From a bacterium (GTDB taxonomy: Bacteria > Armatimonadota > UBA5829), in assembly GCA_021371935.1 (NCBI GenBank), contig JAJFVF010000009.1, forward strand, positions 193,803-257,802: a stretch of 64,000 bases of DNA, read 5' to 3'. The notes under the pieces are model-generated. The model had not been told where the DNA came from and made no database searches. It saw nothing but the letters and a program-made list of their open reading frames with translations. This document shows positions 1 to 64,000 of this stretch, in pieces. The first letter of the stretch is position 1. Every line of letters begins with the position of its first letter. The translations under genes were made by a program, and so were the position numbers.

Positions 1-1
1 A

Positions 2-478
2 GACCGCATGCTGTATATGGATGTCAAGAAGGTTCCGCTGGATAAACTCGCAGCTCTTGTGCGAGAAAGAGGCGTGGACGAACAGGTAATTTTGGCTACC
101 CCGCACTATGACGAAATACATGAATGGAAAAGACTGCTCCCCAAGTCACAGACGCTCCTGTGGAATGGCAGAGAAGAGACCCGCCTCCGCGAGCAGATGA
201 CGGAATTGAAAAAAGCAGATTTTGCCGATATAACTCAGCTTCAGATACACGTCCATGTCCTTGACCTGAACGCATCGGAGCCATTTGATCCATCAAGTGA
301 TTTCCTGCGTGAGGTTAGACAAGAGATACAGCCCAGGGGCATTTTGTTCCAAGTGCTTGTGATAGGCTCGGATAATCCTGAAGCATACAAAAAGCTGATG
401 GACATCGGCATAATGTCGTTTGCGACTGATAACCCGATGGTGGCATTGAAGGTTATGAGCGAGTATAATAGTAGGTAA
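2..478 (+). CDS. C-terminal part of a glycerophosphodiester phosphodiesterase-like protein (partial)
   Basis: The reading frame is already open at the window edge (Asp-Arg precede the first Met at base 8), so this is the 3' part of a gene that begins upstream. The visible residues resemble the second half of the GDPD TIM barrel: a MDVKK segment like the family's (L)DIKxE strand, a QVILAT strand followed by a KRLLPK segment, and a closing GIMSFATDNP segment where the family has G(V)DGIITDYP. GDPD enzymes hydrolyse glycerophosphodiesters to glycerol-3-phosphate and an alcohol. The conserved HRG motif expected near the N-terminus lies outside the window, so activity cannot be judged. The tail is short and the assignment rests on these weak similarities. 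Confidence 0.55.
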   Translation, partial: DRMLYMDVKKVPLDKLAALVRERGVDEQVILATPHYDEIHEWKRLLPKSQTLLWNGREETRLREQMTELKKADFADITQLQIHVHVLDLNASEPFDPSSDFLREVRQEIQPRGILFQVLVIGSDNPEAYKKLMDIGIMSFATDNPMVALKVMSEYNSR

Positions 479-552
479 GCACATCCGCAGCCCATCCTCG
501 ATATTGAATGTGTTCAAACACAGCCTTAGGTGTTGATTTGAAAGGATTTACT

Positions 553-1614
553 ATGCGTGCTCTCAGACTCCATGGTCCTAGAGACCTTAGAATGCACGAT
601 GAACCTGTGCCGCAGCCTGGTCCGGGAGAGGTGCAGATACAGATCAAATCAGTTGGAATTTGTGCGTCCGATCTGCACTATTATCGTGATGGACGGATCG
701 GCTCCACAGCCATTACTGCACCGATAGTAATGGGGCATGAAGCATCCGGTGTCATTACGGCGCTTGGGGCGGGAGTCGATTCGCTGAGGGTCGGTGACAG
801 GGTCGCCATCGAACCTGCTAAGCCATGCGGCAAGTGCGTTTACTGCAAGTCAGGCCACTTCAATGTCTGTCGTGACGTTCAGTTTTTCGGGACTCCACCG
901 GTTGACGGTTGCCTTCGCGACTATATTGCCTGGCCTGCAAAACTGGCTCTCAAGGTCCCGGACGCTCTGACTTTTGATGAGGCTGCCATGGTGGAGCCTC
1001 TCGCGGTGGGTGTTTATGCAGTTGAACTGGCCTCTCCGGTTGCCGGCAACACGATCATGATCCTTGGCAGTGGCGCCATAGGGTTATCGGTTTTGCAGGC
1101 GGCGAAGGTGGCTGGAGTCGGAAAAATAATTGTGACGGACCCTGTGCCGGAAAGACGAAAACTTGCGCTCGAGTTGGGAGCCGATGCTGCGCTCGACCCC
1201 GGCACAATTGATATAGAACAAGAGGTAGAGCGGCTGACCGATTGCCGTGGTGTGGATACAGCCTTTGAGTGCGCCGGTGTGCCGGAGACACTGATTGATG
1301 CCGGCAGGGTGGTGCACCCATTGGGGAAGGTAGTGGTAGTAGGAATACCGGACGAAGATAAATATTTTTTTGAGGCTTCCAACGCCAGGCGCAAGCAACT
1401 TTTTGTTATTTTTGTTCGGCGCAGCAACTTGACCGCTGAAAGATCAATCGAGCTGATTGCCGGTGGGAAGGTAGACGTAAAGTGCTACGGTGCACACAAT
1501 TTTACACTGGAGAGCACAGCGGATGCTATGGAATCTGCAATCACAAAAGCAGATGGTATCATAAGAGCAATTGTGAAAAGTAACCGAAACGCACACAAAA
1601 ATAACACGATCTAA
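553..1614 (+). CDS. Zinc-dependent medium-chain alcohol/polyol dehydrogenase (sorbitol dehydrogenase-like)
   Basis: About 353 residues, the usual length for the family. Catalytic zinc ligands are visible as Cys in GICASDLHYY and His-Glu in GHEASG. The structural zinc lobe has the four-cysteine spacing of CGKCVYCKSGHFNVC. A Rossmann fold follows with GSGAIGLSVLQAAK, and an acidic residue after the second strand (VTDPVPERR) suggests NAD(H). The HYYRDGRIG segment resembles L-iditol/sorbitol dehydrogenases rather than simple alcohol dehydrogenases, so oxidation of a sugar alcohol to a ketose is the likely role; the exact substrate cannot be read from sequence. The ATG at 553 is chosen because AAAGGA precedes it and family homology begins there, although the frame is open from 508. 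A FadR-type regulator lies 84 bases downstream and could control it. Confidence 0.85.
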   Translation: MRALRLHGPRDLRMHDEPVPQPGPGEVQIQIKSVGICASDLHYYRDGRIGSTAITAPIVMGHEASGVITALGAGVDSLRVGDRVAIEPAKPCGKCVYCKSGHFNVCRDVQFFGTPPVDGCLRDYIAWPAKLALKVPDALTFDEAAMVEPLAVGVYAVELASPVAGNTIMILGSGAIGLSVLQAAKVAGVGKIIVTDPVPERRKLALELGADAALDPGTIDIEQEVERLTDCRGVDTAFECAGVPETLIDAGRVVHPLGKVVVVGIPDEDKYFFEASNARRKQLFVIFVRRSNLTAERSIELIAGGKVDVKCYGAHNFTLESTADAMESAITKADGIIRAIVKSNRNAHKNNTI

Positions 1615-1636
1615 CATATCGTTGCTAAGTTTGCTA

Positions 1637-1665
1637 TTGACAAAAAGTAAATTTGAAGCAATAAT
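1637..1665 (+). promoter_or_regulatory. Candidate sigma-70-type promoter for the GntR-family gene
   Basis: A perfect TTGACA (1637-1642) is followed after 17 bases by AATAAT (1660-1665), with overlapping TAATAC two bases later. The stretch is AT-rich compared with surrounding DNA and ends about 30 bases before the regulator's start codon. Transcription start is inferred, not seen. Confidence 0.5.
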
Positions 1666-1698
1666 ACATAATAGTGCATATAATAATGGTGGCAATTG

Positions 1699-2361
1699 AT
1701 GAATAATACAACTGAACAGGTTATTGAAAACAAGCAGACAACTTCTGAATATGCCTATATTAGGCTTCGTAATATGATAGAATCCGGCGAACTAAAGCCG
1801 GGAATGAGATTAATACATCGCGAGCTTGCAAAAAGACTGGATACGAGCAATATACCGATAATTTTAGCAATAAGCAGATTGGAACATGATGGTTTAGTGG
1901 TATCAGTGCCGAACCATGGTGCTCAGGTGGTTGATTGGACATACGAAGAAATGGAATGTGCAATACTGATTCGTTCGCATCTTGAGCAGATGGCTGCGAA
2001 GTGCTGCGCCGAGCGAGCAAGCGAGGAACAGCGCACCAAGATTAAAGATCTGGCAAGCAAATACAAAGACTATTCAATAGCAAATAATGTTGCAGGCTGT
2101 CTGGAAACCGATGATGCTCTGCATACTCTGGTCGTAAAGTGTTCAGGTATAGATCTGCTCATTCGGATGCTCAACAATTCTCGTGTCATCACGAATACAA
2201 TACGAAACATATGCTGGCTTTCCACTGATGTAAGCCGTTCTGATATTCATGATGGTCTTGTTGAAGCCATAGTTACTGGTGACCAGGAACTTGCAAAAGC
2301 AAAAGCAAAAGAGCACATCGACGACCTGCTTGCAAAGTTTGTTTCGCGATGCAAGCGTTGA
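1699..2361 (+). CDS. GntR-family (FadR/FCD-type) transcriptional regulator
   Basis: 220 residues. An N-terminal winged helix-turn-helix is recognisable from YIRLRNMIESGELKPGMRL followed by RELAKRLDTSNIPI and LEHDGLVVSVPNHGAQV, the standard GntR signature. The rest is helical and matches an FCD effector domain, with acidic and histidine residues (ETDDALHTLVVKCSG) at the position where FCD domains bind a metal or small carboxylate ligand. Members are usually repressors that respond to a sugar acid or organic acid. The neighbouring polyol dehydrogenase upstream is the obvious candidate target. The ATG at 1699 is preferred over the TTG one codon earlier. The usual PxR in the recognition helix reads NIPII here, so DNA contacts may differ from the classical type. 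Confidence 0.85.
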   Translation: MNNTTEQVIENKQTTSEYAYIRLRNMIESGELKPGMRLIHRELAKRLDTSNIPIILAISRLEHDGLVVSVPNHGAQVVDWTYEEMECAILIRSHLEQMAAKCCAERASEEQRTKIKDLASKYKDYSIANNVAGCLETDDALHTLVVKCSGIDLLIRMLNNSRVITNTIRNICWLSTDVSRSDIHDGLVEAIVTGDQELAKAKAKEHIDDLLAKFVSRCKR

Positions 2362-2434
2362 TATGAGTTTTCTCCTCGATCAAAACCGCTTTTAGATGTG
2401 TGATCACCCTTTACGGTTGGCACAAGGCCTATCC

Positions 2435-3745
2435 TCAGCCGCAGTTGGCGGTGCTTTGGATCTTGTCATGGAAATAGTTATCATATGCTCCCAGGTCCAG
2501 GAAACCATGGCCGCTTAAATTGAAGAGGATCACTGTCTGTTTAGCGGCTTCCTTTGCCCGTTTTGCTTCATTTATGGCTTCGCATATGGCATGAGCAGAT
2601 TCAGGCGCTGGAATAATGCCCTCGGTCCTGGCGAAGAGCACGGCTGCCTCGAACACATCCACCTGATCGAGCGCCACGGCATCGATCAAGCCTTTGTCCT
2701 TCAGCAGGCTCACCAAGGGAGCCATGCCATGATATCTGAGTCCTCCGGCATGGATTGCGGGCGGGATAAAGTCCGCGCCCAGCGAGTGCATCTTCAGTAG
2801 AGGCGTCATTTGAGCTGTGTCGCCGAAATCATATTTGTATGGTCCCTCGGTAAGGGTGGGACATGCTTTCGGTTCGACTGCAGTCGCTCTTATGTTTTTG
2901 CCTGCGATCTTATCGGCCATAAACGGAACCACGATCCCACCGAAATTGCTCCCGCCGCCCACGCATCCGATTACGACATCGGGATATACCCCAGCCAGTT
3001 CCATCTGTTTCTTTGATTCGAGCCCGATCACGCTCTGATGCAGGACTACATGGTTCAAAACACTGCCAAGTGAATACTTCACATCATCATGCGACAGAGT
3101 ATCCTCAAGTGCCTCACTGATCGCGATACCGAGGCTGCCCGGGCAGTCCGGGTCCTTGACCAGGATTTGCCTGCCGAAACCGGTGTGCTCACTCGGACTG
3201 GGATATACATCGGCACCATAAACTTGCATCAGCGACTTGCGATACGGCTTTTGCATGAAGCTGCAGCGGACCATATACACAGTGCAGCCTATTCCGAAGA
3301 AGCTGCACGCCATAGAAAGTGCGCTTCCCCATTGCCCGGCTCCCGTCTCTGTGGCGATACGTTTTGTGCCTTCGAGTTTGTTGTAGTAAGCCTGAGCAAT
3401 TGCCGTGTTGAGTTTATGGCTTCCGGCTGGGCTTGCTCCTTCATATTTATAGTATATCTTTGCCGGAGTGTCGAGTGCTTCTTCAAGAAATGTCGCTCTA
3501 TAAATAGGCGACGGACGCCATAGAGCCAGCTTCTCAAGCACAGGTTTTGGGATGTCGATCCATCTTTGCGCACTCATCTCCTGTTCGATCACGCCCATTG
3601 GAAATATGGGAGCCAAGTCCTCAGGTTTACAGGGCTGGTTTGTGGCGGGATGCAGCGGCGGTGGAGTCTGATCAAGGTCTGCGGCGATATTATACCACTG
3701 CGTCGGCATATCTTTTTGCGAAAGGACGAACTGACGTTGCTCCAT
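2435..3745 (-). CDS. trpB2: Tryptophan synthase beta subunit, TrpB2 type (PLP-dependent)
   Basis: 436 residues, longer than TrpB1 (about 400) and typical of TrpB2. The PLP lysine is K111 in [10 protein letters not shown], the catalytic-loop TETGAGQWG is intact, and the phosphate cup reads [10 protein letters not shown]. The long N-terminal extension ([15 protein letters not shown] and [10 protein letters not shown]) is the TrpB2 hallmark. TrpB2 enzymes condense indole with serine, often without a TrpA partner, and serve as indole salvage enzymes or stand-alone synthases. No trpA or other trp gene is nearby, in keeping with a salvage role. The start at 3745 is chosen because GGAGGT lies 5 bases upstream, whereas the open frame continues 20 codons further without a ribosome site. 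No leader peptide or T-box was seen upstream. Confidence 0.93.
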
Positions 3746-3970
3746 GATGGACCTCCGGTTCCAGAAGCTGGTAGGCATTCTTAATGCAAGATATGTAACT
3801 GCCAATCTACATTATATCCTGCAAATTATCCTTAAGCAAGTGTGAATATTTGTGAATATGAGTAATCTATGCATAATATTCACTTAATGTAATAAGCACG
3901 GCAGTGATATATTGCGCCAACTGAGGATTTTCGATAAGATCGCCGATAATGGATATGGAGGTTTACCGGC

Positions 3971-4144
3971 ATGTGGATTGCAGTTCTTTCAGGATGGATA
4001 ATCGGTAGTGTGGCACTATATGTGTATCTGGTCTCGACCGCGAAAGAGCCGGAGAATGAAGAGTGTTTTGACTGTTCGCTCACCGACTGCAGCCAGTGCC
4101 CGCATAAAGCTCAGTCCAATGAGCAGCTCAAACGTGCTGCTTGA
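3971..4144 (+). CDS. Small membrane protein with a CX2C-X4-CX2C cluster
   Basis: This 57-residue gene is below usual size cut-offs. A strong ribosome site (GGAGGT at 3956-3961) precedes the ATG by 9 bases and the frame stays open to TGA at 4142. The first 22 residues form one hydrophobic helix (WIAVLSGWIIGSVALYVYLV). They are followed by a charged cytosolic or periplasmic tail containing ECFDC and DCSQCPHK, i.e. two CXXC pairs four residues apart. The layout (one N-terminal helix, Cys-rich tail) recalls the FeoB-associated Cys-rich membrane protein family, but no feo gene is close and the spacing would also suit a zinc knuckle or an iron-sulfur site. Function unknown. It converges on secG across a shared terminator. 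Confidence 0.6.
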   Translation: MWIAVLSGWIIGSVALYVYLVSTAKEPENEECFDCSLTDCSQCPHKAQSNEQLKRAA

Positions 4145-4156
4145 TAATTACCTCAT

Positions 4157-4205
4157 AAAAAAACGCCCGCATCCTCACACGGATTGGCGGGCGATTTGTG
4201 TTTTT
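4157..4205 (-). terminator. Bidirectional intrinsic terminator between the Cys-rich protein and secG
   Basis: Stem CGCCCGC (4164-4170) pairs with GCGGGCG (4187-4193). The left side is flanked by seven A (4157-4163), giving a clean U-tract for minus-strand secG transcripts. The right side is followed by ATTTGTGTTTTT, a weaker U-tract for the plus strand. Confidence 0.8.
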
Positions 4206-4217
4206 ATGTAATAAATA

Positions 4218-4448
4218 TCACTTAACTACATACATAACTATTGCGCTCAACACCATAAAACTTATAGCAGCCCACTTGGTGAGTTCTTCAAGTTTTTCTT
4301 CCATTCCCGGCTTTCCATGAAATGCAGATTCGGTCTTACCACCGATCGTGCCGCTCAGACCCTCGCTTTTTGTTGCCTGAGACATTACAATAGCTATAAG
4401 CGCGACAGCGCTGATTACTTGCAGAGCGATAAATATACCTTTCAACAT
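4218..4448 (-). CDS. secG: Protein-export membrane protein SecG
   Basis: 76 residues with two hydrophobic helices: IFIALQVISAVALIAIVMSQ at the N-terminus and AISFMVLSAIVMYVV at the end. Between them is the family's glycine-rich, Ser/Thr-rich loop (SEGLSGTIGG). SecG is the small accessory subunit of the SecYEG translocon in the inner membrane and aids SecA-driven export. GAGGTGG lies 9-10 bases before the ATG. The gene stands alone, as secG commonly does, and ends at the strong terminator just downstream. Length and topology fit the family exactly. Confidence 0.92.
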   Translation of the reverse strand: MLKGIFIALQVISAVALIAIVMSQATKSEGLSGTIGGKTESAFHGKPGMEEKLEELTKWAAISFMVLSAIVMYVVK

Positions 4449-4674
4449 TATGTTGATCCACCTCGGTTTTGTGGGTCGGACAAAAAATCCTCACCTTAAC
4501 ATTCAAAATCATATCAGATTGGAACGCAATGGTCAAGAGGGGAAGTATTTTTGAGAACCTCTTGGGATCAAACATCGTGCGCAATGCTGCGACTGAAAAT
4601 ATTTGTCTGCATGACAATGAAATCCACAATACAGGCAGCATCATTAATGATGGAACTTCAACAGGAGAGCCTGG

Positions 4675-6054
4675 ATGATTGCTGATGAACAACTAATAGC
4701 CAGAGCACGGCGAGCGGACAGATCGGCTTTTGATGAATTGGTTCGTCGCCATTTTTCAATGGTCAGGCGCATCGCTCAAGGTTTTGCATCGATTGAAGAG
4801 GATGTCAATGACCTGGTCCAGGAAACATTCATCACAGCATATGATCGACTTCACCAACTGGATTCACCAGAGAAGTTTGTCGGTTGGCTTGCTGCAATTG
4901 CGCGCAATGAATGCCGGATGTGGCTGAGAAGACGTGTTTCACAGCCAATCATACTGGGGCTTGGTGAAGGAGATGAGGCAAACCATCCATATACGTCGGC
5001 TGCGGCCAGGCAGTCGCGTGAACTGATGCGGCGAAATGCAATCCGGGAGGCCATATTCGATGCCCTTGCGGTTCTCAATGATCAGCAGCAAAGCGTAGTC
5101 AGAATGCATTACCTCGAGGGATATGACTATCGCGAGACTGCCGAACTGTTGAGTGTTCCTATATCCGTGGTGCGGGGCCGGTTGGACCGCGCCAGAAATA
5201 CTCTGAGAAAGGAACTCAAGGATATGATGGTTTCAGCCAACTCATGGAAACTGCAAAAGAAAGACATGGATACGATACGGCTTGCGGCGTCGTTTGTTCG
5301 TTTGGATCCGCCAAGTCCGATAAGCGCATTTTATTTTACGGGTGAAGGTAGCATTGTCTGCACTGACGGCTGCAGACTGCTGCACTATGGTTCTTCATCT
5401 ATCGATATGACGCCAAATGTGCTGATGAATGCCGATCTGGCAAGAACACTTCGAGACAAGTATGCTGACGTGAATAAAGGCACGCTTTCATTTGGGGATG
5501 GTAAGGCCGGACTTCGGCTGTCCGATGGTGATGTGATAGAGACGCAATTACTTGACGGAGAATTTCCAAACTGGCGTCTCATAATTCCTCCAGAATGGCA
5601 ACTGAGGATTCGCGCAAAGTCAGGGCACTGGCTCCAAGCGCTCGATCTGCTGAAGAAACAAAGAGATGGTGGTCTTATCGAGACGGATCCGGCATGGCCA
5701 AGCAGGCTGCTGATGGTGTTGTGTCCAGAGGACAGGAGGATCGTTTTACGACAGGGACAGGATCCGGTAGATTCCCAAAGCCTCGCAAGAGAGATAAGCG
5801 TATGGTTTCCGGCGGATTATTCTGCAGGTGGACCGGATACGATAATCGCCTTCAATGCGGACTATTTGCAGGAGGCCATTGCAATTTTGGGACTTGAGAC
5901 TGAGCAGATTGTGGAGCTGTATATCAACCCACCCAATCCTATGCCCGGCCCAATATTGACGAAGCCTCTCGACTCAGAAGATGTATGGGTAATGACAATG
6001 CCTATGGCCGGGACAACTCATCGCTGTCCTGTGCCTGAGAAGACTGCAAGCTAG
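4675..6054 (+). CDS. ECF-type sigma factor fused to a DNA sliding-clamp-like C-terminal half
   Basis: 459 residues, more than twice an ordinary ECF sigma. Residues 5-90 are sigma region 2 (AFDELVRRHF, DLVQETFITAYDRL, GWLAAIARNECRMWLRRR). Residues 125-182 are region 4 (LNDQQQSVVRMHYLEGYDYRETA, then VVRGRLDRARNTLRKEL). From about residue 200 the sequence resembles beta-clamp (DnaN) domains 2 and 3. CTDGCRL (229-235) matches the clamp's ATDGHRL, LLDGEFPNWRLIIP (292-305) matches IDGxFPxYRxVIP, AFNADYLQEAIAIL (392-405) matches the FNxxYLxDAL strand-helix, and VWVMTMPM (437-444) matches the clamp's terminal YVVMPMR. Motif order and spacing follow DnaN. Clamp domain 1 is absent. No anti-sigma gene is adjacent. 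AGGAG precedes the ATG. The stop codon TAG coincides with the end of a dispersed repeat. The fused half may sense or bind DNA or replication partners; that is inference. Confidence 0.75.
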   Translation: MIADEQLIARARRADRSAFDELVRRHFSMVRRIAQGFASIEEDVNDLVQETFITAYDRLHQLDSPEKFVGWLAAIARNECRMWLRRRVSQPIILGLGEGDEANHPYTSAAARQSRELMRRNAIREAIFDALAVLNDQQQSVVRMHYLEGYDYRETAELLSVPISVVRGRLDRARNTLRKELKDMMVSANSWKLQKKDMDTIRLAASFVRLDPPSPISAFYFTGEGSIVCTDGCRLLHYGSSSIDMTPNVLMNADLARTLRDKYADVNKGTLSFGDGKAGLRLSDGDVIETQLLDGEFPNWRLIIPPEWQLRIRAKSGHWLQALDLLKKQRDGGLIETDPAWPSRLLMVLCPEDRRIVLRQGQDPVDSQSLAREISVWFPADYSAGGPDTIIAFNADYLQEAIAILGLETEQIVELYINPPNPMPGPILTKPLDSEDVWVMTMPMAGTTHRCPVPEKTAS

Positions 6055-6118
6055 TCCGGATTATGCGCTTACCGCATAATTCGAGTCTCCAAGAACATTA
6101 TTCACGTTTCTCGTGATA
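6053..6118 (+). repeat. Dispersed double-hairpin element, copy 1
   Basis: First of seven related intergenic elements. Hairpin A is GGATTATGCG (6058-6067) with CGCATAATTC (6073-6082). Hairpin B is degenerate here: ATTATTCACG pairs only partly with CGTGATAGG, so this copy looks decayed. The upstream gene's stop lies in CTAG at the element's left edge. Confidence 0.75.
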
Positions 6119-6135
6119 GGTATGCTGAAGTAAAA

Positions 6136-6161
6136 AGCCGGAGGTCATTGTGCCTCCGGCT
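6136..6161 (-). terminator. Intrinsic terminator for the PEP-CTERM gene
   Basis: A perfect nine-base stem AGCCGGAGG (6136-6144) / CCTCCGGCT (6153-6161) with an 8-base loop. Five A on the left (6132-6136) give a U-tract on the minus strand. Confidence 0.8.
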
Positions 6162-6192
6162 GATCAAGAAAAACTTACTGATATTTCAGCAT

Positions 6193-6774
6193 CTATTGCC
6201 GTTTCTTTAACATGAAACCGACAAGACCGATAAGCCCGGTCGAGAGCGCCAGCATGCTGGCAGGCTCCGGCACGACCGGCGACGGCCACATCATCAAGCC
6301 AAAGTTTGCCTGGCTTGCTGTGTTATCGGTGTAGACGGAAAAGGTCGCAACTTCTCCCGGAGCCAAAGGGTCCGAGTAAAAGTATAGGCTCATCTCAGCG
6401 CCTACAACGGTATTGTCGATGGTCCATGTTGTTGAACTCTGAGTGCTGATGGGATCATATCCCCAAACGCCCAGCGAGTCCTGCATACTCGAGTCAAGAA
6501 AACTCACCTGCGAGATATCACTGGAACCGCCGGGATATGCGAATATCTTGAAGTGAAAATCACCCCAAGCTTCGCTGCCCGTGTTCTTGACCGTTACAAA
6601 CGCCCAACCCTTGAATGGTGCTGCATCTGCATGTTCAGCTTCGTAGCTTGCGCCAAGACCGTTCAATTCGATTGGGTTTTCTGCACTTCCGATTGTTACA
6701 TCATCAGCCAGAACGGGGCCAACACACGCGACGAGGATCAGGCACATTGCCAACAAACCAAGTATCCTCATCAT
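6193..6774 (-). CDS. Secreted PEP-CTERM protein
   Basis: 193 residues. An N-terminal signal peptide (MMRILGLLAMCLILVACV, cleavage near VLADD) is followed by an all-beta extracellular region with a WAFVTVKNTGSEAWGDFHF strand. The C-terminus has the PEP-CTERM tripartite tail: VPEP motif, hydrophobic helix, then basic KKRQ. Exosortases cut such tails, usually in organisms making exopolysaccharide, so the mature protein is probably exported or surface-associated. The exosortase gene is not in the window. AAGGAG (on the minus strand, plus-strand 6780-6785) fixes the start at 6774 rather than 6789. The ligand or partner of the beta domain is unknown. Confidence 0.8.
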   Translation of the reverse strand: MMRILGLLAMCLILVACVGPVLADDVTIGSAENPIELNGLGASYEAEHADAAPFKGWAFVTVKNTGSEAWGDFHFKIFAYPGGSSDISQVSFLDSSMQDSLGVWGYDPISTQSSTTWTIDNTVVGAEMSLYFYSDPLAPGEVATFSVYTDNTASQANFGLMMWPSPVVPEPASMLALSTGLIGLVGFMLKKRQ

Positions 6775-6876
6775 AAAATCTCCTTCCATCCATAACTACG
6801 TTACTTCATTGTTGGAAGAAAACACCACATCCGTGCCGCCGTCGCCAGTTGCTAAACGCAGCGGTCACTTTTTTGC

Positions 6877-6905
6877 AAATTACCACATGAGTTTATGTTT
6901 GTCAA
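6877..6905 (-). promoter_or_regulatory. Candidate sigma-70-type promoter for the PEP-CTERM gene
   Basis: On the minus strand TTGACA (6905-6900) and TAATTT (6882-6877) are separated by 17 bases, about 100 bases before the start codon. It fires away from the adjacent flagellar promoter, so the two transcripts diverge. Confidence 0.5.
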
Positions 6906-6935
6906 TGTCATTTTTGCCTGCCTCATAAAATCCGC

Positions 6936-6963
6936 TAAACCCGATGATGTGGACTGTCGATAC
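6936..6963 (+). promoter_or_regulatory. Sigma-28-like promoter of the flgF operon
   Basis: TAAA (6936-6939), 16 bases, then GTCGATAC (6956-6963), close to the FliA/SigD consensus TAAA-N15-GCCGATAA. The flanking sequence is almost identical to the site before fliC1 (shared CGCTAAAC and CTGTCGATACGTCA), so conservation at two flagellar genes supports function. The -10 lies 18 bases before the flgF start. Confidence 0.7.
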
Positions 6964-6980
6964 GTCAATTGGAGAGAAAA

Positions 6981-7670
6981 ATGATAAGAGCACTTTACAC
7001 AGCAGCAAGCGGCCTGGTTGCTCAGGCGAACAAGCAGGATGTAATAGCAAACAATATCGCTAACGCCCAAAGCCCGGGTTTCAAACGCGAAAAGGTGGTC
7101 TCGTCGTCGTTTGCGCAGGAGCTTGGCAGCCAAATTGCCATGGCGGTTGATCGCGAACGCCCACCTTATCCTAACTCCAAAGTCGATTCGGTGATCGTGA
7201 GCACCACTTCCGCGCGTGATAACAGTCAGGGTCCGATCCGCGAGACCGGCAATTCATTCGACTTTGCGATAGATGGACCGGGTGCATTTGAAGTGAGCAC
7301 GTCAAACGGGACAATGCTCACACGCGCCGGCAACTTCCGTCTGGACTCTGAGGGCGAACTATGCACTGCCGATGGGGCGAAAGTCCTTGGCGAAAACGGC
7401 ACGATCGAGATACCTGACGGCAAACTGAGTGTGGCAGCCGACGGTGAAGTGAGTGTCGATGGGATGCCTATAGACAAGATAAAGATAGTCGGCGCGCAGG
7501 AAGACCAGACAAAACTGATGCAGGGCTGCATAGAGGGCGCAAATGTGAACATAGTCCGGGAAATGGTGGACATGATCACCAATGTCCGGGCTTTTGAAGC
7601 AAATCAGAAGGTGGTCTCCGCTGTTGACGGCACACTCAATAAGCTGATAAACAGCGCTGGGCAGACATAG
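6981..7670 (+). CDS. flgF: Flagellar basal-body rod protein FlgF
   Basis: 229 residues. The N-terminus ([15 protein letters not shown], then DVIANNIANAQSPGFKRE) is the conserved rod/hook helix with the ANNIAN motif. The C-terminus (VREMVDMITNVRAFEANQKV) is the paired C-terminal rod helix. Length suits FlgF rather than FlgG (about 260). FlgF forms the proximal rod in the periplasm and is exported by the flagellar type III apparatus without a signal peptide. The ATG at 6981 follows GGAGAG by 4 bases. First gene of the flagellar operon; flgG follows after 47 bases. Confidence 0.9.
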   Translation: MIRALYTAASGLVAQANKQDVIANNIANAQSPGFKREKVVSSSFAQELGSQIAMAVDRERPPYPNSKVDSVIVSTTSARDNSQGPIRETGNSFDFAIDGPGAFEVSTSNGTMLTRAGNFRLDSEGELCTADGAKVLGENGTIEIPDGKLSVAADGEVSVDGMPIDKIKIVGAQEDQTKLMQGCIEGANVNIVREMVDMITNVRAFEANQKVVSAVDGTLNKLINSAGQT

Positions 7671-7717
7671 TTCGCAGAAACAGAAACTGATTATTTGAAA
7701 CATATGGAGGCATTTGA

Positions 7718-8506
7718 ATGATCCGAGCTTTATATACAGCCGCCACCGGAATGGCTGCTCAACAGACCAATCTGGATATCACGGCGAACAATCTGGCCAA
7801 CGTCAATACGACCGGTTTCAAGAAGACCAGGGCAGATTTTCAGGATTTATTATATCAGACTATCCGGACCGCCGGTGCGTCGCAGGCACAGGGTGTGCAG
7901 GTTCCCACAGGAATTCAAGTGGGCTTGGGAACACGGCTGGCTGCCACAGAGAAAATCTTCACCCAGGGTGACTATAAGGAGACCGATAACGATCTGGACG
8001 TCATGATCGAAGGTGACGGTTTCTTCCAAGTGATGCTGCCGTCTGGTGAGACTGCATATACCAGAGACGGCTCGTTTAAGATGGACAGCGACGGTAAGCT
8101 GGTCACATCCGACGGCTATGCTGTTCAGCCCGAGATCACGATTCCTTCTGAGGCGGAAGATATCACCATCGGTGAGGACGGAACAGTCACAGTCACGGTT
8201 ACCGGCCAGACGGACCCGCAGCAGATAGGCCAGATTCAGATTGCCAAGTTTTTGAACCCTGCCGGCTTAAGCAGCATAGGTAAGAACCTGTATTCTGCGA
8301 CGGACGCATCAGGTGAAGCAGCAACAGCCACGCCCGGAGAGGACGGCACGGGTACACTCAGCCAGGGAATGGTGGAGGTGTCCAATGTCAGCGTCGTCGA
8401 CGAGATGGTCAATATGATCGAGGCTCAGAGAGCCTATGAGGTCAATTCCAAGAGCATACAGACATCTGATGACATGCTCAGCATCGCGAACAATCTGAAG
8501 GGATAA
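7718..8506 (+). CDS. flgG: Flagellar distal rod protein FlgG
   Basis: 262 residues, the standard FlgG length. The N-terminal motif is [16 protein letters not shown] followed by [16 protein letters not shown]. The C-terminal helix reads [20 protein letters not shown], ending in [13 protein letters not shown], which is diagnostic of FlgG. It builds the distal rod that passes through the P and L rings encoded downstream. GGAGG lies 7 bases before the ATG. Five bases separate it from flgA, so the two are co-translated. Confidence 0.95.
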
Positions 8507-8511
8507 TTGCA

Positions 8512-9483
8512 ATGAAGCGCGCGGCTATAGCCTTCCTGACAATATATATGATTTTGGGCATGTGTGCAGCGGCTGATTCCGCTGTGGCTAAAGTGATATT
8601 GCAGCCCGAGTCACAGGTGCAGCCCGCACGTTCGGTCAAGATCGGGGACATTGCGCGCATAGAGGCTCCGCAAAAACTTGCGAAGCGCATAGGCGAGATA
8701 GTCGTGGCTACAGGTCCTTTGCCGGGCAAGAGCAAGAGTATCGATGCGAAGTATATAAAGCTGAGACTCAAGTCGGCTAACCTGAAGAGTGAGGTTGATC
8801 TGGTCGGTCCAGATACTGTTGATATCGTCGGCAAATGCGTCAGGATCAGCTCTGAGGATCTAGCCGAGCAGGCGAAAGCATATGTTATGGAGCGGCTCTG
8901 CACGGATGATATTACATACGATGTCATCGTGGAGCGCGCACCGAGGCAGATCGTGATCGCCCAGGCTGAGAATGTCGAGGTCAGGCCGAGGTTGATGAGC
9001 AGCAGTCTTCGACCGGGAGCAAACACGGTTGTGCTCGAAATCATGTCAAATGGCAAGACTGCAGCCACCACAAGCGTTGCGCTTACGGTGAAGGCCGTTG
9101 CCGAGGTGCTGATAGCGACAAAGTTGATAAGTCAGGGTGAGGCGCTCATGCCATCAAATACATCCTGGGAGAAGAGAGACATAACAACAGTTCGGGATGC
9201 AGTCATACGTGACGGCGATCATGAAAGCAAGGAATGGATCGCCCGGCGCACCATTCAACTCGGCTGCGTCATTACATCGCAGTCGATCGAGCTTCCGCCG
9301 GATGTGAAGCGGGGCGATACTGTGAACCTGACCGTGAAATGCGGCAATGTGATGCTTCACACTACCGCACAGGTCAAAGAAGACGGCAGGAAGGGCGACA
9401 CCATACGGGTAATGTCGGCTGTCTCGCAGGGCGAGGTTCGGGCGCAGGTTGTGGAGCCGGGTCTGGTGGAGATAGTCAGATAG
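8512..9483 (+). CDS. flgA: Flagellar P-ring assembly chaperone FlgA
   Basis: 323 residues. A signal peptide (MKRAAIAFLTIYMILGMCAA, cut near ADSA) directs it to the periplasm. The C-terminal two thirds match the FlgA/SAF fold: a LISQGEALMPSNTSWEKRDI segment, the IARRTIQLGCVITSQSIE segment (as in FlgA's A(R)R.I..G..L....v) and a final RGDTVNLTVKCGNVMLHTTAQV...GDTIRVMS. FlgA helps FlgI polymerise into the P ring. Its position between flgG and flgH/flgI fits. It is longer than the enterobacterial protein (about 220), the extra length lying in the N-terminal domain. The stop TAG is also the terminal triplet of a reverse-oriented repeat. Confidence 0.9.
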   Translation: MKRAAIAFLTIYMILGMCAAADSAVAKVILQPESQVQPARSVKIGDIARIEAPQKLAKRIGEIVVATGPLPGKSKSIDAKYIKLRLKSANLKSEVDLVGPDTVDIVGKCVRISSEDLAEQAKAYVMERLCTDDITYDVIVERAPRQIVIAQAENVEVRPRLMSSSLRPGANTVVLEIMSNGKTAATTSVALTVKAVAEVLIATKLISQGEALMPSNTSWEKRDITTVRDAVIRDGDHESKEWIARRTIQLGCVITSQSIELPPDVKRGDTVNLTVKCGNVMLHTTAQVKEDGRKGDTIRVMSAVSQGEVRAQVVEPGLVEIVR

Positions 9484-9556
9484 TCTGCATTATTCACGAG
9501 GGGCGTGAATAATGCTCGTGGAGCCCCGGATTTATGCAGAAAGCGCATAATCCGGG
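9484..9556 (-). repeat. Dispersed double-hairpin element, copy 2 (reverse orientation, inside the flagellar operon)
   Basis: The only copy in reverse orientation. GCATTATTCACG (9487-9498) pairs with CGTGAATAATGC (9504-9515) perfectly around a 5-base loop. CCCGGATTTATGC (9525-9537) pairs with GCATAATCCGGG (9545-9556) with one bulge. It fills the whole flgA-flgH gap. Confidence 0.85.
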
Positions 9557-9570
9557 AAAGAGAGGTTATT

Positions 9571-10146
9571 ATGAGCAGATATATAACAGTTCTTGCACTT
9601 ATATTGGTTTTGGGAGCGTCGGCATGCGCCGAGTCATTGTGGCAGCCGGAGTCGGCAAAATCGCAATATGCGGACAAGCGCGCATCCAAGGTTGGGGATA
9701 TCGTGACCGTGCTCATCGTGGAGACAGCCACATCCAGCCAGTCGGCTTCCACTAATGCAAAAAAGGATTCATCTCTGAGCACTGACGGCGGTACTGGCAC
9801 TCTGCTCAAGAACATACCTGCCATCAGCTACAGCGGCGGTGACAGTGTGAAGGCTTCCGGCAACACCACTCGGACAAGTACGTTCACCACAACTATGACT
9901 GCCACGATCACCAAAATACTGGATAACGGCAATTTTCAGATAGAGGGCAGCCGGTTTGTGCAGACGAACGCCGAGAAGGAAGAGGTAAAGCTGTCGGGAG
10001 TGATTAGGCAGCAGGACATAACAACCGACAATACGGTATCTTCCACGTGCATTGCCGATGCGAAGATTACCCATGTCGGCAGCGGCGCCATCAGCAGCAG
10101 GCAAAGAGAAGGCATTATCAGCAAGATTTTCAAGATACTTTTTTAG
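9571..10146 (+). CDS. flgH: Flagellar L-ring protein FlgH
   Basis: 191 residues. The signal sequence MSRYITVLALILVLGASAC ends in a cysteine that may be lipidated, although the lipobox (ASAC) lacks the usual Leu at -3. The core has the FlgH signatures: SLWQPE near the mature N-terminus, KVGDIVTVLIVETATSSQSA, then TTTMTATITKILDNGNFQIEGS and VKLSGVIRQQDITTDNTVSS, ending with GIISKIFKILF. FlgH forms the ring in the outer membrane, so this gene is direct evidence for a diderm cell. The ATG at 9571 follows GAGAGG. The upstream open frame from 9505 runs through the repeat and is not coding. Confidence 0.93.
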   Translation: MSRYITVLALILVLGASACAESLWQPESAKSQYADKRASKVGDIVTVLIVETATSSQSASTNAKKDSSLSTDGGTGTLLKNIPAISYSGGDSVKASGNTTRTSTFTTTMTATITKILDNGNFQIEGSRFVQTNAEKEEVKLSGVIRQQDITTDNTVSSTCIADAKITHVGSGAISSRQREGIISKIFKILF

Positions 10147-10175
10147 TCGAGAGTTGAGGGTTGAGAGTTGAGAGT
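10147..10175 (+). repeat. Short GAGAGTTGA direct repeats at the flgH-flgI junction
   Basis: Immediately after the flgH stop the sequence reads GAGAGTTGAGGGTTGAGAG and continues in the same register, a run of imperfect 7-9 base repeats of (A)GAGTTGAG. It contains the probable TTG start of flgI and its GAGGG ribosome site, so changes in repeat number could alter flgI translation. Confidence 0.5.
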
Positions 10176-11271
10176 CAATTTGAGACAAATCATAATATCG
10201 ATGCTTCTGCTCGCCGTTGCAGCCGGTTCGGCGCAGGCACAGGTCAGGTTGAAAGATATCGCGAGCGTCGAAGGTGTGCGAGGCAACCAGCTTGTCGGAT
10301 ACGGCATAGTTGTCGGCCTTGAGGGCACCGGTGACAGCCAGCAGTCCAAGTTTACGATTCAGACAGTGGCAAATATGCTTGAGAGTTACGGGATAACCGT
10401 GTCAGCGGACAAGCTGAAGCTAAAGAACGTGGCGGCGGTGATGATAACAGCCGAGCTTCCCGCTTTTGCGAGGGAAGGCAGCACTATTGACGTGGTTGTG
10501 TCATCGCTGGGCGATGCGCGTTCTCTGCAGGGCGGCACACTCCTCCAGGCTCCTCTCAAGGCTGCCAATGGCGAAGTGTATGCCGTTGCCCAGGGACCCG
10601 TGTCGATTGGTGGGTTCAATGCAGGCGGAGGTGGAGACTCGGTCTCCAAAAACCATGCCACAGTCGGCAGGATTCCCAGCGGCGCGATTGTTGAAGAGGA
10701 GACAAAAACGCAGCTGACTGAGCAGGATAAGCTCAATGTAATGCTCAACCAGAATGATTTCACCACGGCTTGCCGAGCAGCCAGCGCAATAAATGACTGC
10801 ATAGGCGGTCTTTATGCGGAAGCGGTGGACGGCAATGTGATATCAGTCAAGCTGCCGGTGGAGTATAGAGACAACCCCGTGCCGCTGATCGCCAAGCTGG
10901 AGTCGGTCGAGTTGACTACGGATACGTCGGCCAAGGTGATAGTAAATGAGCGCACCGGGACCATCATAATCGGCGGACAGGTTAGACTTTTGCCTGTAGC
11001 GATATCTCATGGCGCGCTGACGGTGAAGATTTCGTCCGACGTGACCGTTTCCCAGCCGAATCCTATGGCAAAGGGCAAGACTGTCGTGACCAAAAACAAG
11101 GATATCGACGTCAGTGAACCGCCGAGCCATCTGGTCGAGATCGATGGATCGAGCATAGAGGAACTGGTCAGGGCACTTAACGCTTTGAAGGTGACTCCCA
11201 GGGACCTGATAGCTATTCTTCAGGCGGTTAAAGAAGCAGGCGCTCTGCAGGCACAGTTGGAGGTCATATGA
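10168..11271 (+). CDS. flgI: Flagellar P-ring protein FlgI
   Basis: 367 residues, the usual size. A signal peptide (MRVNLRQIIISMLLLAVAAG, cut after AQA) precedes VRLKDIASVEGVRGNQLVGY, GIVVGLEGTGDS and the KNVAAVMITAELPAFAREG block, all strongly conserved in FlgI. The end reads VTPRDLIAILQAVKEAGALQ. It polymerises into the periplasmic ring around the rod, helped by FlgA. The start is probably TTG at 10168 (GAGGG 7 bases upstream), since the first ATG (10201) would lose the basic n-region of the signal peptide. The stop overlaps the flgJ start as ATGA. Confidence 0.94.
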   Translation: MRVNLRQIIISMLLLAVAAGSAQAQVRLKDIASVEGVRGNQLVGYGIVVGLEGTGDSQQSKFTIQTVANMLESYGITVSADKLKLKNVAAVMITAELPAFAREGSTIDVVVSSLGDARSLQGGTLLQAPLKAANGEVYAVAQGPVSIGGFNAGGGGDSVSKNHATVGRIPSGAIVEEETKTQLTEQDKLNVMLNQNDFTTACRAASAINDCIGGLYAEAVDGNVISVKLPVEYRDNPVPLIAKLESVELTTDTSAKVIVNERTGTIIIGGQVRLLPVAISHGALTVKISSDVTVSQPNPMAKGKTVVTKNKDIDVSEPPSHLVEIDGSSIEELVRALNALKVTPRDLIAILQAVKEAGALQAQLEVI

Positions 11272-11654
11272 TGACTGTTCAAGGCGTAGCCAGCAGTCTG
11301 CAGGAGTTATGCGGTTCTGAAACTGCATCCGCGAAGACGAGCAGTGCTCAGAGTGCTGGCAGTTCCGAGGATAAGAAACTCAGGAAAGCATGTAAGGATT
11401 TCGAGTCGATATTTCTTGGCTATATGCTCAAATCGATGCGCAAGACGGTTGAAAAGAGCGAACTGTTTGGTTCGAGCCAGGAAGAAGAGATCTATCAGGG
11501 CATGATGGACGAAGAAATTTGTAAATCTGCCGCCGAGAGCAACTCGATAGGGATCGCGGATACTCTCTATAGTCAATTGAGTTCGCAAATCAATATATCA
11601 AATAATAATGCATCACGAGGTGAGGACCATGATACTGCCAATCAACAGCGCTGA
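11268..11654 (+). CDS. flgJ: Rod-binding protein FlgJ (no muramidase domain)
   Basis: 128 residues. The conserved rod-binding segment is KLRKACKDFESIFLGYMLKSMRKTV followed by EIYQGMMDEEICKSAAES and GIADTLYSQL, matching the FlgJ N-terminal domain. The C-terminal glucosaminidase domain of proteobacterial FlgJ is absent, as in many other phyla, so a separate enzyme must open the peptidoglycan for the rod. It starts with ATG overlapping the flgI stop, implying translational coupling, and its 3' end overlaps the start of flgM by 26 bases. Confidence 0.88.
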   Translation: MMTVQGVASSLQELCGSETASAKTSSAQSAGSSEDKKLRKACKDFESIFLGYMLKSMRKTVEKSELFGSSQEEEIYQGMMDEEICKSAAESNSIGIADTLYSQLSSQINISNNNASRGEDHDTANQQR

Positions 11655-11916
11655 CAGCGCGCTGGGCGTTCACCTGAACAAGATATACAAAACACAGTCG
11701 ACCGAGGCTGCAGCAAAGGCGGGCGCATGTGATGTCGTGACGATATCACAGTTCTCGTCGCTGGTGGAACAGGCAAGGTCTGCCGCTATGAGTGGACCGG
11801 ACATCAGAGCAGATATCGTCGAGCAAGCGAAAGCCGCACTTACCGAAGGAAATCTCGCTGACAGTGAGGACATAGCTTCTTCGCTGATCAACCGTGCGGT
11901 GGAAGGACAGGTGTAG
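11629..11916 (+). CDS. flgM: Anti-sigma-28 factor FlgM
   Basis: 95 residues. The C-terminal half matches FlgM: DVVTISQFSSLVEQARSAA, then GPDIRADIVEQAKAALTEGN, then SEDIASSLINRAVEG, i.e. the family's helices that wrap sigma-28. FlgM holds FliA/SigD inactive until the hook is complete and is then exported through the filament. The start at 11629 is preferred because AGGTGA lies 5 bases upstream, while the open frame from 11608 lacks a site. The presence of FlgM agrees with the sigma-28-like promoters found before flgF and fliC1. The sigma factor gene itself is not in the window. Confidence 0.88.
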   Translation: MILPINSADSALGVHLNKIYKTQSTEAAAKAGACDVVTISQFSSLVEQARSAAMSGPDIRADIVEQAKAALTEGNLADSEDIASSLINRAVEGQV

Positions 11917-11918
11917 AT

Positions 11919-12425
11919 ATGTCATCCGGCAAAGAACTTGGCGAAGCGTTGGCAGGCTGCCTGAAAGAGGTAAGCTCACTGCTTGGCCATGCAAATATGA
12001 TAGCACTCAAACAGCGCGATGCGCTGACTGCAAATAATGCTGAGGACATAGTTCTCACATGCACAGCAAATGAAGAGATACTCCGCAGGATAAGCGAAGC
12101 GGATCGAAGGGCTGCTGCGGTGGCTGCCGAGCTTGCCGTGTCAGCAGGGCTGGACCCGGACAATTCCGATCAAAAGTCACTTGCTATGGCTGCAGGCATA
12201 ACATATTGCACTGCAATAGAGGCTGAGATGCAGTCGATATCTGCTCTTGCCGGCAAGCTGAGAAGAGCAAATGAGGTAAATAACAAGCTGCTCAGAAACG
12301 GCATGGAAATAATCACCGAGTGTCTGCGGACGATTGCGGACGACCGTGGACCTGCTCCATATTCAAAAGATGCGCATTTCCAACCCTGTCAGCCGCTCAC
12401 TCTCAGTCTGGACTTGCGTGTATAG
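11919..12425 (+). CDS. flgN: Flagellar export chaperone FlgN
   Basis: 168 residues, almost entirely helical and without a signal peptide. The N-terminal pattern (LGEALAGCLKEVSSLLGHAN, ALKQRDALTANNAEDIVLTC, TANEEILRRI) fits FlgN, which binds the C-termini of FlgK and FlgL. Gene order flgM-flgN-flgK-flgL is the classical arrangement and adds weight to an otherwise poorly conserved sequence. It lies 2 bases after flgM and 9 bases before flgK. Confidence 0.8.
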   Translation: MSSGKELGEALAGCLKEVSSLLGHANMIALKQRDALTANNAEDIVLTCTANEEILRRISEADRRAAAVAAELAVSAGLDPDNSDQKSLAMAAGITYCTAIEAEMQSISALAGKLRRANEVNNKLLRNGMEIITECLRTIADDRGPAPYSKDAHFQPCQPLTLSLDLRV

Positions 12426-12434
12426 GACAAGCAT

Positions 12435-13814
12435 ATGGCTAGCACTTTTTTCGGTATCAGCGTAGCTCAATCAGGCCTGACTGCGCAAAAACGCGCGATG
12501 GAGGTCTTGTCGTATAACATCGCCAATGCAAACGACCCTACCTATAAACGTCAAAAGGTCGTTATGGTGGAAGGCCAGGTTCTGGCGACATCTCAGGAGG
12601 CCTCTTCCGTCGGCAGTTCCGGGATCGGAAGCGGCACACAGACCGGCGATGTCGAACGCGTTGTGGATGCGCTGGTCGAAAACCGACTCAGAGAAACAAC
12701 CACAAACAGCGCGGAATGGGACTATATGGCGAGCACTTTGAGTGGGTTGGAGTCGATAATGAACGAGCCAAGCGACTCCTCCCTGGAGACCGATCTCGAC
12801 ACGTTTTGGAATTCCTGGTCTACTGTCGCCAACAGCGCCGACGATACTTCCGTCAGGAGCGCACTGCTTGAAGATGCGACATCGTTGTGTGAAAGGATTC
12901 AGTACGTATACGGTCAGATGTCCGATATGGTCGACGACTTGAACCTGGAGGCGGAGGACATAGTCGATCAGATCAATCTGATGGCGAAGGAGATCGGAGC
13001 GCTGAACAACCAGATCGGCGCCATGTCATCCAATAATGAGCCGGTCAATGACCTTTTGAATACTCGTGACGCGCTGGTAAGCGAGTTGGCCGGATACGTA
13101 GATGTCACTGTCAGCGGCGAAGGCAGCGGAGACCTTGTGATATCAATCGCCGGCAGAGTGCTTGTGCAGGGTAGTGAAGTCAACACGCTTACCACCGTGA
13201 CCGGGTCGAATGGGGAATCGAGCATCGTTTGGGAAGACGGACTTGATCCGGTGGCAGTAACGGGTGGTGAACTTAAGGCCGTTACAGACTTGCGAGACAC
13301 TGTTATTCCTGGGTATATGTCGCAGTTGGATGACATAGCAGCCGAACTGGTTTCATCGGTCAATGCGCTGCATCAGACAGGACTCACTCTGGATGGCAGC
13401 GCAGGGGGAGATTTCTTTAAGGCCGGCACGACGGCGGCAAATATATGTCTTGACGAGAGTATTGTAGGCAAGCCGGATCTCATTGCAGCCAGTTCCAGCA
13501 CAAATTTCGGTAAAAGCAATGGTAACATCGCGCAGGCAATAGCTGATCTTAAGGATGCTGAAGGTACTTCGATCAATGAGATGTATGAAACGTTGGTCGG
13601 AAATATCGGCAGCGCATCGGCGGCAGCCCAGACTCAATCGGAAGCATACGCTTTGTCACTCGAACAGCTTACAACACAACAGCAGTCTGTATCGGGTGTT
13701 TCGCTTGATGAGGAGCTTACGAACATGATCAAGTTCCAGCAGGCATACAATGCCGCTTCCAGAGTGCTTACGGTTATGAATGATATGCTTGACGTGCTGA
13801 TGCAGACCGGCTAA
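12435..13814 (+). CDS. flgK: Flagellar hook-associated protein 1 FlgK
   Basis: 459 residues. The N-terminus (FFGISVAQSGLTAQKRAMEV, then YNIANANDPTYKRQ) carries the rod/hook/HAP helix. The middle contains LESIMNEPSDSSLETDLDTFWNSW, which is diagnostic of FlgK. The C-terminus ends LDEELTNMIKFQQAYNAASRVLTV followed by MLDVLMQTG, the expected terminal helix. FlgK forms the first hook-filament junction ring. It is somewhat shorter than the Salmonella protein (about 550) because the variable middle domain is reduced. Its TAA stop sits at the left edge of a repeat element. Confidence 0.95.
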   Translation: MASTFFGISVAQSGLTAQKRAMEVLSYNIANANDPTYKRQKVVMVEGQVLATSQEASSVGSSGIGSGTQTGDVERVVDALVENRLRETTTNSAEWDYMASTLSGLESIMNEPSDSSLETDLDTFWNSWSTVANSADDTSVRSALLEDATSLCERIQYVYGQMSDMVDDLNLEAEDIVDQINLMAKEIGALNNQIGAMSSNNEPVNDLLNTRDALVSELAGYVDVTVSGEGSGDLVISIAGRVLVQGSEVNTLTTVTGSNGESSIVWEDGLDPVAVTGGELKAVTDLRDTVIPGYMSQLDDIAAELVSSVNALHQTGLTLDGSAGGDFFKAGTTAANICLDESIVGKPDLIAASSSTNFGKSNGNIAQAIADLKDAEGTSINEMYETLVGNIGSASAAAQTQSEAYALSLEQLTTQQQSVSGVSLDEELTNMIKFQQAYNAASRVLTVMNDMLDVLMQTG

Positions 13815-13890
13815 CCCGGATTATGCGCTTACCGCATAATCCGGCTCTCTGAGAGCATTATTCATTTTTCTCGTGAATAATGCGCGCTAG
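13815..13890 (+). repeat. Dispersed double-hairpin element, copy 3 (between flgK and flgL)
   Basis: Starts directly after the flgK stop. CCGGATTATGCG pairs with CGCATAATCCGG (13816-13844) around CTTAC. A second hairpin pairs GCATTATTCA with TGAATAATGC (13855-13883). The right end is GCGCGCTAG. The element separates two genes that are normally co-transcribed. Confidence 0.85.
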
Positions 13891-13930
13891 ACATGCAATT
13901 CACTTTGGAGCTTAATCCGGAGGTAAAACT

Positions 13931-14842
13931 ATGAGGACATCACTGAGTCAACAGATACAAAATGCTCTTATTTATACAAACGATGCCAGTCAGGCTTTGA
14001 TCGAGGCTCAGAGGCAGGCCGTCAGTGGAAAGCGCATAAATAGCCCTTCCGACGACGTTCCTGGAACAAGTAAAGCAATGAGTTTGCGATCTGCTATAAG
14101 TACAACGGAACAATATGCCGATAATGTCAGCGTAAACCAACCGCTGTTGGAAACAACGGACAGTACATTGCAGTCGTTGGTGGACATTGTCCAGTCTATA
14201 AGAGATATTGCCGTTGATGCCGCAGAGACGGACATGGCAGACACTGAAAGCACATTCATATCTGAGTTGGAGAGTTCTCTGAGCCAACTGGTGGACCTGG
14301 CGAATACGAAGCATGCCGATCAATATATATTCAGCGGAACTGCCAGCGATACACAGACCATAACCCAGGCAGCTGATGGGACGTATGTGTATGACGGAAA
14401 CGACGGCATCAGAACGACAAAGGTGCAGTCCTGGGTTAGTCTGCAGGTAAATATACCGGGCAGCACAGTCTTCAATTTTGACGGCAGCGCCGGAGCAGGC
14501 TCGACCGATTTGTTTACGATGGTCACTCAGCTTGAAGATGCAATAAAGTCGGGCAATGTTACCAGCATCAGTGATCAGCTGGACAATATTGATGCAAACC
14601 TGAACAACCTGCTTTCCTGTGAAGCGCAAGTCGGTTCTTGGGAAGCCAGAATTGAGAATGCATCGTCGACATTGGAGGAGACTCAGGATAGGCTTGAGAC
14701 AATGTTATCGGATGTGGAAGACATAGACCTTGCGGAAGCGGTAGTCAATCTAAAGACTCAAGAAAACGTTTACCAGACGGCTCTGTCTGTCACATCACAG
14801 ATTATGGATATATCTTTGGCAAGTCTAAATTACCTGTCTTAG
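13931..14842 (+). CDS. flgL: Flagellar hook-associated protein 3 FlgL
   Basis: 303 residues. The flagellin-like N-terminus includes LIEAQRQAVSGKRINSPSDD, the FlgL version of the flagellin motif, and the middle has HADQYIFSGT, which is diagnostic for FlgL. The C-terminus ends IDLAEAVVNLKTQENVYQTA followed by SLASLNYLS. FlgL forms the second junction ring between FlgK and flagellin. GGAGG lies 6 bases before the ATG. fliW follows after 15 bases. Confidence 0.94.
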   Translation: MRTSLSQQIQNALIYTNDASQALIEAQRQAVSGKRINSPSDDVPGTSKAMSLRSAISTTEQYADNVSVNQPLLETTDSTLQSLVDIVQSIRDIAVDAAETDMADTESTFISELESSLSQLVDLANTKHADQYIFSGTASDTQTITQAADGTYVYDGNDGIRTTKVQSWVSLQVNIPGSTVFNFDGSAGAGSTDLFTMVTQLEDAIKSGNVTSISDQLDNIDANLNNLLSCEAQVGSWEARIENASSTLEETQDRLETMLSDVEDIDLAEAVVNLKTQENVYQTALSVTSQIMDISLASLNYLS

Positions 14843-14857
14843 GGAGGATGGTAACAG

Positions 14858-15316
14858 ATGAAAGTTGATACGACCAGATTCGGAATACTTGATGTTGATG
14901 AAAGTTCCGTAATCAACATGCCGCGAGGTCCTCTGGGTTTTGAGGAGATGACCAGGTTCATTACGATCCAGCATCGTCCAGACACGGAGTTTCGATGGCT
15001 GCAGTGTGTTGATGAACCGTCACTGGCATTTGTGGTAGTCGACCCATCGGTGTTTGTGGAGAACTATGACATCGAGATATCGGATGCAGAAGCCGAAATG
15101 CTCCATCTTACTAATGAAGGGGACGCATTTGTTCTTGCGATCGTGACAATAAGCAACGGCGGCCGCATGATTACATTGAATCTTGCAGCACCGGTAGTTG
15201 TGAACTCAAAGACAATGACGGGTATGCAGGTTATCTTGCAGGACAACCGCTATTCCGTCAGACACCAGCTCACGGAAGTTGTGTCGGAGACGAAAGCTAC
15301 TGTCAAGGCGGCATAG
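14858..15316 (+). CDS. fliW: Flagellar assembly factor FliW
   Basis: 152 residues. Recognised from FGILDVDESSVINMPRGPLGFEEMTRF, the VVVDPSVFVENYDIEI segment and LNLAAPVVVNSKTMTGMQVILQD, all in family order. FliW binds newly made flagellin and, when flagellin is scarce, sequesters CsrA so that flagellin mRNA is translated. It is followed after 30 bases by csrA, and the two flagellin genes come next, so the full FliW-CsrA-flagellin switch known from Bacillus subtilis is encoded in order. GGGAGG precedes the ATG. Confidence 0.95.
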   Translation: MKVDTTRFGILDVDESSVINMPRGPLGFEEMTRFITIQHRPDTEFRWLQCVDEPSLAFVVVDPSVFVENYDIEISDAEAEMLHLTNEGDAFVLAIVTISNGGRMITLNLAAPVVVNSKTMTGMQVILQDNRYSVRHQLTEVVSETKATVKAA

Positions 15317-15346
15317 TTTTCCAGCGAGTGAAAGGATGCACTCATC

Positions 15347-15571
15347 ATGCTTGTACTGGCAAGAAAAATCGGTCAATCGATCGTTATCAATGATAATGTT
15401 GAAGTCCTGGTAATTGAGGTGCGTGGAGACCAGGTGCGTCTGGGCATTGACGCTCCCAGGGCTATTCCTGTACACCGCAAGGAACTGCTGGAGCAGATCA
15501 AGGCGGAGAACGTACAAGCTTCCTCCATCAATCCGGAAGCTGTGTCCAAAGCCATAGGCGAATTGGATTAG
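15347..15571 (+). CDS. csrA: Carbon storage regulator CsrA (RNA-binding translational repressor)
   Basis: 74 residues. The opening MLVLARKIGQSIVINDNVEV, then RGDQVRLGIDAPRAIPVHRK and EL, is the invariant CsrA fold. Arg in VHRKE is the RNA-contact residue. The length matches Gram-positive and deep-branching CsrA proteins that keep a C-terminal extension for FliW binding (here EQIKAENVQASSINPEAVSK). It should bind GGA motifs near flagellin ribosome sites; candidate sites are visible in both downstream flagellin leaders. AAGGATG precedes the ATG. Confidence 0.96.
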   Translation: MLVLARKIGQSIVINDNVEVLVIEVRGDQVRLGIDAPRAIPVHRKELLEQIKAENVQASSINPEAVSKAIGELD

Positions 15572-15823
15572 CATTAGCTTCATCAGATCCAGGTGTCTGT
15601 TTCCATTTTTGCCCTACCAAAGTGCAGGGTGGTTGTTGGTGCGTACCTAAGCAATTTAGGCTGGGTAAGCTGCAAGATTGTTTGTGGTTATAGTGGTGTA
15701 AACCCATAGTGTTATACAAGCGACTTACCGTGAATTACATGCTCTGATAGTTTATGCTGCGGCAGCGTTTCCATATGTTGGTCCAAACCACCCCAACTTT
15801 TTTAAAATTCCTCAAAAAATCGC

Positions 15824-15851
15824 TAAACCTCTCTAATGTGCCTGTCGATAC
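15824..15851 (+). promoter_or_regulatory. Sigma-28-like promoter of fliC1
   Basis: TAAA (15824-15827), 16 bases, then GTCGATAC (15844-15851). The architecture and most flanking bases match the flgF promoter. It implies a flagellin leader of roughly 150 bases. The 252 bases between csrA and this site (15572-15823) hold no gene I can support. Confidence 0.72.
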
Positions 15852-16007
15852 GTCATATGGATCAAACCCGATGCCGACTCAAAAAATGAGTGTCCAATCC
15901 AAGGAAGGAGCGGCCAGGCTGTGTTTGAATCACAAGACTATGGACAAGGCCTGCATAATAATACTGTATAAGCAGGCGGCACATGTTCAAGGAGGAAAAT
16001 AACAGCG
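15852..16007 (+). promoter_or_regulatory. fliC1 5' untranslated leader with several GGA motifs
   Basis: CsrA-type ANGGA motifs occur at ATGGA (15857), AAGGAAGGA (15901-15909), ATGGA (15940-15944) and AAGGAGG (15989-15995). The last is the ribosome site of fliC1, 12 bases before the ATG. Clustering of GGA near the ribosome site fits CsrA repression, but no clean stem-loop was seen around the upstream motifs. Confidence 0.45.
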
Positions 16008-17468
16008 ATGTCTATGAGAATAAATCTGAATACGACCGCCCTTACTGCGCAGCGGATGCTGTCTCAGACGGACTCCAAACTGTCAAAGAGCATAGAGCGG
16101 TTGTCGTCGGGCTATAGAATAAATTCAGCCGCAGACGATCCAGCCGGGCTTGTTATATCCGAGAAGCTGTCGGCTCAAGTAGGCGGTCTTAACCAGGCTA
16201 TTGCAAATGCCGGTGATGCCATCAACATGGTAAAGACTGCTGAAGGTGCTTTGACCGAGGTCAGCAGCCTGCTGAGTTCCATGAGAGACCTTGCGGTTGC
16301 TGCAGCCAATACCGGCGCAAGTGATGAAGAGTCCGTAGCGGCGGATCAACAGCAGATAATAAACGCCATTAACTCCATAAATAACATCGCCAACGAGACT
16401 CAGTTCGGCAACAAAAACCTGCTGGACGGCTCCGCAGGCGTAAAATCAAGTATAACGGGCACAGCCGTCGATGGCGCGAATTTGAATAATGGCGGCCTCA
16501 ACCTTTCTTCAACGGATTCGCTGAGTATCAGGATCACTCAAGCCGCAGAACAAGCGACACTCGGCACAAAGGCATTCGGTTCAAGTACCACAGCTATCGG
16601 CGCAGACGGCAACATTGAGCTGACCGGAGGCAACGGGACAACGGTAATTATTGATTACACATCAGATATGACCGTAAGCGATTTTGCCGATGCCATAAAC
16701 GCACAATCGGATGATACCGGTGTCACAGCCACTGTCGATACTACAACCGGCACGATCACGTTCACCAGCGATGAATACGGCAGCAACACGACCATTTCCA
16801 TCGCAGACAGCGAGGGAAACATACTTGCCGGTGGCCTGACGTCCGATTCCGACAGCGGCGTTGATGTCGAAGCGGTCGTAACGAATTCAGCAGGCGAGTT
16901 GGTATCGGATGTGACCTGGGACTGCGGAAGCGGCACTGTTTTAAAAGACAGTAATGGTAATGTTATATACCTTACCACAGCCGCTGCGACCACAGATGTC
17001 TCAGGCGGTCCGGTTTCATATGACGATCAGTTCAGTATAGTAGACAACTCGTTGATATTCCAAATCGGCGCATACGCGGGTCAGACAAGAAGCATCAGCA
17101 TCGGAACATGCTCGGCCAGTGGTCTTGGCCTTGGCGCATCATCTCTATTTACCAGCTTGGCAGATATCGACGTCACCACGTCTGAGGGCGCTCAAGAGGC
17201 GATCAAGGTATTGGATCAGGCAATCAGCGATGTCTCGACTCTGCGTGCAAATTTGGGCGCAACACAGACGAACGTGCTTGAAAGTAGTTCAAACAGCCTT
17301 ACAGTTGCTGAAGAAAACATTGCGGCTTCCGAGTCAACGATCAAGGATACCGATATGGCATCGGAGATTTCAAATATGACTCAGCTTCAAATCTTGGAGC
17401 AGGCGGGTGTGTCGATGCTTTCTCAGGCGAATCAGATACCGCAAAACATCCTCAAGCTACTTCAATAA
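16008..17468 (+). CDS. fliC: Flagellin 1
   Basis: 486 residues. The N-terminal D0/D1 part (LNTTALTAQRMLSQTDSKL, LSSGYRINSAADDPAGLVIS) and the C-terminal D1/D0 part (ISNMTQLQILEQAGVSMLSQ, ending ILKLLQ) are classic flagellin. The central variable region (about residues 150-390) contains a repeat-like beta unit with DYTSDMTVSDFADAINAQ, resembling the Flagellin_IN motif, and forms the filament surface. It is exported without a signal peptide through the flagellar apparatus. A second flagellin follows behind a terminator, so the two are independently controlled. Confidence 0.96.
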   Translation: MSMRINLNTTALTAQRMLSQTDSKLSKSIERLSSGYRINSAADDPAGLVISEKLSAQVGGLNQAIANAGDAINMVKTAEGALTEVSSLLSSMRDLAVAAANTGASDEESVAADQQQIINAINSINNIANETQFGNKNLLDGSAGVKSSITGTAVDGANLNNGGLNLSSTDSLSIRITQAAEQATLGTKAFGSSTTAIGADGNIELTGGNGTTVIIDYTSDMTVSDFADAINAQSDDTGVTATVDTTTGTITFTSDEYGSNTTISIADSEGNILAGGLTSDSDSGVDVEAVVTNSAGELVSDVTWDCGSGTVLKDSNGNVIYLTTAAATTDVSGGPVSYDDQFSIVDNSLIFQIGAYAGQTRSISIGTCSASGLGLGASSLFTSLADIDVTTSEGAQEAIKVLDQAISDVSTLRANLGATQTNVLESSSNSLTVAEENIAASESTIKDTDMASEISNMTQLQILEQAGVSMLSQANQIPQNILKLLQ

Positions 17469-17476
17469 CCAATTGT

Positions 17477-17537
17477 GGTGGATAGGTTTCCGGTTAGTGC
17501 GCCGGAAACCTGTCCACCAGCAAATGTTTTTATTTTT
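17477..17537 (+). terminator. Intrinsic terminator after fliC1
   Basis: A 17-base stem: GGTGGATAGGTTTCCGG (17477-17493) with CCGGAAACCTGTCCACC (17502-17518), one mismatch region at most, then a T-rich tract (TGTTTTTATTTTTT). One of the strongest terminators in the window. Confidence 0.9.
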
Positions 17538-17558
17538 TCCTCAAAATCTACATTGAGA

Positions 17559-17650
17559 TTCCATGTTCTTTCGTGGAACAAGTCTGTTGGAAGTAAATTC
17601 TGGCTACTTCCGAATCGCCAATGGATTGGCGGAATTGTTCAGGGAGGAAG
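17559..17650 (+). promoter_or_regulatory. fliC2 leader: three consecutive hairpins with a CsrA-type loop
   Basis: Hairpin 1 TTCCATG/CGTGGAA (17559-17578). Hairpin 2 GGAAGTA/TACTTCC (17589-17611). Hairpin 3 CGCCAA/TTGGCG (17616-17631), whose 4-base loop is TGGA, so an AUGGA motif is displayed at a stem tip as CsrA prefers. Ten bases later the ribosome site CAGGGAGGAAG (17640-17650) offers a second GGA site. A loop site upstream plus a site on the Shine-Dalgarno is the layout of the B. subtilis hag leader (established knowledge). No clear promoter was found between the fliC1 terminator and hairpin 1. Confidence 0.6.
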
Positions 17651-17658
17651 TATAGAAC

Positions 17659-19104
17659 ATGGGTTTCTCAGTAAACACAAACAGCACTGCATCGAACACC
17701 TATCTGTCTTTGTCTAAGACAGACAGCAAACTGTCGAAGAGCATTCAGCGATTATCTTCGGGTTACAAAATCAACACCGCAGCCGATGATCCGGCAGGGT
17801 TGGTTATTTCCGAGAAACTGAAGGCTCAGGTCGGTGGCGTCAATCAGGCTATCACCAATGCGTCAAACGCAACCAACTTGGTAAAGACTGCTGAAGGCGC
17901 TCTGACCGAAGTCAACTCTCTTCTCTCATCGATAAGAGACCTTGCCGTAGCGGCGTCAAACGCTGGCGCCAGTGACGAAGAGACGGTCGCGGCCTATCAG
18001 ACCCAGATCGATAACGCTCTTGAGTCCATTGACAAGATTTCACAGGAGACCCAGTATGGCACAAAGAACCTGCTGGACGGCTCCGCTGGTGTAAAGTCAT
18101 CCATTACCGGCGAAGCGGTCACGGGTTCCAACCTCAACAGCGGTGGTCTCAACCTTGATACGGATGACTATACGGATATCACCGTCACTCAGGTCGCTCA
18201 GCAGGCTACAGTCAGCTCAGCGGCTATCGGCACTGCCACAGAAACGACAGTGGCTCTGACCGGCGAAGGCACATTCGAGCTGACAGGCAGCACGGGTGCC
18301 AGCGTTGAGATCGATTACGATACGTCGATGACGATTGGCGACCTTATGGACGCCATCAATGCCAAGACTGATACGACTGGTGTTGCCGCCACATTCGACA
18401 CAACCACACACGCAGTTGTCTTCACGACCGAAGACTACGGCAGTAATGCTTCGATTGCAATAGCGGACGCCACTGGGAATCTGATGGGTTCCACATCAGT
18501 GACCGATGAAGGTCAGAATGTTGAAGCGACCGTAAAGAACAGTGACGGTGAGCTTGTCTCTGACGTTGTGTGGGCATCTGGCAACGGTCTCACACTTAAG
18601 GACAGCAATGGCAATACAATCGACATGACCGAGACCGGAGCAACAACAGCTACCGCATATACCACGCAGGTCACGACGAAAGACAATTCACTGACATTCC
18701 AGGTCGGTGCATATTCCGGCCAGAGCAGAACAGTCAGTGTGGCTTCGGTATCTTCCAAGGACCTCGGATCAGGTGTGGTCAGCGGTTCCACTCTTGCTGA
18801 CATCAATGTGACAACTGCCAGTGGTGCGCAGAATGCTCTTGACATCGTTGACAAGGCTATCTCGCAGGTCTCGTCAATCAGAGCAAACCTTGGTGCATTC
18901 CAGACCAACACCCTGGATACCACGACAAACAGCTTGTCTGTTGCAGCAGAGAACCTGTCTTCATCGGTGTCTACAATTACCGATACGGACATGGCGACTG
19001 AGATCACCAACATGACTCAGTATCAGATATTGGAGCAAGCCGGCATTTCGATGCTTTCTCAGGCGAATTCAGTATCTCAGAACCTGTTGTCCCTGCTTCA
19101 ATAA
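17659..19104 (+). CDS. Flagellin 2
   Basis: 481 residues, a paralogue of flagellin 1. The D0/D1 ends are conserved (LSSGYKINTAADDPAGLVIS; C-terminal QYQILEQAGISMLSQ, ending LLSLLQ), but residues 1-20 (MGFSVNTNSTASNTYLSLSK) diverge from the usual MRINxN start, which may alter chaperone or junction contacts. The central region shows the same beta unit (DYDTSMTIGDLMDAINAK), so the pair arose by duplication and then diverged. Two flagellins could give filaments of mixed or segmented composition. GGAGG lies 11 bases before the ATG. Confidence 0.95.
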   Translation: MGFSVNTNSTASNTYLSLSKTDSKLSKSIQRLSSGYKINTAADDPAGLVISEKLKAQVGGVNQAITNASNATNLVKTAEGALTEVNSLLSSIRDLAVAASNAGASDEETVAAYQTQIDNALESIDKISQETQYGTKNLLDGSAGVKSSITGEAVTGSNLNSGGLNLDTDDYTDITVTQVAQQATVSSAAIGTATETTVALTGEGTFELTGSTGASVEIDYDTSMTIGDLMDAINAKTDTTGVAATFDTTTHAVVFTTEDYGSNASIAIADATGNLMGSTSVTDEGQNVEATVKNSDGELVSDVVWASGNGLTLKDSNGNTIDMTETGATTATAYTTQVTTKDNSLTFQVGAYSGQSRTVSVASVSSKDLGSGVVSGSTLADINVTTASGAQNALDIVDKAISQVSSIRANLGAFQTNTLDTTTNSLSVAAENLSSSVSTITDTDMATEITNMTQYQILEQAGISMLSQANSVSQNLLSLLQ

Positions 19105-19110
19105 ACCGAT

Positions 19111-19154
19111 AATATTTGGAGGAGAGCGGTGTTAGCTGCTCTCTTCCAAATATT
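19111..19154 (+). terminator. Long hairpin after fliC2
   Basis: AATATTTGGAGGAGAGC (19111-19127) pairs with GCTCTCTTCCAAATATT (19138-19154) with one mismatch. It starts 6 bases after the fliC2 stop. No U-tract follows, so it may act as an RNA-processing or mRNA-stabilising hairpin rather than a full terminator. Confidence 0.55.
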
Positions 19155-19167
19155 GCAGAAAAAGCCT

Positions 19168-19207
19168 GGCGACCGCAAACAAAACCATTTCGTCGCTCGC
19201 GGTCGCC
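19168..19207 (+). promoter_or_regulatory. Second hairpin in the fliC2-fliD gap
   Basis: GGCGACCGC (19168-19176) pairs perfectly with GCGGTCGCC (19199-19207) around a 22-base loop. It lies 44 bases before the fliD start and could modulate fliD expression. Its role is not evident from sequence. Confidence 0.4.
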
Positions 19208-19251
19208 GAGCTTTTCAATATAAGTCTGCGAAAAAAGCGAGGGATATTGCC

Positions 19252-21219
19252 ATGTCAAGTAGTATGTCCATATCCGGCCTGATATCGGGGCTTGACACTG
19301 ACTCCATTATCGAAAAAATGATGGAGTATTATTCGGCCAACAAAACGTCTCTTGAGGCCGAACAGGCCGAAACGGAGAATGAGTTATCTGCCTGGCAGAG
19401 CATCAATAGCAGCATATTGTCTGTGCAGACCGCGCTTGAGGCGATCAAAGACGCATCCGATTTCCAGACAAACACCTGCACTTCCAGTGACGATGACATA
19501 CTCACAGCAAGCGCAGACACGGATGCTGTTCCGGGCACTTACTATATCACTGTAAGCAAGTTGGCCCAGGCGCATCAGGTATCGTCCAATAGCACTTATT
19601 CCAGTGTCAATGATGTCGTCGGCACCGGCACAGTATCATTTACATTTGCAGACAGCACGAAGGATTTCAGTATAACGCTGGATGCGAACAATAATACTTT
19701 GACCGGTTTGGCAAAGGCGATTAATAAAGCTGATGCAGGTATTGACGCGTCAATTATCAACACCGGCACAAGCGATGATCCCTCCTATCAATTGGTCCTG
19801 ACTAGTTCGGATACTGGTGCAAGTTCGGTATTTACGGTCAACAGCACTCTTACAGGAGGCACCGACCCCGACCTATCTAATATTGTCCAGACAGGCCAGG
19901 ACGCCGAACTGAAATATGGATCCGGTGATAATGCTCTTACGGTTATAAAAAGCTCCAACGAGATCGATGACCTCATCAGCGGTGTAAAACTCAACCTAGA
20001 GGAAGCCGATGAAAATACCACGGTCAAGGTCAAAGTCACGCGCGATACCAGTACGGTTAAATCGGCCATCGAGAATTTCGTGAGCGTATATAACAGTTTT
20101 GTGGACGGTATAAACACTCAGTTAAGCTACGATGCCGACACCGAAACAAGCGGCACTCTTTTGGGTGATTATAAACTGCAGGTAATCCAGAGTCAATTGA
20201 CCTCTGCCGTCAGCGGAATCGTATCCGGTCTGGATTCCGACATCAAGTCGCTTGCGTCCATTGGCATCACTCATAATACCGACGGAGAGCTTGAGATCGA
20301 TGACAGTGCTCTCGAAAAAGCTCTCAAGAACAATCTTGATGATGTAACCAAGCTGTTTTCAACAAATGTCGAGTCGGACAGTGCATATGTGACGTATGTC
20401 ACATCCACGTCGGACACCAAGGCTACGAACAAAGCATGGCAGGTAAATATCACACAGGCTGCCACGCAATCGACCCTCACCTGTGGTTCGGCCATGGGTG
20501 ATACACTTGAGGTCGATGAAACAATAACAATAGGCGATACCGACATTGATCTGACTGCCGGCATGACGATAGACGAAGTCATCAACGCAATCAACAAATA
20601 TTCCGAGGATACAGGCGTCACCGTATCAGCGACCGGTTCAGGTGGTACTGGTGAAGGCAGTTACCTGACTTTCAAGAGTGTCAGATATGGTTCATTGAGC
20701 AATTTTTCTGTCATAAGCGATACTTCTTGCTCGACCACGGGCAGCACAGGTATAGGGAAAACTCTAATGACTCCGGGCGATGCGGATGGTGAAAGTGGTT
20801 CTGGCACCGGCACCGAGGGTGTCGATGTGGAAGGGACCATCAATGGCGCCACCTGCACCGGCAAAGGCAGAGTGCTCACTTGTAAAGATGAGAATAATGA
20901 TGCTTGTGGTCTTTCGATTCTGGCGACGTCTTCGACAACAATGACGACCAATATAACTTTCTCAAATGGTGTCGGCTCCAAGCTCTATGATCTGATAGAG
21001 GATATGACGTCTTCGACCGGCATTATTACCACAGCGCAGGATTCTCTGCAGGACAAGATTGATGAATATGATGATTTAATAGATGACGAGGAAGACAAGA
21101 TTGAGGCCAAGCAAGAGTCTCTGTATGCTAAATTCACCGCCATGGAGTCGGCGCTTTCAGAGTTGGAGTCTCAGTCGAGTTGGTTGGAGGCTGCATTCAG
21201 CAGCAGTAGTGACGATTGA
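19252..21219 (+). CDS. fliD: Flagellar filament cap protein FliD
   Basis: 655 residues. The N-terminus (SISGLISGLDTDSIIEKMM, then ETENELSAWQSINSSILSVQ) is the FliD_N signature, and the C-terminal coiled coil (DLIDDEEDKIEAKQESLYAKFTAMESALS) is the FliD_C end. FliD caps the filament and folds incoming flagellin. The protein is longer than the usual 450-550 because of an inserted domain around residues 390-570 that includes TAGMTIDEVINAIN, resembling the beta unit in both flagellins. ATG at 19252 is chosen (GAGGGA upstream, homology starts there); the frame is open from 19129 through the hairpins. fliS follows. Confidence 0.93.
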   Translation: MSSSMSISGLISGLDTDSIIEKMMEYYSANKTSLEAEQAETENELSAWQSINSSILSVQTALEAIKDASDFQTNTCTSSDDDILTASADTDAVPGTYYITVSKLAQAHQVSSNSTYSSVNDVVGTGTVSFTFADSTKDFSITLDANNNTLTGLAKAINKADAGIDASIINTGTSDDPSYQLVLTSSDTGASSVFTVNSTLTGGTDPDLSNIVQTGQDAELKYGSGDNALTVIKSSNEIDDLISGVKLNLEEADENTTVKVKVTRDTSTVKSAIENFVSVYNSFVDGINTQLSYDADTETSGTLLGDYKLQVIQSQLTSAVSGIVSGLDSDIKSLASIGITHNTDGELEIDDSALEKALKNNLDDVTKLFSTNVESDSAYVTYVTSTSDTKATNKAWQVNITQAATQSTLTCGSAMGDTLEVDETITIGDTDIDLTAGMTIDEVINAINKYSEDTGVTVSATGSGGTGEGSYLTFKSVRYGSLSNFSVISDTSCSTTGSTGIGKTLMTPGDADGESGSGTGTEGVDVEGTINGATCTGKGRVLTCKDENNDACGLSILATSSTTMTTNITFSNGVGSKLYDLIEDMTSSTGIITTAQDSLQDKIDEYDDLIDDEEDKIEAKQESLYAKFTAMESALSELESQSSWLEAAFSSSSDD

Positions 21220-21266
21220 TAACATACCTTGAGTAAAAAACGTTAGTGGATCAGGTGTAGTATAAA

Positions 21267-21668
21267 ATGTCCCAAAACGGTTATGCACAATATCAACGCA
21301 GTCAGCTTCTTACTGCGTCTCCGGCAAAGCTTCTTTTGGCGTCGTATGATGGCGCCATAAGATTTGCGCGTATAGCATCCGAAAGGATGAAAGAAAAAAA
21401 CCTCTACGAACAGAACAAGTATATAAATAAAACATTGGCTATCGTGTCGGAGCTTATGTCTACTCTACGCGATGACCTGGACCCTGTTTTCAGCAGCAGG
21501 TTGAGGTCGTTGTATTTATATTCGATAAAGAAACTCGCGCAAGCCAATCTGGAGGGTGACCAGGAGGCGCTTGCCGAGGTCATTAAGATATTATCTGATC
21601 TACGTGAAGCCTGGGGAAAAGCCGAACAGACTTTGCAGCAGCAGGCGATTGAGGAGGCGGCAGCATGA
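21267..21668 (+). CDS. fliS: Flagellin export chaperone FliS
   Basis: 133 residues. The opening YAQYQRSQLLTASPAKLLLA, with the Y-x-x-x-x-(V/I/L)xTASPxxLxxxLYDGAI pattern, and SYDGAIRFARIASERM identify FliS. It binds the disordered C-terminal D0 segment of flagellin in the cytoplasm and keeps it soluble until export. It follows fliD as in most bacteria, and its stop overlaps the next start as ATGA. Confidence 0.95.
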   Translation: MSQNGYAQYQRSQLLTASPAKLLLASYDGAIRFARIASERMKEKNLYEQNKYINKTLAIVSELMSTLRDDLDPVFSSRLRSLYLYSIKKLAQANLEGDQEALAEVIKILSDLREAWGKAEQTLQQQAIEEAAA

Positions 21669-22162
21669 TGGGGCACTCAACATCAAACGAATCCTTAATC
21701 TCGCAGTTCAAGGAGTATAAGGCTCTCATAGATGCCAAGAATGAGGGGCTGGACGCGCTGTCGCAGTCGAACAAGTCTCTGCTTCTCGCACTAAAAAATG
21801 ATCTCACAGACTCCATAAATGTCATTCTCAAGCGGCGCAGCAAGCAGTGCGAGAACATGCATACTTTATGCCGCCGACTGGATGATGATGGCTCTGTCCT
21901 GAAATTGGCTCGCGATATTGCCTCCAGTGACGGCGGCGATTTAGGTTGTCTGGCTCGTGATTTGCTGGCTGAGAAGGAAAAGACCGATTTGGCTGCCGAG
22001 AAGATCCTTTCGGATCAAATGGCTTGCATTTCGCTTATGAAATCTCGCCTCGAAGCAACCTCAGTGGCGCTCAAGCGGTCCGTGCAAAAGAGAAAACTCA
22101 TTGCGGCCTATGGCCCTACCAGCGGCCAATCAACCCCCACTTTTCTGGACAAACAGAGATGA
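21665..22162 (+). CDS. FliT/FlgN-like helical flagellar protein (putative chaperone)
   Basis: 165 residues, helical throughout, with no signal peptide or membrane segment. I do not recognise specific motifs beyond a heptad-like pattern (ISQFKEYKALIDAKNEGLDA, LLALKNDLTDSINVILKRRS) that resembles the FlgN/FliT chaperone class. Its position directly after fliS, where fliT normally sits, is the main argument. The start overlaps the fliS stop (ATGA) and its own stop overlaps the next gene (ATGA), so three genes are translationally coupled. FliT would bind the cap protein FliD. Confidence 0.6.
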   Translation: MMGHSTSNESLISQFKEYKALIDAKNEGLDALSQSNKSLLLALKNDLTDSINVILKRRSKQCENMHTLCRRLDDDGSVLKLARDIASSDGGDLGCLARDLLAEKEKTDLAAEKILSDQMACISLMKSRLEATSVALKRSVQKRKLIAAYGPTSGQSTPTFLDKQR

Positions 22163-23337
22163 TTCGCTGGGCGATAACAGCGGTTCTGCTGCTGCTTGCA
22201 AGCAGTGTGTCAGCCAATCCCTACGAAGAAGCGATGCACACGGTCCGGGTACTCTCGGACTCTTCGTGCGTCAGGCTGCTGAAGTTCGGAAAGTCTCACT
22301 GCGAACGCGATATTCCCGCATTTGTTATATCAAACTTCACCACCTCTGCGCAGGACAAAGCACGAATATTGATATGCTCCGGCCAGCATGGTGACGAGAC
22401 GGACCCGGTGAAGTCGGTGCTGTCTTTGTGCAAAAACCTTTCCGCAGGCAGTGAGCCTGATCTGCTTAAACGATGCGCGATAATCGTGGTGCCGATGGTC
22501 AATCCCGATGGCGTGGCGAACGGCAGGCGTGTTAATGGTGTGGACGCGGACACAAATCGCGACTGGTCCGCCATGACCACACGTGAGACTCTTTATGTGA
22601 ACAGCATAATTAAGGCTTGGAAGCCGAATCTGCTCATTGACGTTCATAACTGGAACGAACCATCTTCAATTCCCGGAAATGCCATTGAAGTGCCCAGTAC
22701 AGGTGATGGCGACCGTGATAGCGCAATGGTTGCCATAGCAAGGCAGGCGGGGCATTCAAGTGGTCTGGCTCTTGTCGAATGCCATCCTTATAGTGATAAG
22801 AGGCTTTTTCACAGGCATTATTGCTCGTTGGGGTATGCGGCGTATCTTCTTGAGACAAAGGGCGCCGAGCCATATGAGACCAGAGACCGCATCTACAAAA
22901 CTGCGATCAAGAGCCTGATTACATCCATCGTGCAGAACCGGAGCGGACGATATGTTATGTCTCCGGCTTCGATGCAGTTTCGGCCTGATTACGTAAGCGC
23001 ATATATTGATCCAATACAAAACAAATCGACCGGCGCCTCATCTATTATGAGTGCATTCATGCTGACAATTGCATGCGTGATCGTCGCTTTTTTGATGAGA
23101 CCATTTGCCCGCGGCGAACAAGGCGCGTGGTCCAGACGATATACTATGTGTGCGGTCGACCCTGAGATCGGGTCAGAACGTATTTTGCATCGCCATGCCC
23201 CTTGCCCAATTACAGCCAGAAGCTGGGTGAACCGACGCCTGCGCTCTCGATATACTCCTGCCGACCCCGAAGACGACAAAGATGCCCCCAACGCCGCCGC
23301 CGCTCCGCAGACTGCAGGATATGCTCGCGCATCATAA
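22159..23337 (+). CDS. Membrane-anchored M14-family zinc carboxypeptidase
   Basis: 392 residues. A signal peptide (MIRWAITAVLLLLASSVSA) precedes an M14 domain. The first two zinc ligands are His and Glu in SGQHGDETDP (HXXE), the third is His in LLIDVHNW, the substrate-binding VNPDGVANGRR region and the NRDW segment are present, and a catalytic Glu is likely in LLETKGAEPYE. A transmembrane helix (SIMSAFMLTIACVIVAFLM, near residue 305) and an 80-residue basic or Pro-rich tail follow. It probably trims C-terminal residues of peptides or peptidoglycan stem peptides outside the cytoplasm. Coupling to the flagellar chaperone gene (ATGA) is unusual. The ATG at 22159 is preferred to the upstream open frame from 22024. 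Confidence 0.75.
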   Translation: MIRWAITAVLLLLASSVSANPYEEAMHTVRVLSDSSCVRLLKFGKSHCERDIPAFVISNFTTSAQDKARILICSGQHGDETDPVKSVLSLCKNLSAGSEPDLLKRCAIIVVPMVNPDGVANGRRVNGVDADTNRDWSAMTTRETLYVNSIIKAWKPNLLIDVHNWNEPSSIPGNAIEVPSTGDGDRDSAMVAIARQAGHSSGLALVECHPYSDKRLFHRHYCSLGYAAYLLETKGAEPYETRDRIYKTAIKSLITSIVQNRSGRYVMSPASMQFRPDYVSAYIDPIQNKSTGASSIMSAFMLTIACVIVAFLMRPFARGEQGAWSRRYTMCAVDPEIGSERILHRHAPCPITARSWVNRRLRSRYTPADPEDDKDAPNAAAAPQTAGYARAS

Positions 23338-23430
23338 CTGCGCTGTGCATCAGTGCCGTCATATGGTATAATATGCAGGCGGCTGAGCAATGACTGCGGC
23401 CGCTTTCAATGCGGAAAATGGAGCTTGCCA

Positions 23431-24708
23431 TTGGCGGAAATATCACCATTCAAAGGAATTCGTTATAACAAGAAATCAGTAGACCTGAACAAAGTCACCT
23501 GTCCTCCTTATGATGTCATTTCACCCGAGGAAAAACAGCGATATCTCAATCTTGATCCATATAATTTCGTGCGCCTGATCCTTGGTGAGGATCACAACAC
23601 CGACAACGATGTGGATAACCGGTTCATTCGTGCCCGAAGCTATCTCGAAGATTGGCTCGAAAAAGGTGTCCTGGTTCAGGATAATGAGCCGTCGATCTAT
23701 ATATATAAACAGGAATTTGAGCGTGGCGGCAGGCTTTGCACAGTATGCGGGCTCACTCTGGCCGTAAAACTGCACGATTATGAGGACGGTGTGATCCTAC
23801 CTCACGAAAACACGCTTGCAAAGCCCAAGAGTCATCTGGTCCCATTGTTGAGTACAACACGCACGAACCTTGACAGTGTCTATGGTCTTTATGCCGATGA
23901 GCATGGTCTGCTGGATGATATGATGAAGTCCGTAATGAGCAGTGAGCCTGACGAAGATGTGCGCGATATCGATGGAGTCCGCCACCTGCTTTGGGTGATG
24001 TCCGATCCGACTGAGATACGCAAAGTCGCGGATTTTATAAAGGATCAACCGATTGCGATAGCCGATGGACACCACCGATATGAGACTGCTCTGGCTTATT
24101 CAAAAGAATCGCGCAAAGGCAGTTGCTGCTGCGCTGGAAAGTGTGAGCTCGCCTCTGATTATGTTCTGATGACCATCGCAAACGTCTATCAAAAGGACAT
24201 GACCATTTTTCCGACACACAGAGTGGTCGATAATCTGTCTGATGATTTTCTCACAGGCTTGGATAATCGGCTCACTGAGCTTTTCGATGTCGAGGAGTCG
24301 ACGAAATCCCGGTTAATAGATGATATGAGCAGCCGTGGAGCCATTGGTATATATCGACCAGGCAGGGCAGTTACCATAAAACTCAAAGGCAATACTGGAA
24401 CACTGCTTGAGGGCAGTGATGCGAGCCGAAACCTTGAGTTGAACGTGCTTCACAAACTCGTGCTTGAGCGCATGCTCGGGATCGACAAAGACAAGCTGCG
24501 AGACCAGACACACATCGTCTATACACGCGATGCCGATGAGGCTATAGACATGGTCGATTCCGGTCGAAAGCAGATGGCATTTCTGCTGAATAACATAGAT
24601 GTCAGGGCCGTACTGGATATCGCGTCCGCGGGTGAGAAGATGCCCCAGAAAGCGACCTATTTTTATCCCAAACTGCTAAGCGGTCTTGTGCTGCGAAAGA
24701 TGGACTAG
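23431..24708 (+). CDS. DUF1015 family protein
   Basis: 425 residues. The start AEISPFKGIRYNKKSVDLNK, followed by VTCPPYDVISPEE, then YIYKQEF, GVILPHENTLAKPKSHL and the signature IADGHHRYETALAY identify DUF1015, a widespread cytoplasmic family whose biochemical role is not settled. The most likely start is TTG at 23431 with GGAG 7 bases upstream, because homology begins at that codon and no in-frame ATG precedes it closely. A cysteine-rich insert (GSCCCAGKCE, near residue 230) is an oddity that could bind metal. The next gene begins 4 bases after its stop, so the two form an operon. Confidence 0.85.
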   Translation: MAEISPFKGIRYNKKSVDLNKVTCPPYDVISPEEKQRYLNLDPYNFVRLILGEDHNTDNDVDNRFIRARSYLEDWLEKGVLVQDNEPSIYIYKQEFERGGRLCTVCGLTLAVKLHDYEDGVILPHENTLAKPKSHLVPLLSTTRTNLDSVYGLYADEHGLLDDMMKSVMSSEPDEDVRDIDGVRHLLWVMSDPTEIRKVADFIKDQPIAIADGHHRYETALAYSKESRKGSCCCAGKCELASDYVLMTIANVYQKDMTIFPTHRVVDNLSDDFLTGLDNRLTELFDVEESTKSRLIDDMSSRGAIGIYRPGRAVTIKLKGNTGTLLEGSDASRNLELNVLHKLVLERMLGIDKDKLRDQTHIVYTRDADEAIDMVDSGRKQMAFLLNNIDVRAVLDIASAGEKMPQKATYFYPKLLSGLVLRKMD

Positions 24709-24712
24709 CGAG

Positions 24713-26671
24713 ATGACTATCAGCCGACTGAGCACTGGCAACGAGTATATTTCCATACCTGAGATTCACACCACAAACGGTGGCGTAGGGTGCATCGGTT
24801 TCATGCTGCGGGCATACAGAGCGTCCATCGAACTTCACGGCTCCGAAGAAGTTCCCCTTCTCAAACCCGTGATCGAACTTGATGGCGAAGACCTCTTTGA
24901 AGAGAACATACAGCATGATTTGTCGTCGTTCTGGATACCCAGGTTCGAAGTATCTTCTCCCCGTTTGAAAGCTTCATCGGTGATATTCGCGCCGCTCGAG
25001 CGCAGAGGTTTTGTATGCGTGCTCACACTGCAAAACACATCCGGCGCTGATTTAGATGTAAGGGCTGGATGGAAAGGGTGTTGGAAGTCGAGTTATCACA
25101 CGGCCAACCTCTCGAAGCTGATGTCGGGTACGAAATATGCCAATATCAGCTCGTGGAAACCCGGAGTGCCGATAGTTGAGTATCGAGGGCACACGCCATT
25201 ATTTGCGATGGCTTTTGTTTCTGGGAATTGTGTCCCGGCAGTGATTAGCGACCTAGAAAAGCACAAGCAGATCACACAATGGACCGGCGAAAGTCTGACT
25301 GCAGCAGCAGGTGTGCCGGTGTGCTATGATCTGATGGACGATTATAAGCTAAAACCGGGCCAATCCTTGGATATTCCGGTCTATATAGGTGTGGGACTGG
25401 AAGAGGTATCTGCAATCGCTTCGGCGGAAGAGATGAAAGTACAGAGATGGGACCGGATGCTGCCCAGGCTTATGGCATGGCTCGACAAGCATGTCATTGA
25501 GTGTAATGATCCATATTTCCGGCGCATGATGAACGTCAACTCGTTCTATAACTACTTCTATTCACAGGCTATAACGCTGGATACTGAAGAGTTGATCCTG
25601 ATGACCTCGCGCAGCAGCAGAAACGACACGTGCGCATCGTATCGGGACCGCGATGCCATGCGCTGGTCGCTGCCCGCTGTATTGCAGATCGACTGGCCTC
25701 GCGCCCGCAATATGCTGATTTATGCTTTTACAACACAGCTTTCCAACGTGGGGGCACATTCTCGGTTTATCGACGGAATAGTCCTGGAGCCGGGGCTTCA
25801 ACTGGACCAGTTGTGTTCACCCATTCGTGCGCTCGCTATGTATGTGGAAGTAACCTCCGATATGTCGATCCTTTTTGACAGACGTGTGCAGGCGGGCGTG
25901 AATACCATTCAACAGATTCTTGCTGCACAGAGGCACACGGAGGCGGCGCTTTTTGAGACTCTGCTTTTGCCTTCGGGTGATGCTTCAGAGTATCCATATG
26001 TCTGTTTTTCCAATGTGCTTGTGTGGCGTTCTCTGTTGGATATCAGCCACATTTATAACCTGATTCGAGACATTGACCGGGCAGAAGAAGCAAAGCTCCT
26101 TGCAATGAGTATCAAAGCGGCAATACAGGCAAATTTCATTGTGGATGGCCCGTATGGGAAGATGTATGCCAGCGAAATTGATCTGAAGGGCAATTATCTG
26201 CTTGACGATGATGCGACGGGGAGTTTGCAATTGCTCAGCTATCTGGGTTTTTGTTCCCAAGGCGACCAGATATACAAAAATACTGTGAAATGGATTCACT
26301 CAGAGCACAATACACTCTCAGGTAAGGGCAATACGTTTGAAGCTCAACTGGCACGTAATGGTCTAGGTCCATCTATTGTCGGTGTGGTTATGGACTTGTT
26401 GTCGGGTCGTGAGAGTGAGGGGCTTGATTTTTTGAGGCGCACCACACTTGATGATGAGATAGCATGCAGCGTGGCAGATCCCAAGACTGGTCATGCTCTC
26501 AGTGGAATGGCGAACGCAAGTTGTGCAGGTTACCTGGCATTCGGACTGCGCACAGCCCTCAAGGCGACGAGTCCGCAGACGTCGCTGATGGAGCAGAAAC
26601 GTCGTCCCAGTGAGGCTTTATATCATCCTCCTCCCGAGACGCGTCACGATACCAAAAAGGCCAGGATGTGA
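24713..26671 (+). CDS. Putative six-hairpin (alpha/alpha) glycosidase-like protein
   Basis: 652 residues, no signal peptide. An N-terminal beta-rich region (to about residue 240) precedes a helical C-terminal half with features of (alpha/alpha)6-barrel glycosidases: CASYRDRDAMRWSLPAVLQI (the R-D-x-M...LPAL pattern of GH15/GH63/debranching-type enzymes), then ARNMLIYAFTTQLSNVG with a following acidic loop, and repeated helical hairpins. A catalytic acid can only be guessed. Cytosolic location suggests action on a storage polysaccharide or oligosaccharide. It overlaps no other gene and is followed by a terminator. The last 40 residues (QKRRPSEALYHPPPETRHDT) are disordered. Alternative: a non-catalytic member of the same fold. 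Confidence 0.6.
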   Translation: MTISRLSTGNEYISIPEIHTTNGGVGCIGFMLRAYRASIELHGSEEVPLLKPVIELDGEDLFEENIQHDLSSFWIPRFEVSSPRLKASSVIFAPLERRGFVCVLTLQNTSGADLDVRAGWKGCWKSSYHTANLSKLMSGTKYANISSWKPGVPIVEYRGHTPLFAMAFVSGNCVPAVISDLEKHKQITQWTGESLTAAAGVPVCYDLMDDYKLKPGQSLDIPVYIGVGLEEVSAIASAEEMKVQRWDRMLPRLMAWLDKHVIECNDPYFRRMMNVNSFYNYFYSQAITLDTEELILMTSRSSRNDTCASYRDRDAMRWSLPAVLQIDWPRARNMLIYAFTTQLSNVGAHSRFIDGIVLEPGLQLDQLCSPIRALAMYVEVTSDMSILFDRRVQAGVNTIQQILAAQRHTEAALFETLLLPSGDASEYPYVCFSNVLVWRSLLDISHIYNLIRDIDRAEEAKLLAMSIKAAIQANFIVDGPYGKMYASEIDLKGNYLLDDDATGSLQLLSYLGFCSQGDQIYKNTVKWIHSEHNTLSGKGNTFEAQLARNGLGPSIVGVVMDLLSGRESEGLDFLRRTTLDDEIACSVADPKTGHALSGMANASCAGYLAFGLRTALKATSPQTSLMEQKRRPSEALYHPPPETRHDTKKARM

Positions 26672-26692
26672 TTGCGCTAAGCGCAAATAAAT

Positions 26693-26723
26693 GAGGCTGC
26701 CTCTTTTGAGACAGCCTCGTTTT
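26693..26723 (+). terminator. Intrinsic terminator after the glycosidase-like gene
   Basis: GAGGCTG (26693-26699) pairs with CAGCCTC (26712-26718), followed by GTTTT. It separates the plus-strand operon from the minus-strand anti-sigma gene. Confidence 0.75.
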
Positions 26724-26745
26724 AGCAACTGATTGTTCGGTTTAC

Positions 26746-27753
26746 TCAATCTCCAGGTTCTACAAGATAGATAGAAGAGTCCACCGCCTGCCAAGTCATC
26801 TTAGCCTGAATGACGCTTCTGTATAGCGCATCTTCCGGCGCACCGTCATTCACGCCTGTGTAGTTGATCTTTTTGTTCAGATCACCGCTTGCCATAATCA
26901 CTATGCCATAACTTCTCGATATCAGTTTTAGGGCATCATAGATGCTCATATTGTCAATCGACAGCTCCAAGCTTTTCGCAGAAGCGTTTTGGTCAAAGTG
27001 TGATGGCAGAAACACATACTCATTATAGTCGTGATGGTTATAGCTCCATCCAACTTTCACAACCCGAGCGCCTATCGATTCGTCCACGCCGATGCGAGTG
27101 GTGGAGCACTCGTCCTGCCTGACGTATCCTGTCTGCCATGTACTAATGGCTGCATCTGCATCCGAAACATCATCCGGCATCATATACATACAAAAATATA
27201 TTGGCCGCTCTTGCTTAGCGGTAAGGCCGAGTTGATATGTGCCGCTATCATCAGGCTTGACGCTTATCGATATTCCTGACTGAGCCACATGATAGCCGGC
27301 TTTGGCCTGGCTTATTTTCGGCCCATCACTTCCGTCTCCAACAGTATGATTAACGGCCCTCGGAACACCCAGCCAATCCGCCACTACGGTGGTGGCAGGT
27401 GTAAGTCTGAAGACCATCACCATTAAAAGCAGTGCGGCGAAACCCATGGCCGCTGCACGGACCGGCACTCGAATTGTGAGGGCTCTCTGCCAATCCAACT
27501 TCCACCATCTTACAGGTGATGGGGTGCGCATTCTCTCACGTTCCACTCGTGCCATAACGGCTGCATGGAAGCCATGCGGGACTTCGACTGCAGGAAGTTC
27601 TTCCAACATTACAATTGATGCATGGAATTTCTCATAATTCGCTTTGCACTTGGGGCACTGTGCAAGATGCTGCTCAAAAACCACCCGCAGCGGTGGGTCC
27701 ATGGTATTTTCCATGTATGCCGAAAAAAGTTCCTGGGCTTTAGTGCATTTCAT
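26746..27753 (-). CDS. Zinc-finger anti-sigma factor with a C-terminal STN/secretin-like domain
   Basis: 335 residues. Residues 1-45 form an anti-sigma zinc finger (zf-HC2): H29, C33 and C36 in QHLAQCPKC (HX3CX2C). A single transmembrane helix (AAAMGFAALLLMVMVFRL, about 110-130) places the rest outside the cytoplasm. The outer part ends with a domain like the STN/secretin N-terminal fold: KSLELSIDNMSIYDALKLIS, YGIVIMASGDLNKKINYTG, then MTWQAVDSSIYLVEP. STN domains normally occur in TonB-dependent transducers and secretins. Here the domain could be the signal receptor that controls release of the ECF sigma encoded upstream. The ATG at 27753 follows GGAG by 10 bases; longer open frames run through a tandem repeat. 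Confidence 0.8.
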   Translation of the reverse strand: MKCTKAQELFSAYMENTMDPPLRVVFEQHLAQCPKCKANYEKFHASIVMLEELPAVEVPHGFHAAVMARVERERMRTPSPVRWWKLDWQRALTIRVPVRAAAMGFAALLLMVMVFRLTPATTVVADWLGVPRAVNHTVGDGSDGPKISQAKAGYHVAQSGISISVKPDDSGTYQLGLTAKQERPIYFCMYMMPDDVSDADAAISTWQTGYVRQDECSTTRIGVDESIGARVVKVGWSYNHHDYNEYVFLPSHFDQNASAKSLELSIDNMSIYDALKLISRSYGIVIMASGDLNKKINYTGVNDGAPEDALYRSVIQAKMTWQAVDSSIYLVEPGD

Positions 27754-27828
27754 AACCAGCTTGCTCCGATCAGTAAATATCTCCTGGCAACTATGCAATA
27801 CTTCCCAAATTTGCATGCGTGCATGCCC

Positions 27829-27904
27829 AAATGCGTACTCTCCTGCGCAAAAATAAATGCGTACTCTCCTGCGCAAAAATATATGTACGCAAATGCGCAC
27901 TCCT
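27829..27904 (-). repeat. 26-bp tandem duplication between sigma and anti-sigma genes
   Basis: Two exact copies of a 26-base unit (27829-27854 and 27855-27880), each AAATGCGTACTCTCCTGCGC plus AAAAAT. A degenerate third copy follows (AAATGCGCACTCCT, 27891-27904). On the minus strand each unit carries GCAGGAGAGTACGC. A nearby GCATGCGTGCATGC (27814-27827) is almost palindromic. The block fills part of an unusually long 273-base gap between the two genes. Confidence 0.85.
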
Positions 27905-28026
27905 ATCCGCTAAGGCTTGCTCATGATCATTATCAGCCCTCGATCGACAAAATCTGCAGGGATGACACTCCCAGATCAAACAACACGCCTACGCGCTTTG
28001 CTATCTACAGTTTCTAGACTTAATAA

Positions 28027-28644
28027 CTATCCGAAAAGTTCCGGCTTGGATTCCAATATTTCTTTGAGTGCGCCTCTGGCACGGTTGAGCCTGGATTTGA
28101 CCGTCCCGATCGGCAAGTGCAAAATATCTGCAATCTCTTCATAACTGCGGTCATGAAGGTGATAAAGCGTCATTATTATCCGCTGGTAATCGGGCAATGA
28201 GTCAATCGCTGCGCGCACAGCTTTGTTGCGTTCCTTGGATTCGGCTATTTCATCCGGCAAGGGGCTTTCATCCTCTATCTGTCGGGAAACGGATGTTTCG
28301 TCGAGTTCGATTATTTCGTCGAGCGACACCTGGCGATGGTTTTTAGCTTTTTTGCGTTCATCGAGGTAGACATTGGTGACGATGCGGTAGATCCAAGTGG
28401 TGAAATTGGCGTCGCCGCGAAATGTTGAGATCGAGTTGAAGACTCGAACGAAGGCTTCCTGTGCGATATCGTTGGCGTCGTCATAGTTGCCGGCAATACC
28501 GTAAGCGAAATTATAGACGCGCTTTTGGAAGTGAGTAACAAGCTCATCGAATGCATTGATGTCGCCGTTCTTGCAGCGGCTGATCAGAGCCTGCTCTTCC
28601 GTGCGGCTTACACTCTTTTTGGTTCCGGACGTGTTAAAGAGCAC
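28027..28644 (-). CDS. ECF-subfamily RNA polymerase sigma factor (RpoE/SigW-like)
   Basis: 205 residues. Region 2 is AFDELVTHFQKRVYNFAYGI, then DANDIAQEAFVRVFNSISTF and FTTWIYRIVTNVYLDERKK. Region 4 is LPDYQRIIMTLYHLHDRSYE, then EEIADILHLPIGTVKSRLNRARGALKE. This is a textbook ECF sigma. The transmembrane zf-HC2 protein downstream on the same strand is its probable anti-sigma factor. Start is GTG at 28644 with GAGG upstream; no in-frame ATG fits better. DUF4446 lies 12 bases upstream, so the sigma gene is in an operon with it. Confidence 0.93.
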   Translation of the reverse strand: MLFNTSGTKKSVSRTEEQALISRCKNGDINAFDELVTHFQKRVYNFAYGIAGNYDDANDIAQEAFVRVFNSISTFRGDANFTTWIYRIVTNVYLDERKKAKNHRQVSLDEIIELDETSVSRQIEDESPLPDEIAESKERNKAVRAAIDSLPDYQRIIMTLYHLHDRSYEEIADILHLPIGTVKSRLNRARGALKEILESKPELFG

Positions 28645-28656
28645 TCCACAACCTCA

Positions 28657-29166
28657 TCAAGCAACCGTGGTCTTTTTTGGACGAACACCGATTGCTCGTT
28701 GTTCCTCTTCGGATAATGCGCGTTCACCTTCGCCGTTCGTAACACTCTTAACATACAACCGCGAGTCTTGGCGTCCATACAGACTGCTTATGATTATTCC
28801 GGTGTTGTTTGCATCCAGCAAAGAGAGCGCGAAGCTCTGTTCTCCACCCACATCTTCAAACGCATTGAACCTGATAATGTTGGTATTTTGAATGCACTTT
28901 TCAATGGCCTGGCCGAGTTCCATCTGCCTGACGTGCACCTCATCCATTTTGTTTCGCAGATCATAGATCAAGGCAGATTGTTCCGATATAGCCTCTGCCA
29001 ATTCCTCTGCGTTGGCGCCGGAGAGCGTAACGCTTTTGCGCTTAGCCAACCTGGATGTCCGCGAAGACAAGACAATCATATAGCCAAACAAAATCAAGCT
29101 GAAAACCAGTAAGCCTATTGACAGATAGGCGTTATATTCCTTTACAAACCCCACGATAACGTGCAT
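28657..29166 (-). CDS. DUF4446 family membrane protein
   Basis: 169 residues. An N-terminal transmembrane helix (YLSIGLLVFSLILFGYMIVL) is followed by a coiled-coil stretch (EELAEAISEQSALIYDLRNK) and the conserved block IIRFNAFEDVGGEQSFALSLLD, then GIIISSLYGRQDSRLYVKSV, which is the DUF4446 signature. Function is unknown in the family, which often neighbours chromosome-partition or cell-envelope genes. The ATG at 29166 with GGGGGA directly upstream is preferred to the GTG four codons earlier. Confidence 0.85.
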   Translation of the reverse strand: MHVIVGFVKEYNAYLSIGLLVFSLILFGYMIVLSSRTSRLAKRKSVTLSGANAEELAEAISEQSALIYDLRNKMDEVHVRQMELGQAIEKCIQNTNIIRFNAFEDVGGEQSFALSLLDANNTGIIISSLYGRQDSRLYVKSVTNGEGERALSEEEQRAIGVRPKKTTVA

Positions 29167-29211
29167 CGTGTCCCCCACATTAGTTATTTTCTAAATTATA
29201 GCACAGATAGC

Positions 29212-29250
29212 CGAAAAAAGTGGAAAGCCGGAGTATGCAGCTTTCCACTT
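29212..29250 (-). terminator. Intrinsic terminator for the alkaline phosphatase gene
   Basis: AAGTGGAAAGC (29218-29228) pairs perfectly with GCTTTCCACTT (29240-29250). On the minus strand the stem is followed by six T from the A-run at 29214-29219. Confidence 0.8.
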
Positions 29251-29261
29251 CAGTCTTCCCA

Positions 29262-30374
29262 TCAGTTCAGTTTACAGCTCCACAGCTTTGAAAAAATCTT
29301 TGGAATTTCAGTGTTGTCATGGACTCCGGCGAAGTATTGCGATCCGGGTCCGTATGCAAATATCGGGACCATATTTGCGGTATGCCCGCCGTAAACCCAA
29401 CCTGCCATAAACTTGGGATGATCGCCGTCAGGGTTAAGCACGCCCATTCCGCCGGTCTCATGGTCTGCAGTCACAACAACCAGAGTATCTTTATGCGTGC
29501 GCGCATAATCCAGCGCCATTTGCACGGTATTATCGAATTCCAGTGTCTGTTTGACGGCATCAGTTGCATTATTAGCATGCTCAAACGAGTCAATCGTGCC
29601 GCCCTCGCTCATCAGGAAAAAGCCCTTTTTGTTGTTGTCAAGGCAATCAATGGCGCAAGTCGTCATCTCGCGAAAAGTCGGTTCCGGGCTAAATGCCGTC
29701 ATGATATCCGGCACGAACAGCCCAAGCACCTTTCCTGAAGAGATGCCCAACAATTCGTCTCTGGTGGTTATGACTTGAAATCCACTTTTTGCTGCTTCAG
29801 CCATCAAGTCGCGCCCATCAGTTCTGCCATCACTGGTGTCTGTTTTAAGTGTAAAGTCTTTGCGTCCTCCGCCCATAATAACATCAGCTCCAGAGCTGAG
29901 CATCTGAACAGCTATATCGGTTCGCTGGCCGCGGCTGGTCACATGTGATACGAAAGCAGCCGGAGTGGCATCGGTGATGAATTTGGTGCTTACAATTCCG
30001 GTAGCCTTACCCGTATCATGTGCGGCTTCAAGTATTGTTCTGAGTCTTTTGCCAGCCGGATCTATGGAAAGCTCACCGTTGTTGGTCTTGACTCCCGTGG
30101 CATAAGCTGTTGCGGCTGCCGCTGAATCTGTGACCAGCGCATTTGCTGAGTGAGTTTTGATGAGTCCGATGACTGGCATGGTGTCCATGGCAAGTTGACC
30201 ATCCTGACCCGGTCCTGCGCAGCGTGCCGCTGTAATGATGCCTATTCCCATCCCGTCGCCGATGAGAAAAACGATGTTCTTTGGCGTATCTGCTGCGTAG
30301 CATGAGAGAGAAAAGAGTGCGAGGATGACTACCAACAGTAGTCTGCCGCTGAATGCGGTCTTTGTGCGGTGCAT
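29262..30374 (-). CDS. phoA: Alkaline phosphatase (PhoA family)
   Basis: 370 residues. A signal peptide (LLLVVILALFSLSCYA, cut near AAD) sends it to the periplasm. The metal and catalytic motifs are in order: NIVFLIGDGMG (first Asp ligand), nucleophile Ser in VTDSAAAATAYATG, GGGRKDF, then the zinc-site residues in MSEGGTIDSFEHAN and VVVTADHETGGMG. The enzyme releases phosphate from organic monoesters. It is shorter than E. coli PhoA (471) in the crown region, as in many non-enteric homologues. GGAGGT lies 4 bases before the ATG at 30374. No Pho-box-like repeat was recognised upstream. Confidence 0.93.
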   Translation of the reverse strand: MHRTKTAFSGRLLLVVILALFSLSCYAADTPKNIVFLIGDGMGIGIITAARCAGPGQDGQLAMDTMPVIGLIKTHSANALVTDSAAAATAYATGVKTNNGELSIDPAGKRLRTILEAAHDTGKATGIVSTKFITDATPAAFVSHVTSRGQRTDIAVQMLSSGADVIMGGGRKDFTLKTDTSDGRTDGRDLMAEAAKSGFQVITTRDELLGISSGKVLGLFVPDIMTAFSPEPTFREMTTCAIDCLDNNKKGFFLMSEGGTIDSFEHANNATDAVKQTLEFDNTVQMALDYARTHKDTLVVVTADHETGGMGVLNPDGDHPKFMAGWVYGGHTANMVPIFAYGPGSQYFAGVHDNTEIPKIFSKLWSCKLN

Positions 30375-30486
30375 TACTACCTCCAGAGTGATATGCTCTT
30401 CGATGGCGGAGCACAAAGCGATCGCGACCCCAAGGGCTCAAGATTATCTTGCCATTCGCCTTGCGGCATGGTAGGATACAAAAGTC

Positions 30487-32274
30487 ATGGACGAACGAAA
30501 CAAACCCAAAGACAAACGTGCCGCATTCGGCCGGCTTTTAGGTTATCTAAAGCCATATAAAGGTCCTGTAACGATAGGCATTGTCTCGAACATAGGCATT
30601 GGGCTGATCGGCCTGATTCCCCCGCTCATCTATGGAAAGCTTATCACCGATCGGGTCATCATGGCAACCGGTCAACCTTTTGGCGGACGAATTCGTCTGT
30701 TGATTTTTTCTGTCGCGGCTCTATTGATAATTTACATCAGCAGCGCGATGTTATCGTTTACGCGCGGCTATGTAATGCACGTTTTGGGTGAAAAGATCAT
30801 CCGTGACTTGCGAAAACAGATGTTTGCGCGGCTGCAGATGCTCTCGGTTTCATATTTCGACTCCCGGCAGACCGGCGAGATTATGTCCCGTGTCACAAAT
30901 GATACGCAGATGGTCGAAGAGTTCGTAAACCATGCCGCCGACACTCTGGTCTCGGATATCTTCCGACTGCTGGCTATGTGTGCGGTGATGTTTTATCTGT
31001 CGAGCCGACTGGCGGTGGTCGCGCTGCTGCCGGTCCCGGTGCTTTTCTTTCTAGCATACAGGTTTGCGCGCCGAATCAGGGGTACCTATCGAGCAGTTCG
31101 TGAGAGACTGGCGGAGATAAGCGCGAATGTGCAGGAGAGGATAGGCGGTGTGCGGGTAGTCAAGGCCTTTGCGCGCGAGGATTATGAATATGACAACTTC
31201 ACGGCGGATGTTAATTCCTATTACGATCAGCGTGTGAAGGCCGTGCGGATGTGGACGAGTTTCTTTCCAAGCGTGGACCTGCTCATTCAGTTCGGCAACC
31301 TTGGAATATGGATAGTCGGCGCACTCATGGTAATGCACGGCGGTCTGACACTCGGTTCGATGGTCATCTTCACGTTTTACCTGAGCATGCTCTACCAGCC
31401 TGTGGGCAATCTCGCCAGGATCAACGACACCATACAGCGGTCTCTTGCAGCTGCCGAGCGCATATTCGAGGTGATAGACGAGGAGCCTGCAATTGCCGAT
31501 CCAGATGACTCTATTGATATGCCGCGAATAGAGGGTCGGGTGGAGTTTGACCATGTCGATTTCAGATACGAAGACGGCGAGTACGTGCTCAAGGATATAT
31601 GCATCAAGGCCGAGCCGGGTCAGATCGTGGCGCTGGTCGGCAGGAGCGGTGCGGGCAAGACGAGTATCGTGAACCTCATCCCGCGTTTTTACGACCCGAG
31701 CGCAGGCCGTGTGCTGATCGACGGCATTGATGTCAAAAGTGTCAAACAGACCTCCATCAGGCGCCAGGTCGCGATGGTGCTGCAGGATACGTTTTTGTTC
31801 AACGGCACTGTCCGCGAGAACATCCGCTACGGCAAGCTCGATGCGACCAATGAGGAGATTGCCGACGCGGCCAAGGCTGCCAATGCTCATGAGTTTATTG
31901 AGGTCATGCCTCAGGGATATGACACGGAAATCGGCGAGCGCGGGATCAAGCTCTCCGGCGGTCAGAAACAGAGACTGGCCATCGCACGTGCTATTCTGGC
32001 CGACCCCAGGATTCTAATACTCGACGAAGCGACCAGTTCAGTCGATTCGGAGAGTGAATATCTGATTCATCGAGCTATGGACCGTCTTATGGAGGGGCGC
32101 ACAACATTCGTCATTGCCCACCGACTTTCGACAGTCAAGCACGCCGATCAGATAATCACGCTCGAACATGGCTGTGTGACCGAGGTTGGCGATCATAAAT
32201 CGCTTTTGGATCACGATGGCGTCTACTCACAGATGTATGCGATGCAGTTCAGGCTTAACGAGGAGCTGAGCTAG
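30487..32274 (+). CDS. ABC exporter (MsbA/LmrA-type half transporter)
   Basis: 595 residues: six transmembrane helices in residues 20-330, with the exporter coupling region EKIIRDLRKQMFARLQMLSV and YFDSRQTGEIMSRVTND. The nucleotide-binding domain from 345 has Walker A VGRSGAGKTS, Q-loop, signature LSGGQKQRLAIARA, Walker B ILILDEATSSVD and switch His in VIAHRLST. Acts as a homodimer exporting lipids, lipid-linked sugars or drugs. The next gene starts 2 bases after its stop and encodes a GT39-like glycosyltransferase, so a lipid-linked glycan is a plausible substrate (inference). Confidence 0.93.
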   Translation: MDERNKPKDKRAAFGRLLGYLKPYKGPVTIGIVSNIGIGLIGLIPPLIYGKLITDRVIMATGQPFGGRIRLLIFSVAALLIIYISSAMLSFTRGYVMHVLGEKIIRDLRKQMFARLQMLSVSYFDSRQTGEIMSRVTNDTQMVEEFVNHAADTLVSDIFRLLAMCAVMFYLSSRLAVVALLPVPVLFFLAYRFARRIRGTYRAVRERLAEISANVQERIGGVRVVKAFAREDYEYDNFTADVNSYYDQRVKAVRMWTSFFPSVDLLIQFGNLGIWIVGALMVMHGGLTLGSMVIFTFYLSMLYQPVGNLARINDTIQRSLAAAERIFEVIDEEPAIADPDDSIDMPRIEGRVEFDHVDFRYEDGEYVLKDICIKAEPGQIVALVGRSGAGKTSIVNLIPRFYDPSAGRVLIDGIDVKSVKQTSIRRQVAMVLQDTFLFNGTVRENIRYGKLDATNEEIADAAKAANAHEFIEVMPQGYDTEIGERGIKLSGGQKQRLAIARAILADPRILILDEATSSVDSESEYLIHRAMDRLMEGRTTFVIAHRLSTVKHADQIITLEHGCVTEVGDHKSLLDHDGVYSQMYAMQFRLNEELS

Positions 32275-32276
32275 AT

Positions 32277-33923
32277 ATGGGCAGCGCTAAAAAAAACAAG
32301 TCAAACAAATCCAAATCACCGACAGGTAGATATTGGGGCTGGATAGCCATATCGCTGATTGTTTTGTTCATAGCGATAATACGGATCCGTCTGCTTGCGA
32401 CTCCACTCGAACGCGACGAAGGCGAATACGCGTATATGGGTCAATTGATGCTTCAGGGCATAGCTCCGTACAAACTGGCCTGCAATATGAAATTCCCCGG
32501 CACGTATGCAGCTTACGCAATAATTATGGCTATATTCGGCCAGAGTATATCCGGTGTGCATCTGGGTCTTTTGCTTGCCAATGCTGCAACAATCATTCTG
32601 ATGTTTCTGCTTGGGTGGCGGCTTTTTGGTCAACTGGCTGGGGTAGTTGCCGGAGCGACATATGGGATTCTATCCCTAAGTTCTTCTTTTCTTGGTCAGG
32701 CGGGTCATGCCACTCATTTCGTGGTTTTGGCTGCATTAGGTGGGACGCTGCTGCTGCTTAAAGCTATAGACTCGGGCAAGCGGAGCCATTTGTTTTTGAG
32801 CGGGCTGCTCTTCGGCTTGGCGATCCTGATGAAACAGTCCGGTGTTTTCTTTTGCGTGTTTGCAGTAGTTTACCTGTTCTTTACATGGAGAAAGAATGGC
32901 TCTGCAAACAGGCGCATTCGATTATTAAATCTTGGGATATTGCTGCTTGGAATAATACTGCCTGTAGGCATTACTTTCTTGATCCTATGGTGCACGGGGG
33001 TTTTCGACAAATTCTGGTTTTGGACATTTACCTACGCTCGCGAATACTCTTCACAAATTCCTTCCTCAGCGGCTCCAGGTGTCTTTTGGAGCGCGATTAC
33101 CAGAGCAATCGGACCCGGAGGTGTGCTCTGGATCATCTCGGGATTTGGTCTGATTGCTCTCCTGTTGGATAGGAATGCGCGTTCAAAGGCAGGGTTTGTA
33201 GTCTTATTCTTGGTTTGCGCGTTTCTGACAGTATGCCCCGGTTTTTATTTCCGTAATCATTATTTCATACAGTTTATCCCTGCTCTATCCCTGCTTGCCG
33301 GAGTTGCAGTGAGTTCATGCAGGAGAATGCTCTATACTTCAAAGGTTCCAAAGGTCATATCCGTGCTGCCGGTAGTAATATTTATTGCGGCTTTTGCGTA
33401 TACTGTGGATTGTCAGAAAGATGTTTTTTTTACGCTGAGTCCCGATCAGGTATGCAGTAAAACCTATACCATTAATCCATTTCCTGAAGCGGTGAAGATT
33501 GCTGACTATATAAAGCGTCACACGGACAAGAATGACACAATCGCAGTCATCGGTTCCGAGCCTGAGATATATTTTTACTCAGGCAGGCATTCGGCCACGA
33601 GCTATATCTATACCTACAGTCTGATGGAGGAACAGAAATACGCTTCGGATATGCAGCGCGATATGATCGGGGAAATTGATGAAGCAAAGCCCAAATTCAT
33701 TGTGTTGGTGAAGATCCCTACCTCTTGGCTTGCCAGTGCTGAGTCGGACAGACTGATTTTTGACTGGTCGAGTCGATATGTCTACGATCACTATGATCCT
33801 GTCGGGGTGGCTGATATAACACCCGAGGATACTGAATATGTCTGGGGTGCCGATTTATTGAATTACTCATTGAAGTCTTCATATAATGTGGTAGTGTTCA
33901 AGCGAAAGGGCACTACTTATTAA
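32277..33923 (+). CDS. GT39/PMT_2-type membrane glycosyltransferase
   Basis: 548 residues with about ten hydrophobic helices. The first periplasmic loop has the catalytic acidic motif of the ArnT/PMT fold (LERDEGEYAYMGQLML), followed by the conserved substrate loop (NMKFPGTYAAYAIIMAIFG, as in KPPL..W). Such enzymes transfer sugars from polyprenyl-phosphate donors to proteins or lipid A on the outer face of the inner membrane. A 300-residue helical core is followed by a soluble C-terminal domain with PEIYFYSGRHSATSYIY. Basic Lys-rich N-terminus (KKNKSNKSKSPTGR) is cytosolic. It is cotranscribed with the ABC exporter. The 3' end overlaps the convergent CsgG-like gene by 11 bases. Confidence 0.85.
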   Translation: MGSAKKNKSNKSKSPTGRYWGWIAISLIVLFIAIIRIRLLATPLERDEGEYAYMGQLMLQGIAPYKLACNMKFPGTYAAYAIIMAIFGQSISGVHLGLLLANAATIILMFLLGWRLFGQLAGVVAGATYGILSLSSSFLGQAGHATHFVVLAALGGTLLLLKAIDSGKRSHLFLSGLLFGLAILMKQSGVFFCVFAVVYLFFTWRKNGSANRRIRLLNLGILLLGIILPVGITFLILWCTGVFDKFWFWTFTYAREYSSQIPSSAAPGVFWSAITRAIGPGGVLWIISGFGLIALLLDRNARSKAGFVVLFLVCAFLTVCPGFYFRNHYFIQFIPALSLLAGVAVSSCRRMLYTSKVPKVISVLPVVIFIAAFAYTVDCQKDVFFTLSPDQVCSKTYTINPFPEAVKIADYIKRHTDKNDTIAVIGSEPEIYFYSGRHSATSYIYTYSLMEEQKYASDMQRDMIGEIDEAKPKFIVLVKIPTSWLASAESDRLIFDWSSRYVYDHYDPVGVADITPEDTEYVWGADLLNYSLKSSYNVVVFKRKGTTY

Positions 33924-34425
33924 AATCCACCGATACTGAAAATTTCACCTCACCTGTCTGAGCATCTATCATTCTTGCATTAATTACAGCAAAAACTCCC
34001 CTGTCGGATATGCTCCCGCAGAGGATGTAATCGGCAGAGACCATTTTCCCAAGCTCTTTAGCTGTCTTTGGGTCGATAATATCGCTCTGATCGAGCCTGG
34101 CGCTGGATAGGGCTTTCTTGAGTTGACCTCGTTCGACAAGTTTGACGTTCTTTATCTCACTCATGGATGTCGACAGGTCTTCACTCAAATCACGTGCTAT
34201 TACCTTATCTATCTTCTGGTTGTCCTTCTCAGGTATAAGCTCAAAATCGAGTATAGCCACAGTCTTTGGCGACGACCATGTCTGGTCGGCTGTGATCTTG
34301 TCGCTGAGTTTTTTAGTGAGTTCGGTGACAGTTTTTGGGCTAATGACTATAGGATAGTCCTCAGCCAGCGCCGATACGCTAAATATAGCTGATATTGCGA
34401 ATATGAAAGCTGCGAGTTTATACAT
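33913..34425 (-). CDS. CsgG/FlgO-like secreted protein
   Basis: 170 residues. A signal peptide (LAAFIFAISAIFSVSALA) is followed by a CsgG/FlgO-like fold: VAILDFELIPEKDNQKID, VIARDLSEDLSTSMSEIKNV, LVERGQLKKAL and AKELGKMVSADYILCGSIS. In the family these domains sit in periplasm or outer membrane; there is no lipobox Cys at the cleavage site, unlike CsgG itself. It lies 20 bases downstream of the ABC-2 permease on the same strand, so it may be part of that transport system. GGGGGA precedes the ATG. Confidence 0.75.
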   Translation of the reverse strand: MYKLAAFIFAISAIFSVSALAEDYPIVISPKTVTELTKKLSDKITADQTWSSPKTVAILDFELIPEKDNQKIDKVIARDLSEDLSTSMSEIKNVKLVERGQLKKALSSARLDQSDIIDPKTAKELGKMVSADYILCGSISDRGVFAVINARMIDAQTGEVKFSVSVDFNK

Positions 34426-34445
34426 ATGATCATTCCCCCTGCTGG

Positions 34446-35273
34446 TTATCCGCTTCTTTTCAGCTTACCCGTTTTCTTGCAATATACCTCCGCCTTTCCG
34501 AAAACAAACAGCCCGAGCGGCACCAGCACTGCGCCTATTACGATCAAGGGCAGTATTACGCTCCAGAGTTGAGCCACGCTGTCTCCATTGAGCAGGGCGC
34601 TGCGCATACCCTGGAGCGCGTATGTTGCAGGCGAGAGTTTTGACACCGACTGCATCCAGCCCGGCAGCACGCTCACGTCATAATACACGCCCGACACCAG
34701 CAGCAGCACACCTTCGACTATCCCGGTCATCTGCGCTCCCTTCTCCGGTGAGATAAGCGGCAGCACCGCCACCACCGTTCCCAACCCTATGAATGAGAAG
34801 TTCGCCACGGTAAGGACCACGAAAGCCCCCCAAAGGTTTGCGCGGGTCAGGTCCAGATGGAAAAAGACCGCCACCATCGCAAGCATAATGATGGTTCTGA
34901 GCAGGCTGTATATGACGGCGTATGTGCAGACACCGAATATATGTGTGGCACGCGAGACCGGCGCCATGAACGTATACTCTATGGTCCCTTCCCATCTCTC
35001 CCATGAGATGATGTTGGATATCTCCCAGAATATCACAGCCAGATATCCCCACAGCAGCGAGCCTGTCAGCAGATAGAGGATGAGACGTTTTGTGTCTACG
35101 CCGGGGCCGGTCATGCCCTGTATTCCCTCACCCATATATCCAATAGCAAGCACATTGGCAAGGGAATATATCACGTAGACTATCTCCCAAAACATATATC
35201 GTTTTGTGAGTATGAACTGCCGGTTGGCGAACGCATATACAGCGGCTCCCCGGCGCATTACCATCGACATCAT
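34446..35273 (-). CDS. ABC-2 type transporter permease
   Basis: 275 residues with about six hydrophobic segments, the standard ABC-2 membrane topology. The motif ISWERWEGTIEYTFMAPVSR matches the region that follows the second helix in ABC-2 exporters (EREEGTLE.L...P). It pairs with the ATPase upstream, whose stop overlaps its start by ATGA. ABC-2 exporters move polysaccharides, drugs or lipids; the cargo is not evident. GGAG-like ribosome sites are contained in the upstream gene. Confidence 0.88.
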   Translation of the reverse strand: MMSMVMRRGAAVYAFANRQFILTKRYMFWEIVYVIYSLANVLAIGYMGEGIQGMTGPGVDTKRLILYLLTGSLLWGYLAVIFWEISNIISWERWEGTIEYTFMAPVSRATHIFGVCTYAVIYSLLRTIIMLAMVAVFFHLDLTRANLWGAFVVLTVANFSFIGLGTVVAVLPLISPEKGAQMTGIVEGVLLLVSGVYYDVSVLPGWMQSVSKLSPATYALQGMRSALLNGDSVAQLWSVILPLIVIGAVLVPLGLFVFGKAEVYCKKTGKLKRSG

Positions 35274-36163
35274 GACTGGTCTTCCTCCATCTCCTCGATG
35301 CTCTTGCCTGCCAGCGTAAAAAATACCGATTCGAGCGTGCCGCTTTGTCCTCCATACTGCTCTTTCAACTCATCGGGTGTGCCTATGGCGACAATCTTGC
35401 CGCTGTTAAGTACGGCTATCCTGTCGCAGAGCACCTCTGCCTCTTCCATGTCATGAGTGGTGAGCAGCACGGTCGATCCGTCACTGTCTTTTAGTTCATG
35501 GACGAACCTCTGCACCTCACGTTTGGACTTCGGGTCGAGTCCTGTTGTCGGCTCGTCGAGCAGAAGCAGGTTCGGCAATGTGATAAATGCCCTGGTGATC
35601 GCCACTTTCTGCTGCATCCCCCGTGAGAGGTGCAGCATAGGGGTTTCCAGTTTCTCACCGTTCATTTCCAGCCTTGAAAGCATATCTTTGATCCTCTCGG
35701 ATGCGAGCTTGACTGGGATGGAATAGAGCCTTGCGGTATGGATCAAATTTTCCATAGCCGAAAGCCTGCGAAAGAATGCCGCATCGGCTGACACACGGCT
35801 GATCATCCGCCGCACCGTATCGGATTCACTCATAACATCATGGCCGAACACTTGCACATTGCCCTCGTCCGGCAGCAGCAGGGTCGAGATGATCCTGATA
35901 AGTGTCGATTTGCCCGAGCCATTCGGCCCAAGCACGCCGAAGACCTCGCCCGGCTTTACGGTGAAGCTCACCGAGTCCACTACGCGGCTGAGTGTCTTCG
36001 CGCGCGGAAGCAATCGACGCAGACCGCGCGGCTTGTCTTTGCCGTTTTTTGATTTATCTGCGTCCTTACGAAATGTTTTTGTAAGATTCTCTATCTCAAG
36101 GGCCGCAATATGATTTTCACAGGTTCCAATATCATTGATTACGCTTGTAGATGGTTTGCTCAT
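35270..36163 (-). CDS. ABC-2 type transporter ATP-binding protein
   Basis: 297 residues. Walker A is GPNGSGKSTLIRI, the signature is LSRGMQQKVAITRAF, Walker B is LLLLDEPTTGLD and the switch His is in LLTTHDMEEAE. These are all intact. A short N-terminal segment of about 50 residues (KTFRKDADKSKNGKDKPRGL) is a charged linker inserted before the first strand, unusual for the family. The ATG at 36163 is preferred to the GTG four codons earlier, although neither has a good ribosome site. It forms an operon with the permease and the CsgG-like gene. Confidence 0.9.
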   Translation of the reverse strand: MSKPSTSVINDIGTCENHIAALEIENLTKTFRKDADKSKNGKDKPRGLRRLLPRAKTLSRVVDSVSFTVKPGEVFGVLGPNGSGKSTLIRIISTLLLPDEGNVQVFGHDVMSESDTVRRMISRVSADAAFFRRLSAMENLIHTARLYSIPVKLASERIKDMLSRLEMNGEKLETPMLHLSRGMQQKVAITRAFITLPNLLLLDEPTTGLDPKSKREVQRFVHELKDSDGSTVLLTTHDMEEAEVLCDRIAVLNSGKIVAIGTPDELKEQYGGQSGTLESVFFTLAGKSIEEMEEDQS

Positions 36164-36175
36164 TATTGTTACCAC

Positions 36176-36767
36176 ACGTCTGATATGATTGGCGCACTAG
36201 TTCATTGTAGACGCAAGTGGGTGTGATAGTAAACGTGAAAATGACGGATTTCTAAGTAATATACTACCTTGAACTTGTATTAGCCCTGATTATGCGCTTG
36301 CCGCATAATCAGGGTCTGCGAGAGCATTATTCATGTTGCTCGTGAATAATTTGGGCTAGAGATATGAAGAACAAGGCGTGCGATTTACTTAGTGTAAATT
36401 GCTTAGGTGCGATAAGATGTCTGTGCACGATTTGTGCTATCTATTTGTTCAGATAGTTCTACGTAGCCCTTTTGTATATGATATCCAGTCCGCAACTTGA
36501 TATTCAAGAAAAGCCGAGTCCTCTTCATTAAGCAGACTGAACGTTGCAGTAATTCTATTTATACGTTCTGCCTGAACATCCTGCTGTGGCTCCGCTAGTA
36601 ATTAATACCGATGGTTTGGTGCTTAATGTTTTTGACAAGCTGACAATCGCGTCAAGGGCCTTTCAATTTGACAAAAAGTGCCGCTTTTGATACTTTTGAT
36701 GAGCCTTGCAATCGCGGGCGAATTCCCCGAAGACGTAATTACATTCGCTACCTATAGGGGGCCGACT
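36176..36767 (+). other. 592-base gene-free region between divergent transcripts
   Basis: Apart from repeat copy 4 (36281-36359) I see no gene, tRNA or clear promoter. The frame of the following AAA ATPase is open from 36678, but coding similarity starts only at 36768. Confidence 0.5.
36281..36359 (+). repeat. Dispersed double-hairpin element, copy 4
   Basis: Begins TAGCCCTGATTATGCG and ends TTGGGCTAG. Hairpin A: CCCTGATTATGCG (36284-36296) with CGCATAATCAGGG (36302-36314). Hairpin B: ATTATTCA with TGAATAAT (36327-36350). Terminal TAGCCC/GGGCTA pair as an outer inverted repeat. Unlike most copies, it is not next to a stop codon. Confidence 0.85.
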
Positions 36768-38246
36768 ATGCCGCCAAGCAAGATTGACGCCGAGATAAGC
36801 ACACTTATTCGAGCGCGTTATCCTATCATATATGTCGTTTCGTGGGAGGAGCGGCGGGTGGAGGATGCTCTGCGCCGGATCGCCTGCCCATCCAAAAAGA
36901 TATACACTTGGAGTCTGACCCAGGGAATCCGTCCATCACCGTCAACAGGCGGCCATGCTACGACACTTCTCGCAGCCCTGGAGTTTGCCGATAAGTGTGA
37001 TGAGGATGCTCTGTTTATTTTCAATGACATGCACTCGATGATATCCGATCCTGTGATCATCCGCCGCCTGCGCGATATGGCCGCCAACCTCAAGAGCAGC
37101 CGCAAGAGCCTCATTATTCTTTCGCCTATACTTCGCCTGCCGCCTGAGCTTGAAAAGGACATAACCGTGGTAGACTACAGCCTGCCAGATTATGGCGAAC
37201 TCGGCGAACTACTGGACCTGATAATAGACAAGATGAGCCGTGACGGCGCTGAGGTCAACATAAACCTCAAACCCGATGACCGTGAAAAGACAATCAAGGC
37301 TGCGCAGGGCCTGACCCTGACCGAGGCAGAAAATGTGTTTGCCCGGAGTCTGGTGGAGAAGCACACATTCGATATAGACGTGATCTTGAAGGAGAAAGAG
37401 CAGATAGTGCGCAAGAGCGGCCTGCTGGAATACTATCCTGCAAACGAGAAGTTCTCGGACGTCGGCGGGTTGAGTGTCCTGAAGGACTGGCTGACTAAGC
37501 GCGGGGCGTCTTTTACCAAGAGAGCACGTGATTACGGCCTGCCGGAACCTAAGGGGATACTTTTGTTGGGTGTGCAGGGATGCGGAAAGAGCCTGTCGGC
37601 AAAGGCTGTTGGTGCGCTTTGGAACCTGCCGATACTGCGTCTGGATGTGGGCAAGATATTCAGTGGAATAGTCGGCTCCAGTGAACAGAATGTCAGACGT
37701 GCAATACAGGTCGCGGAGTCAGTGGCACCGGTAGTGTTGTGGATGGACGAGATGGAAAAAGGCTTCGCCGGAGTGCAGAGTTCGCCATTATCCGATGCTG
37801 GCACGACCTCACGTGTATTCGGCACATTCATCACATGGCTGCAGGAGAAGAGTGCGCCTGTGTTTGTGGTGGCGACTGCAAACGATATCACCCAGCTTCC
37901 TCCCGAGCTATTACGCAAGGGCAGGTTCGATGAGATATTCTTTGTAGACCTGCCGAGCCCGACCGAACGCGCCGAGATATTTCGCATTCACCTTTCCAAG
38001 CGCAAGCGCGATCCTGATAACTTTGATATAGATGCCTTTGCCTCAGCATCGGAGGGTTTCAGTGGTGCGGAGATAGAGCAAGTTGTGGTTTCGGCGCTTT
38101 TTGATGCATTTGCCTATAGCCGAGAAGTGACGAGCGATGATATACTTAATAACATCCAGTCAGCAGTCCCGATATCAGTTACCATGGCCGAGCAGATTGT
38201 CTTCCTGAGAGGGTGGGCTGAGAAGAGGGCGCGAAGGGCGTCGTAG
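36768..38246 (+). CDS. Ycf46-like AAA+ ATPase
   Basis: 492 residues. The N-terminal 200 residues ([42 protein letters not shown]) match the Ycf46 family of cyanobacteria and plastids. The AAA module has Walker [14 protein letters not shown], Walker [13 protein letters not shown], sensor 1 [19 protein letters not shown] and an arginine finger in [12 protein letters not shown], closely similar to FtsH/Cdc48 modules but without a protease domain. The role of Ycf46 in bacteria is poorly defined; roles linked to carbon uptake have been proposed in cyanobacteria. The ATG at 36768 follows a GGGGG ribosome site. Confidence 0.88.
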
Positions 38247-38285
38247 AGATGCAGCAAAGAGTCGAATTTTTCCTGGGGGTGGATT

Positions 38286-38597
38286 ATGAGTCCGCGCATC
38301 AGTTTTGATATGGTGAAAATTGTTGCTTTCTGTCAAAAGTGGAGGATTTCAGAGTTTGCGCTGTTTGGCTCCGTCCTCAGAGATGATTTCGGCCCTGAAA
38401 GTGACGTGGATGTGCTCGTGAAGTTTTTCCCGGACTCGCACACCAGTCTTTTTGATCTCGTCGATATGGAGCAAGAGCTGGCTGAGATAGTGGGCCGTAA
38501 GGTAGATATTGTCTGCCGTGAAGGGATCGAAAAGAGCAGTAATCCATTACGAAAACGTGCCATACTGGATAGTGCCGAGGTAATGTATGCAGCGTGA
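38286..38597 (+). CDS. mntA: MntA-type nucleotidyltransferase antitoxin
   Basis: 103 residues. The minimal nucleotidyltransferase motif is intact: FALFGSVLRDDFGPESDVDVLVKF, with GSVLRDDF and the SDVDVLV pair of catalytic aspartates. In HepT-MntA toxin-antitoxin modules this protein adenylylates a tyrosine of the HEPN toxin and neutralises it (established knowledge). The downstream hepT gene overlaps its last 11 bases, the usual arrangement, but hepT is interrupted. GGGGGTGG lies upstream of the ATG. Confidence 0.88.
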   Translation: MSPRISFDMVKIVAFCQKWRISEFALFGSVLRDDFGPESDVDVLVKFFPDSHTSLFDLVDMEQELAEIVGRKVDIVCREGIEKSSNPLRKRAILDSAEVMYAA

Positions 38598-38928
38598 CCA
38601 GGGATATCTTTACGATATGCTACATGAGGCGCGTATGGTCATGGAGTTTACATCCGGCAAGAGCTTCGACGATTTTTGTGAGGATGTGCAGTGCCAATAT
38701 GCCGTGACTCGCGCTATTGAAATCATTGGAGAAGCAGCGGGTCATGTCTAGGATGAGTTTCAACAAGATCATCCTGAACTGCCTTGGCGGCAGATTATCG
38801 GTATGCGCAACAGGCTTATCCACGGTTATGGTGATATTGTCTTGTCTGTAGTTTGGGAAGTTATTGAAAAAAACATCCCTGAACTGATTAACGCTTTGGA
38901 ACCTCTCATTCCGTCCAATTTACAATAG
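38587..38928 (+). pseudogene. hepT: HepT-type HEPN toxin interrupted by an in-frame amber codon
   Basis: Read through, this is a full-length 113-codon HepT (DUF86) protein: YAVTRAIEIIGEAAGHV, then TAG at 38749-38751 (codon 55), then DEFQQDHPELPWRQIIGMRN and RLIHGYGDIVLSVVWEVIEK. The HEPN RX4-6H motif is complete (RNRLIH). A single base change explains the stop, since all other codons conform to the family. Without suppression the cell makes a 54-residue N-terminal fragment lacking the RNase motif, so the toxin is presumably dead while MntA is intact. Reinitiation downstream would not restore the N-terminal helices. A sequencing error or natural suppression cannot be excluded. Confidence 0.82.
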
Positions 38929-38936
38929 GACTGATT

Positions 38937-41900
38937 ATGTTTGTAAAGAAAATAGAATTATTCGGCTTTAAGACCTTTGCTGAGAAGACCGTTGTCGAGA
39001 TGGATCACGGCATTACGGCCATCGTCGGACCAAACGGCTCCGGCAAGAGCAATATAGCCGATGCGCTGCTGTGGGTCCTCGGCGAGACCAATGTGCGCAA
39101 TATTCGTGGCCAGAAGGCTGTCGATGTAATCTTCAACGGCACTGAAAAGCGCAAGGCTTTAGGTGTGGCTGAGGTCTCACTTACCCTCGATAATACTTGC
39201 GGGACACTTCCTCTCAATTTCAACGAGGTCACAGTTACCCGGCGCGCATACAGGTCTGGTGATGCCGAGTATTTCATCAACAAGACCCGCTGCCGTCTCA
39301 AAGACATATATGAACTGTTTCTGGACACGGGCATAGGCCGCGAGGCGTATTCGTTTATTACTCAGGGTGAGATAGACGCCGTGCTTTCGGCGAAAAGCGA
39401 GGACCGCCGCGAGCTTTTGGAAGAAGCAGCCGGTATCAAGAAATATCGCTATCGCCGCACCGAGGCGCTGCGCAAGCTTGAAAAGACTGAGGCTAATCTC
39501 AACCGCGTCCGTGACATCATGGCCGAGATCAGTGGTCAACTGGAGCCGCTCGCCGAGCAGGCCGAGCAGGCCAAGAAATTTGAAGAGTTGCAGGCCAGGC
39601 TCCGTGAGATCGAGATCGGAATCCTGATCAGGGACCTGCGTCGGTATACTCAGAACCTGGAAGATGTGCGCTCGTCAAAAGAGGGCGCTGCTGAAAAGAT
39701 AGAGGCTTATGATAAGCAGATAGCCGACTTGGAATGGGAAAAGGAAAAGCAGTCCACTAGTGTCAAACAACTTGAGGAAGAGGTCGATAATTCTCGGCGA
39801 GTTGCTCAGGGTCTGTCTGCAAACGTGCAGAGGCTGGAGGGCAAATTTGCCCTTGTAGAGGAGAGGCTGAAATCGGCAGGTTCAGCGCGCGAGCAGGCTG
39901 ATGAGGATGTAGTTGCGCTGGAGCAAAAAATCGAAGAAGCGCGTGAACGGATAGAGAAGCTGGAGCTTGAAGTGAGCGTGTCGGCTGAGACTGAGCACCG
40001 TGCAAAGTCAGCTTCAGAAGAACGCGCCGCGTCCCTTGCCAACCTTGACCGCCATTATGAAGAGATCACCCGCGCGGTGACTGACCAGAAGGCCAACTAT
40101 CTGGAGCTTGCCAAGCAGTTGGCGGCAAAGCGCAATGCCCTGCAAAACTCCAGGGACCGTGTAGCTCAGCTCGAGTTGGGTCTAAAAAAATACGCTGATG
40201 AGATAGATGCGCTGAATACTCAGAAGCAGGATGCAATCAAACTCGGCGAAAAGGCTGAATCTCAGGTTGAAAAGCTGAAGGCAAGTGTGCAGGGCTCGGC
40301 ATCTGAAATCTCGCGTCTGACGGAAGAACGCAAGCAGGCTGAGAAAGAACTTGCTGAGTTTGGCCGTAAGCTCTCGGATATATCACGTGATATCGCAGCC
40401 AGGTCATCGCGGCTTGCCACTCTACGCGAGATGGCCGAGTCGCATGAGGGCTTTTTTGAGGGTGTCCGGTCTGTTATGGCCGCTCGAAATGCAGGCAAGC
40501 TGCGGGGTGAGTTCGCAGTTGTTGCAGATGTGATAAATGTTCCCAAAGGTTACGAGACTGCCATAGAGATAGCCCTGGGAAGCAGTGTGCAGGATGTCAT
40601 CACTGATACTGTGGGCGAGGCAAAGCAGGCAATCGCGTTCCTTAAGGACAACAGGGTCGGCAGGGCAACATTCCTGCCCCTGGATAATATGAGCGATCAC
40701 CGACGTCAAGTCAATGGCAGGATGGACCCGCGCTCCGGCGCTCTGGGGATTGCTGCCGACCTGATCGGCTATGATGCCAAGTATGATCCGGCCATACGAT
40801 CACTGCTGGGGAGGACTGTGGTCGCAAAAAATATAGACGATGCCATTGCCCTTTCACACGAACTCGACGGCTGGAATAAGATAGTCACCATAGACGGCGA
40901 GCTGATAGTCCCGAGTGGAGCGATTACAGGCGGCGCAAAGAAGAACAGAGGGCCCGAGCTTCTGGCTCGCAAGCAGGAGATAGACTCACTTACGTCCGAG
41001 ATCAAGTCTCTCGAAAAGACACAGGATAATCTTAAAAACGATCAGAAGAAGTGTGAGATCAGGTTATCGGGTCTGCGGGGAAAGATCGAGGGCGGGGAGA
41101 AGTCTGTTTCAGAGAGCAGAATAGCACTTGCAGAGCATCAGAAACGTGCAGATTTTGCCGCTAAAGACGCCGAGCAGATAGACCGCCGGCTCGATATGGT
41201 CGCGCTCGAGAAGGATGAAGCCGAACTGCTGCTCAAGGACGAGTCCGAGTCGGTCAAGCGTTTGGAAGACGAGCTTCAGGCAGCCGGTAAGGAGAATACC
41301 GATCTGGATCAGAAGGTTGCCGGGGCTGAGCAGGACATTGAGGAGCTTGCCGCCAAGCGTGCAGCCGAGCGTGAAGAGTTGATGCGTCTCAATGTGGAAC
41401 TTGCGAGCGCGACCGAGCGTACTTCCGCCCTTAGGAATTCTCTGCGCGACGCCAACGCGCATATAGGCGAGATGACAGGTTCGCTCGATGCAAGGCGCTC
41501 TCAGATAGACGGAATTGCTGTGGATGTAACTGCTTTGACTGCTGACTGTGACAATACCCAGGTCGAACTCGACCGCCAGAGACAGCTATATGCTGCGGCG
41601 GATGCTTCTCTCAACGAACTGCTGGAAAAGCGCTCACAGGAGAATGCCATGGCGACCGAGATAGATACCAGCTTCAGGGAAGCCACCTCGCGCAGGAATC
41701 AGCTTGCAATCGACACACACGATGCTGATGTCAAAGAGGCTCGCCTGGAGGTTCAGATACAGCAGTCGACTGAACGGTTGATTACTGAGTATGAGGTCAC
41801 ATTCGAGCAGGCAATGGATTGGCCGGAGGAGATCGAGATTGAGCGCGGCACCGCAGGTGAGGTCGCAAGGCTGCGCCGCGAGATCAAGGATATGGGGCCG

Positions 41901-42551
41901 GTCAATACGGGTGCGATTGCAGAGTATGATCGGATCAAGGAGCGTTGGGACTTTCTCACAGAACAGCGCACCGATCTTGAAAGCGCTCGTGATCAGATAC
42001 TCGATGCCATAAAAGAGATCGACGTCAATACACGCGACCTGTTTATGGACACGTTCAATACGGTCAAGTGCAACTTCGACATTGTTTTCAAGCGCCTCTT
42101 CGGCGGCGGCAAGACCGAACTCACTCTTACCGATCCGGCTGATTTGCTGGAGACGGGCATCGACATAATCGTTCAACCGCCCGGAAAGAAACTTCAGGAT
42201 ATGGCGCTGCTTTCAGGTGGTGAGAGGGCATTGACGGCTACTGCTCTGGTCTTCGCACTATTGATGAGCAAACCCAGCCCGTTTGTATTGATGGACGAGG
42301 TCGATGCGCCTCTTGACGAGAGCAATGTGGAGAAGTTTGCATCGGTGCTTAAAGATTTTTCGATCAACTCGCAGTTCATCGTCGTGACACACAACCGAGC
42401 CACTATGGAAGCCGCCGACAGCCTCTATGGAGTCACAATGCAGGAGCCGGGCATCAGCAAACTGATATCTGTGAAGCTCACCAGCGAAGGTCCGGTCAGC
42501 GATATGCCAGCGTCCGAGACAAACGGTGTTCTGGCCATTACTAAGAACTGA
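38937..42551 (+). CDS. smc: Chromosome segregation protein SMC
   Basis: 1204 residues, the expected length. The N-terminal head has Walker A GPNGSGKSNIADALLWVLG. Two long coiled coils (about 170-500 and 680-1020) flank a hinge (LREMAESHEGFFEGVRSVM through IVPSGAITGGAKK). The C-terminal head has the signature LLSGGERALTATAL and Walker B PFVLMDEVDAPLDE. SMC with ScpA/ScpB organises and segregates the chromosome. Neither scp gene is in the window. It begins 8 bases after hepT, AGGA being part of the hepT stop region. After it, 224 bases lead to the exopolysaccharide operon. Confidence 0.97.
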   Translation: MFVKKIELFGFKTFAEKTVVEMDHGITAIVGPNGSGKSNIADALLWVLGETNVRNIRGQKAVDVIFNGTEKRKALGVAEVSLTLDNTCGTLPLNFNEVTVTRRAYRSGDAEYFINKTRCRLKDIYELFLDTGIGREAYSFITQGEIDAVLSAKSEDRRELLEEAAGIKKYRYRRTEALRKLEKTEANLNRVRDIMAEISGQLEPLAEQAEQAKKFEELQARLREIEIGILIRDLRRYTQNLEDVRSSKEGAAEKIEAYDKQIADLEWEKEKQSTSVKQLEEEVDNSRRVAQGLSANVQRLEGKFALVEERLKSAGSAREQADEDVVALEQKIEEARERIEKLELEVSVSAETEHRAKSASEERAASLANLDRHYEEITRAVTDQKANYLELAKQLAAKRNALQNSRDRVAQLELGLKKYADEIDALNTQKQDAIKLGEKAESQVEKLKASVQGSASEISRLTEERKQAEKELAEFGRKLSDISRDIAARSSRLATLREMAESHEGFFEGVRSVMAARNAGKLRGEFAVVADVINVPKGYETAIEIALGSSVQDVITDTVGEAKQAIAFLKDNRVGRATFLPLDNMSDHRRQVNGRMDPRSGALGIAADLIGYDAKYDPAIRSLLGRTVVAKNIDDAIALSHELDGWNKIVTIDGELIVPSGAITGGAKKNRGPELLARKQEIDSLTSEIKSLEKTQDNLKNDQKKCEIRLSGLRGKIEGGEKSVSESRIALAEHQKRADFAAKDAEQIDRRLDMVALEKDEAELLLKDESESVKRLEDELQAAGKENTDLDQKVAGAEQDIEELAAKRAAEREELMRLNVELASATERTSALRNSLRDANAHIGEMTGSLDARRSQIDGIAVDVTALTADCDNTQVELDRQRQLYAAADASLNELLEKRSQENAMATEIDTSFREATSRRNQLAIDTHDADVKEARLEVQIQQSTERLITEYEVTFEQAMDWPEEIEIERGTAGEVARLRREIKDMGPVNTGAIAEYDRIKERWDFLTEQRTDLESARDQILDAIKEIDVNTRDLFMDTFNTVKCNFDIVFKRLFGGGKTELTLTDPADLLETGIDIIVQPPGKKLQDMALLSGGERALTATALVFALLMSKPSPFVLMDEVDAPLDESNVEKFASVLKDFSINSQFIVVTHNRATMEAADSLYGVTMQEPGISKLISVKLTSEGPVSDMPASETNGVLAITKN

Positions 42552-42711
42552 CCTTGCGCAAACCTTATCAATTCGTATAATAGAATTGGTGAGCCATTTA
42601 TCATATTTCCAGATAAAATGTTATAGCTCTACGGTTTTTGGGTAATTAGACTCGACGGGAACAACTGATGTCGGGTTCGCGTATACAAAGCGTCTGTGTG
42701 TGGTTTTAACC

Positions 42712-42739
42712 TAAAGATGTCGAGCCAGACCGGCGATAA
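42712..42739 (+). promoter_or_regulatory. Candidate sigma-28-like promoter before the exopolysaccharide operon
   Basis: TAAA (42712-42715), 16 bases, GGCGATAA (42732-42739), 36 bases before the wza start. The spacing is identical to the flgF and fliC1 sites, and the -10 differs from the consensus GCCGATAA at one base. Flanking sequence is not conserved with the other two, so it could be fortuitous. Confidence 0.4.
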
Positions 42740-42775
42740 TTGATACTGCGGCGAAATGCAAGGAGGGTTCAATTC

Positions 42776-43780
42776 GTGAGTAGACTTAATGCGGCGCTTA
42801 TAGTATTGGCGCTGTTTAGCTTTGCGTCAATTACATTTGCGGCTGATGGTCAATTGCCCGCTGAAATTCCGAGTGTCCCAACTGAGGTTCAAGGTCAGTC
42901 GAGTGCGCAGCCTGCCAATGATGATGTGCCTGCGGATTACAAGATTGCCGAGGAAGACATTCTGAGAATGGATGTGTGGGGAGAACCACAATTGTCCAAC
43001 ATGGAGATGCAAGTTACCCCGGACGGCAAGATCAATGTGCCATATATAGGCGAGATGCAGGCAAAAGGTCTTACACAATACAAACTGACAGAGCAAATTG
43101 CCGAAAAATTTGTAGGACTTGAAATCCTTATAGACCCAAAGGTTCAGATAAGCCTTATTAATATCCATAAGCCTACAGTGCGTGTATGGGGAGCTGTGAA
43201 CCGTCCCGGTGAAGTGCAGTTCAAAGAGGGCGACAGGGTGATGGATGCTGTTGCCGGTGCAGGCAGTTATGTGATAGACGCTGCATGGCTTGAGAAGGCT
43301 ACTCTCACCAGAAAAGACTCCGAAACAGGCAATTGGATATCTATGCCGGTCGACCTGAAGAAAATGGTGGCGCAAGGCGATCTCACACAGAACTATGAAC
43401 TTCAAAAAGGTGACACTATCTATATTCCCACTGAGGATTACCAGAACAAATTCTATGTGCTCGGGCAAGTTCTGAAACCTGGAATATATGACCTGAAAGA
43501 TAATACAACTGTACTTTCGGCGATCAGTCTTGCCGGAGGAGCAACTGATCGGGGTAGGCTGCGTTCAACCGTTGTTGTGCGTGGTGACCCTAGTAAACCA
43601 GAGCGAGTAGAATGTAACCTAACTGGTCTGTTTGATAAGGGAGATCTCACTCAGGACATTCAACTTCAGCCAGGCGACATTGTTGTAGTACCTGAGACAA
43701 AGACTCCGGATCTGAGTAAAATTGCTTCGTTTATCAGTTCGCTTGTGAACCTCAGCTATCTGCGCAGAAATGGCTTCTAG
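42776..43780 (+). CDS. wza: Wza-type polysaccharide export protein
   Basis: 334 residues. Signal peptide SRLNAALIVLALFSFASITFA. A polysaccharide-export domain begins DYKIAEEDILRMDVWGEPQLS and VTPDGKINVPYIGEMQAKGL. Two SLBB domains follow (RVWGAVNRPGEVQFKEGDRV; FYVLGQVLKPGIYDLKDNTT). The protein would form the outer-membrane channel for exopolysaccharide. There is no lipobox Cys, unlike E. coli Wza. GTG at 42776 with AGGAGG 9 bases upstream is chosen; the TTG frame start at 42740 lies in the promoter. The partner tyrosine kinase gene follows 18 bases downstream. Confidence 0.9.
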   Translation: MSRLNAALIVLALFSFASITFAADGQLPAEIPSVPTEVQGQSSAQPANDDVPADYKIAEEDILRMDVWGEPQLSNMEMQVTPDGKINVPYIGEMQAKGLTQYKLTEQIAEKFVGLEILIDPKVQISLINIHKPTVRVWGAVNRPGEVQFKEGDRVMDAVAGAGSYVIDAAWLEKATLTRKDSETGNWISMPVDLKKMVAQGDLTQNYELQKGDTIYIPTEDYQNKFYVLGQVLKPGIYDLKDNTTVLSAISLAGGATDRGRLRSTVVVRGDPSKPERVECNLTGLFDKGDLTQDIQLQPGDIVVVPETKTPDLSKIASFISSLVNLSYLRRNGF

Positions 43781-43798
43781 GTCGGGGAGGATACGAAT

Positions 43799-45886
43799 TT
43801 GGAATTTTGGCGTTATTATAGGATCATTCGCAGGAGGCGTTGGCTGATTATCCTCGGCATGATAGTCTGTGTGGGTGCTGTCGCTATCAATAATATGCTC
43901 ACACCTCGGCTCTATATGGGGCGAACTACCGTTATGGAGTCTACGGGGATGTCCAGCGAAGGCACACCTATTTATGCTGAGCAGCAGATGATGATGGATG
44001 TTCAGCTCAAACTCTCCAACCTTGGAAACATCGCTACCAGCCAGAGAGTCTTGACCAATGCAGCCGATACCCTACAGGATCTGAACCTATCCTATAAACC
44101 TGAGGAGATCCTTGCAAAAACAAATGTTCAGCCTGTGAAGGATACCAATATTCTTGCGATCGAAGTGACTATGGAAAACCCGCAGGAAGCAAAGATAGCA
44201 GCTGATGTGGTTGCTGCCGAATTCAAGAGGGTCTATGCAGATATAAACAATTCAGCCGTCAGACAAAGTCGGGAATTCATTGAGGCGCAGTTGGAGACGA
44301 CTCGCAAGGCTATGGTCAAGGCACAGACCGCGCTCAGGAAGTATAAAGAGGAAAACGGCATAGTCGCTATCGACCAACAGGGTCAGGCTGCAGTGCAGCG
44401 GCTCACACAGGCGAAAATGGATCTCAACAGGGCGCAGGCGGAAGCCAGCGTAAGTAATGCACGTCTTGAGAAGGTGACCAAAGAGATACAAGGTCTGCCG
44501 GAATACGAGATTTCAAACACACAGACATCACGTGACCCTATATGGCAGCAGTATGCTCAGAATCGTGCCCAGCTGGAGACACAGTTGGCGGAGATGCGCA
44601 CCAGAAGGGGTGATAAGCATCCTGAGGTGATAGGTCTGAAAAAACAGATCAATGACCTCACGGATAATATGAAAGAAACCAAGCAGGATTACATTGCCGC
44701 ACAGACCAAAAGCAAGAGTCAGGTCTATGTGAATACTATGGGCAATTGGGTCAATGCAAAAATCGATGATGTCGGATCCAATGCTCAGGTGCAGGCGATG
44801 AATGTTGTTCTTGACCAAATACACGACGACCTGTCCGTGCTTCCAGAGCAGCAGGCAAAATATGCCGAACTGGAGACGGACGTGACTGCAGCAACCAATA
44901 CATATGGCCTTATGAGAAGCAAACTGGACGAGGCCAAGATCAAGGAACAGCAGTCAAAGAATGAAGTAACTTTGAAGACAATTGATCCAGCTTACTGGGT
45001 ACCGGTCAATCAGCGCAAACCGCTCAAGCTTATATTAGCTCTTCTTCTGAGTCCACTCCTTGGGATTGGCGCGGCATTTCTTCTGCATTATACGGACAAC
45101 AGCATCAGGACTCCAGGCGATGCTGAGAAACTGCTGGGAATGCCGGTGCTTGCGGCTGTGCCTGCATCAAGGGCTCACTCTCTGGCAAGACAGCAGTGTC
45201 CTGAGATTGTTGACATATCTTATCAGATGCTCACATCTAACTTATGGGTCGAAAGCCAGAGTCTGGATTTCAATGCAATAGCGATAATAAGCGCGGAGCC
45301 GGATTCAGGGCGCAGTGTTACAGCGTCCAATTTGGCGGTGGCTTTGGCGAGAGAGGGTGCGCGAGTAGTGTTAGTAGACACTGACTTACGCAAGCCTACT
45401 CAACATTTGATCTTTGAGGTAGATAATAAAGTCGGCTTAACAAACTTGTTGAGTGGCACTGCCTCGTTGGAAGAAGTTATGGTACCGACAAGGGTTCAGG
45501 GCCTTCTTCTGGTTCCGAGTGGACCGGTACCCGAAAATCCAGTGAAGTTTCTGCGCTCGCCTGAAATGAAGAGCTTCTCCGATGAGGTCAAATCATTGGC
45601 TGATTTCGTCATATATGACACTCCTGCAGCCGTTACATTTCCTGATCCGATACTTGTTGCAGCTCAGGTCGGAAATGCAATTGTGGTGCATTCAGCAGGC
45701 CGCGTGCCAAGAGGCAGCGAAGCTGAGCTTAGGTCGAGATTGGCTTCAGTTGATGTTCATGAGCTCGGAGCAGTACTCAATAAGGTGAAGCGAGAAGACA
45801 GCAGCGGATATTTCCATTACAATCGATCATATGTTGGTATAGATACTGCCAAGCTGCACGCCGGCAGGAAAGCTATTCGATCTTGA
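43799..45886 (+). CDS. Wzc-like polysaccharide co-polymerase fused to a BY-kinase domain
   Basis: 695 residues. N-terminal helix (WLIILGMIVCVGAVAINNML), long periplasmic coiled coils (residues 150-400, e.g. LETTRKAMVKAQTALRKYKE), second helix (ILALLLSPLLGIGAAFLLHY) and a C-terminal bacterial tyrosine-kinase domain. The Walker A reads SAEPDSGRSVTASNLA, so the usual lysine is Arg505 (codon CGC at 45311). Walker A' is VVLVDTDLRKP and the C-terminus holds tyrosines 671, 674 and 678 for autophosphorylation. It controls chain length and export together with Wza. TTG start at 43799 follows GGGGAGG by 8 bases. The Lys-to-Arg change would be expected to weaken ATP binding. Confidence 0.88.
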   Translation: MEFWRYYRIIRRRRWLIILGMIVCVGAVAINNMLTPRLYMGRTTVMESTGMSSEGTPIYAEQQMMMDVQLKLSNLGNIATSQRVLTNAADTLQDLNLSYKPEEILAKTNVQPVKDTNILAIEVTMENPQEAKIAADVVAAEFKRVYADINNSAVRQSREFIEAQLETTRKAMVKAQTALRKYKEENGIVAIDQQGQAAVQRLTQAKMDLNRAQAEASVSNARLEKVTKEIQGLPEYEISNTQTSRDPIWQQYAQNRAQLETQLAEMRTRRGDKHPEVIGLKKQINDLTDNMKETKQDYIAAQTKSKSQVYVNTMGNWVNAKIDDVGSNAQVQAMNVVLDQIHDDLSVLPEQQAKYAELETDVTAATNTYGLMRSKLDEAKIKEQQSKNEVTLKTIDPAYWVPVNQRKPLKLILALLLSPLLGIGAAFLLHYTDNSIRTPGDAEKLLGMPVLAAVPASRAHSLARQQCPEIVDISYQMLTSNLWVESQSLDFNAIAIISAEPDSGRSVTASNLAVALAREGARVVLVDTDLRKPTQHLIFEVDNKVGLTNLLSGTASLEEVMVPTRVQGLLLVPSGPVPENPVKFLRSPEMKSFSDEVKSLADFVIYDTPAAVTFPDPILVAAQVGNAIVVHSAGRVPRGSEAELRSRLASVDVHELGAVLNKVKREDSSGYFHYNRSYVGIDTAKLHAGRKAIRS

Positions 45887-46000
45887 TAAGTGTTGAGAAT
45901 GTGTGGATGTTACCCAAATAGGCTGATGTAGTCAATGCCGGACGATCCCTTGCTGATATGCGGCAGGGGTTCGTTAGTTCTGTGCACCATTGGGACAGTT

Positions 46001-46079
46001 TAGCCCGGATTATGCGCTTCCTGTATAATCCTGAGGCTCTGAGAGCATTCTTCACGCTCCCCGTGAAGAATGCGGGCTA
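46001..46079 (+). repeat. Dispersed double-hairpin element, copy 5
   Basis: TAGCCCGGATTATGCG at the left and GCGGGCTA at the right form matching terminal inverted repeats. Hairpin A (GGATTATGCG/TGTATAATCC) has lost symmetry in the tip. Hairpin B, GCATTCTTCACG/CGTGAAGAATGC (46047-46074), carries compensatory changes T-to-C and A-to-G, preserving the stem. It splits the exopolysaccharide operon after wzc. Confidence 0.85.
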
Positions 46080-46237
46080 CTGTATCCATTGGTTGATATC
46101 CTGCAAGTCAGGCAAATGATTCATTTGTGGAATATATCTATGAGGATGTCTATTTCCATCAAGCAGTTTGGGAATCATCGGTCATTATTATTGGTATTAG
46201 AAGAGTTGGAAGTAAAGCGGATTACGGAGGACTGGGA

Positions 46238-46894
46238 ATGCCTGAGATCATATTAGGCAAGGATGCAAAGATAGATGATGGTGTAAAGCTCGGCTATTTG
46301 ACAGGTCGCAAGATCAAGGATCATACACTGCGCATAGGTAACGATGCGTGTATACGTTTCGGTACTGTCATTTACGGTGGGACCACAATAGGAAACCGTC
46401 TTGCCACAGGCCACAATGTCACGATACGTGAAGAAAACGATATCGGTGACGGTTTCAATGTCTGGAACTGCACCACTATAGACTACGGATGCAAGATCGG
46501 AAATAACGTAAAAATTCACTGTAACTGCTATATCGCGCAGTTTACTGTGGTTGAGGACAATGCCTTTATGGCTCCAGGAGTCACGATAGCCAATGATATT
46601 CATCCCGGCTGTGAGTTTTCGGGTCAGTGCATGCATGGTCCACACATCGAAGAAGGAGTTGAGATCGGCGTTAACGTGACGATCCTTCCATTTGTGCGCA
46701 TAGGTGCGCATTCGGTTATCGGTTCGGGTGCAGTTGTCACAAAAGATATTCCTGCAGGATCGGTGGTTGTGGGTAATCCCGGTCGAGTGATCTGCACAAT
46801 TCATGACTTAAAATGTCAGTCCGGGTTGACAGATGAGCCTTATAAAGATATACTTCTAAATGGCTCCATGGAACCCCCACAGGATCAGAGGTGA
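46238..46894 (+). CDS. Left-handed beta-helix acyltransferase (WlbB-like)
   Basis: 218 residues. Hexapeptide-repeat pattern [LIV]GxxxxI throughout: [93 protein letters not shown]. This is the LbH acyltransferase fold of WbbJ/WlbB-type enzymes, which acetylate the 3-amino group of a nucleotide sugar. The start at 46238 follows GGAGG by 7 bases; the open frame from 46127 has no site. It lies 3 bases from the aminotransferase and forms a sugar-modifying set with the dehydrogenase downstream. Confidence 0.88.
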
Positions 46895-46896
46895 AT

Positions 46897-47997
46897 ATGG
46901 TTCCCCTTATTGATTTAAAGATTCAGCACAAATCCATCGCATCAGAGATTGAAGCCGCCATAAAGAAGGTCTGTGACAACACCGCATTTATTCTCAGTGA
47001 TGAGATGAAGCAGTTCGAGTCCGAATTTGCTGCTTACTGCGGGGCAAAGCACGGCATTGGTGTTGCGAATGGAACTGAGGCGTTGTTTCTGGCATTATTG
47101 GCTCTCGGAATCGGCTCCGGCGATGAAGTTATTGTTCCCTCGAACACATTTATTGCAACGGCTGCGGCAGTTTCTCATACGGGTGCGAAGCCTGTTTTTG
47201 TCGATTGTGATCCTGAGACCTATTGCATCGACTGTGCCAAGATTTGTTCGGCCATAACCGACAAGACTAAGGCAATTATGCCGGTTCACCTGTATGGGCA
47301 TCCGGCAGACATGGACGCGATTATGAGTATTGCTCGCGGCAGTGGTCTCAAGGTGATCGAGGATTGTGCTCAGGCGCATGGCACGCATTACAAAAGTAAG
47401 CAGGTGGGTTCCATTGGTGATGCAGCCGGGTTCAGTTTTTACCCGAGCAAGACGCTGGGCGCATATGGCGATGCCGGTATGGTTATGACCAACTCTGATG
47501 AGGTTGCAGATAAGTTGCGACTTCTCAGAGACAATGGACGAACGACATGGTACGAGCATGCAATTATCGGGTATAACTCGAGACTGGATGGCATGCAGGC
47601 AGCCATATTGAGGGTGAAGCTGAAGTATCTGGACAAGTGGGTCGAGGCAAGGCGGGCGCATGCGAAGGCGTATAATGAGCTGCTTTCGGATGTTAATGGA
47701 TTGGTATTGCCGATCGAGAAGCCGTATGCTCAGCACTCGTATTATGTATACGTGGTGCGCGCGGCGGATCGAGACTCATTTATGGCAAAGCTCAAGGAAA
47801 ATGGCATAGGTTGTGGGATTCATTACCCGCTGCCTTTGCATCTGCAGCCAGCGTTTAGTTTCCTCGGCGGCAAACAGGGTGACAACCCAGTAGCTGAGGA
47901 TTATGCAGGGCATATAGTTTCGATACCGATGTTCCCGGAGCTTACGTCTGAGCAGGTAGCTGAGGCCGCCAAAGTAATCAAAGAAGCCGCCAAATAA
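46897..47997 (+). CDS. DegT/DnrJ/EryC1/StrS-type sugar aminotransferase
   Basis: 366 residues. The PLP lysine is in [18 protein letters not shown], preceded by [22 protein letters not shown], the hallmark of StrS-type aminotransferases. The N-terminal [14 protein letters not shown] matches the family. It converts a keto-sugar nucleotide to an amino sugar, probably at C3 given its LbH acetyltransferase partner and the Gfo/Idh dehydrogenase. The ATG at 46897 (AGAGG 6 bases before) is preferred over the overlapping GTG at 46891. The reading frames are tightly packed with the acetyltransferase. Confidence 0.92.
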
Positions 47998-48078
47998 AAA
48001 ATAGTCAATATAAAATACCCAATATTAAATTAGAAGAGCGGCTCTGGCAGGATGATGAAAAGGATAGGGAGTAGCACT

Positions 48079-48783
48079 ATGGCAACGGTGGAAGGCACCG
48101 CTGCGAATGAAAACGGCACGCGGGTATACAGCGTGAGGAAAATTAGGCAGTATAAATCCAAGCGCATATTGGACCTGATTGCAGCGTCTTTGGGTCTTGT
48201 ATTGTCTGCACCTCTGGCAGCCGTTGTTTCTTTACTTATTAAAATTTCGAGCCCAGGTCCAATTCTGTTCAAGCAGGTCAGAATAGGCAAAGGCGGCGAG
48301 AAGTTTATATTCTATAAGTTTCGCAGTATGCGCGTTGACTGCGATGATTCTTCGCATCGAAAGTATATGAAGCTCTTCATTGAAGGAAATGAGGAAGAGC
48401 TCAAGAGTTTCAATCAGCGCGGCAAAAAGATATATAAGATGACGTGTGATGACAGGGTTACCGCGGTAGGCAGGTTCCTCAGGCGCACAAGCCTTGATGA
48501 ACTGCCGCAGTTATTAAACGTGCTCAAGGGCGATATGAGCATGGTCGGTCCGAGACCGCATATACCTTATGAGGTGGACTTGTATCAAGACTGGCACCGC
48601 CGCAGGCTGCAGGGGCTGCCTGGAATAACTGGCTGGTGGCAGATACATGGACGCAGCAGGGTTACATTCGACGAAAGCGTAAAGATGGATATTTGGTATC
48701 TTGAGCACCAATCGGTCATACTCGACATACGGATTATGCTGCGCACTATTACCAAAGCCATCGTCGGGCGTGGAGCCTGTTAA
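48079..48783 (+). CDS. Initiating undecaprenyl-phosphate sugar phosphotransferase (monotopic PGT)
   Basis: 234 residues. A single hydrophobic re-entrant helix (LDLIAASLGLVLSAPLAAVV) precedes the catalytic domain: FKQVRIGKGGEKFIFYKFRS, then FLRRTSLDELPQLLNVLKGD, SMVGPRPHIP and LPGITGWWQIHGRSRVTFDE, all invariant in WcaJ/PglC-type transferases. It moves a sugar phosphate from a UDP-sugar to undecaprenyl phosphate, starting exopolysaccharide synthesis. It lacks the additional N-terminal four-helix domain of WcaJ. The ATG at 48079 has GGGAG 9 bases upstream; an in-frame ATG at 48052 is also possible. Confidence 0.9.
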   Translation: MATVEGTAANENGTRVYSVRKIRQYKSKRILDLIAASLGLVLSAPLAAVVSLLIKISSPGPILFKQVRIGKGGEKFIFYKFRSMRVDCDDSSHRKYMKLFIEGNEEELKSFNQRGKKIYKMTCDDRVTAVGRFLRRTSLDELPQLLNVLKGDMSMVGPRPHIPYEVDLYQDWHRRRLQGLPGITGWWQIHGRSRVTFDESVKMDIWYLEHQSVILDIRIMLRTITKAIVGRGAC

Positions 48784-48819
48784 CTAAATTCAGAAATCTT
48801 CTTTTGGCAGGGAGAACTA

Positions 48820-49830
48820 ATGGGCATAAAAGTAGGTGTTGTCGGGGCTGGCTACTGGGGTCCCAACATTATCAGAAACTTCAATCAGATTCCCACTTGT
48901 GAGATGGCAATATGCTGTGACAAGGATACAAAGCGTCTTGCGCATATGAGTCGGCTTTATCCGAATCTGAAGACGACTACAGACTTCGATGACATCATAA
49001 ACGATCCGACAATAGATGCCGTTGCTGTATGCACTCATGTGTCGGCTCATTACTTGCTGGCAAAGAAAGCGTTGGAGGCGGGCAAGCATGTCCTGGTCGA
49101 AAAACCTCTCACAGCCAAAGTCAGCGAGGCTCAGGAACTGGTCGATCTGGCAAAGAAAAACGGCAAAGTCCTTATGGTTGACCACACGTTCGAGTATACC
49201 GCCGGCGTCAACAAGATGAAGGAAGTCATCGAGAGCGGAATACTTGGCGATGTGCTTTATGTTAATTGTGCCAGGCTTAACCTCGGCATATTCCAGCGGG
49301 ATATAAATGTCGTGTGGGACCTTGCGCCGCATGATCTTTCTGTGATCCTCTATGCCACCGGTCTCAAGCCTAAGAGTGTAAGGACAGTCGGAATGAAGCT
49401 CCTGCATCCAAAGGTGGAGGATGCGGCTTTCGTGACGCTGAAGTGCGACAACAACGCAAGTGCGGTTATCCATGTGAGTTGGGTCGACCCGCGAAAGGTG
49501 CGGACTGTAAGTGTGGTCGGCACAAAACAGATGCTGGTATATGACGATCTGGACCCACTCGCCAAGATTCAGATATATGACAAGGGCGTCGAAAATCCGC
49601 CGCACTACGACACTTTCGGCGAGTTCCTGTGTTCATATCACTATGGTGACATACTTATGCCTCGCCTGCAGGAGGCGGAGCCGCTGTCTGTTATGTGCAA
49701 GCATTTTCTGGAGTGCTGCGAGACCGGCAAAAAGCCGCGCAGTTCCGGCGAGAGCGGCTTGAACATGGTAAAAATCCTTGCGGCATCGGATGAGTCCATC
49801 GCAAAAGGCGGCATGGAGATATCCATCTGA
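48820..49830 (+). CDS. Gfo/Idh/MocA-family sugar dehydrogenase (WlbA-like)
   Basis: 336 residues. N-terminal NAD-binding motif VGVVGAGYWGPNIIRN, then VAVCTHVSAHYLLAKKALEA and KHVLVEKPLTAKVSEAQELV, in which EKP carries the catalytic Lys. The His of WDLAPHDLS is typical of these enzymes. Together with the aminotransferase and the LbH acetyltransferase it forms a set like WlbA-WlbE-WlbB that makes 2,3-diacetamido-2,3-dideoxy uronic acids. The precise sugar is inference. No polymerase or flippase is in the window. Confidence 0.88.
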   Translation: MGIKVGVVGAGYWGPNIIRNFNQIPTCEMAICCDKDTKRLAHMSRLYPNLKTTTDFDDIINDPTIDAVAVCTHVSAHYLLAKKALEAGKHVLVEKPLTAKVSEAQELVDLAKKNGKVLMVDHTFEYTAGVNKMKEVIESGILGDVLYVNCARLNLGIFQRDINVVWDLAPHDLSVILYATGLKPKSVRTVGMKLLHPKVEDAAFVTLKCDNNASAVIHVSWVDPRKVRTVSVVGTKQMLVYDDLDPLAKIQIYDKGVENPPHYDTFGEFLCSYHYGDILMPRLQEAEPLSVMCKHFLECCETGKKPRSSGESGLNMVKILAASDESIAKGGMEISI

Positions 49831-49883
49831 TTTGGTATTTAGTATATTGTATTGGTTATTTATGCATGATGCGGACTAGCTCG

Positions 49884-49917
49884 ACGGCTTCAGTCACCGT
49901 ACGGTGACTGAAGCCGT
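49884..49917. terminator. Perfect 34-base palindrome between converging genes
   Basis: ACGGCTTCAGTCACCGT followed at once by its exact reverse complement, with no spacer. As RNA it would fold with a minimal loop. No clear U-tract follows on either strand (TATGTC on the right). It lies between the dehydrogenase and the convergent GNAT gene and could be a bidirectional terminator or a dimer binding site. Confidence 0.55.
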
Positions 49918-49934
49918 TATGTCTTTCAAAATCC

Positions 49935-50402
49935 CTATAGGTCGGCTTCCATCTCTACCAGTCTCAGTTCTTTTACCCTCTCCCGTCTGCCCGTATCCTT
50001 AAACCCGACTGAGCTCCAGAACGCAAGCGCCGGTTCGTTATTAACGTAGACATTGGCGATGATAGTCTTGTGTCTGCCGAGTGATCGAGCATGCTCTTTT
50101 ACCTTTTCCACGGCCATATGCCCGAATTTACGTCTGCGATGCAGTGGGCGGATATAAAATTCATCGATGCGATAGCTCAGCGTGATATCGCGCATAAAGC
50201 AAAAACCTATAGGCTCGTGGTCATAGAGGATTATAAACGGCACACAGTGTTCGTCTTGCCAGAAGTAGTCGAAGCAGGGGTAATGATATGCTCCACCGCG
50301 GCGTTTCTCGTGGTCGTATTCGGACAGCTCGTGAGCATATTCCTGATACATTTCCCAGAGTTTTTCCTTGCTCTCCTCGGGTGCTACTATGATCTCGATC
50401 AT
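49935..50402 (-). CDS. GNAT-family N-acetyltransferase
   Basis: 155 residues. The acetyl-CoA pyrophosphate loop is RRRKFGHMAVEKVKEHA (RxxxxG), preceded by a YIRPLHRR motif typical of the family, and the C-terminal region NNEPALAFWSSVGFKDTGRR matches motif B. The substrate cannot be deduced. GGAGCAGG lies upstream of the ATG on the minus strand. It is convergent with the exopolysaccharide operon across the 34-base palindrome. Confidence 0.88.
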   Translation of the reverse strand: MIEIIVAPEESKEKLWEMYQEYAHELSEYDHEKRRGGAYHYPCFDYFWQDEHCVPFIILYDHEPIGFCFMRDITLSYRIDEFYIRPLHRRRKFGHMAVEKVKEHARSLGRHKTIIANVYVNNEPALAFWSSVGFKDTGRRERVKELRLVEMEADL

Positions 50403-50582
50403 GGTTGACCTGCTCCTTTCGCACTTTGGAGTACTGCCTACTTATACGTTTCGGATCGCTGTTCCTTCCATTTATATGCCTACACAAAAAATGAAGGATT
50501 GTTTCAGGTTACAAAAGAACGCTGTCATGTAATGTCGAGCTGAGATGATTCTCGTCAATTCCCTGTAAAGGAGAAAAGTGCA

Positions 50583-52850
50583 TTGATAAGAAAGTGTTTG
50601 TGCATTATTACCATACTTCTGCCGATTGGTGCGTGCTGCGCCCAGTCGATCCCTCGGCCCGAGTATCCCGTTCCACAGATGAAAAGGGCTGACTGGGTAA
50701 ACCTCAATGGTACATGGGAGTTTACAGAGACAGATGACAACGATGCTGTCTTTCTTGACGGTCGCCCATATCCCGACAAGATCATTGTACCGTTCTGCCG
50801 GGAGAGTAAGCTGTCGGGGCTTGAACGCAAAGGCTTTATCAAAAACGTGTGGTATCGCAGAACATTCGAGCTGCCTTCGGGATGGAAGTCACCGCGCACA
50901 CTGCTTCATGTTGGCGCCAGCGACTACAAGACCAGTGTCTGGGTAAACGGTCAGACTGTGGGTGAACACATAGGCGGAAGCGCTTCGTTTGCATATGACA
51001 TAACTCGTTTTCTTAACAAGGGCAAGAATACCGTAGTAATTCATGTCTTCGACGACACCCGCAGCGGACTTCAGCCTCTGGGTAAACAGTCAACTTCACT
51101 CAACAGCTACGGATGTCTCTATACCAGAACAACCGGCATTTGGCAGAGCGTATGGCTCGAAGGCGTCGGCTCAACTTACATCAAGGATTTCAAAGTGGAA
51201 CCGGACCCGGACAACTCAAGAGCGCTGATACAGGCCGAGATAGATGGTCCCAGTAAAGGCTTGAAGCTAAAAGTCGATGCGTATGCGGGCAATAAACTTG
51301 TTTCCAGTGCCGTCACAGCCGCTGATTGGCGAGATAGCTACCTTGTGCTTAACCTTGCCCAGAAGCGCCTTTGGTCGATTGAAGACCCGTTCCTGTATGA
51401 GCTGAAATTCACTCTCCTTCGCGGCAAAGATGTGGTCGACAAACTGGGCTCGTATTTCGGCCTGCGAAAGGTTTCGATACAGGGTGCAGCCATTCTCATC
51501 AACGACAAGCCTGTGTTTCAGCGAACAGTCCTGGATCAGGGTTTTTATCCTGACGGTATCTGGACTGCACCCACTGACCAGGCTCTGCGAGATGATATCG
51601 AGATGTCTCAGGCGGCGGGCTTCAACGGCGCGAGGCTCCATCAGAAAGTCTTCGATCCCAGATATCATTACTGGGCAGACAAGCTGGGCTACATCACATG
51701 GGGCGAGTTTCCAAACTGGGGACTGGATTACTCAAAGCCGGAAATCAATTTGAATGTGGTGGACGAATGGGTGCAGATTCTCCGACGTGACCGCAATCAT
51801 CCTTCGATAATCGGCTGGTGTCCGTTCAATGAGAGCAGCGATGCGGCTGTGGCTCTTCAAAACAGCGTGGTCAATATAACCCGAGCGATCGACCCATCGC
51901 GCCCGATTATAGATTCCAGCGGCTGGTCACATAGCTTGGCTGACCCTGAGGTTCTTGATATGCATGATTACGATCAAAAACCGACAACATTCAGAGGACG
52001 CTGGGTCGATGCCTTTGCTGGCGAGGCCGGCGGCTTGCCGGAGCGCTATGGAACTTCACAACTAAGAGCCAGAATGCCGTTTTTTGTGAGCGAATACGGG
52101 GGCATCGGCTGGGAACTAGCCGGTGGCGGCTGGGGCTATGGCAAGACTCCCAAGGACTTGGATGAGTTTTATACCCGCTACAAAGGTCTGACGGATGCGC
52201 TGCTGGACAGCACGCACTTTGGGTTCTGCTACACGCAGCTCACTGATGTCGAGCAGGAACATAACGGCATATATACATACGACCGCAAGCCCAAGTTCGA
52301 CATTGCCAAGATAAAGCGAATAAACACTCGCAAGGCCTACTATGAAAAGAACCCACCGATAAATATTTCCAGAAAGCTGGTTGATGATGACTGGAATGTG
52401 CTTGTGGGAGCATTTCAAGACGCCGATAAGGCCAAGGTATGGCGCTATACATTCGATAAACCCACCGATGACTGGATGAGTCCGGGCTTTGACGATAACT
52501 CCTGGCCGCTCGGCAGAGGAGCATTTGGCAAGAGACAGGGATGGGACATGTATATAGGCACACCCTGGACAACCAAGGACATCTGGCTTCGGCAGGACTT
52601 CAGTGTCGACAAAACCGATATCAAGTATGCCATGCTTGCAGTCCATTATGATGATGATACTCAAGTCTATCTCAACGGAGAGTGCATTTGGAATGGCAGT
52701 GGTTGGAGTGACGGCTACATTGGGATAGATGTCACCCAAACCGTCAAGAAAGCACTTAAGCCCGGCAAAAACAATATAGCCGTCCACTGCTGGCAGGACT
52801 GGGGCGGACAGTATATCGACCTTGCGCTGCTGGTTAAAGACAGGAAATAG
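50583..52850 (+). CDS. Glycoside hydrolase family 2 protein (beta-galactosidase/glucuronidase-like), secreted
   Basis: 755 residues. Signal peptide (MIRKCLCIITILLPIGACCAQ) with a possible lipobox IGAC. GH2 architecture: sugar-binding jelly roll (WVNLNGTWEF, WYRRTFELP, FLHVGASDYKTSVWVNGQ-like), an Ig-like domain, then a TIM barrel with the acid/base Glu in GWCPFNESSD (family W-x-x-x-NE) and the nucleophile Glu probably in FFVSEYGGIGWE. A C-terminal beta-sandwich (VYLNGECIWNGSGWSDGYIG) looks like an added carbohydrate-binding domain. It would cut beta-linked sugars from polymers outside the cell. The likely start is TTG at 50583, with AAGGAG upstream. Confidence 0.88.
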   Translation: MIRKCLCIITILLPIGACCAQSIPRPEYPVPQMKRADWVNLNGTWEFTETDDNDAVFLDGRPYPDKIIVPFCRESKLSGLERKGFIKNVWYRRTFELPSGWKSPRTLLHVGASDYKTSVWVNGQTVGEHIGGSASFAYDITRFLNKGKNTVVIHVFDDTRSGLQPLGKQSTSLNSYGCLYTRTTGIWQSVWLEGVGSTYIKDFKVEPDPDNSRALIQAEIDGPSKGLKLKVDAYAGNKLVSSAVTAADWRDSYLVLNLAQKRLWSIEDPFLYELKFTLLRGKDVVDKLGSYFGLRKVSIQGAAILINDKPVFQRTVLDQGFYPDGIWTAPTDQALRDDIEMSQAAGFNGARLHQKVFDPRYHYWADKLGYITWGEFPNWGLDYSKPEINLNVVDEWVQILRRDRNHPSIIGWCPFNESSDAAVALQNSVVNITRAIDPSRPIIDSSGWSHSLADPEVLDMHDYDQKPTTFRGRWVDAFAGEAGGLPERYGTSQLRARMPFFVSEYGGIGWELAGGGWGYGKTPKDLDEFYTRYKGLTDALLDSTHFGFCYTQLTDVEQEHNGIYTYDRKPKFDIAKIKRINTRKAYYEKNPPINISRKLVDDDWNVLVGAFQDADKAKVWRYTFDKPTDDWMSPGFDDNSWPLGRGAFGKRQGWDMYIGTPWTTKDIWLRQDFSVDKTDIKYAMLAVHYDDDTQVYLNGECIWNGSGWSDGYIGIDVTQTVKKALKPGKNNIAVHCWQDWGGQYIDLALLVKDRK

Positions 52851-52865
52851 GTAACAATAATATTT

Positions 52866-53873
52866 ATGATGAAATCAGAACTTTCCAACCGTGACAGGCT
52901 CAAGCGTGTCCTTGACTTCCAATCTGTTGATCGTCTGCCCATGATCGAGTGGGCGGCATGGTGGGACAAAACAATCGATAGATGGCATGGCGAGGGTCTG
53001 CCTGCCGAGCTTAGTGTCGGCAGCGATATTAACGCATATTTTGGCCTCGATGCTCAGTTGCAGTATTGGATATTTACATGTGGACCGGACTGTCCGCAGC
53101 CCTCAGGCCATGGAATGCCAATAATAAATGATCGTGATGATTATATACGTATCAAGCCGTATCTCTATCCCAAAAATCCTTTCGACCAAGACGTGGTCGG
53201 GAACTGGGCAGACAGGCAAAAGCTCGGTGAACTGGTTGTATGGATCAGCCTGGAAGGTTTCTTCTGGTTTCCCCGAATGCTCTTCGGCATAGAACCGCAC
53301 TTGTATGCGTTCTATGACCAGCCGGATCTTATGAAGCAGATCAACGAGGATCTGCTGACTTATCAGATCAGAGTTATAGAGCAGTTCTGCGAGATATGCA
53401 CGCCTGACTTCATGACCTTTGCTGAGGATATGTCATACAACCATGGTCCCATGCTCTCGCAGAGCCAGTTCGAGGAGTTTATGGCTCCGTATTACAGACA
53501 AATCGTGCCTGTTCTCATTGATAGGGGTATAGTGCCTTTTGTGGATACTGACGGTGACGTGACAGTTCCGGCCCAGTGGTTTACGAGTGTGGGTATACGC
53601 GGATTGCTGCCTCTTGAGAGAATGGCCGGAGTGGAAGTTGCACAACTCAGACGCGATCATCCGAAACTGAATATGATTGGCGCATATGATAAGACCATAA
53701 TGCACCTGGGTGAGGACAGAATCCGTGAAGAGTTTGAACGGCTGCTGCCTGTAATGAAGCAGGGCGGGTTCATACCCTGCGTAGATCATCAGACTCCGCC
53801 GGAGGTTTCACTTGAGGACTATCGGACTTATTTGCGCGTCCTGAAGGAGTATTGCGTCAAAGCGTGTGAGTAG
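52866..53873 (+). CDS. Uroporphyrinogen decarboxylase-like protein
   Basis: 335 residues. It has the URO-D TIM-barrel pattern (DRLPMIEWAAWWDKTIDRWH at the N-terminus, the metal-ligand-like AEDMSYNHGPMLSQSQFEEF, then VPFVDTDGDVTVP and a final FIPCVDHQTPPEVSLEDYRT). This architecture is shared by MtaA/MtbA-type methyltransferases and by uncharacterised URO-D-like enzymes in heterotrophic bacteria. Because HemE-specific residues are not evident and the GH2 gene is directly upstream, demethylation or a side pathway is more likely than haem synthesis, but this is inference. Ribosome site is weak. Confidence 0.8.
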   Translation: MMKSELSNRDRLKRVLDFQSVDRLPMIEWAAWWDKTIDRWHGEGLPAELSVGSDINAYFGLDAQLQYWIFTCGPDCPQPSGHGMPIINDRDDYIRIKPYLYPKNPFDQDVVGNWADRQKLGELVVWISLEGFFWFPRMLFGIEPHLYAFYDQPDLMKQINEDLLTYQIRVIEQFCEICTPDFMTFAEDMSYNHGPMLSQSQFEEFMAPYYRQIVPVLIDRGIVPFVDTDGDVTVPAQWFTSVGIRGLLPLERMAGVEVAQLRRDHPKLNMIGAYDKTIMHLGEDRIREEFERLLPVMKQGGFIPCVDHQTPPEVSLEDYRTYLRVLKEYCVKACE

Positions 53874-53881
53874 TAATAAGT

Positions 53882-54271
53882 ATGGATAAAGATACAGCAA
53901 AAATAATAATCGAAAGATACGCCAAAGCACTGGCCGAAACGCAAGGCGATATCGGAGGGATTCCTGAATCGAAGCTGCCATGTGATAAATCAATGGTCAA
54001 AGAAGCAATAAAGCTGTATTTGAATGAAGTGCCGGAGGGCTCGGACACATATCACAAGCTGAGGCAGTTTTATCCAAAACTTGCAAGTTTTATTCCTGAT
54101 GAACTGGCTGAGCGTTCTGCAAAGGCCGAAGAGGCTATGATGTCGATGGATATGGCAAGTGGAGACTTTGCATACCTTGATGAGCATGCCAAGATTCTCA
54201 AACAAATCCAGGACGATACCTATCTGCTTGAGCAGGAGCTTTATGAATATATGGCGACCATATCTCGCTAG
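53882..54271 (+). CDS. Uncharacterised cytosolic helical protein
   Basis: 129 residues, no signal peptide or membrane segment. The composition is mixed-charge and mostly helical (DTAKIIIERYAKALAETQGD, KEAIKLYLNEVPEGSDTYHK, LASFIPDELAERSAKAEEAM). I recognise no family. It lies 8 bases after the UroD-like gene and 20 bases before fabZ in the same direction, so it is probably co-transcribed with both. Codon use looks like its neighbours. Confidence 0.7.
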   Translation: MDKDTAKIIIERYAKALAETQGDIGGIPESKLPCDKSMVKEAIKLYLNEVPEGSDTYHKLRQFYPKLASFIPDELAERSAKAEEAMMSMDMASGDFAYLDEHAKILKQIQDDTYLLEQELYEYMATISR

Positions 54272-54291
54272 CCGACAATTCGGGGGAGAGC

Positions 54292-54723
54292 ATGATTGAC
54301 ATAGAGCAAATCAGAGATACTATTCCACACCGTTACCCGTTTCTTCTTGTCGACCGGATTATGGAGGTCAATGAAGAGGGCACTGCGTGCACCGGAATCA
54401 AGAATATCACCGCCAATGAAAAGATACTTCAGGGTCATATGCCCGGCCAGGCTATCTTTCCGGGAGCGCTGTTGGTAGAGCACATGGCTCAGGTCGGCTG
54501 CTATCTGTTGATGAATAAACCCGAGACAAAGGGCAAGCTGGCCATGTTTGCAGCCATTGACGATGTCAGGTTCAAGCGCAATGCAGTGCCTGGAGATACG
54601 GTCGTAACCAGGGTCGAACTGCTTTCGGGCAGGCGCGGCATATGGAAGATTAAGGCTGAGTCCCGTGTGGAGAATGAGCTTGTCTGCCGAGGGATATTGA
54701 CCTGCGCACTTGTTGACTATTAA
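54292..54723 (+). CDS. fabZ: 3-hydroxyacyl-ACP dehydratase FabZ
   Basis: 143 residues. The catalytic His is in IPHRYPFLLVDRIMEV and the catalytic Glu in FPGALLVEHMAQVGCYLL, both in FabZ positions (H...FPGxxxxE). The protein dehydrates 3-hydroxyacyl-ACP in fatty acid elongation; a diderm also needs it for lipid A primers. It is alone without lpx or fab neighbours. GGGGGAG lies upstream of the ATG. Confidence 0.95.
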   Translation: MIDIEQIRDTIPHRYPFLLVDRIMEVNEEGTACTGIKNITANEKILQGHMPGQAIFPGALLVEHMAQVGCYLLMNKPETKGKLAMFAAIDDVRFKRNAVPGDTVVTRVELLSGRRGIWKIKAESRVENELVCRGILTCALVDY

Positions 54724-54854
54724 CATCTGTGAGTTCGATAGCTCGACAGTCGGGCAGCAGTAACGGCATAGAAGGGTTTTTATGTCCTCTCGCCTAATAT
54801 CTACAGTATAGGCATAGCTTTCCAACTCTTTGACATATGAACGAGGGATAAATT

Positions 54855-55937
54855 ATGGCACGTGTATACAATTTCAACGCAGGACCAGCGGCTCTGCCGC
54901 TTCCAGTTCTGGAAAAGGCGCAGAGCGAGCTTCTGGACATTGCGAGCAGCGGCATGTCCGTAATGGAGATGAGCCACCGCAGTAAAGAGTTCAAGGAGAT
55001 AATCGAGGCAGCCGAGGCGGGTGTCCGCAAGCTGATGGGCGTGTCCGATGATTATGCCGTGCTCTTTTTGCAGGGTGGGGCGAGTCTGCAGTTCGCGATG
55101 ATCCCGATGAACCTTCGCGCACCGGGTAAGAGCGCCGACTATATCGATACAGGAAGCTGGGCGTCCAAGGCCATTAAGGAAGCCAAGGTCGGCGACGGCG
55201 CATGCTCTGTTGTCTGGTCCGGCAAGGAAGAAAGCTATATGCGTGCACCAAAGCCGGAGGAGCTAAAGTTCAGCTCAGGTGCCGAGTATGTCCACATCTG
55301 TTCAAATGAGACCATAGGCGGCATACGCTATCCTGTCTTTCCTAAGACCGAGGCACCGCTGATCGCCGACATGTCAAGCGAGATCATGAGCCGGGCTATA
55401 GATGTGAACCAGTTTGGAATGATCTATGCGGGTGCTCAAAAGAACATCGGTCCATCTGGATTGGCGCTGGTGATAATACGCAGAGACCTGATTGAGCGAA
55501 CTCCGGACAGCGTGCCGATTTTCCTGAGATACAAGACCCATGCCGAAGGCGGCAGTCTCTATAATACGCCCAATACCTGGGGAATATATATAGTCAAGCT
55601 GATAACCGATTGGGTTGCGTCTATAGGTGGAATTGCCGCTCTTCAGAAGATCAACGAGCAGAAAGCTGCTAAGCTATATACGCTGCTCGATTCCAGCAAC
55701 TTCTGGACAGCTCCGGCAGATAAGGCCAGCCGTTCGATCATGAACGTGGTCTGGAGACTGCCGAGTGAGGAACTTGAGGAGAAGTTCGTCGGTGAGGCCA
55801 AAAAGGCAGGTATGATCGGCCTGAAGGGTCATCGCTCAGTAGGCGGCATTCGAGCAAGTATATATAATGCTGTCCCGATGGAAGCCGTAGATGCTCTGGT
55901 CAGCTTTATGAAGGACTTTGAATCCGCCAACGGCTGA
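54855..55937 (+). CDS. serC: Phosphoserine aminotransferase
   Basis: 360 residues. VYNFNAGPAALPLPVLEKAQ, the MEMSHRSKEFKEII motif, FLQGGASLQFAMIPMNL and the PLP lysine in YAGAQKNIGPSGLALVII are SerC signatures. It converts 3-phosphohydroxypyruvate and glutamate to O-phosphoserine in serine synthesis and may act in pyridoxal phosphate synthesis. serA and serB are not in the window. GAGGGAT lies 6 bases before the ATG. A strong terminator follows. Confidence 0.96.
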   Translation: MARVYNFNAGPAALPLPVLEKAQSELLDIASSGMSVMEMSHRSKEFKEIIEAAEAGVRKLMGVSDDYAVLFLQGGASLQFAMIPMNLRAPGKSADYIDTGSWASKAIKEAKVGDGACSVVWSGKEESYMRAPKPEELKFSSGAEYVHICSNETIGGIRYPVFPKTEAPLIADMSSEIMSRAIDVNQFGMIYAGAQKNIGPSGLALVIIRRDLIERTPDSVPIFLRYKTHAEGGSLYNTPNTWGIYIVKLITDWVASIGGIAALQKINEQKAAKLYTLLDSSNFWTAPADKASRSIMNVVWRLPSEELEEKFVGEAKKAGMIGLKGHRSVGGIRASIYNAVPMEAVDALVSFMKDFESANG

Positions 55938-55967
55938 GAGCTTTAAAGAGTAATGAATCAATAAAAT

Positions 55968-55997
55968 GAGGGTCGGCAAGTTTGCCGGCCCTCTTTA
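55968..55997 (+). terminator. Intrinsic terminator after serC
   Basis: GAGGGTCGGCAA (55968-55979) pairs with TTGCCGGCCCTC (55982-55993) with one G-T wobble, followed by TTTATT. Confidence 0.85.
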
Positions 55998-56010
55998 TTC
56001 GCGAAATCAG

Positions 56011-56087
56011 CTAACCCGGATTATGCGTTTCCAGCATAATTTGGTGCTCCGAGAGCATTATTCACGAGAAGCGTGAATAATGCTGAC
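56011..56087 (+). repeat. Dispersed double-hairpin element, copy 6
   Basis: CTAACCCGGATTATGCG at the left. Hairpin A is imperfect (ATTATGCG with AGCATAAT). Hairpin B is a perfect 12-base stem: GCATTATTCACG/CGTGAATAATGC (56055-56083). It lies between converging serC and the PEP-CTERM gene, beside serC's terminator. Confidence 0.85.
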
Positions 56088-56102
56088 AAAACTGATTTAT
56101 GC

Positions 56103-56837
56103 CTATTTTCTAAATCTTCGATATCCTGCAATTCCACCAAGACCAAACAGAATGGCCATTATGCTTGTCGGCTCAGGAACTGCCAGCTGTCCATTGAGTG
56201 TTGCGGTTTCCCAGGCGCTGTTTTCATCTTCTCTTACCTGGATATCCACGCCGAAGTATGTCTGATATGTAACCATCTCTTGGGCAAGAGCTGCAACGTC
56301 CGCGGCATCGGTCTCGTCATATATTGTTCCGCCGGTATCGTATGGCTCGGCATAATCATCATTTGCCCACCAGCTGCAGCCTATCGTGCCGACAACTCCG
56401 CTGACACTGCTTGAATTTGTATAGTCGCCCCAAGCCGGAAATGAGGTTCCAGCTGTAAGTGTCGACCAATCCGTGGTGTAATCGACTCCTTCCCAGTCGT
56501 ATTTATAACGATACTGGATATTGCCGGCCATTTCGGCGGCTGTTTTCCCGGGCAGCCAGAATGTCCACAGCAGCATACTGCCGTTGTCTCCGGTGCTGAA
56601 GACTATAGCCTCTTGTGCTTCGAATATGGTTGTTCCGGGATGTGCACCACCACCCATGTTGACATATGTGCCGTCTGCAGCTGCTGCAAATGCACTTGGT
56701 GTCCAGGCCGAGAACAGGGTTGAATTCCATCCATCGGGGCCGGTGTCGATGTACAAATTGACATCCATCGCCTGTGCAACTGCGGCTGTGGCCAGAAGCA
56801 AGACGCAGATACAAATTACTACGCTGATCTTTTTCAT
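56103..56837 (-). CDS. Secreted PEP-CTERM protein
   Basis: 244 residues. Signal peptide (VVICICVLLLATAAVAQA), a beta-rich domain with many Asp/Gly/Trp residues and a YRYKYDWEGVDYTTDWSTLT segment, and a C-terminal PEP-CTERM tail: VPEP, hydrophobic SIMAILFGLGGIAG, then YRRFRK. A conserved two-Trp pattern (GWNSTLFSAW, SMLLWTFWLPG) suggests carbohydrate-binding-like folds but I recognise no family. GGAGGAGAAG precedes the ATG at 56837 on the minus strand. A good sigma-70-type promoter lies about 88 bases upstream. Confidence 0.82.
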   Translation of the reverse strand: MKKISVVICICVLLLATAAVAQAMDVNLYIDTGPDGWNSTLFSAWTPSAFAAAADGTYVNMGGGAHPGTTIFEAQEAIVFSTGDNGSMLLWTFWLPGKTAAEMAGNIQYRYKYDWEGVDYTTDWSTLTAGTSFPAWGDYTNSSSVSGVVGTIGCSWWANDDYAEPYDTGGTIYDETDAADVAALAQEMVTYQTYFGVDIQVREDENSAWETATLNGQLAVPEPTSIMAILFGLGGIAGYRRFRK

Positions 56838-56924
56838 TACTTCTCCTCCTTTTAGTGTGCGTGGCTTCGTCTGTTTGATCGCCGGGCAATCTATACGTCC
56901 GGTCGTCAACAGAATTCGTACGTG

Positions 56925-56953
56925 ATTATAGCTTCATATCATCCAAATGTCAA
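56925..56953 (-). promoter_or_regulatory. Sigma-70-type promoter of the PEP-CTERM gene
   Basis: Perfect TTGACA (56953-56948) and perfect TATAAT (56930-56925) on the minus strand with 17 bases between them. Confidence 0.75.
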
Positions 56954-57276
56954 CGCATGAGGCAAAATTCAGGTAATATTGCCTGGTCAAATGGCGCAAT
57001 ATAGCGCTTAGTGGGCTGAATTATGAAAGTATGTGTGCAAAGATGCTGATAAAAACATGGTCTAATATCGCGCAGAGAGGGTAATTATGTCCAAAGCGGG
57101 TGTTGCGCACAGCATAAAGCATGCGTGGATTGGAGGTGATTCAAACAAATGCAGCCCGCCATTACAAAGCAGGATCATGGTCCAAATCGCCGACTGCATG
57201 CAGGCAGGTAACATGGCGACTTTTTGCGTCCGGTCGAGTGAATGGGTCCATGCCTGACGTTGGAACGGAGGAAAAG

Positions 57277-59214
57277 ATGAGCAAGACAATATATCTGACG
57301 GCGGTGATAATACTGCTTTGCAGCGGTTCAGCTGTCGCTCAGCAGGCATTTACCGACGTGCCCACCGATCACTGGGCGTATGATGCGATAAGGACGTTGG
57401 TTGATGATGGTATAATCCTTGGCTATCCAAATGGGACCTTTGGCGGCAAGCGGGCAGTCACTCGTTATGAGTTTGCGGTTGCCATAGCGCGGTTGATTCA
57501 GTATATCCCGCAGTTGGTTCCGAGTGAGAGAGGCGGGGTAATCACACAGGAAGAGCTTGACGATGCCCTTAAGGATTATGCCAAAAAGAGCGAGATCATG
57601 CCGCCTCCAAGTCTGGCCAATCTTGCAACCAAGCAAGACCTGGAGTGCGTGCGCAAACTTGTTGACGAGTTTCGCGGTGAGCTTGAGTCATTGGGTGTGG
57701 ATGTAGACACTTTAAAGACCCAGGTGGCCGATCTCACCTGCAGAGTGGCTGTGCTTGAGGCTGAGGTCCGACGGGTGAAATTTACAGGTGATGCCAATGT
57801 ATTTGCAATTGCCAACGATCACAGAAGCGGCATTGTGCCGGCAGTGGACCTGGATAACCGAACGATCCCGTTTACAGCGACGCTTGGCCGCACGATAGGA
57901 GTGGTGCGTGATTTTGATCTTAATGTCGTAGGACGCATCAGTTGCAGTACCACTGCAAACGCGACTATCGACTATGGCAACTATCTCAACTATCTGGTTG
58001 CAGTGGACGACTATGTTGATGGTGTTCGCCAGACTTCAAGAAACGATACCCGGACGGTTGGGGACCTGACTCACCAGTTTGTTGACGCTTTCTTTCCCTA
58101 CTATGCGTATATTGACGCCGGGATCTGCAGCGGCAACGTGAAAGCTGGTCGTTTCCCAATCCAGTTCACGCCGTATACTCTGAAGAAGATCGATGTTGAC
58201 TCGTATACGACAATCCTCAAGACCGATGACGGCTACTACCCTATGGATGGTATCAGCCTGATGAACAATTTCGGTGGGGTGGACATTACTCTGTTTGCCG
58301 CGAAAAACGATCTTAACGACTACCTGGTCAATGGACTGACCGGTCAGCCGAGAAACAGTATCGGCACATTCAACCAGCTTGGCGGCAACGCAGTCGGCGG
58401 ACTGACTCAACTGGTTTCGCAGACGGCTGGTGGTAGAGCTGTGGTCGGCATACCATGGAGTGGGAAAGCCGGTTTTACGTTCTATCAATCATGGTCCGAG
58501 GACGAGTTCAATATACAAGCCAATTACGATCAGGCCAGGGTCTATGGCACTGACCTGTCCGTGCCTGTCGGCATGTTCAACTTTGCAGGAAGCTGGACTC
58601 AAAGCGATGCGCTGGTCCGTGAGGGTGCAGTTGGCGTCACGGATGTCAATGACGACGCCATAGCCTGGGACGGCAGATTTGGCGCGATGGTAGGCAAGCT
58701 GGGTGTGGGTGCGGGCTATAAGTCTATTGGCCGCAACTTCACTGCAGCGGGTTTTTGGGACAAGATAGGCCATTGGGCAAACCCGGTAAATATTAAGGGT
58801 CCCTATGCTGATCTTGTGTACCCGTTGATGGGCAACCTGAACTTCGTGGCTAATGGCGAATACCTGACTGTGAAGGACCCGTCGTCTGTTACCGGTAATT
58901 CCGCTTTGACACAAAACGACAATATCATTAAAGCCGAAGGCGGCCTGCAATGGGGTCTGTCTAAGGCCAATTCGGTTGCTCTGGGCTATCAGTGGGTCAG
59001 ATTTCGCCCGGATTCTGCCGCGCTCAGTGATGCCACCGAGACCTATCTGACAATAGGATGGGCTTATAAGTTGAATCCGAATACGGCGTTCAACGTTGGT
59101 TATCAATACATCAATTATGACGGCGGCGGCAATCCTGCCGGGACGACCTTTGCGTATGGACCGGATACATATCGCGCCGGAGAGGGAGTTGTCCAGTTCG
59201 GTGTGACGTTCTAG
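57277..59214 (+). CDS. SLH-domain outer-membrane porin
   Basis: 645 residues. Signal peptide (IYLTAVIILLCSGSAVA). One SLH domain: AFTDVPTDHWAYDAIRTLVD, then GIILGYPNGTFGGKRAVTRYEF, which binds secondary cell-wall polymer. A coiled coil (LATKQDLECVRKLVDEFRGE, ESLGVDVDTLKTQVADLTCR) spans the periplasm. The rest is a beta-barrel with alternating aromatic residues, ending VQFGVTF with the terminal Phe of outer-membrane proteins. This SLH-coiled-coil-barrel layout is known in Deinococcus, cyanobacteria, Negativicutes and Armatimonadota. The ATG at 57277 follows GGAGG by 7 bases. The stop TAG falls inside the CTAG that starts repeat copy 7. Confidence 0.9.
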   Translation: MSKTIYLTAVIILLCSGSAVAQQAFTDVPTDHWAYDAIRTLVDDGIILGYPNGTFGGKRAVTRYEFAVAIARLIQYIPQLVPSERGGVITQEELDDALKDYAKKSEIMPPPSLANLATKQDLECVRKLVDEFRGELESLGVDVDTLKTQVADLTCRVAVLEAEVRRVKFTGDANVFAIANDHRSGIVPAVDLDNRTIPFTATLGRTIGVVRDFDLNVVGRISCSTTANATIDYGNYLNYLVAVDDYVDGVRQTSRNDTRTVGDLTHQFVDAFFPYYAYIDAGICSGNVKAGRFPIQFTPYTLKKIDVDSYTTILKTDDGYYPMDGISLMNNFGGVDITLFAAKNDLNDYLVNGLTGQPRNSIGTFNQLGGNAVGGLTQLVSQTAGGRAVVGIPWSGKAGFTFYQSWSEDEFNIQANYDQARVYGTDLSVPVGMFNFAGSWTQSDALVREGAVGVTDVNDDAIAWDGRFGAMVGKLGVGAGYKSIGRNFTAAGFWDKIGHWANPVNIKGPYADLVYPLMGNLNFVANGEYLTVKDPSSVTGNSALTQNDNIIKAEGGLQWGLSKANSVALGYQWVRFRPDSAALSDATETYLTIGWAYKLNPNTAFNVGYQYINYDGGGNPAGTTFAYGPDTYRAGEGVVQFGVTF

Positions 59215-59291
59215 CCCTAATTATGCTCGTCGAGCATAATTAGGGTCCGGGCCGCGCATCATTCACGTCTCTCGTGAATAATGCGCGCTAG
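59211..59291 (+). repeat. Dispersed double-hairpin element, copy 7
   Basis: Both ends are CTAG: CTAGCCCTAATTATGC... and ...GCGCGCTAG. Hairpin A pairs CCCTAATTATGCTCG with CGAGCATAATTAGGG (59215-59246), the longest of all copies. Hairpin B pairs ATTCACG with CGTGAAT (59270-59289 region). The first CTAG contains the porin's stop codon. Confidence 0.88.
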
Positions 59292-59321
59292 ATTCCGGTG
59301 TTTATGTCTGTAAATCGCAGA

Positions 59322-59363
59322 AAGCGAGAAACCATCGCAGAGACGGTTTCTCGCTTCTTTATT
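59322..59363 (+). terminator. Intrinsic terminator after the SLH porin
   Basis: AAGCGAGAAACC (59322-59333) pairs perfectly with GGTTTCTCGCTT (59345-59356), followed by CTTTATT. Confidence 0.8.
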
Positions 59364-59541
59364 GGTAGGCTGCTTTGCATCTTCTCAAACTTCTTCTCTA
59401 GTGCTCAAGATGCATTGGCCACACTCGGAAAAGGGTGATCTATTCGGATTCTTCTGTAAACCGGCTTATCGCTTTCCATTTCCTCGAAATCGAAGATGCT
59501 TAAAAGTACACATCATAAGAATGCACTTTTTGTGCCGACAA

Positions 59542-60687
59542 CTATCTCTTCCTGCAGGCAAACCCGACAAATCCTAATCCTCCCACTATTAGTGCGAGGA
59601 ATGAGCCTGGCTCGGGCACCACTGGCGCAAGCGGTAAATTTACAGTGGCTATGAACGCCTCGTAACCAGACGGACTCTTACCACGTCCCACAATCGTGGC
59701 GATGTTATTATTAACAGCTACATCCTGAGCATCAAATAATCTCCAGCCTTCGGGTATCGCAGAGCCGAGCAGCGAGGATAGACTCACCATACCGGTAATT
59801 TGTGTCCACAGAAAGGCTTCAACGCCCAGCATCGAACTACTTTCTCCGACTATTACAGATCCATCTGACGAAATACCATGGGCAGTGCTACAGAATTCGC
59901 CTCCAGAGAGAACGCCCAGGCCGACCATACCATCATTTGCAGTCCAACGGAAAGCTTCAGTGCCGAGTGCGGAACTACTTCTGCCAACTATGACTGACCC
60001 ATCTCCGGATGCAGCATAGGCCACGCTTTTTACGTCTCCGCCAGAGAGATCACCTAGACTAACCATACCTCCACTCTCAGTCCAGCGGAATGCTTCATTT
60101 CCGCTATCTCCGACGATGACAGATCCGTCTGCAGATACGCCGAATGCCTGGCTGTAGTCACTCAGAATGCCTAAGCCTACCATGCCTTCGCTCATAGTCC
60201 AACGGAAAGCTTCGCAACCTAGCGAACTGCTGCTGAATCCAACTACGACAGATCCATCCCCAGACACGCCAAAGGCCTCGCTCCAGATGCTGTTACCAGG
60301 AAGATCACCCAAGCCGACCATGCCATCACTTGCAGTCCAGCGGAAAGCTTCGGGGCCGGTCGACGAGCCGCTGAATCCAACTACGACAGATCCGTCTGCT
60401 GAAGCGCCCTTAGCATTGGTGGCGCTGTTTCCACCAGGAAGATCTCCTAGACTCACCATTCCACTACTTGCAGTCCAGCGAAAAGCTTCTTCGCAGTATA
60501 AAGAGGAAGCTGAGTAACCATATCCAACCACGGTAGACCCATCGGCAGATATGCCATAGGCACCACTCTCGTATCTGCCTTCAGGAAGATCGCCCAGCCC
60601 TTGGAATGTCGCCGCGCCGGCAACACTGCTGAACACAACTGCCGCTGCTGTGGTAAAAACAACTGCCAATAACTTGCTGTATTTCAT
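59542..60687 (-). CDS. HAF-repeat PEP-CTERM surface protein
   Basis: 381 residues. Signal peptide (VVFTTAAAVVFSSVAGA) and about seven imperfect 45-residue repeats with the pattern EAFRWTxxxGMVxLGxL, SxAxGxSxDGSVVVG, as in HAF extracellular repeat proteins. The C-terminal PEP-CTERM tail is VVPEPGSFLALIVGGLGFVGF, then CRKR. It is probably exported and anchored or released at the cell surface; similar repeats are linked to adhesion. AAGGAGA lies 11 bases before the ATG at 60687. The repeat count should be prone to change by recombination. Confidence 0.85.
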   Translation of the reverse strand: MKYSKLLAVVFTTAAAVVFSSVAGAATFQGLGDLPEGRYESGAYGISADGSTVVGYGYSASSLYCEEAFRWTASSGMVSLGDLPGGNSATNAKGASADGSVVVGFSGSSTGPEAFRWTASDGMVGLGDLPGNSIWSEAFGVSGDGSVVVGFSSSSLGCEAFRWTMSEGMVGLGILSDYSQAFGVSADGSVIVGDSGNEAFRWTESGGMVSLGDLSGGDVKSVAYAASGDGSVIVGRSSSALGTEAFRWTANDGMVGLGVLSGGEFCSTAHGISSDGSVIVGESSSMLGVEAFLWTQITGMVSLSSLLGSAIPEGWRLFDAQDVAVNNNIATIVGRGKSPSGYEAFIATVNLPLAPVVPEPGSFLALIVGGLGFVGFACRKR

Positions 60688-61106
60688 ATTTTCTGATTCT
60701 CCTTGGTTTTGATGCAGATCTGTTGCCGGCTTTTGCATTCCAACTGTGTCGCATCAAGAGCGTGCATTTCACAACCCGAATACACAGGAGTCAGCAACAA
60801 TGTCTGCGTTACATCGCCGCAAGTTTCCTAGAATTATCGCTGTGTTTAAGGCTGTGCTTGGATATTTTGGCATTTCGAACACATCGATACGATTATAGCC
60901 GTCAATTCTATCTAGTAGTTTTGTAGTGTTTTGAGCTTCGACTGTATGTTGGAACGCAGCAAAGAACGTCTATGTAGCCATTCGCCATAGCTCAGCTTAA
61001 GTCCTACCTTGACAACGATTCATGAGCGGACGGTATCAACTTGGCTCATGAACCCTTTTCACAACATTTTGTATCAATTACTATTCAAAATCATCGGAGA
61101 AGAGCA
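60688..61106. other. 419-base gene-free region
   Basis: No gene, RNA motif or clear promoter was recognised. The short open frames found there lack ribosome sites. It marks the transition into the decaying accessory region. Confidence 0.5.
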
Positions 61107-61490
61107 ATGAACACTATCCAAAATCAACTCTCAGACCTGCCGCACCTTCCGTATAACGGGCTGAAGCATTTATGGCGGGAAATGTTCCACAAAAGCCCGC
61201 CTGATTACAGCCATCCATATTTCATTATATCGGATCCAAGAGCTTCACTACGGTGGGCTGTCAGAGAACTTGCATGCAACTATGTCCGAAATTCTCGAGA
61301 CGAGTGGATTCGACTAAATTGCTCAACGCACAAGAGACGCCTATTTACTCCATTATTAGGACCCGGTTTGTGCGTGAATGGCACGGTAATCGATACGAGA
61401 TAATGGTAATTCCTGGCAGGTTCGAATATCAAGGATAGCGTTTCAGATCTCTGACCGCTGTCGCGAAGTCCATTACCGGCACCTATTTAT
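61107..61490 (+). pseudogene. Remnant of a DUF2924 gene (frameshift and stop)
   Basis: Reading the first frame from 61107 gives LSDLPHLPYNGLKHLWREMF, matching the DUF2924 N-terminus (L..LWRELFG). The family's C-terminal half continues only in another frame: RTRFVREWHGNRYEIMVI, PGRFEYQG, then TAG at 61436, then RFRSLTAVAKSITGT. So at least one frameshift (61253-61370) and one stop have broken it. DUF2924 genes usually sit near site-specific recombinases in prophages and integrative elements. No recombinase gene is intact here. Confidence 0.7.
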
Positions 61491-62031
61491 AACGGTCGAG
61501 CATTTTTGGTCTATATAAAAAGGAGAAATAGAAATATGAGCATTTACACATACATCGTCAAACCAAAGCCGCAGATCCGGCGCGCAAGCGCCCGAAATGG
61601 TTAGAAGATTAGCTCAATTTCTAATGAGTTAAACGACCTGAGGATGCTGAATAATGTGGCTAAATCCGAAAAGCTGCAGCGTTGATCCGAAAGGGAAAAG
61701 TCGCCGACATTGAAAAAGCCTATGCATCGGTCGACCTAGAAGTACGAAAAGCAGTGGAAGGAAAGCTGCGGGATCCACTTTCACCCATAAATGACAATAG
61801 CGAGCCAACCACTGGCTCGCTAGTATACAGAGAAGTGGTAGCCCCGACGGAATACCGGAGCATGACCAAACGTTCAAATTGAGCTGGAGAAACAGGGTTT
61901 TTGAGTGTGAGTTAGTGGAGGTTTGAAGTAATCGGGTGGCCTGCATGGCTTTCTGTTTTTCTTTCGCTGATGCATATGCTGATTAGGTTCGAACTGCGTG
62001 TCCCGGGCAATCTGTGTGTAATGCTGCATTG
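61491..62031. other. Non-coding remnant between pseudogenes
   Basis: A strong ribosome site (AAAGGAG, 61520-61526) precedes a 22-codon open frame at 61535 that begins MSIYTYIVKPKP and stops, probably the start of a lost gene. A 66-codon frame at 61682 has no recognisable family. I see no intact gene in this stretch. Confidence 0.5.
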
Positions 62032-62034
62032 TAA

Positions 62035-62295
62035 TTGCATAATTACACAAAGCAAGCTTACGTCTGGCGAACAAGCCACGGGACTGAAGTGAACGTTGTA
62101 ATTGAGGATCAGGGTCGATTGATTCCGGTGGAAGTGAAGTCGGCTGCTACCCCACGATCAGCAATGGCTTCCGGTTTGCAATCGCTTATGGTCGACTATG
62201 CTGATATGACTGAAAAGGGATGGCTGATCCATATGGGGAATACTATGCTGCCAGTCGCACCGGGTATTCTGGCAGTGCAATATTCGGAGTTATAG
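62035..62295 (+). pseudogene. C-terminal fragment of a DUF4143-type AAA ATPase
   Basis: About 85 residues matching only the nuclease-like C-terminus of DUF4143 proteins: VWRTSHGTEVNVVIEDQGRL, then IPVEVKSAATPRSAMASGLQ (the conserved EVKS), then GWLIHMGNTMLPVAPGILAV. In the full family an N-terminal AAA ATPase precedes this part and is absent here. The frame is open only from the TTG at 62035, directly after a TAA. So this is a 5'-deleted remnant, probably not translated. Confidence 0.75.
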
Positions 62296-62488
62296 AGGCA
62301 GGCATTGGTCCAAGTGGTTGATCAAATGCAATGTATCGTACAGCCGATAGCGGATAATCGCATGTGTCTACCGCACATGCCTGAAGACTTGGCTGGCATC
62401 TGCGTCAGTGTAAACAACTTTAGCGTTTAGATAAATGGAGTTTTTTGATTCTTTTAAGCATTCCGCCCTAAAGATCGCATGGCTGTAT

Positions 62489-62540
62489 GTCAAGAATATA
62501 GTACATAATACTTGACAACAATCCCCTGTCAGGGCATAAT
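62489..62540 (+). promoter_or_regulatory. Promoter and possible operator of the AbiE-like module
   Basis: TTGACA (62512-62517), 17 bases, CATAAT (62535-62540), 34 bases before abiEi. GTCAAG (62489-62494) and CTTGAC (62511-62516) form an inverted repeat that overlaps the -35, a possible binding site for the AbiEi antitoxin, which represses its own promoter through inverted repeats in studied systems. Confidence 0.55.
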
Positions 62541-62574
62541 ATACTGTAAGAGCAATCTACAAGGACTATAGACA

Positions 62575-63300
62575 ATGCGATCAGCTATTAAGAATAAACA
62601 GGAGAGGTCAGTCGCGTCGGCGGTCAGAGAGGCCATCTCGCAATCAACCGACCGAGTCTGGGTATACACGGACTTTAATGGCATGCCGCCTGCGGCAGTT
62701 AGCCAGGCATTATCCCGGCTTTATCGTGAGGGATTGGTTAAGCGCGTGCGCAAAGGAGTCTACTATCGCCCAAAGCAGACTGTTCTGGGTGAAAGCAAGG
62801 TTTCGCCTGCTGCCTTGATCTCGAAGCTTCTCCCATCTGATGCTCGCCCTACCGGCTACACCGCCGCACGAGTGCTTGGGCTAAGCACGCAGGTGCCGGT
62901 TGAGCCATCATACGCCGTTTCCAAGAGCAAGGCGCCGGCAAGCGTGGCTGGCGTAAAGGTCACGGTCCGCCGCCCTGTCTCCAGCATCTGCATAGACACA
63001 CGTGAAGCTGCTATCCTGGAGTTTCTGCGCGAGAGGGGCACAACAAGTGAGCGTTCCCCAGAGGAAACTGTCCGTAGGCTGCTGCATATCATCAAAGAGC
63101 CAGGAGTGTTTGCCAAGCTGGCCGAAGCAGCAATGCAGGAGCCGCCGCGAGTGCGAGCCATGCTCGGAGCGCTGGGACAGGAGGCGAGGATCAGAAAACC
63201 AGAACTTGTGACGCTAAGATCGTCGTTGAACCCGCTGTCCAGGTACGACTTCGGGCGACTGCGATGCATGAGATATGCTAAGGAGTGGCTAGCGAAATGA
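62575..63300 (+). CDS. AbiEi-like antitoxin/transcriptional regulator (DUF6088 type)
   Basis: 241 residues. A winged helix-turn-helix at the N-terminus (VWVYTDFNGMPPAAVSQALS, LYREGLVKRVRKGVYYRPK) matches the DUF6088/AbiEi family; the C-terminal antitoxin part follows (TGYTAARVLGLSTQVPVEPS, then REAAILEFLRERG, LHIIKEPGVFAKLAEAAMQE). In type IV AbiE systems AbiEi neutralises the AbiEii nucleotidyltransferase and represses the operon. The reading frame is intact and has its own promoter. The stop overlaps the start of the AbiEii remnant by ATGA. GC content and codon use look similar to the host. Confidence 0.82.
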   Translation: MRSAIKNKQERSVASAVREAISQSTDRVWVYTDFNGMPPAAVSQALSRLYREGLVKRVRKGVYYRPKQTVLGESKVSPAALISKLLPSDARPTGYTAARVLGLSTQVPVEPSYAVSKSKAPASVAGVKVTVRRPVSSICIDTREAAILEFLRERGTTSERSPEETVRRLLHIIKEPGVFAKLAEAAMQEPPRVRAMLGALGQEARIRKPELVTLRSSLNPLSRYDFGRLRCMRYAKEWLAK

Positions 63301-63603
63301 AGCTTTGTGAGCACGAGGACTTTGGTCCGATTCTCACCGAAACGACCGCCTGGTTAAAAGAGCAGCACGGCTTGGAACGCATCAGCGCCCGGATCGTGGA
63401 GAAGGACTACTATGTCACTCAAGTCCTGCGTGCCATCGCAACAAACTTCAGCGGCACCAGTCCTGTTCAACACATTACGAAGACAATCCCGAAATTCCTT
63501 CTGAGGTCCTAATTGGAGGCAGGCGTCAGGAGCGGCCATTGCCCCTAACGAGCAGATCAGTCTGGATTCTTATGTAGCTGAGTTCTTGCGCACGAGACCT
63601 TAA
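63297..63603 (+). pseudogene. Degraded AbiEii-type nucleotidyltransferase toxin
   Basis: The start (71 codons, to TAA at 63510) matches the AbiEii/DUF1814 N-terminus: LTETTAWLKEQHG, then ARIVEKDYYVTQVLRAIATN. The family's next block with the catalytic GGTSLSK and SEDIDL motifs is missing, consistent with an internal deletion. A later AbiEii-like segment survives in a different frame (63511-63603): NEQISLDSYVAEFLRTRP. So the toxin has lost its catalytic core while the antitoxin upstream is intact. An assembly error is less likely because both frame and motif are lost. Confidence 0.72.
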
Positions 63604-63749
63604 GAGAGAGTCTATAAGAGACCTTTACTGTAGTATGAAGATAATGCTTTCGGCTGCGGATATCAACCAGCACACTTCACCACCAATAACACTTGTCAGA
63701 TTTTGGTTACATAGCTATTATGTTACGGTAACCACTTAAGGTGATGCAA

Positions 63750-64000
63750 ATGCGGGTTCTCCAATCTTTTGCAAAACAGCATAGCTATATATTCGCGGTT
63801 ACGTGTGTTGTGATCGCCACAGCAATATTCTTCCCGGGACGGCTGCATTTCGCCAGGGGACAGTGGGCGTTGCTGTACCTGCTTATAGTAGGGTTGGTTG
63901 CCGGACTCAGTGGTGTAAGGCCCGCTTTACTTGCAGCATTGCTTGCTTTCTTCTCGTGGAACTTTTTCTTCTTGCCCCCATATGATACTTTAATTGTACA
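63750..64000 (+). CDS. Sensor histidine kinase N-terminus, DUF4118/KdpD type (partial)
   Basis: The first 83 residues are visible; the gene runs off the window. Three hydrophobic segments (YIFAVTCVVIATAIFFPG, LLYLLIVGLVAGLSGV, ALLAALLAFFSWNFFFLPP) with the motif GVRPALLAALLAFFSWNFFF followed by LPPYDTLIV are typical of the DUF4118 membrane domain of KdpD-like sensor kinases. AAGGTG lies 7 bases before the ATG at 63750. Catalytic kinase domains would be downstream. Confidence 0.75.
   Translation, partial: MRVLQSFAKQHSYIFAVTCVVIATAIFFPGRLHFARGQWALLYLLIVGLVAGLSGVRPALLAALLAFFSWNFFFLPPYDTLIV

Follow-up and report, generated by a model that had tools for sequence, protein, structure and literature searches.

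An ECF sigma factor joined to a predicted sliding-clamp domain pair in Armatimonadota

The stretch of Armatimonadota DNA analysed here (64,000 nucleotides; hereafter the window) carries on its forward strand a gene (4675..6054; a 459-residue open reading frame with an ATG start) whose product joins a complete ECF sigma factor to the equivalent of domains 2 and 3 of the bacterial beta sliding clamp, DnaN. A probable ribosome-binding site, AGGAGAG, can be read directly from the sequence just upstream (4663..4669, forward strand). Our preferred interpretation, held tentatively and with somewhat less than even confidence, is that of a one-component ECF sigma factor, in which captured clamp domains 2 and 3 that do not form a ring serve as the C-terminal regulatory domain. 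ECF sigma factors with regulatory extensions are a kind already known; what is new here is the use of a clamp domain pair as the extension. In line with the initial annotation, which knew of no such protein, we found no characterised sigma factor of this build in the open-access literature, and nothing relevant there on clamp-fused or Armatimonadetes ECFs. The fusion may turn genes on or off in response to the activity of the replication or repair machinery, and it makes testable whether the partner-binding half of the clamp can serve as a sensor.

Residues 1-185 form the sigma half, which comprises regions 2 and 4 without region 3. Both regions are recognized by Pfam, region 2 at 4738..4935 (forward strand, residues 22-87; PF04542, E = 1.3e-14) and region 4 at 5047..5205 (forward strand, residues 125-177; PF08281, E = 4.9e-11). 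Further, the NCBIfam sigma70-ECF model (TIGR02937) matches this half at 8e-28, and its best match in the PDB is E. coli sigma-E, over residues 2-182, which bears out the initial description of a complete ECF sigma factor. A short linker (5218..5241, forward strand, about residues 182-189), defined by the gap between the sigma match and the first aligned clamp residue, leads into the second half.

Evidence for the clamp half comes from several kinds of sequence comparison. A phmmer search of the PDB with the whole protein returned weak beta-clamp matches (best E = 0.0017), and with a two-sequence profile of the C-terminal part 49 of the 51 PDB matches were beta clamps (best E = 7.9e-7). The NCBIfam dnaN model (TIGR00663) matches the clamp half at 3e-7, under its curated score cut-off. 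Comparison with the two Pfam clamp profiles, the check proposed at the outset, succeeded only in part: PF02768 was sub-threshold (E = 0.18; 0.013 for the better of two homologues) and PF02767 was not reported for this half in the Pfam scan, and the Pfam clamp models alone would miss it; the positive calls came from the PDB profile, TIGR00663 and hhalign. In the last of these, the clamp half was matched to 22 Armatimonadota DnaN sequences with 99.4% probability (E = 2.4e-21, 229 columns), the match beginning at DnaN profile position 137, that is, in domain 2. A sigma-domain alignment, used as the negative control in the same profile–profile comparison, scored 0.07%, and a chance match of motifs was ruled out on this basis. 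The clamp assignment lies far beyond chance.

The domain 2 equivalent spans 5242..5592 (forward strand, about residues 190-306; E. coli DnaN about 123-250) and the domain 3 equivalent 5593..6012 (forward strand, about residues 307-446; E. coli DnaN about 251-366), both placed by hhalign, the fold match and the alignment. The latter carries an insertion of at least 10 residues around the ring-interface helix, and past the end of the clamp a C-terminal tail (6013..6051, forward strand, residues 447-459) is modelled with low confidence. Identity to DnaN is about 20%. Only the equivalent of E. coli residues 123-366 is present rather than three domains; the lack of domain 1, already noted in the initial annotation, is thus borne out by the profile, the fold and the relatives.

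An AlphaFold model of residues 186-459 (pLDDT 84.8, pTM 0.82) overlays E. coli clamp residues 123-366 in the fold search and matches solved clamps with Z of 20-25 and an rmsd of 2.4-3.0 over about 235 residues; because viral DnaN rows were present in the alignment of the model, the fold and sequence matches are not independent, and we treat the model as a consistency check and not as independent proof. With that proviso, the expected clamp folds are predicted and no other family gave a better match; in particular, the SnoaL family, named at the outset as a possible competing assignment, is absent from Pfam scans of the fusion up to E = 10. The fold matches include solved clamps with griselimycin and with the phage protein Gp168 bound. 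A full-length AlphaFold model built from two sequences (pLDDT 46) was too poor to show contacts between the sigma and clamp halves and was set aside.

All four DnaN motif blocks quoted in the initial annotation are present. By alignment and conservation, three blocks fall in the putative partner pocket, namely VCTDGCRL (5356..5379, residues 228-235; E. coli V170-L177), FPNWRLIIP (5563..5589, residues 297-305; E. coli F241-P249) and TMPM (5995..6006, residues 441-444; E. coli V361-M364), with FNADY (5851..5865, residues 393-397; E. coli F319-Y323) at the pocket edge, all on the forward strand. For the comparison of residues, the fusion from the genome carrying the window (G000) and its intact orthologue from a second genome (G055, described below) were placed in an alignment with E. 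coli DnaN and 45 further clamps, giving 32 DnaN columns with at least 80% conservation, which were sorted into pocket, interface and channel following general knowledge of the E. coli clamp. Both fusions keep the residue class in 14 of the 16 strongly conserved columns of the clamp-binding-motif pocket, compared with 10 of 16 for the other conserved columns, a retention that is unremarkable alone because the pocket residues are also the best-conserved residues of clamps. Retained in both are T172, D173, R176, F241, P242, P249, N320, Y323, M362, P363 and M364 (E. coli numbering), together with class-conservative residues at L155, L177, V247 and V360; the differences are the replacement of V360 by M or A, that of H175 by C in G000, and the loss of R152 in G000. 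Four of these positions (P242, V247, M362 and P363, corresponding to P298, I303, M442 and P443 in the fusion) are among the residues mutated in a study of the E. coli pocket (PMC7261172). At the level of residues, the partner-binding pocket of DnaN is thus largely kept in the fusion.

The ring interface and the DNA channel have fared differently: none of the four conserved columns assigned to the interface (R269 and the E. coli E300 position) or to the channel (R152 and P196) is kept by both fusions. R269 is changed in both, I272/L273 are changed in G000, and a loop of about 4 residues, within which K198 falls, is deleted. We infer that ring closure through a domain 1–domain 3 interface would not be available to this protein. 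A largely kept pocket combined with changes at key interface and channel positions argues for a sensor that binds proteins or peptides more than for a tether that encircles DNA. The functional options initially offered (a tether to replication, a sensor of DNA ends or damage, or a ligand-binding use of the clamp fold) are thereby refined, in favour of protein or peptide sensing, rather than proven.

The fusion gene stands by itself at its locus. Upstream lies a divergent secG, named from its translation (about 4217-4448, reverse strand), and downstream a convergent PEP-CTERM gene followed by flagellar genes, with a terminator-like hairpin between the fusion and the PEP-CTERM gene. As first described, none of the neighbouring genes codes for an anti-sigma factor, and none adjoins the fusion at the G055 locus either. 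Immediately past the gene, at about 6055-6120 of the window, there is a degenerate copy of a dispersed repeat of ~75 bases, consisting of two adjoining hairpins, CCCGGATTATGCG...CGCATAATCCGGG and GCATTATTCACG...CGTGAATAATGC, with CTAG/CTAA-like flanking ends. This REP- or MITE-like element has at least 40 copies in G000 (for example at about 13810-13876 of the window), and Rfam gave no match within the window. Three other ECF genes have copies within 1 kb, a weak enrichment (P about 0.03, computed with guessed lengths for some contigs).

In the reviewed ECFs that are extended at the N- or the C-terminus, it is typically the extension that acts in place of the anti-sigma factor (PMC8999054), and control of the present sigma factor by its clamp half would likewise be internal. 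Under the preferred reading as a one-component regulator, the clamp half would dock proteins that carry the clamp-binding motif: DNA polymerases, proteins of mismatch or translesion repair, or foreign binders of the clamp. The presence or absence of a docked partner might alter the packing of the clamp half on sigma regions 2 and 4, and this could either switch sigma activity or recruit RNA polymerase to that partner. The fusion would thus couple a small regulon to the state of replication or repair, standing in for an anti-sigma factor.

Three other functional readings deserve weight to differing degrees. The strongest, although we regard it as rather unlikely, is that of a purely internal regulatory domain, with the clamp fold packing on sigma regions 2 and 4 and answering a small molecule or proteolysis while the pocket persists as a structural relic. 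The ECF41 sigma factors with a SnoaL extension do behave in this way, their extension inhibiting through a linker contact (PMC8999054), but an unused surface pocket should drift faster, whereas the equivalents of D173, R176, P242, Y323, M362, P363 and M364 are identical in both fusions. It is improbable, though conceivable, that the half-clamp acts as a decoy, mimicking a common target such that phage clamp binders or natural products of the griselimycin type would occupy the pocket and trigger a sigma response. The griselimycin- and Gp168-bound structures show that clamps are targeted in this manner, and another ECF of the same genome has a PheRS-alpha-like core, also a mimic of a housekeeping enzyme; the decoy itself, however, is purely inferential, and no resistance or defence gene was noticed beside the fusion in a reading of the locus not aimed at such genes.

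Equally hard to favour is a DNA-tethering activator, which we consider quite improbable: the clamp half would enter a ring, either with cellular DnaN or as a six-domain ring of three subunits, and tether the sigma factor and RNA polymerase, as a covalent version of gp55-gp45 late transcription in phage T4. PCNA and gp45 do have two clamp domains per chain, and for the T4 clamp gp45 a role as an activator that tethers RNA polymerase is proven (PMC7892883, PMC9690074). Yet the R269, I272/L273, K198, P196 and R152 positions are not kept, there are the loop deletion near K198 and the insertion by the interface helix, and the domain 1 that would meet domain 3 of an adjoining subunit is absent; ring-based tethering is disfavoured because the interface is changed.

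The fusion is rare, with two intact copies found among 291 genomes of the phylum (G000 and G055), and G001-G003 gave no match to the fusion; the scan of genome contigs used two short peptide patterns and picks up close relatives only. G055 is a more distant groundwater Armatimonadetes MAG, whose orthologue is 38% identical over the full length, and no other sigma domain in that genome comes close to the orthologue as a match to the sigma half of G000 (163 bits, the next being 93). In phylogenetic trees the sigma halves of the two fusions pair with 100/99 support and the clamp halves with 100/100, and therefore the simplest account is a single fusion event retained in both lineages, through descent or transfer. 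In the clamp tree the pair branches off, on a long stem, outside every DnaN protein sampled. Since the genome also has its own complete dnaN of normal length (366 residues) elsewhere, the fused copy would have been free to specialise. In the congener G004, a pseudogene remnant occupies the same locus (L047, 1486-1611, reverse strand): part of sigma region 2 (window 4886-4946) is joined directly to the end of the clamp (window 5987-6044) by the deletion of roughly 1 kb, and the same PEP-CTERM and flgF neighbours follow, so the gene was once present there and has since been mostly deleted. The survey of fused homologues proposed at the outset thus yielded one further intact fusion and this remnant.

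A chimeric assembly or a decaying, non-functional gene is very improbable indeed: although G004 lost most of the gene and only the two intact copies are known from the 291 genomes, the fusion recurs, conserved in both halves, in the independent genome G055, the G004 remnant preserves the two ends in unchanged order next to the same PEP-CTERM and flagellar genes, and the open frame in the window is intact with similar base composition in its two halves; the orthologue and the remnant together rule out an assembly chimera. Long-frame dnaN matches in other genomes (L037, L045 and L055) were considered as hidden fusions and rejected, their extra upstream residues not being sigma-like by eye. Beyond the cellular genomes, no relative of the fusion was found in viral contigs, where a scan with the single dnaN of the genome gave no match and a DnaN alignment was used instead; phages gave weak matches only, to Thermus phage processivity factors, and plasmids gave no full-length match.

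At least 8 other ECF sigmas of G000 have open frames of 430-700 residues and thus carry extensions of about 200-500 residues. Among these extensions are a PheRS-alpha-like core and HEAT repeats, so captured C-terminal domains are a local theme. One is a fusion of an ECF sigma to a PheRS-alpha-like core (L006; G000:C12, about 256000-257300, reverse strand; PF01409, E = 4e-21), which may sense phenylalanine or the charging of tRNA. An extension of this type recurs in three further genomes of the family (L190 in G004; G003:C309:1058-1762; G005:C30:29557-30252), at 49-69% identity and in open frames of 430-432 residues, and for L190 the full sigma–PheRS build was confirmed (PF01409, E = 6e-24). 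Others in G000 include ECFs with HEAT repeats and a DUF2087 end (L004), with a weak BNR/sialidase-type match (L002) and with a probably membrane-spanning extension (L010). The real dnaN of the genome is divergent from another ECF gene about 160 bases away (G000:C13, about 139800-143050; L003, L058), whose long C-terminal extension goes unrecognized by Pfam. In G055, an ECF sigma is fused to a WD40 beta-propeller (L211; G055:C312:5910-6419 and downstream), and in the sigma tree it groups with the clamp-fused sigmas with modest support (80/79). The clamp fusion points to a more general tendency among Armatimonadota to equip sigma factors with housekeeping domains that they have captured. It is possible, although doubtful at present, that members of the phylum capture pieces of core machinery (the sliding clamp, PheRS alpha) as on-board sensors mimicking a target, such that the sigma factor would read the occupancy of the replisome partner pocket, or an attack by phage proteins or antibiotics, without an anti-sigma factor.

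Placed among known systems, the fusion shares with extended ECFs a core of sigma 2 and sigma 4, the lack of an adjacent anti-sigma gene and an additional C-terminal domain expected to control activity (PMC8999054), and differs in that its extension consists of two domains of a replication clamp; the text of that review does not contain the word "clamp". Where ECF41-type sigmas have a SnoaL-like C-terminal domain, here it is the clamp. With DnaN it shares domains 2 and 3, the fold and most of the clamp-binding-motif pocket, but it departs from DnaN in lacking domain 1, in the changed ring interface and channel, in its insertions and low identity, and in lying away from the genome's own dnaN, joined to a sigma factor. 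The PheRS-alpha fusion of the same genome follows the same plan of an ECF sigma with a captured housekeeping domain, and differs in the domain captured (a class II tRNA synthetase core) and in its branch of the sigma tree. The nearest functional precedent is the late transcription of phage T4 (gp55-gp33-gp45), where a sigma-type factor and a sliding clamp likewise work together. There, a DNA-encircling clamp, gp45, and a sigma-like factor, gp55, are distinct proteins that a short clamp-binding motif links (PMC7892883, PMC9690074); in contrast, the half-clamp of the fusion is covalently part of the sigma factor and is probably unable to close a ring.

Follow-up and report, generated by a model that had tools for sequence, protein, structure and literature searches.

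A short two-hairpin repeat that duplicates YTAR target sites and often lies exactly on stop codons, probably a non-autonomous MITE

Among the known short repeats of bacteria, REP and REPIN elements are built of paired hairpins, at whose foot a tetranucleotide stands, and are associated with RAYT transposases, and HUH transposition makes no target duplication. IS5 is an insertion sequence of about 1.2 kb which encodes its own transposase. In the sections of two sources that were available (PMC5493358; PMC10359306), IS5 is described as duplicating a YTAR target, CTAG being the commonest form followed by CTAA and TTAG, and CTAG is called under-represented in bacterial genomes. The Correia/NEMIS, RUP and ERIC families are presented, in the portion of the source at hand (PMC2229807), as short, mostly non-coding elements with hairpins, terminal inverted repeats, many copies and target duplication.

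The window, that is the whole 64-kb stretch of DNA that was analysed, contains seven copies of a repeat of about 74 bp composed of two hairpins, and the Rfam search of the window gave no match. No description of this element, or of MITEs at bacterial convergent stops, was found in the open-licence PMC literature. In four of the seven copies the neighbouring gene has its stop codon in the edge tetranucleotide, as the first-pass annotation had noticed, and all four positions that it gave hold. The names porin, flgA and flgK are labels taken from that annotation; FlgK and porin queries retrieve orthologues in relatives. The copies, in positions of the window, are these:

59211..59214, plus strand: left 4-bp duplication CTAG of the porin copy; TAG 59212-59214 is the stop of the porin ORF 57121-59214
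59215..59287, plus strand: core of the porin copy, with hairpins 59215-59245 and about 59253-59287 (model match G000:C9:253012-253094)
59288..59291, plus strand: right duplication CTAG of the porin copy
6051..6128, plus strand: copy with left CTAG 6051-6054, in which TAG 6052-6054 is the stop of ORF 4675-6054; its right half and right duplication are decayed
9480..9560, minus strand: flgA copy with ATAG 9480-9483, in which TAG 9481-9483 is the stop of the flgA ORF 8512-9483; the other tetranucleotide, AAAG 9557-9560, is identical to ATAG at three of four positions
13811..13890, plus strand: flgK copy with CTAA 13811-13814 and CTAG 13887-13890; TAA 13812-13814 is the stop of the flgK ORF 12435-13814
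36280..36359, plus strand: nested intergenic copy with TTAG 36280-36283 and CTAG 36356-36359, inside a second repeat of about 96 bp
46000..46080, plus strand: intergenic copy with TTAG 46000-46003 and CTAC 46077-46080
56011..56090, plus strand: intergenic copy with CTAA 56011-56014 and CAAA 56087-56090

The copies at 36280, 46000 and 56011 are placed between genes and none of them is on a stop.

A covariance model of 82 positions, duplications included, was built from the seven window copies and gave 152 matches in the 3.54-Mb genome to which the window belongs (G000). Weaker matches were excluded, so that the analysis of stops uses the 131 copies of at least 50 bits and that of the duplications the 122 copies of at least 60 bits. 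The element has the MITE traits of being short, non-coding and multi-copy, and it also has terminal inverted repeats, although imperfect ones: the left end reads CCCGGATTATGCG and the right end, on the other strand, CCCGCATTATTCACG, each being part of a hairpin. The porin copy folds with -44.8 kcal/mol (z -8.95 against shuffles), and the flgK and flgA copies have z values of -5.98 and -6.12, whereas the decayed copy at 6051 folds weakly (z -2.34). Among the 91 full-length copies that are distinct, strong covariation is seen at one variable stem pair (paired 0.91 versus 0.58) and the remaining stem pairs are mostly near-invariant.

The element was found in three of the 61 genomes searched, namely G000, a relative of the same genus (G004, 4 matches) and a member of another family in the same class (G022, 75 scored); the close relatives recognized by FlgK are Armatimonadetes assemblies. 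Such a patchy occurrence fits mobility. G022 gave 79 matches, of which 63 reach at least 60 bits, and removal of two duplicates from overlapping loci leaves 61 copies. Duplication statistics in that genome refer to 59 of these; the two further copies are neither on a stop nor flanked by matching tetranucleotides.

The tetranucleotides on the two sides of the core are identical in 67 of the 122 copies, against 22.1 +- 3.8 in shuffles (maximum 37 in 10,000). This excess is confined to four positions (0-3), mainly the first and the last. Where the left tetranucleotide is non-palindromic (81 copies), the right side repeats it in 41 and carries its reverse complement in 1. Base pairing between the two ends was considered as the cause of the covariation and rejected, complement pairing not being above shuffles (0.56 vs 0.62; 0.63 vs 0.63). 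YTAR is matched by 93/122 left and 87/122 right tetranucleotides. The flanks are non-identical in 55 of the 122 copies, 29 of which differ at a single position, and we read these differences as decay. Three of the four G004 copies carry the same tetranucleotide on both sides (TTAA in L109, TTTA in L111 and TTCA in L113). In G022 the flanks are mostly CTAG and identity is modestly over shuffles (19/59 vs 14.0 +- 2.3). The flanking tetranucleotides are a 4-bp target-site duplication with the consensus YTAR, often CTAG. Its length is fixed at exactly four positions, and empty sites support it.

One empty site concerns C6:203393-203474 of G000, where the element separates two convergent genes and each of them has a CTAG of its own for its stop. 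In G004 the orthologues of this pair (77% and 83% identity) converge on a single CTAG (L251:1492-1495) which has no element and contains the overlapping stops of both genes. When the G000 flanks are joined at one CTAG they align to G004 gap-free across the site. Since the single CTAG of G004 contains both stops, the stop pre-dates the insertion at C6. Comparison with orthologous gene ends, which the first-pass annotation had proposed as a check, thus yields a single CTAG in G004 and two in G000, and together with the covariation it bears out the suggested selection of CTAG/TAG-like targets. We also observed in G000 a second copy between convergent genes, at C4:64072-64153 (L021), whose duplicated CTAGs contain both stops.

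Empty sites exist as well within G000. BLAST for empty sites in the DNA examined gave 37 spanning rows, several of which are the locus of the query itself, and only the set in the second repeat was used. Four copies interrupt this repeat at ...TGTA-TTA(G/C)-[element]-C(T/C)AG-AGATATG..., and nine other aligned copies of it are unbroken there, with TTAG in 4, TCAG in 3 and another sequence in 2.

The second repeat family, with ends CTAAGTAAATTACG...GTAAATTGCTTAG, occurs at 18 places in the G000 DNA examined. With its C-TA...TA-G edges this family would be compatible with duplication of a TA within CTAG. Very short derivatives of the element were also seen, consisting of a single hairpin or of only about 15 bp between two YTAR-like tetranucleotides. 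Moreover, at four loci of G000 (L108, L069, L088, L050) and one of G004 (L116) the right edge runs into a common GCGTAAAAACGAACT... sequence, and some of the left flanks are alike too, which suggests a larger repeated unit containing the element.

Window about 36254-36410; also L014, L105, L058, L001, L045, L060, L052 and L012: second repeat of about 96 bp
L014 (C12:60905), L130 (C2:327950-327978), L061 (C2:298634) and L071 (C13:176989): very short derivatives

The placement on stops is not limited to the window and is more frequent than chance. Genes were called with a home-made program, which was trained on long ORFs and misses small genes; a called stop falls exactly in the edge tetranucleotide of 28 of the 131 copies in G000, corresponding to 30 gene ends. 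All 30 are at offset 3, with none at offsets 0-2 or 4-21. None of the 131 copies lies within a called gene. In G022, 19 of the 61 copies are on stops and again none is within a called gene. The copies are therefore not distributed independently of stops, which the first-pass annotation had named as an outcome that would count against it, and its idea of insertion without disruption of genes holds, the protein being unchanged at a stop-YTAR.

We consider it very probable (roughly 0.9) that the repeat is a non-autonomous MITE whose YTAR target is duplicated on insertion and whose copies come to be placed on stops by tolerated landing. A DDE-type transposase, which is probably the mover, would act in trans and insert the core of about 74 bp into a 4-bp YTAR target, often CTAG; the target would be copied in the process, leaving one tetranucleotide on each side of the core. 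Where the target at a gene end is Y followed by TAG or TAA, the near duplicate would keep the original stop in frame and, the protein being unaltered, the insertion would be tolerated, while YTAR insertions within genes would break them and be lost. As CTAGs are few and stops make up a notable part of those in which an insertion does no harm, many of the surviving copies would be found on stops. In the palindromic CTAG the stops of two convergent genes may even overlap, and insertion there would give one copy to each gene. The pattern on stops would thus arise because harmless YTAR sites include stop codons.

The supply of such sites can be counted. The window contains 34 CTAGs, where dinucleotide shuffles give 168 +- 11, and the DNA examined contains 313 against a second-order expectation of 537. 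In that DNA, 22 of the 128 non-disruptive CTAGs are stops, and among sites outside genes or on stops the share of stops is 17% for CTAG, 9% for CTAA/TTAG and 7% for TTAA. A random draw of non-disruptive YTAR sites predicts 12.9 of 110 copies on stops and 26 are observed (P 3e-4), an excess which could mean that gene ends are actively targeted, for instance through transcription termination or a stop-proximal DNA structure, on top of the YTAR preference. CTAG copies also lie on stops more often than background CTAGs (15/40 against 22/128, Fisher P 0.015), and in G022 the 19/59 compares with 13.0 if all targets were CTAG (P 0.046). Nevertheless, with background rates from the window only, the expectation rises to 20.5 (P 0.10), and small genes missed by the caller, together with other repeats, have probably raised the background intergenic counts. 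The same bias would moreover arise if insertions in promoters were selected against: copies are fewer than background sites in divergent gaps (27/125 vs 207/645) and more numerous in convergent gaps (27/125 vs 90/645), which is what a loss of such insertions should produce. We regard active targeting as rather unlikely. The targeting of gene ends that was initially suggested is called for in part only, since 12.9 or 20.5 copies on stops, depending on the background, would already be expected from non-disruptive YTAR sites hit at random. YTAR targeting and the loss of gene-breaking insertions can explain most or all of the coincidence with stops; a residual excess of 1.3-2-fold over site supply is unproven, and selection has presumably had a role in the placement of copies. 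A bolder proposal is that a scarce-tetranucleotide code steers the element to gene ends and separates convergent overlapping stops, with homing to stops if the preference were to exceed the supply; this we hold to be speculative and on balance doubtful.

Another possibility is that the repeat is a REP/REPIN-type element moved by Y1 (RAYT-like) HUH transposases; these recognise the tetranucleotide at a hairpin foot and would insert the repeat beside it without duplication. A tetranucleotide is indeed found at the hairpin foot, and G000 contains three Y1_Tnp genes, two of them over the Pfam cut-off:

L001 1348-1872, minus strand: Y1_Tnp (RAYT-like) gene
L002 1459-1998, plus strand: Y1_Tnp (RAYT-like) gene
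L003 1375-1830, minus strand: Y1_Tnp (RAYT-like) gene

However, the direct-repeat covariation and the single tetranucleotide in empty sites speak for duplication, and no model match lies within about 1.5 kb of any of the three genes. This reading, which is very improbable, was dropped when the target duplication appeared.

For the non-autonomous MITE, the transposase families PF13546, PF01609 and PF13751 were searched, a set to which the IS5-related PF13586, PF13340 and PF13359 do not belong. PF13546 was found in none of the three genomes with the element, whose assemblies are fragmented, and PF13751 in neither G000 nor G022; PF01609 gave one gene in G000, without matching ends, and none in G022. 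A search of the three genomes with the terminal-repeat pattern returned only short element-like variants and no parent element.

It had also been proposed that the ends of the element supply the stop, in which case genes would be truncated or extended at the landing site. The YTAR edges do contain TAG or TAA, and FlgK is about one residue shorter than in the two same-genus relatives G004 and G001. Against this, relatives that lack the element have the same stop in the porin, flgA and C6 genes. In G004 (TTC-TAG), G001, G002, G005, G006, G016 and G018, porin orthologues without the element finish in ...F-stop at an unchanged position, a comparison that leaves out loci L176 and L180, in which the contigs end early. 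The end position of flgA does not differ in any of the six loci read: five of them align as far as the final residue, and in the sixth, L139, the alignment breaks off two residues early, with two residues following before the stop codon. For the ORF that ends at 6054 the loci tried yielded no orthologue. Moreover, only 6 called gene ends lie deeper within an element among the 131 copies of G000. The comparisons show that the stop codons pre-existed the element in the cases tested, namely those of porin, of flgA and of the convergent pair at C6. Longer orthologues, which the first-pass annotation had expected to see if it was wrong, are thus absent for porin and flgA and present, by about one residue, for flgK. 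A stop supplied by the element is likewise very improbable.

Very improbable, too, is the reading of the repeat as a terminator or as some other 3'-UTR structure under selection which arose where genes end. It would account for strong hairpins there but not for target duplication, nested copies and occurrence in 3 of 61 genomes, nor for the lack of any terminator-like site in the search of 58900-59600 or for the location of the flgA copy between two same-strand called genes 87 bases apart.

A 4-bp target code together with duplication would have allowed the MITE to spread to more than 100 places with no called gene broken, and at one locus the separation of two overlapping stop codons by an insertion is directly visible. 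The analysis corrects two natural misreadings, the REP element and the element-supplied stop, and offers a countable system for telling target preference from selection.

When compared with known systems, the element resembles REP/REPIN in its paired hairpins with a foot tetranucleotide and in the Y1_Tnp genes of the same genome; it differs in its clear target duplication and in the absence of copies beside those genes. With IS5 it shares the 4-bp YTAR duplication with frequent CTAG, which is characteristic of IS5 (PMC5493358; PMC10359306), but no IS5-type gene with the ends of the element was found in G000, G004 or G022, and the terminal repeats of IS5, as we take them to be, do not resemble the element ends CCCGNATTATNC. 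All the listed MITE traits are common to the element and to Correia/NEMIS, RUP and ERIC, as these are described in the part of the source consulted (PMC2229807). According to the same part (PMC2229807), those families mostly have TA at their termini, whereas the element has a 4-bp YTAR duplication, and it is set apart also by two separate hairpins and by its frequent exact placement on stops. The description that suits the element best is that of a MITE whose target sites are IS5-like.
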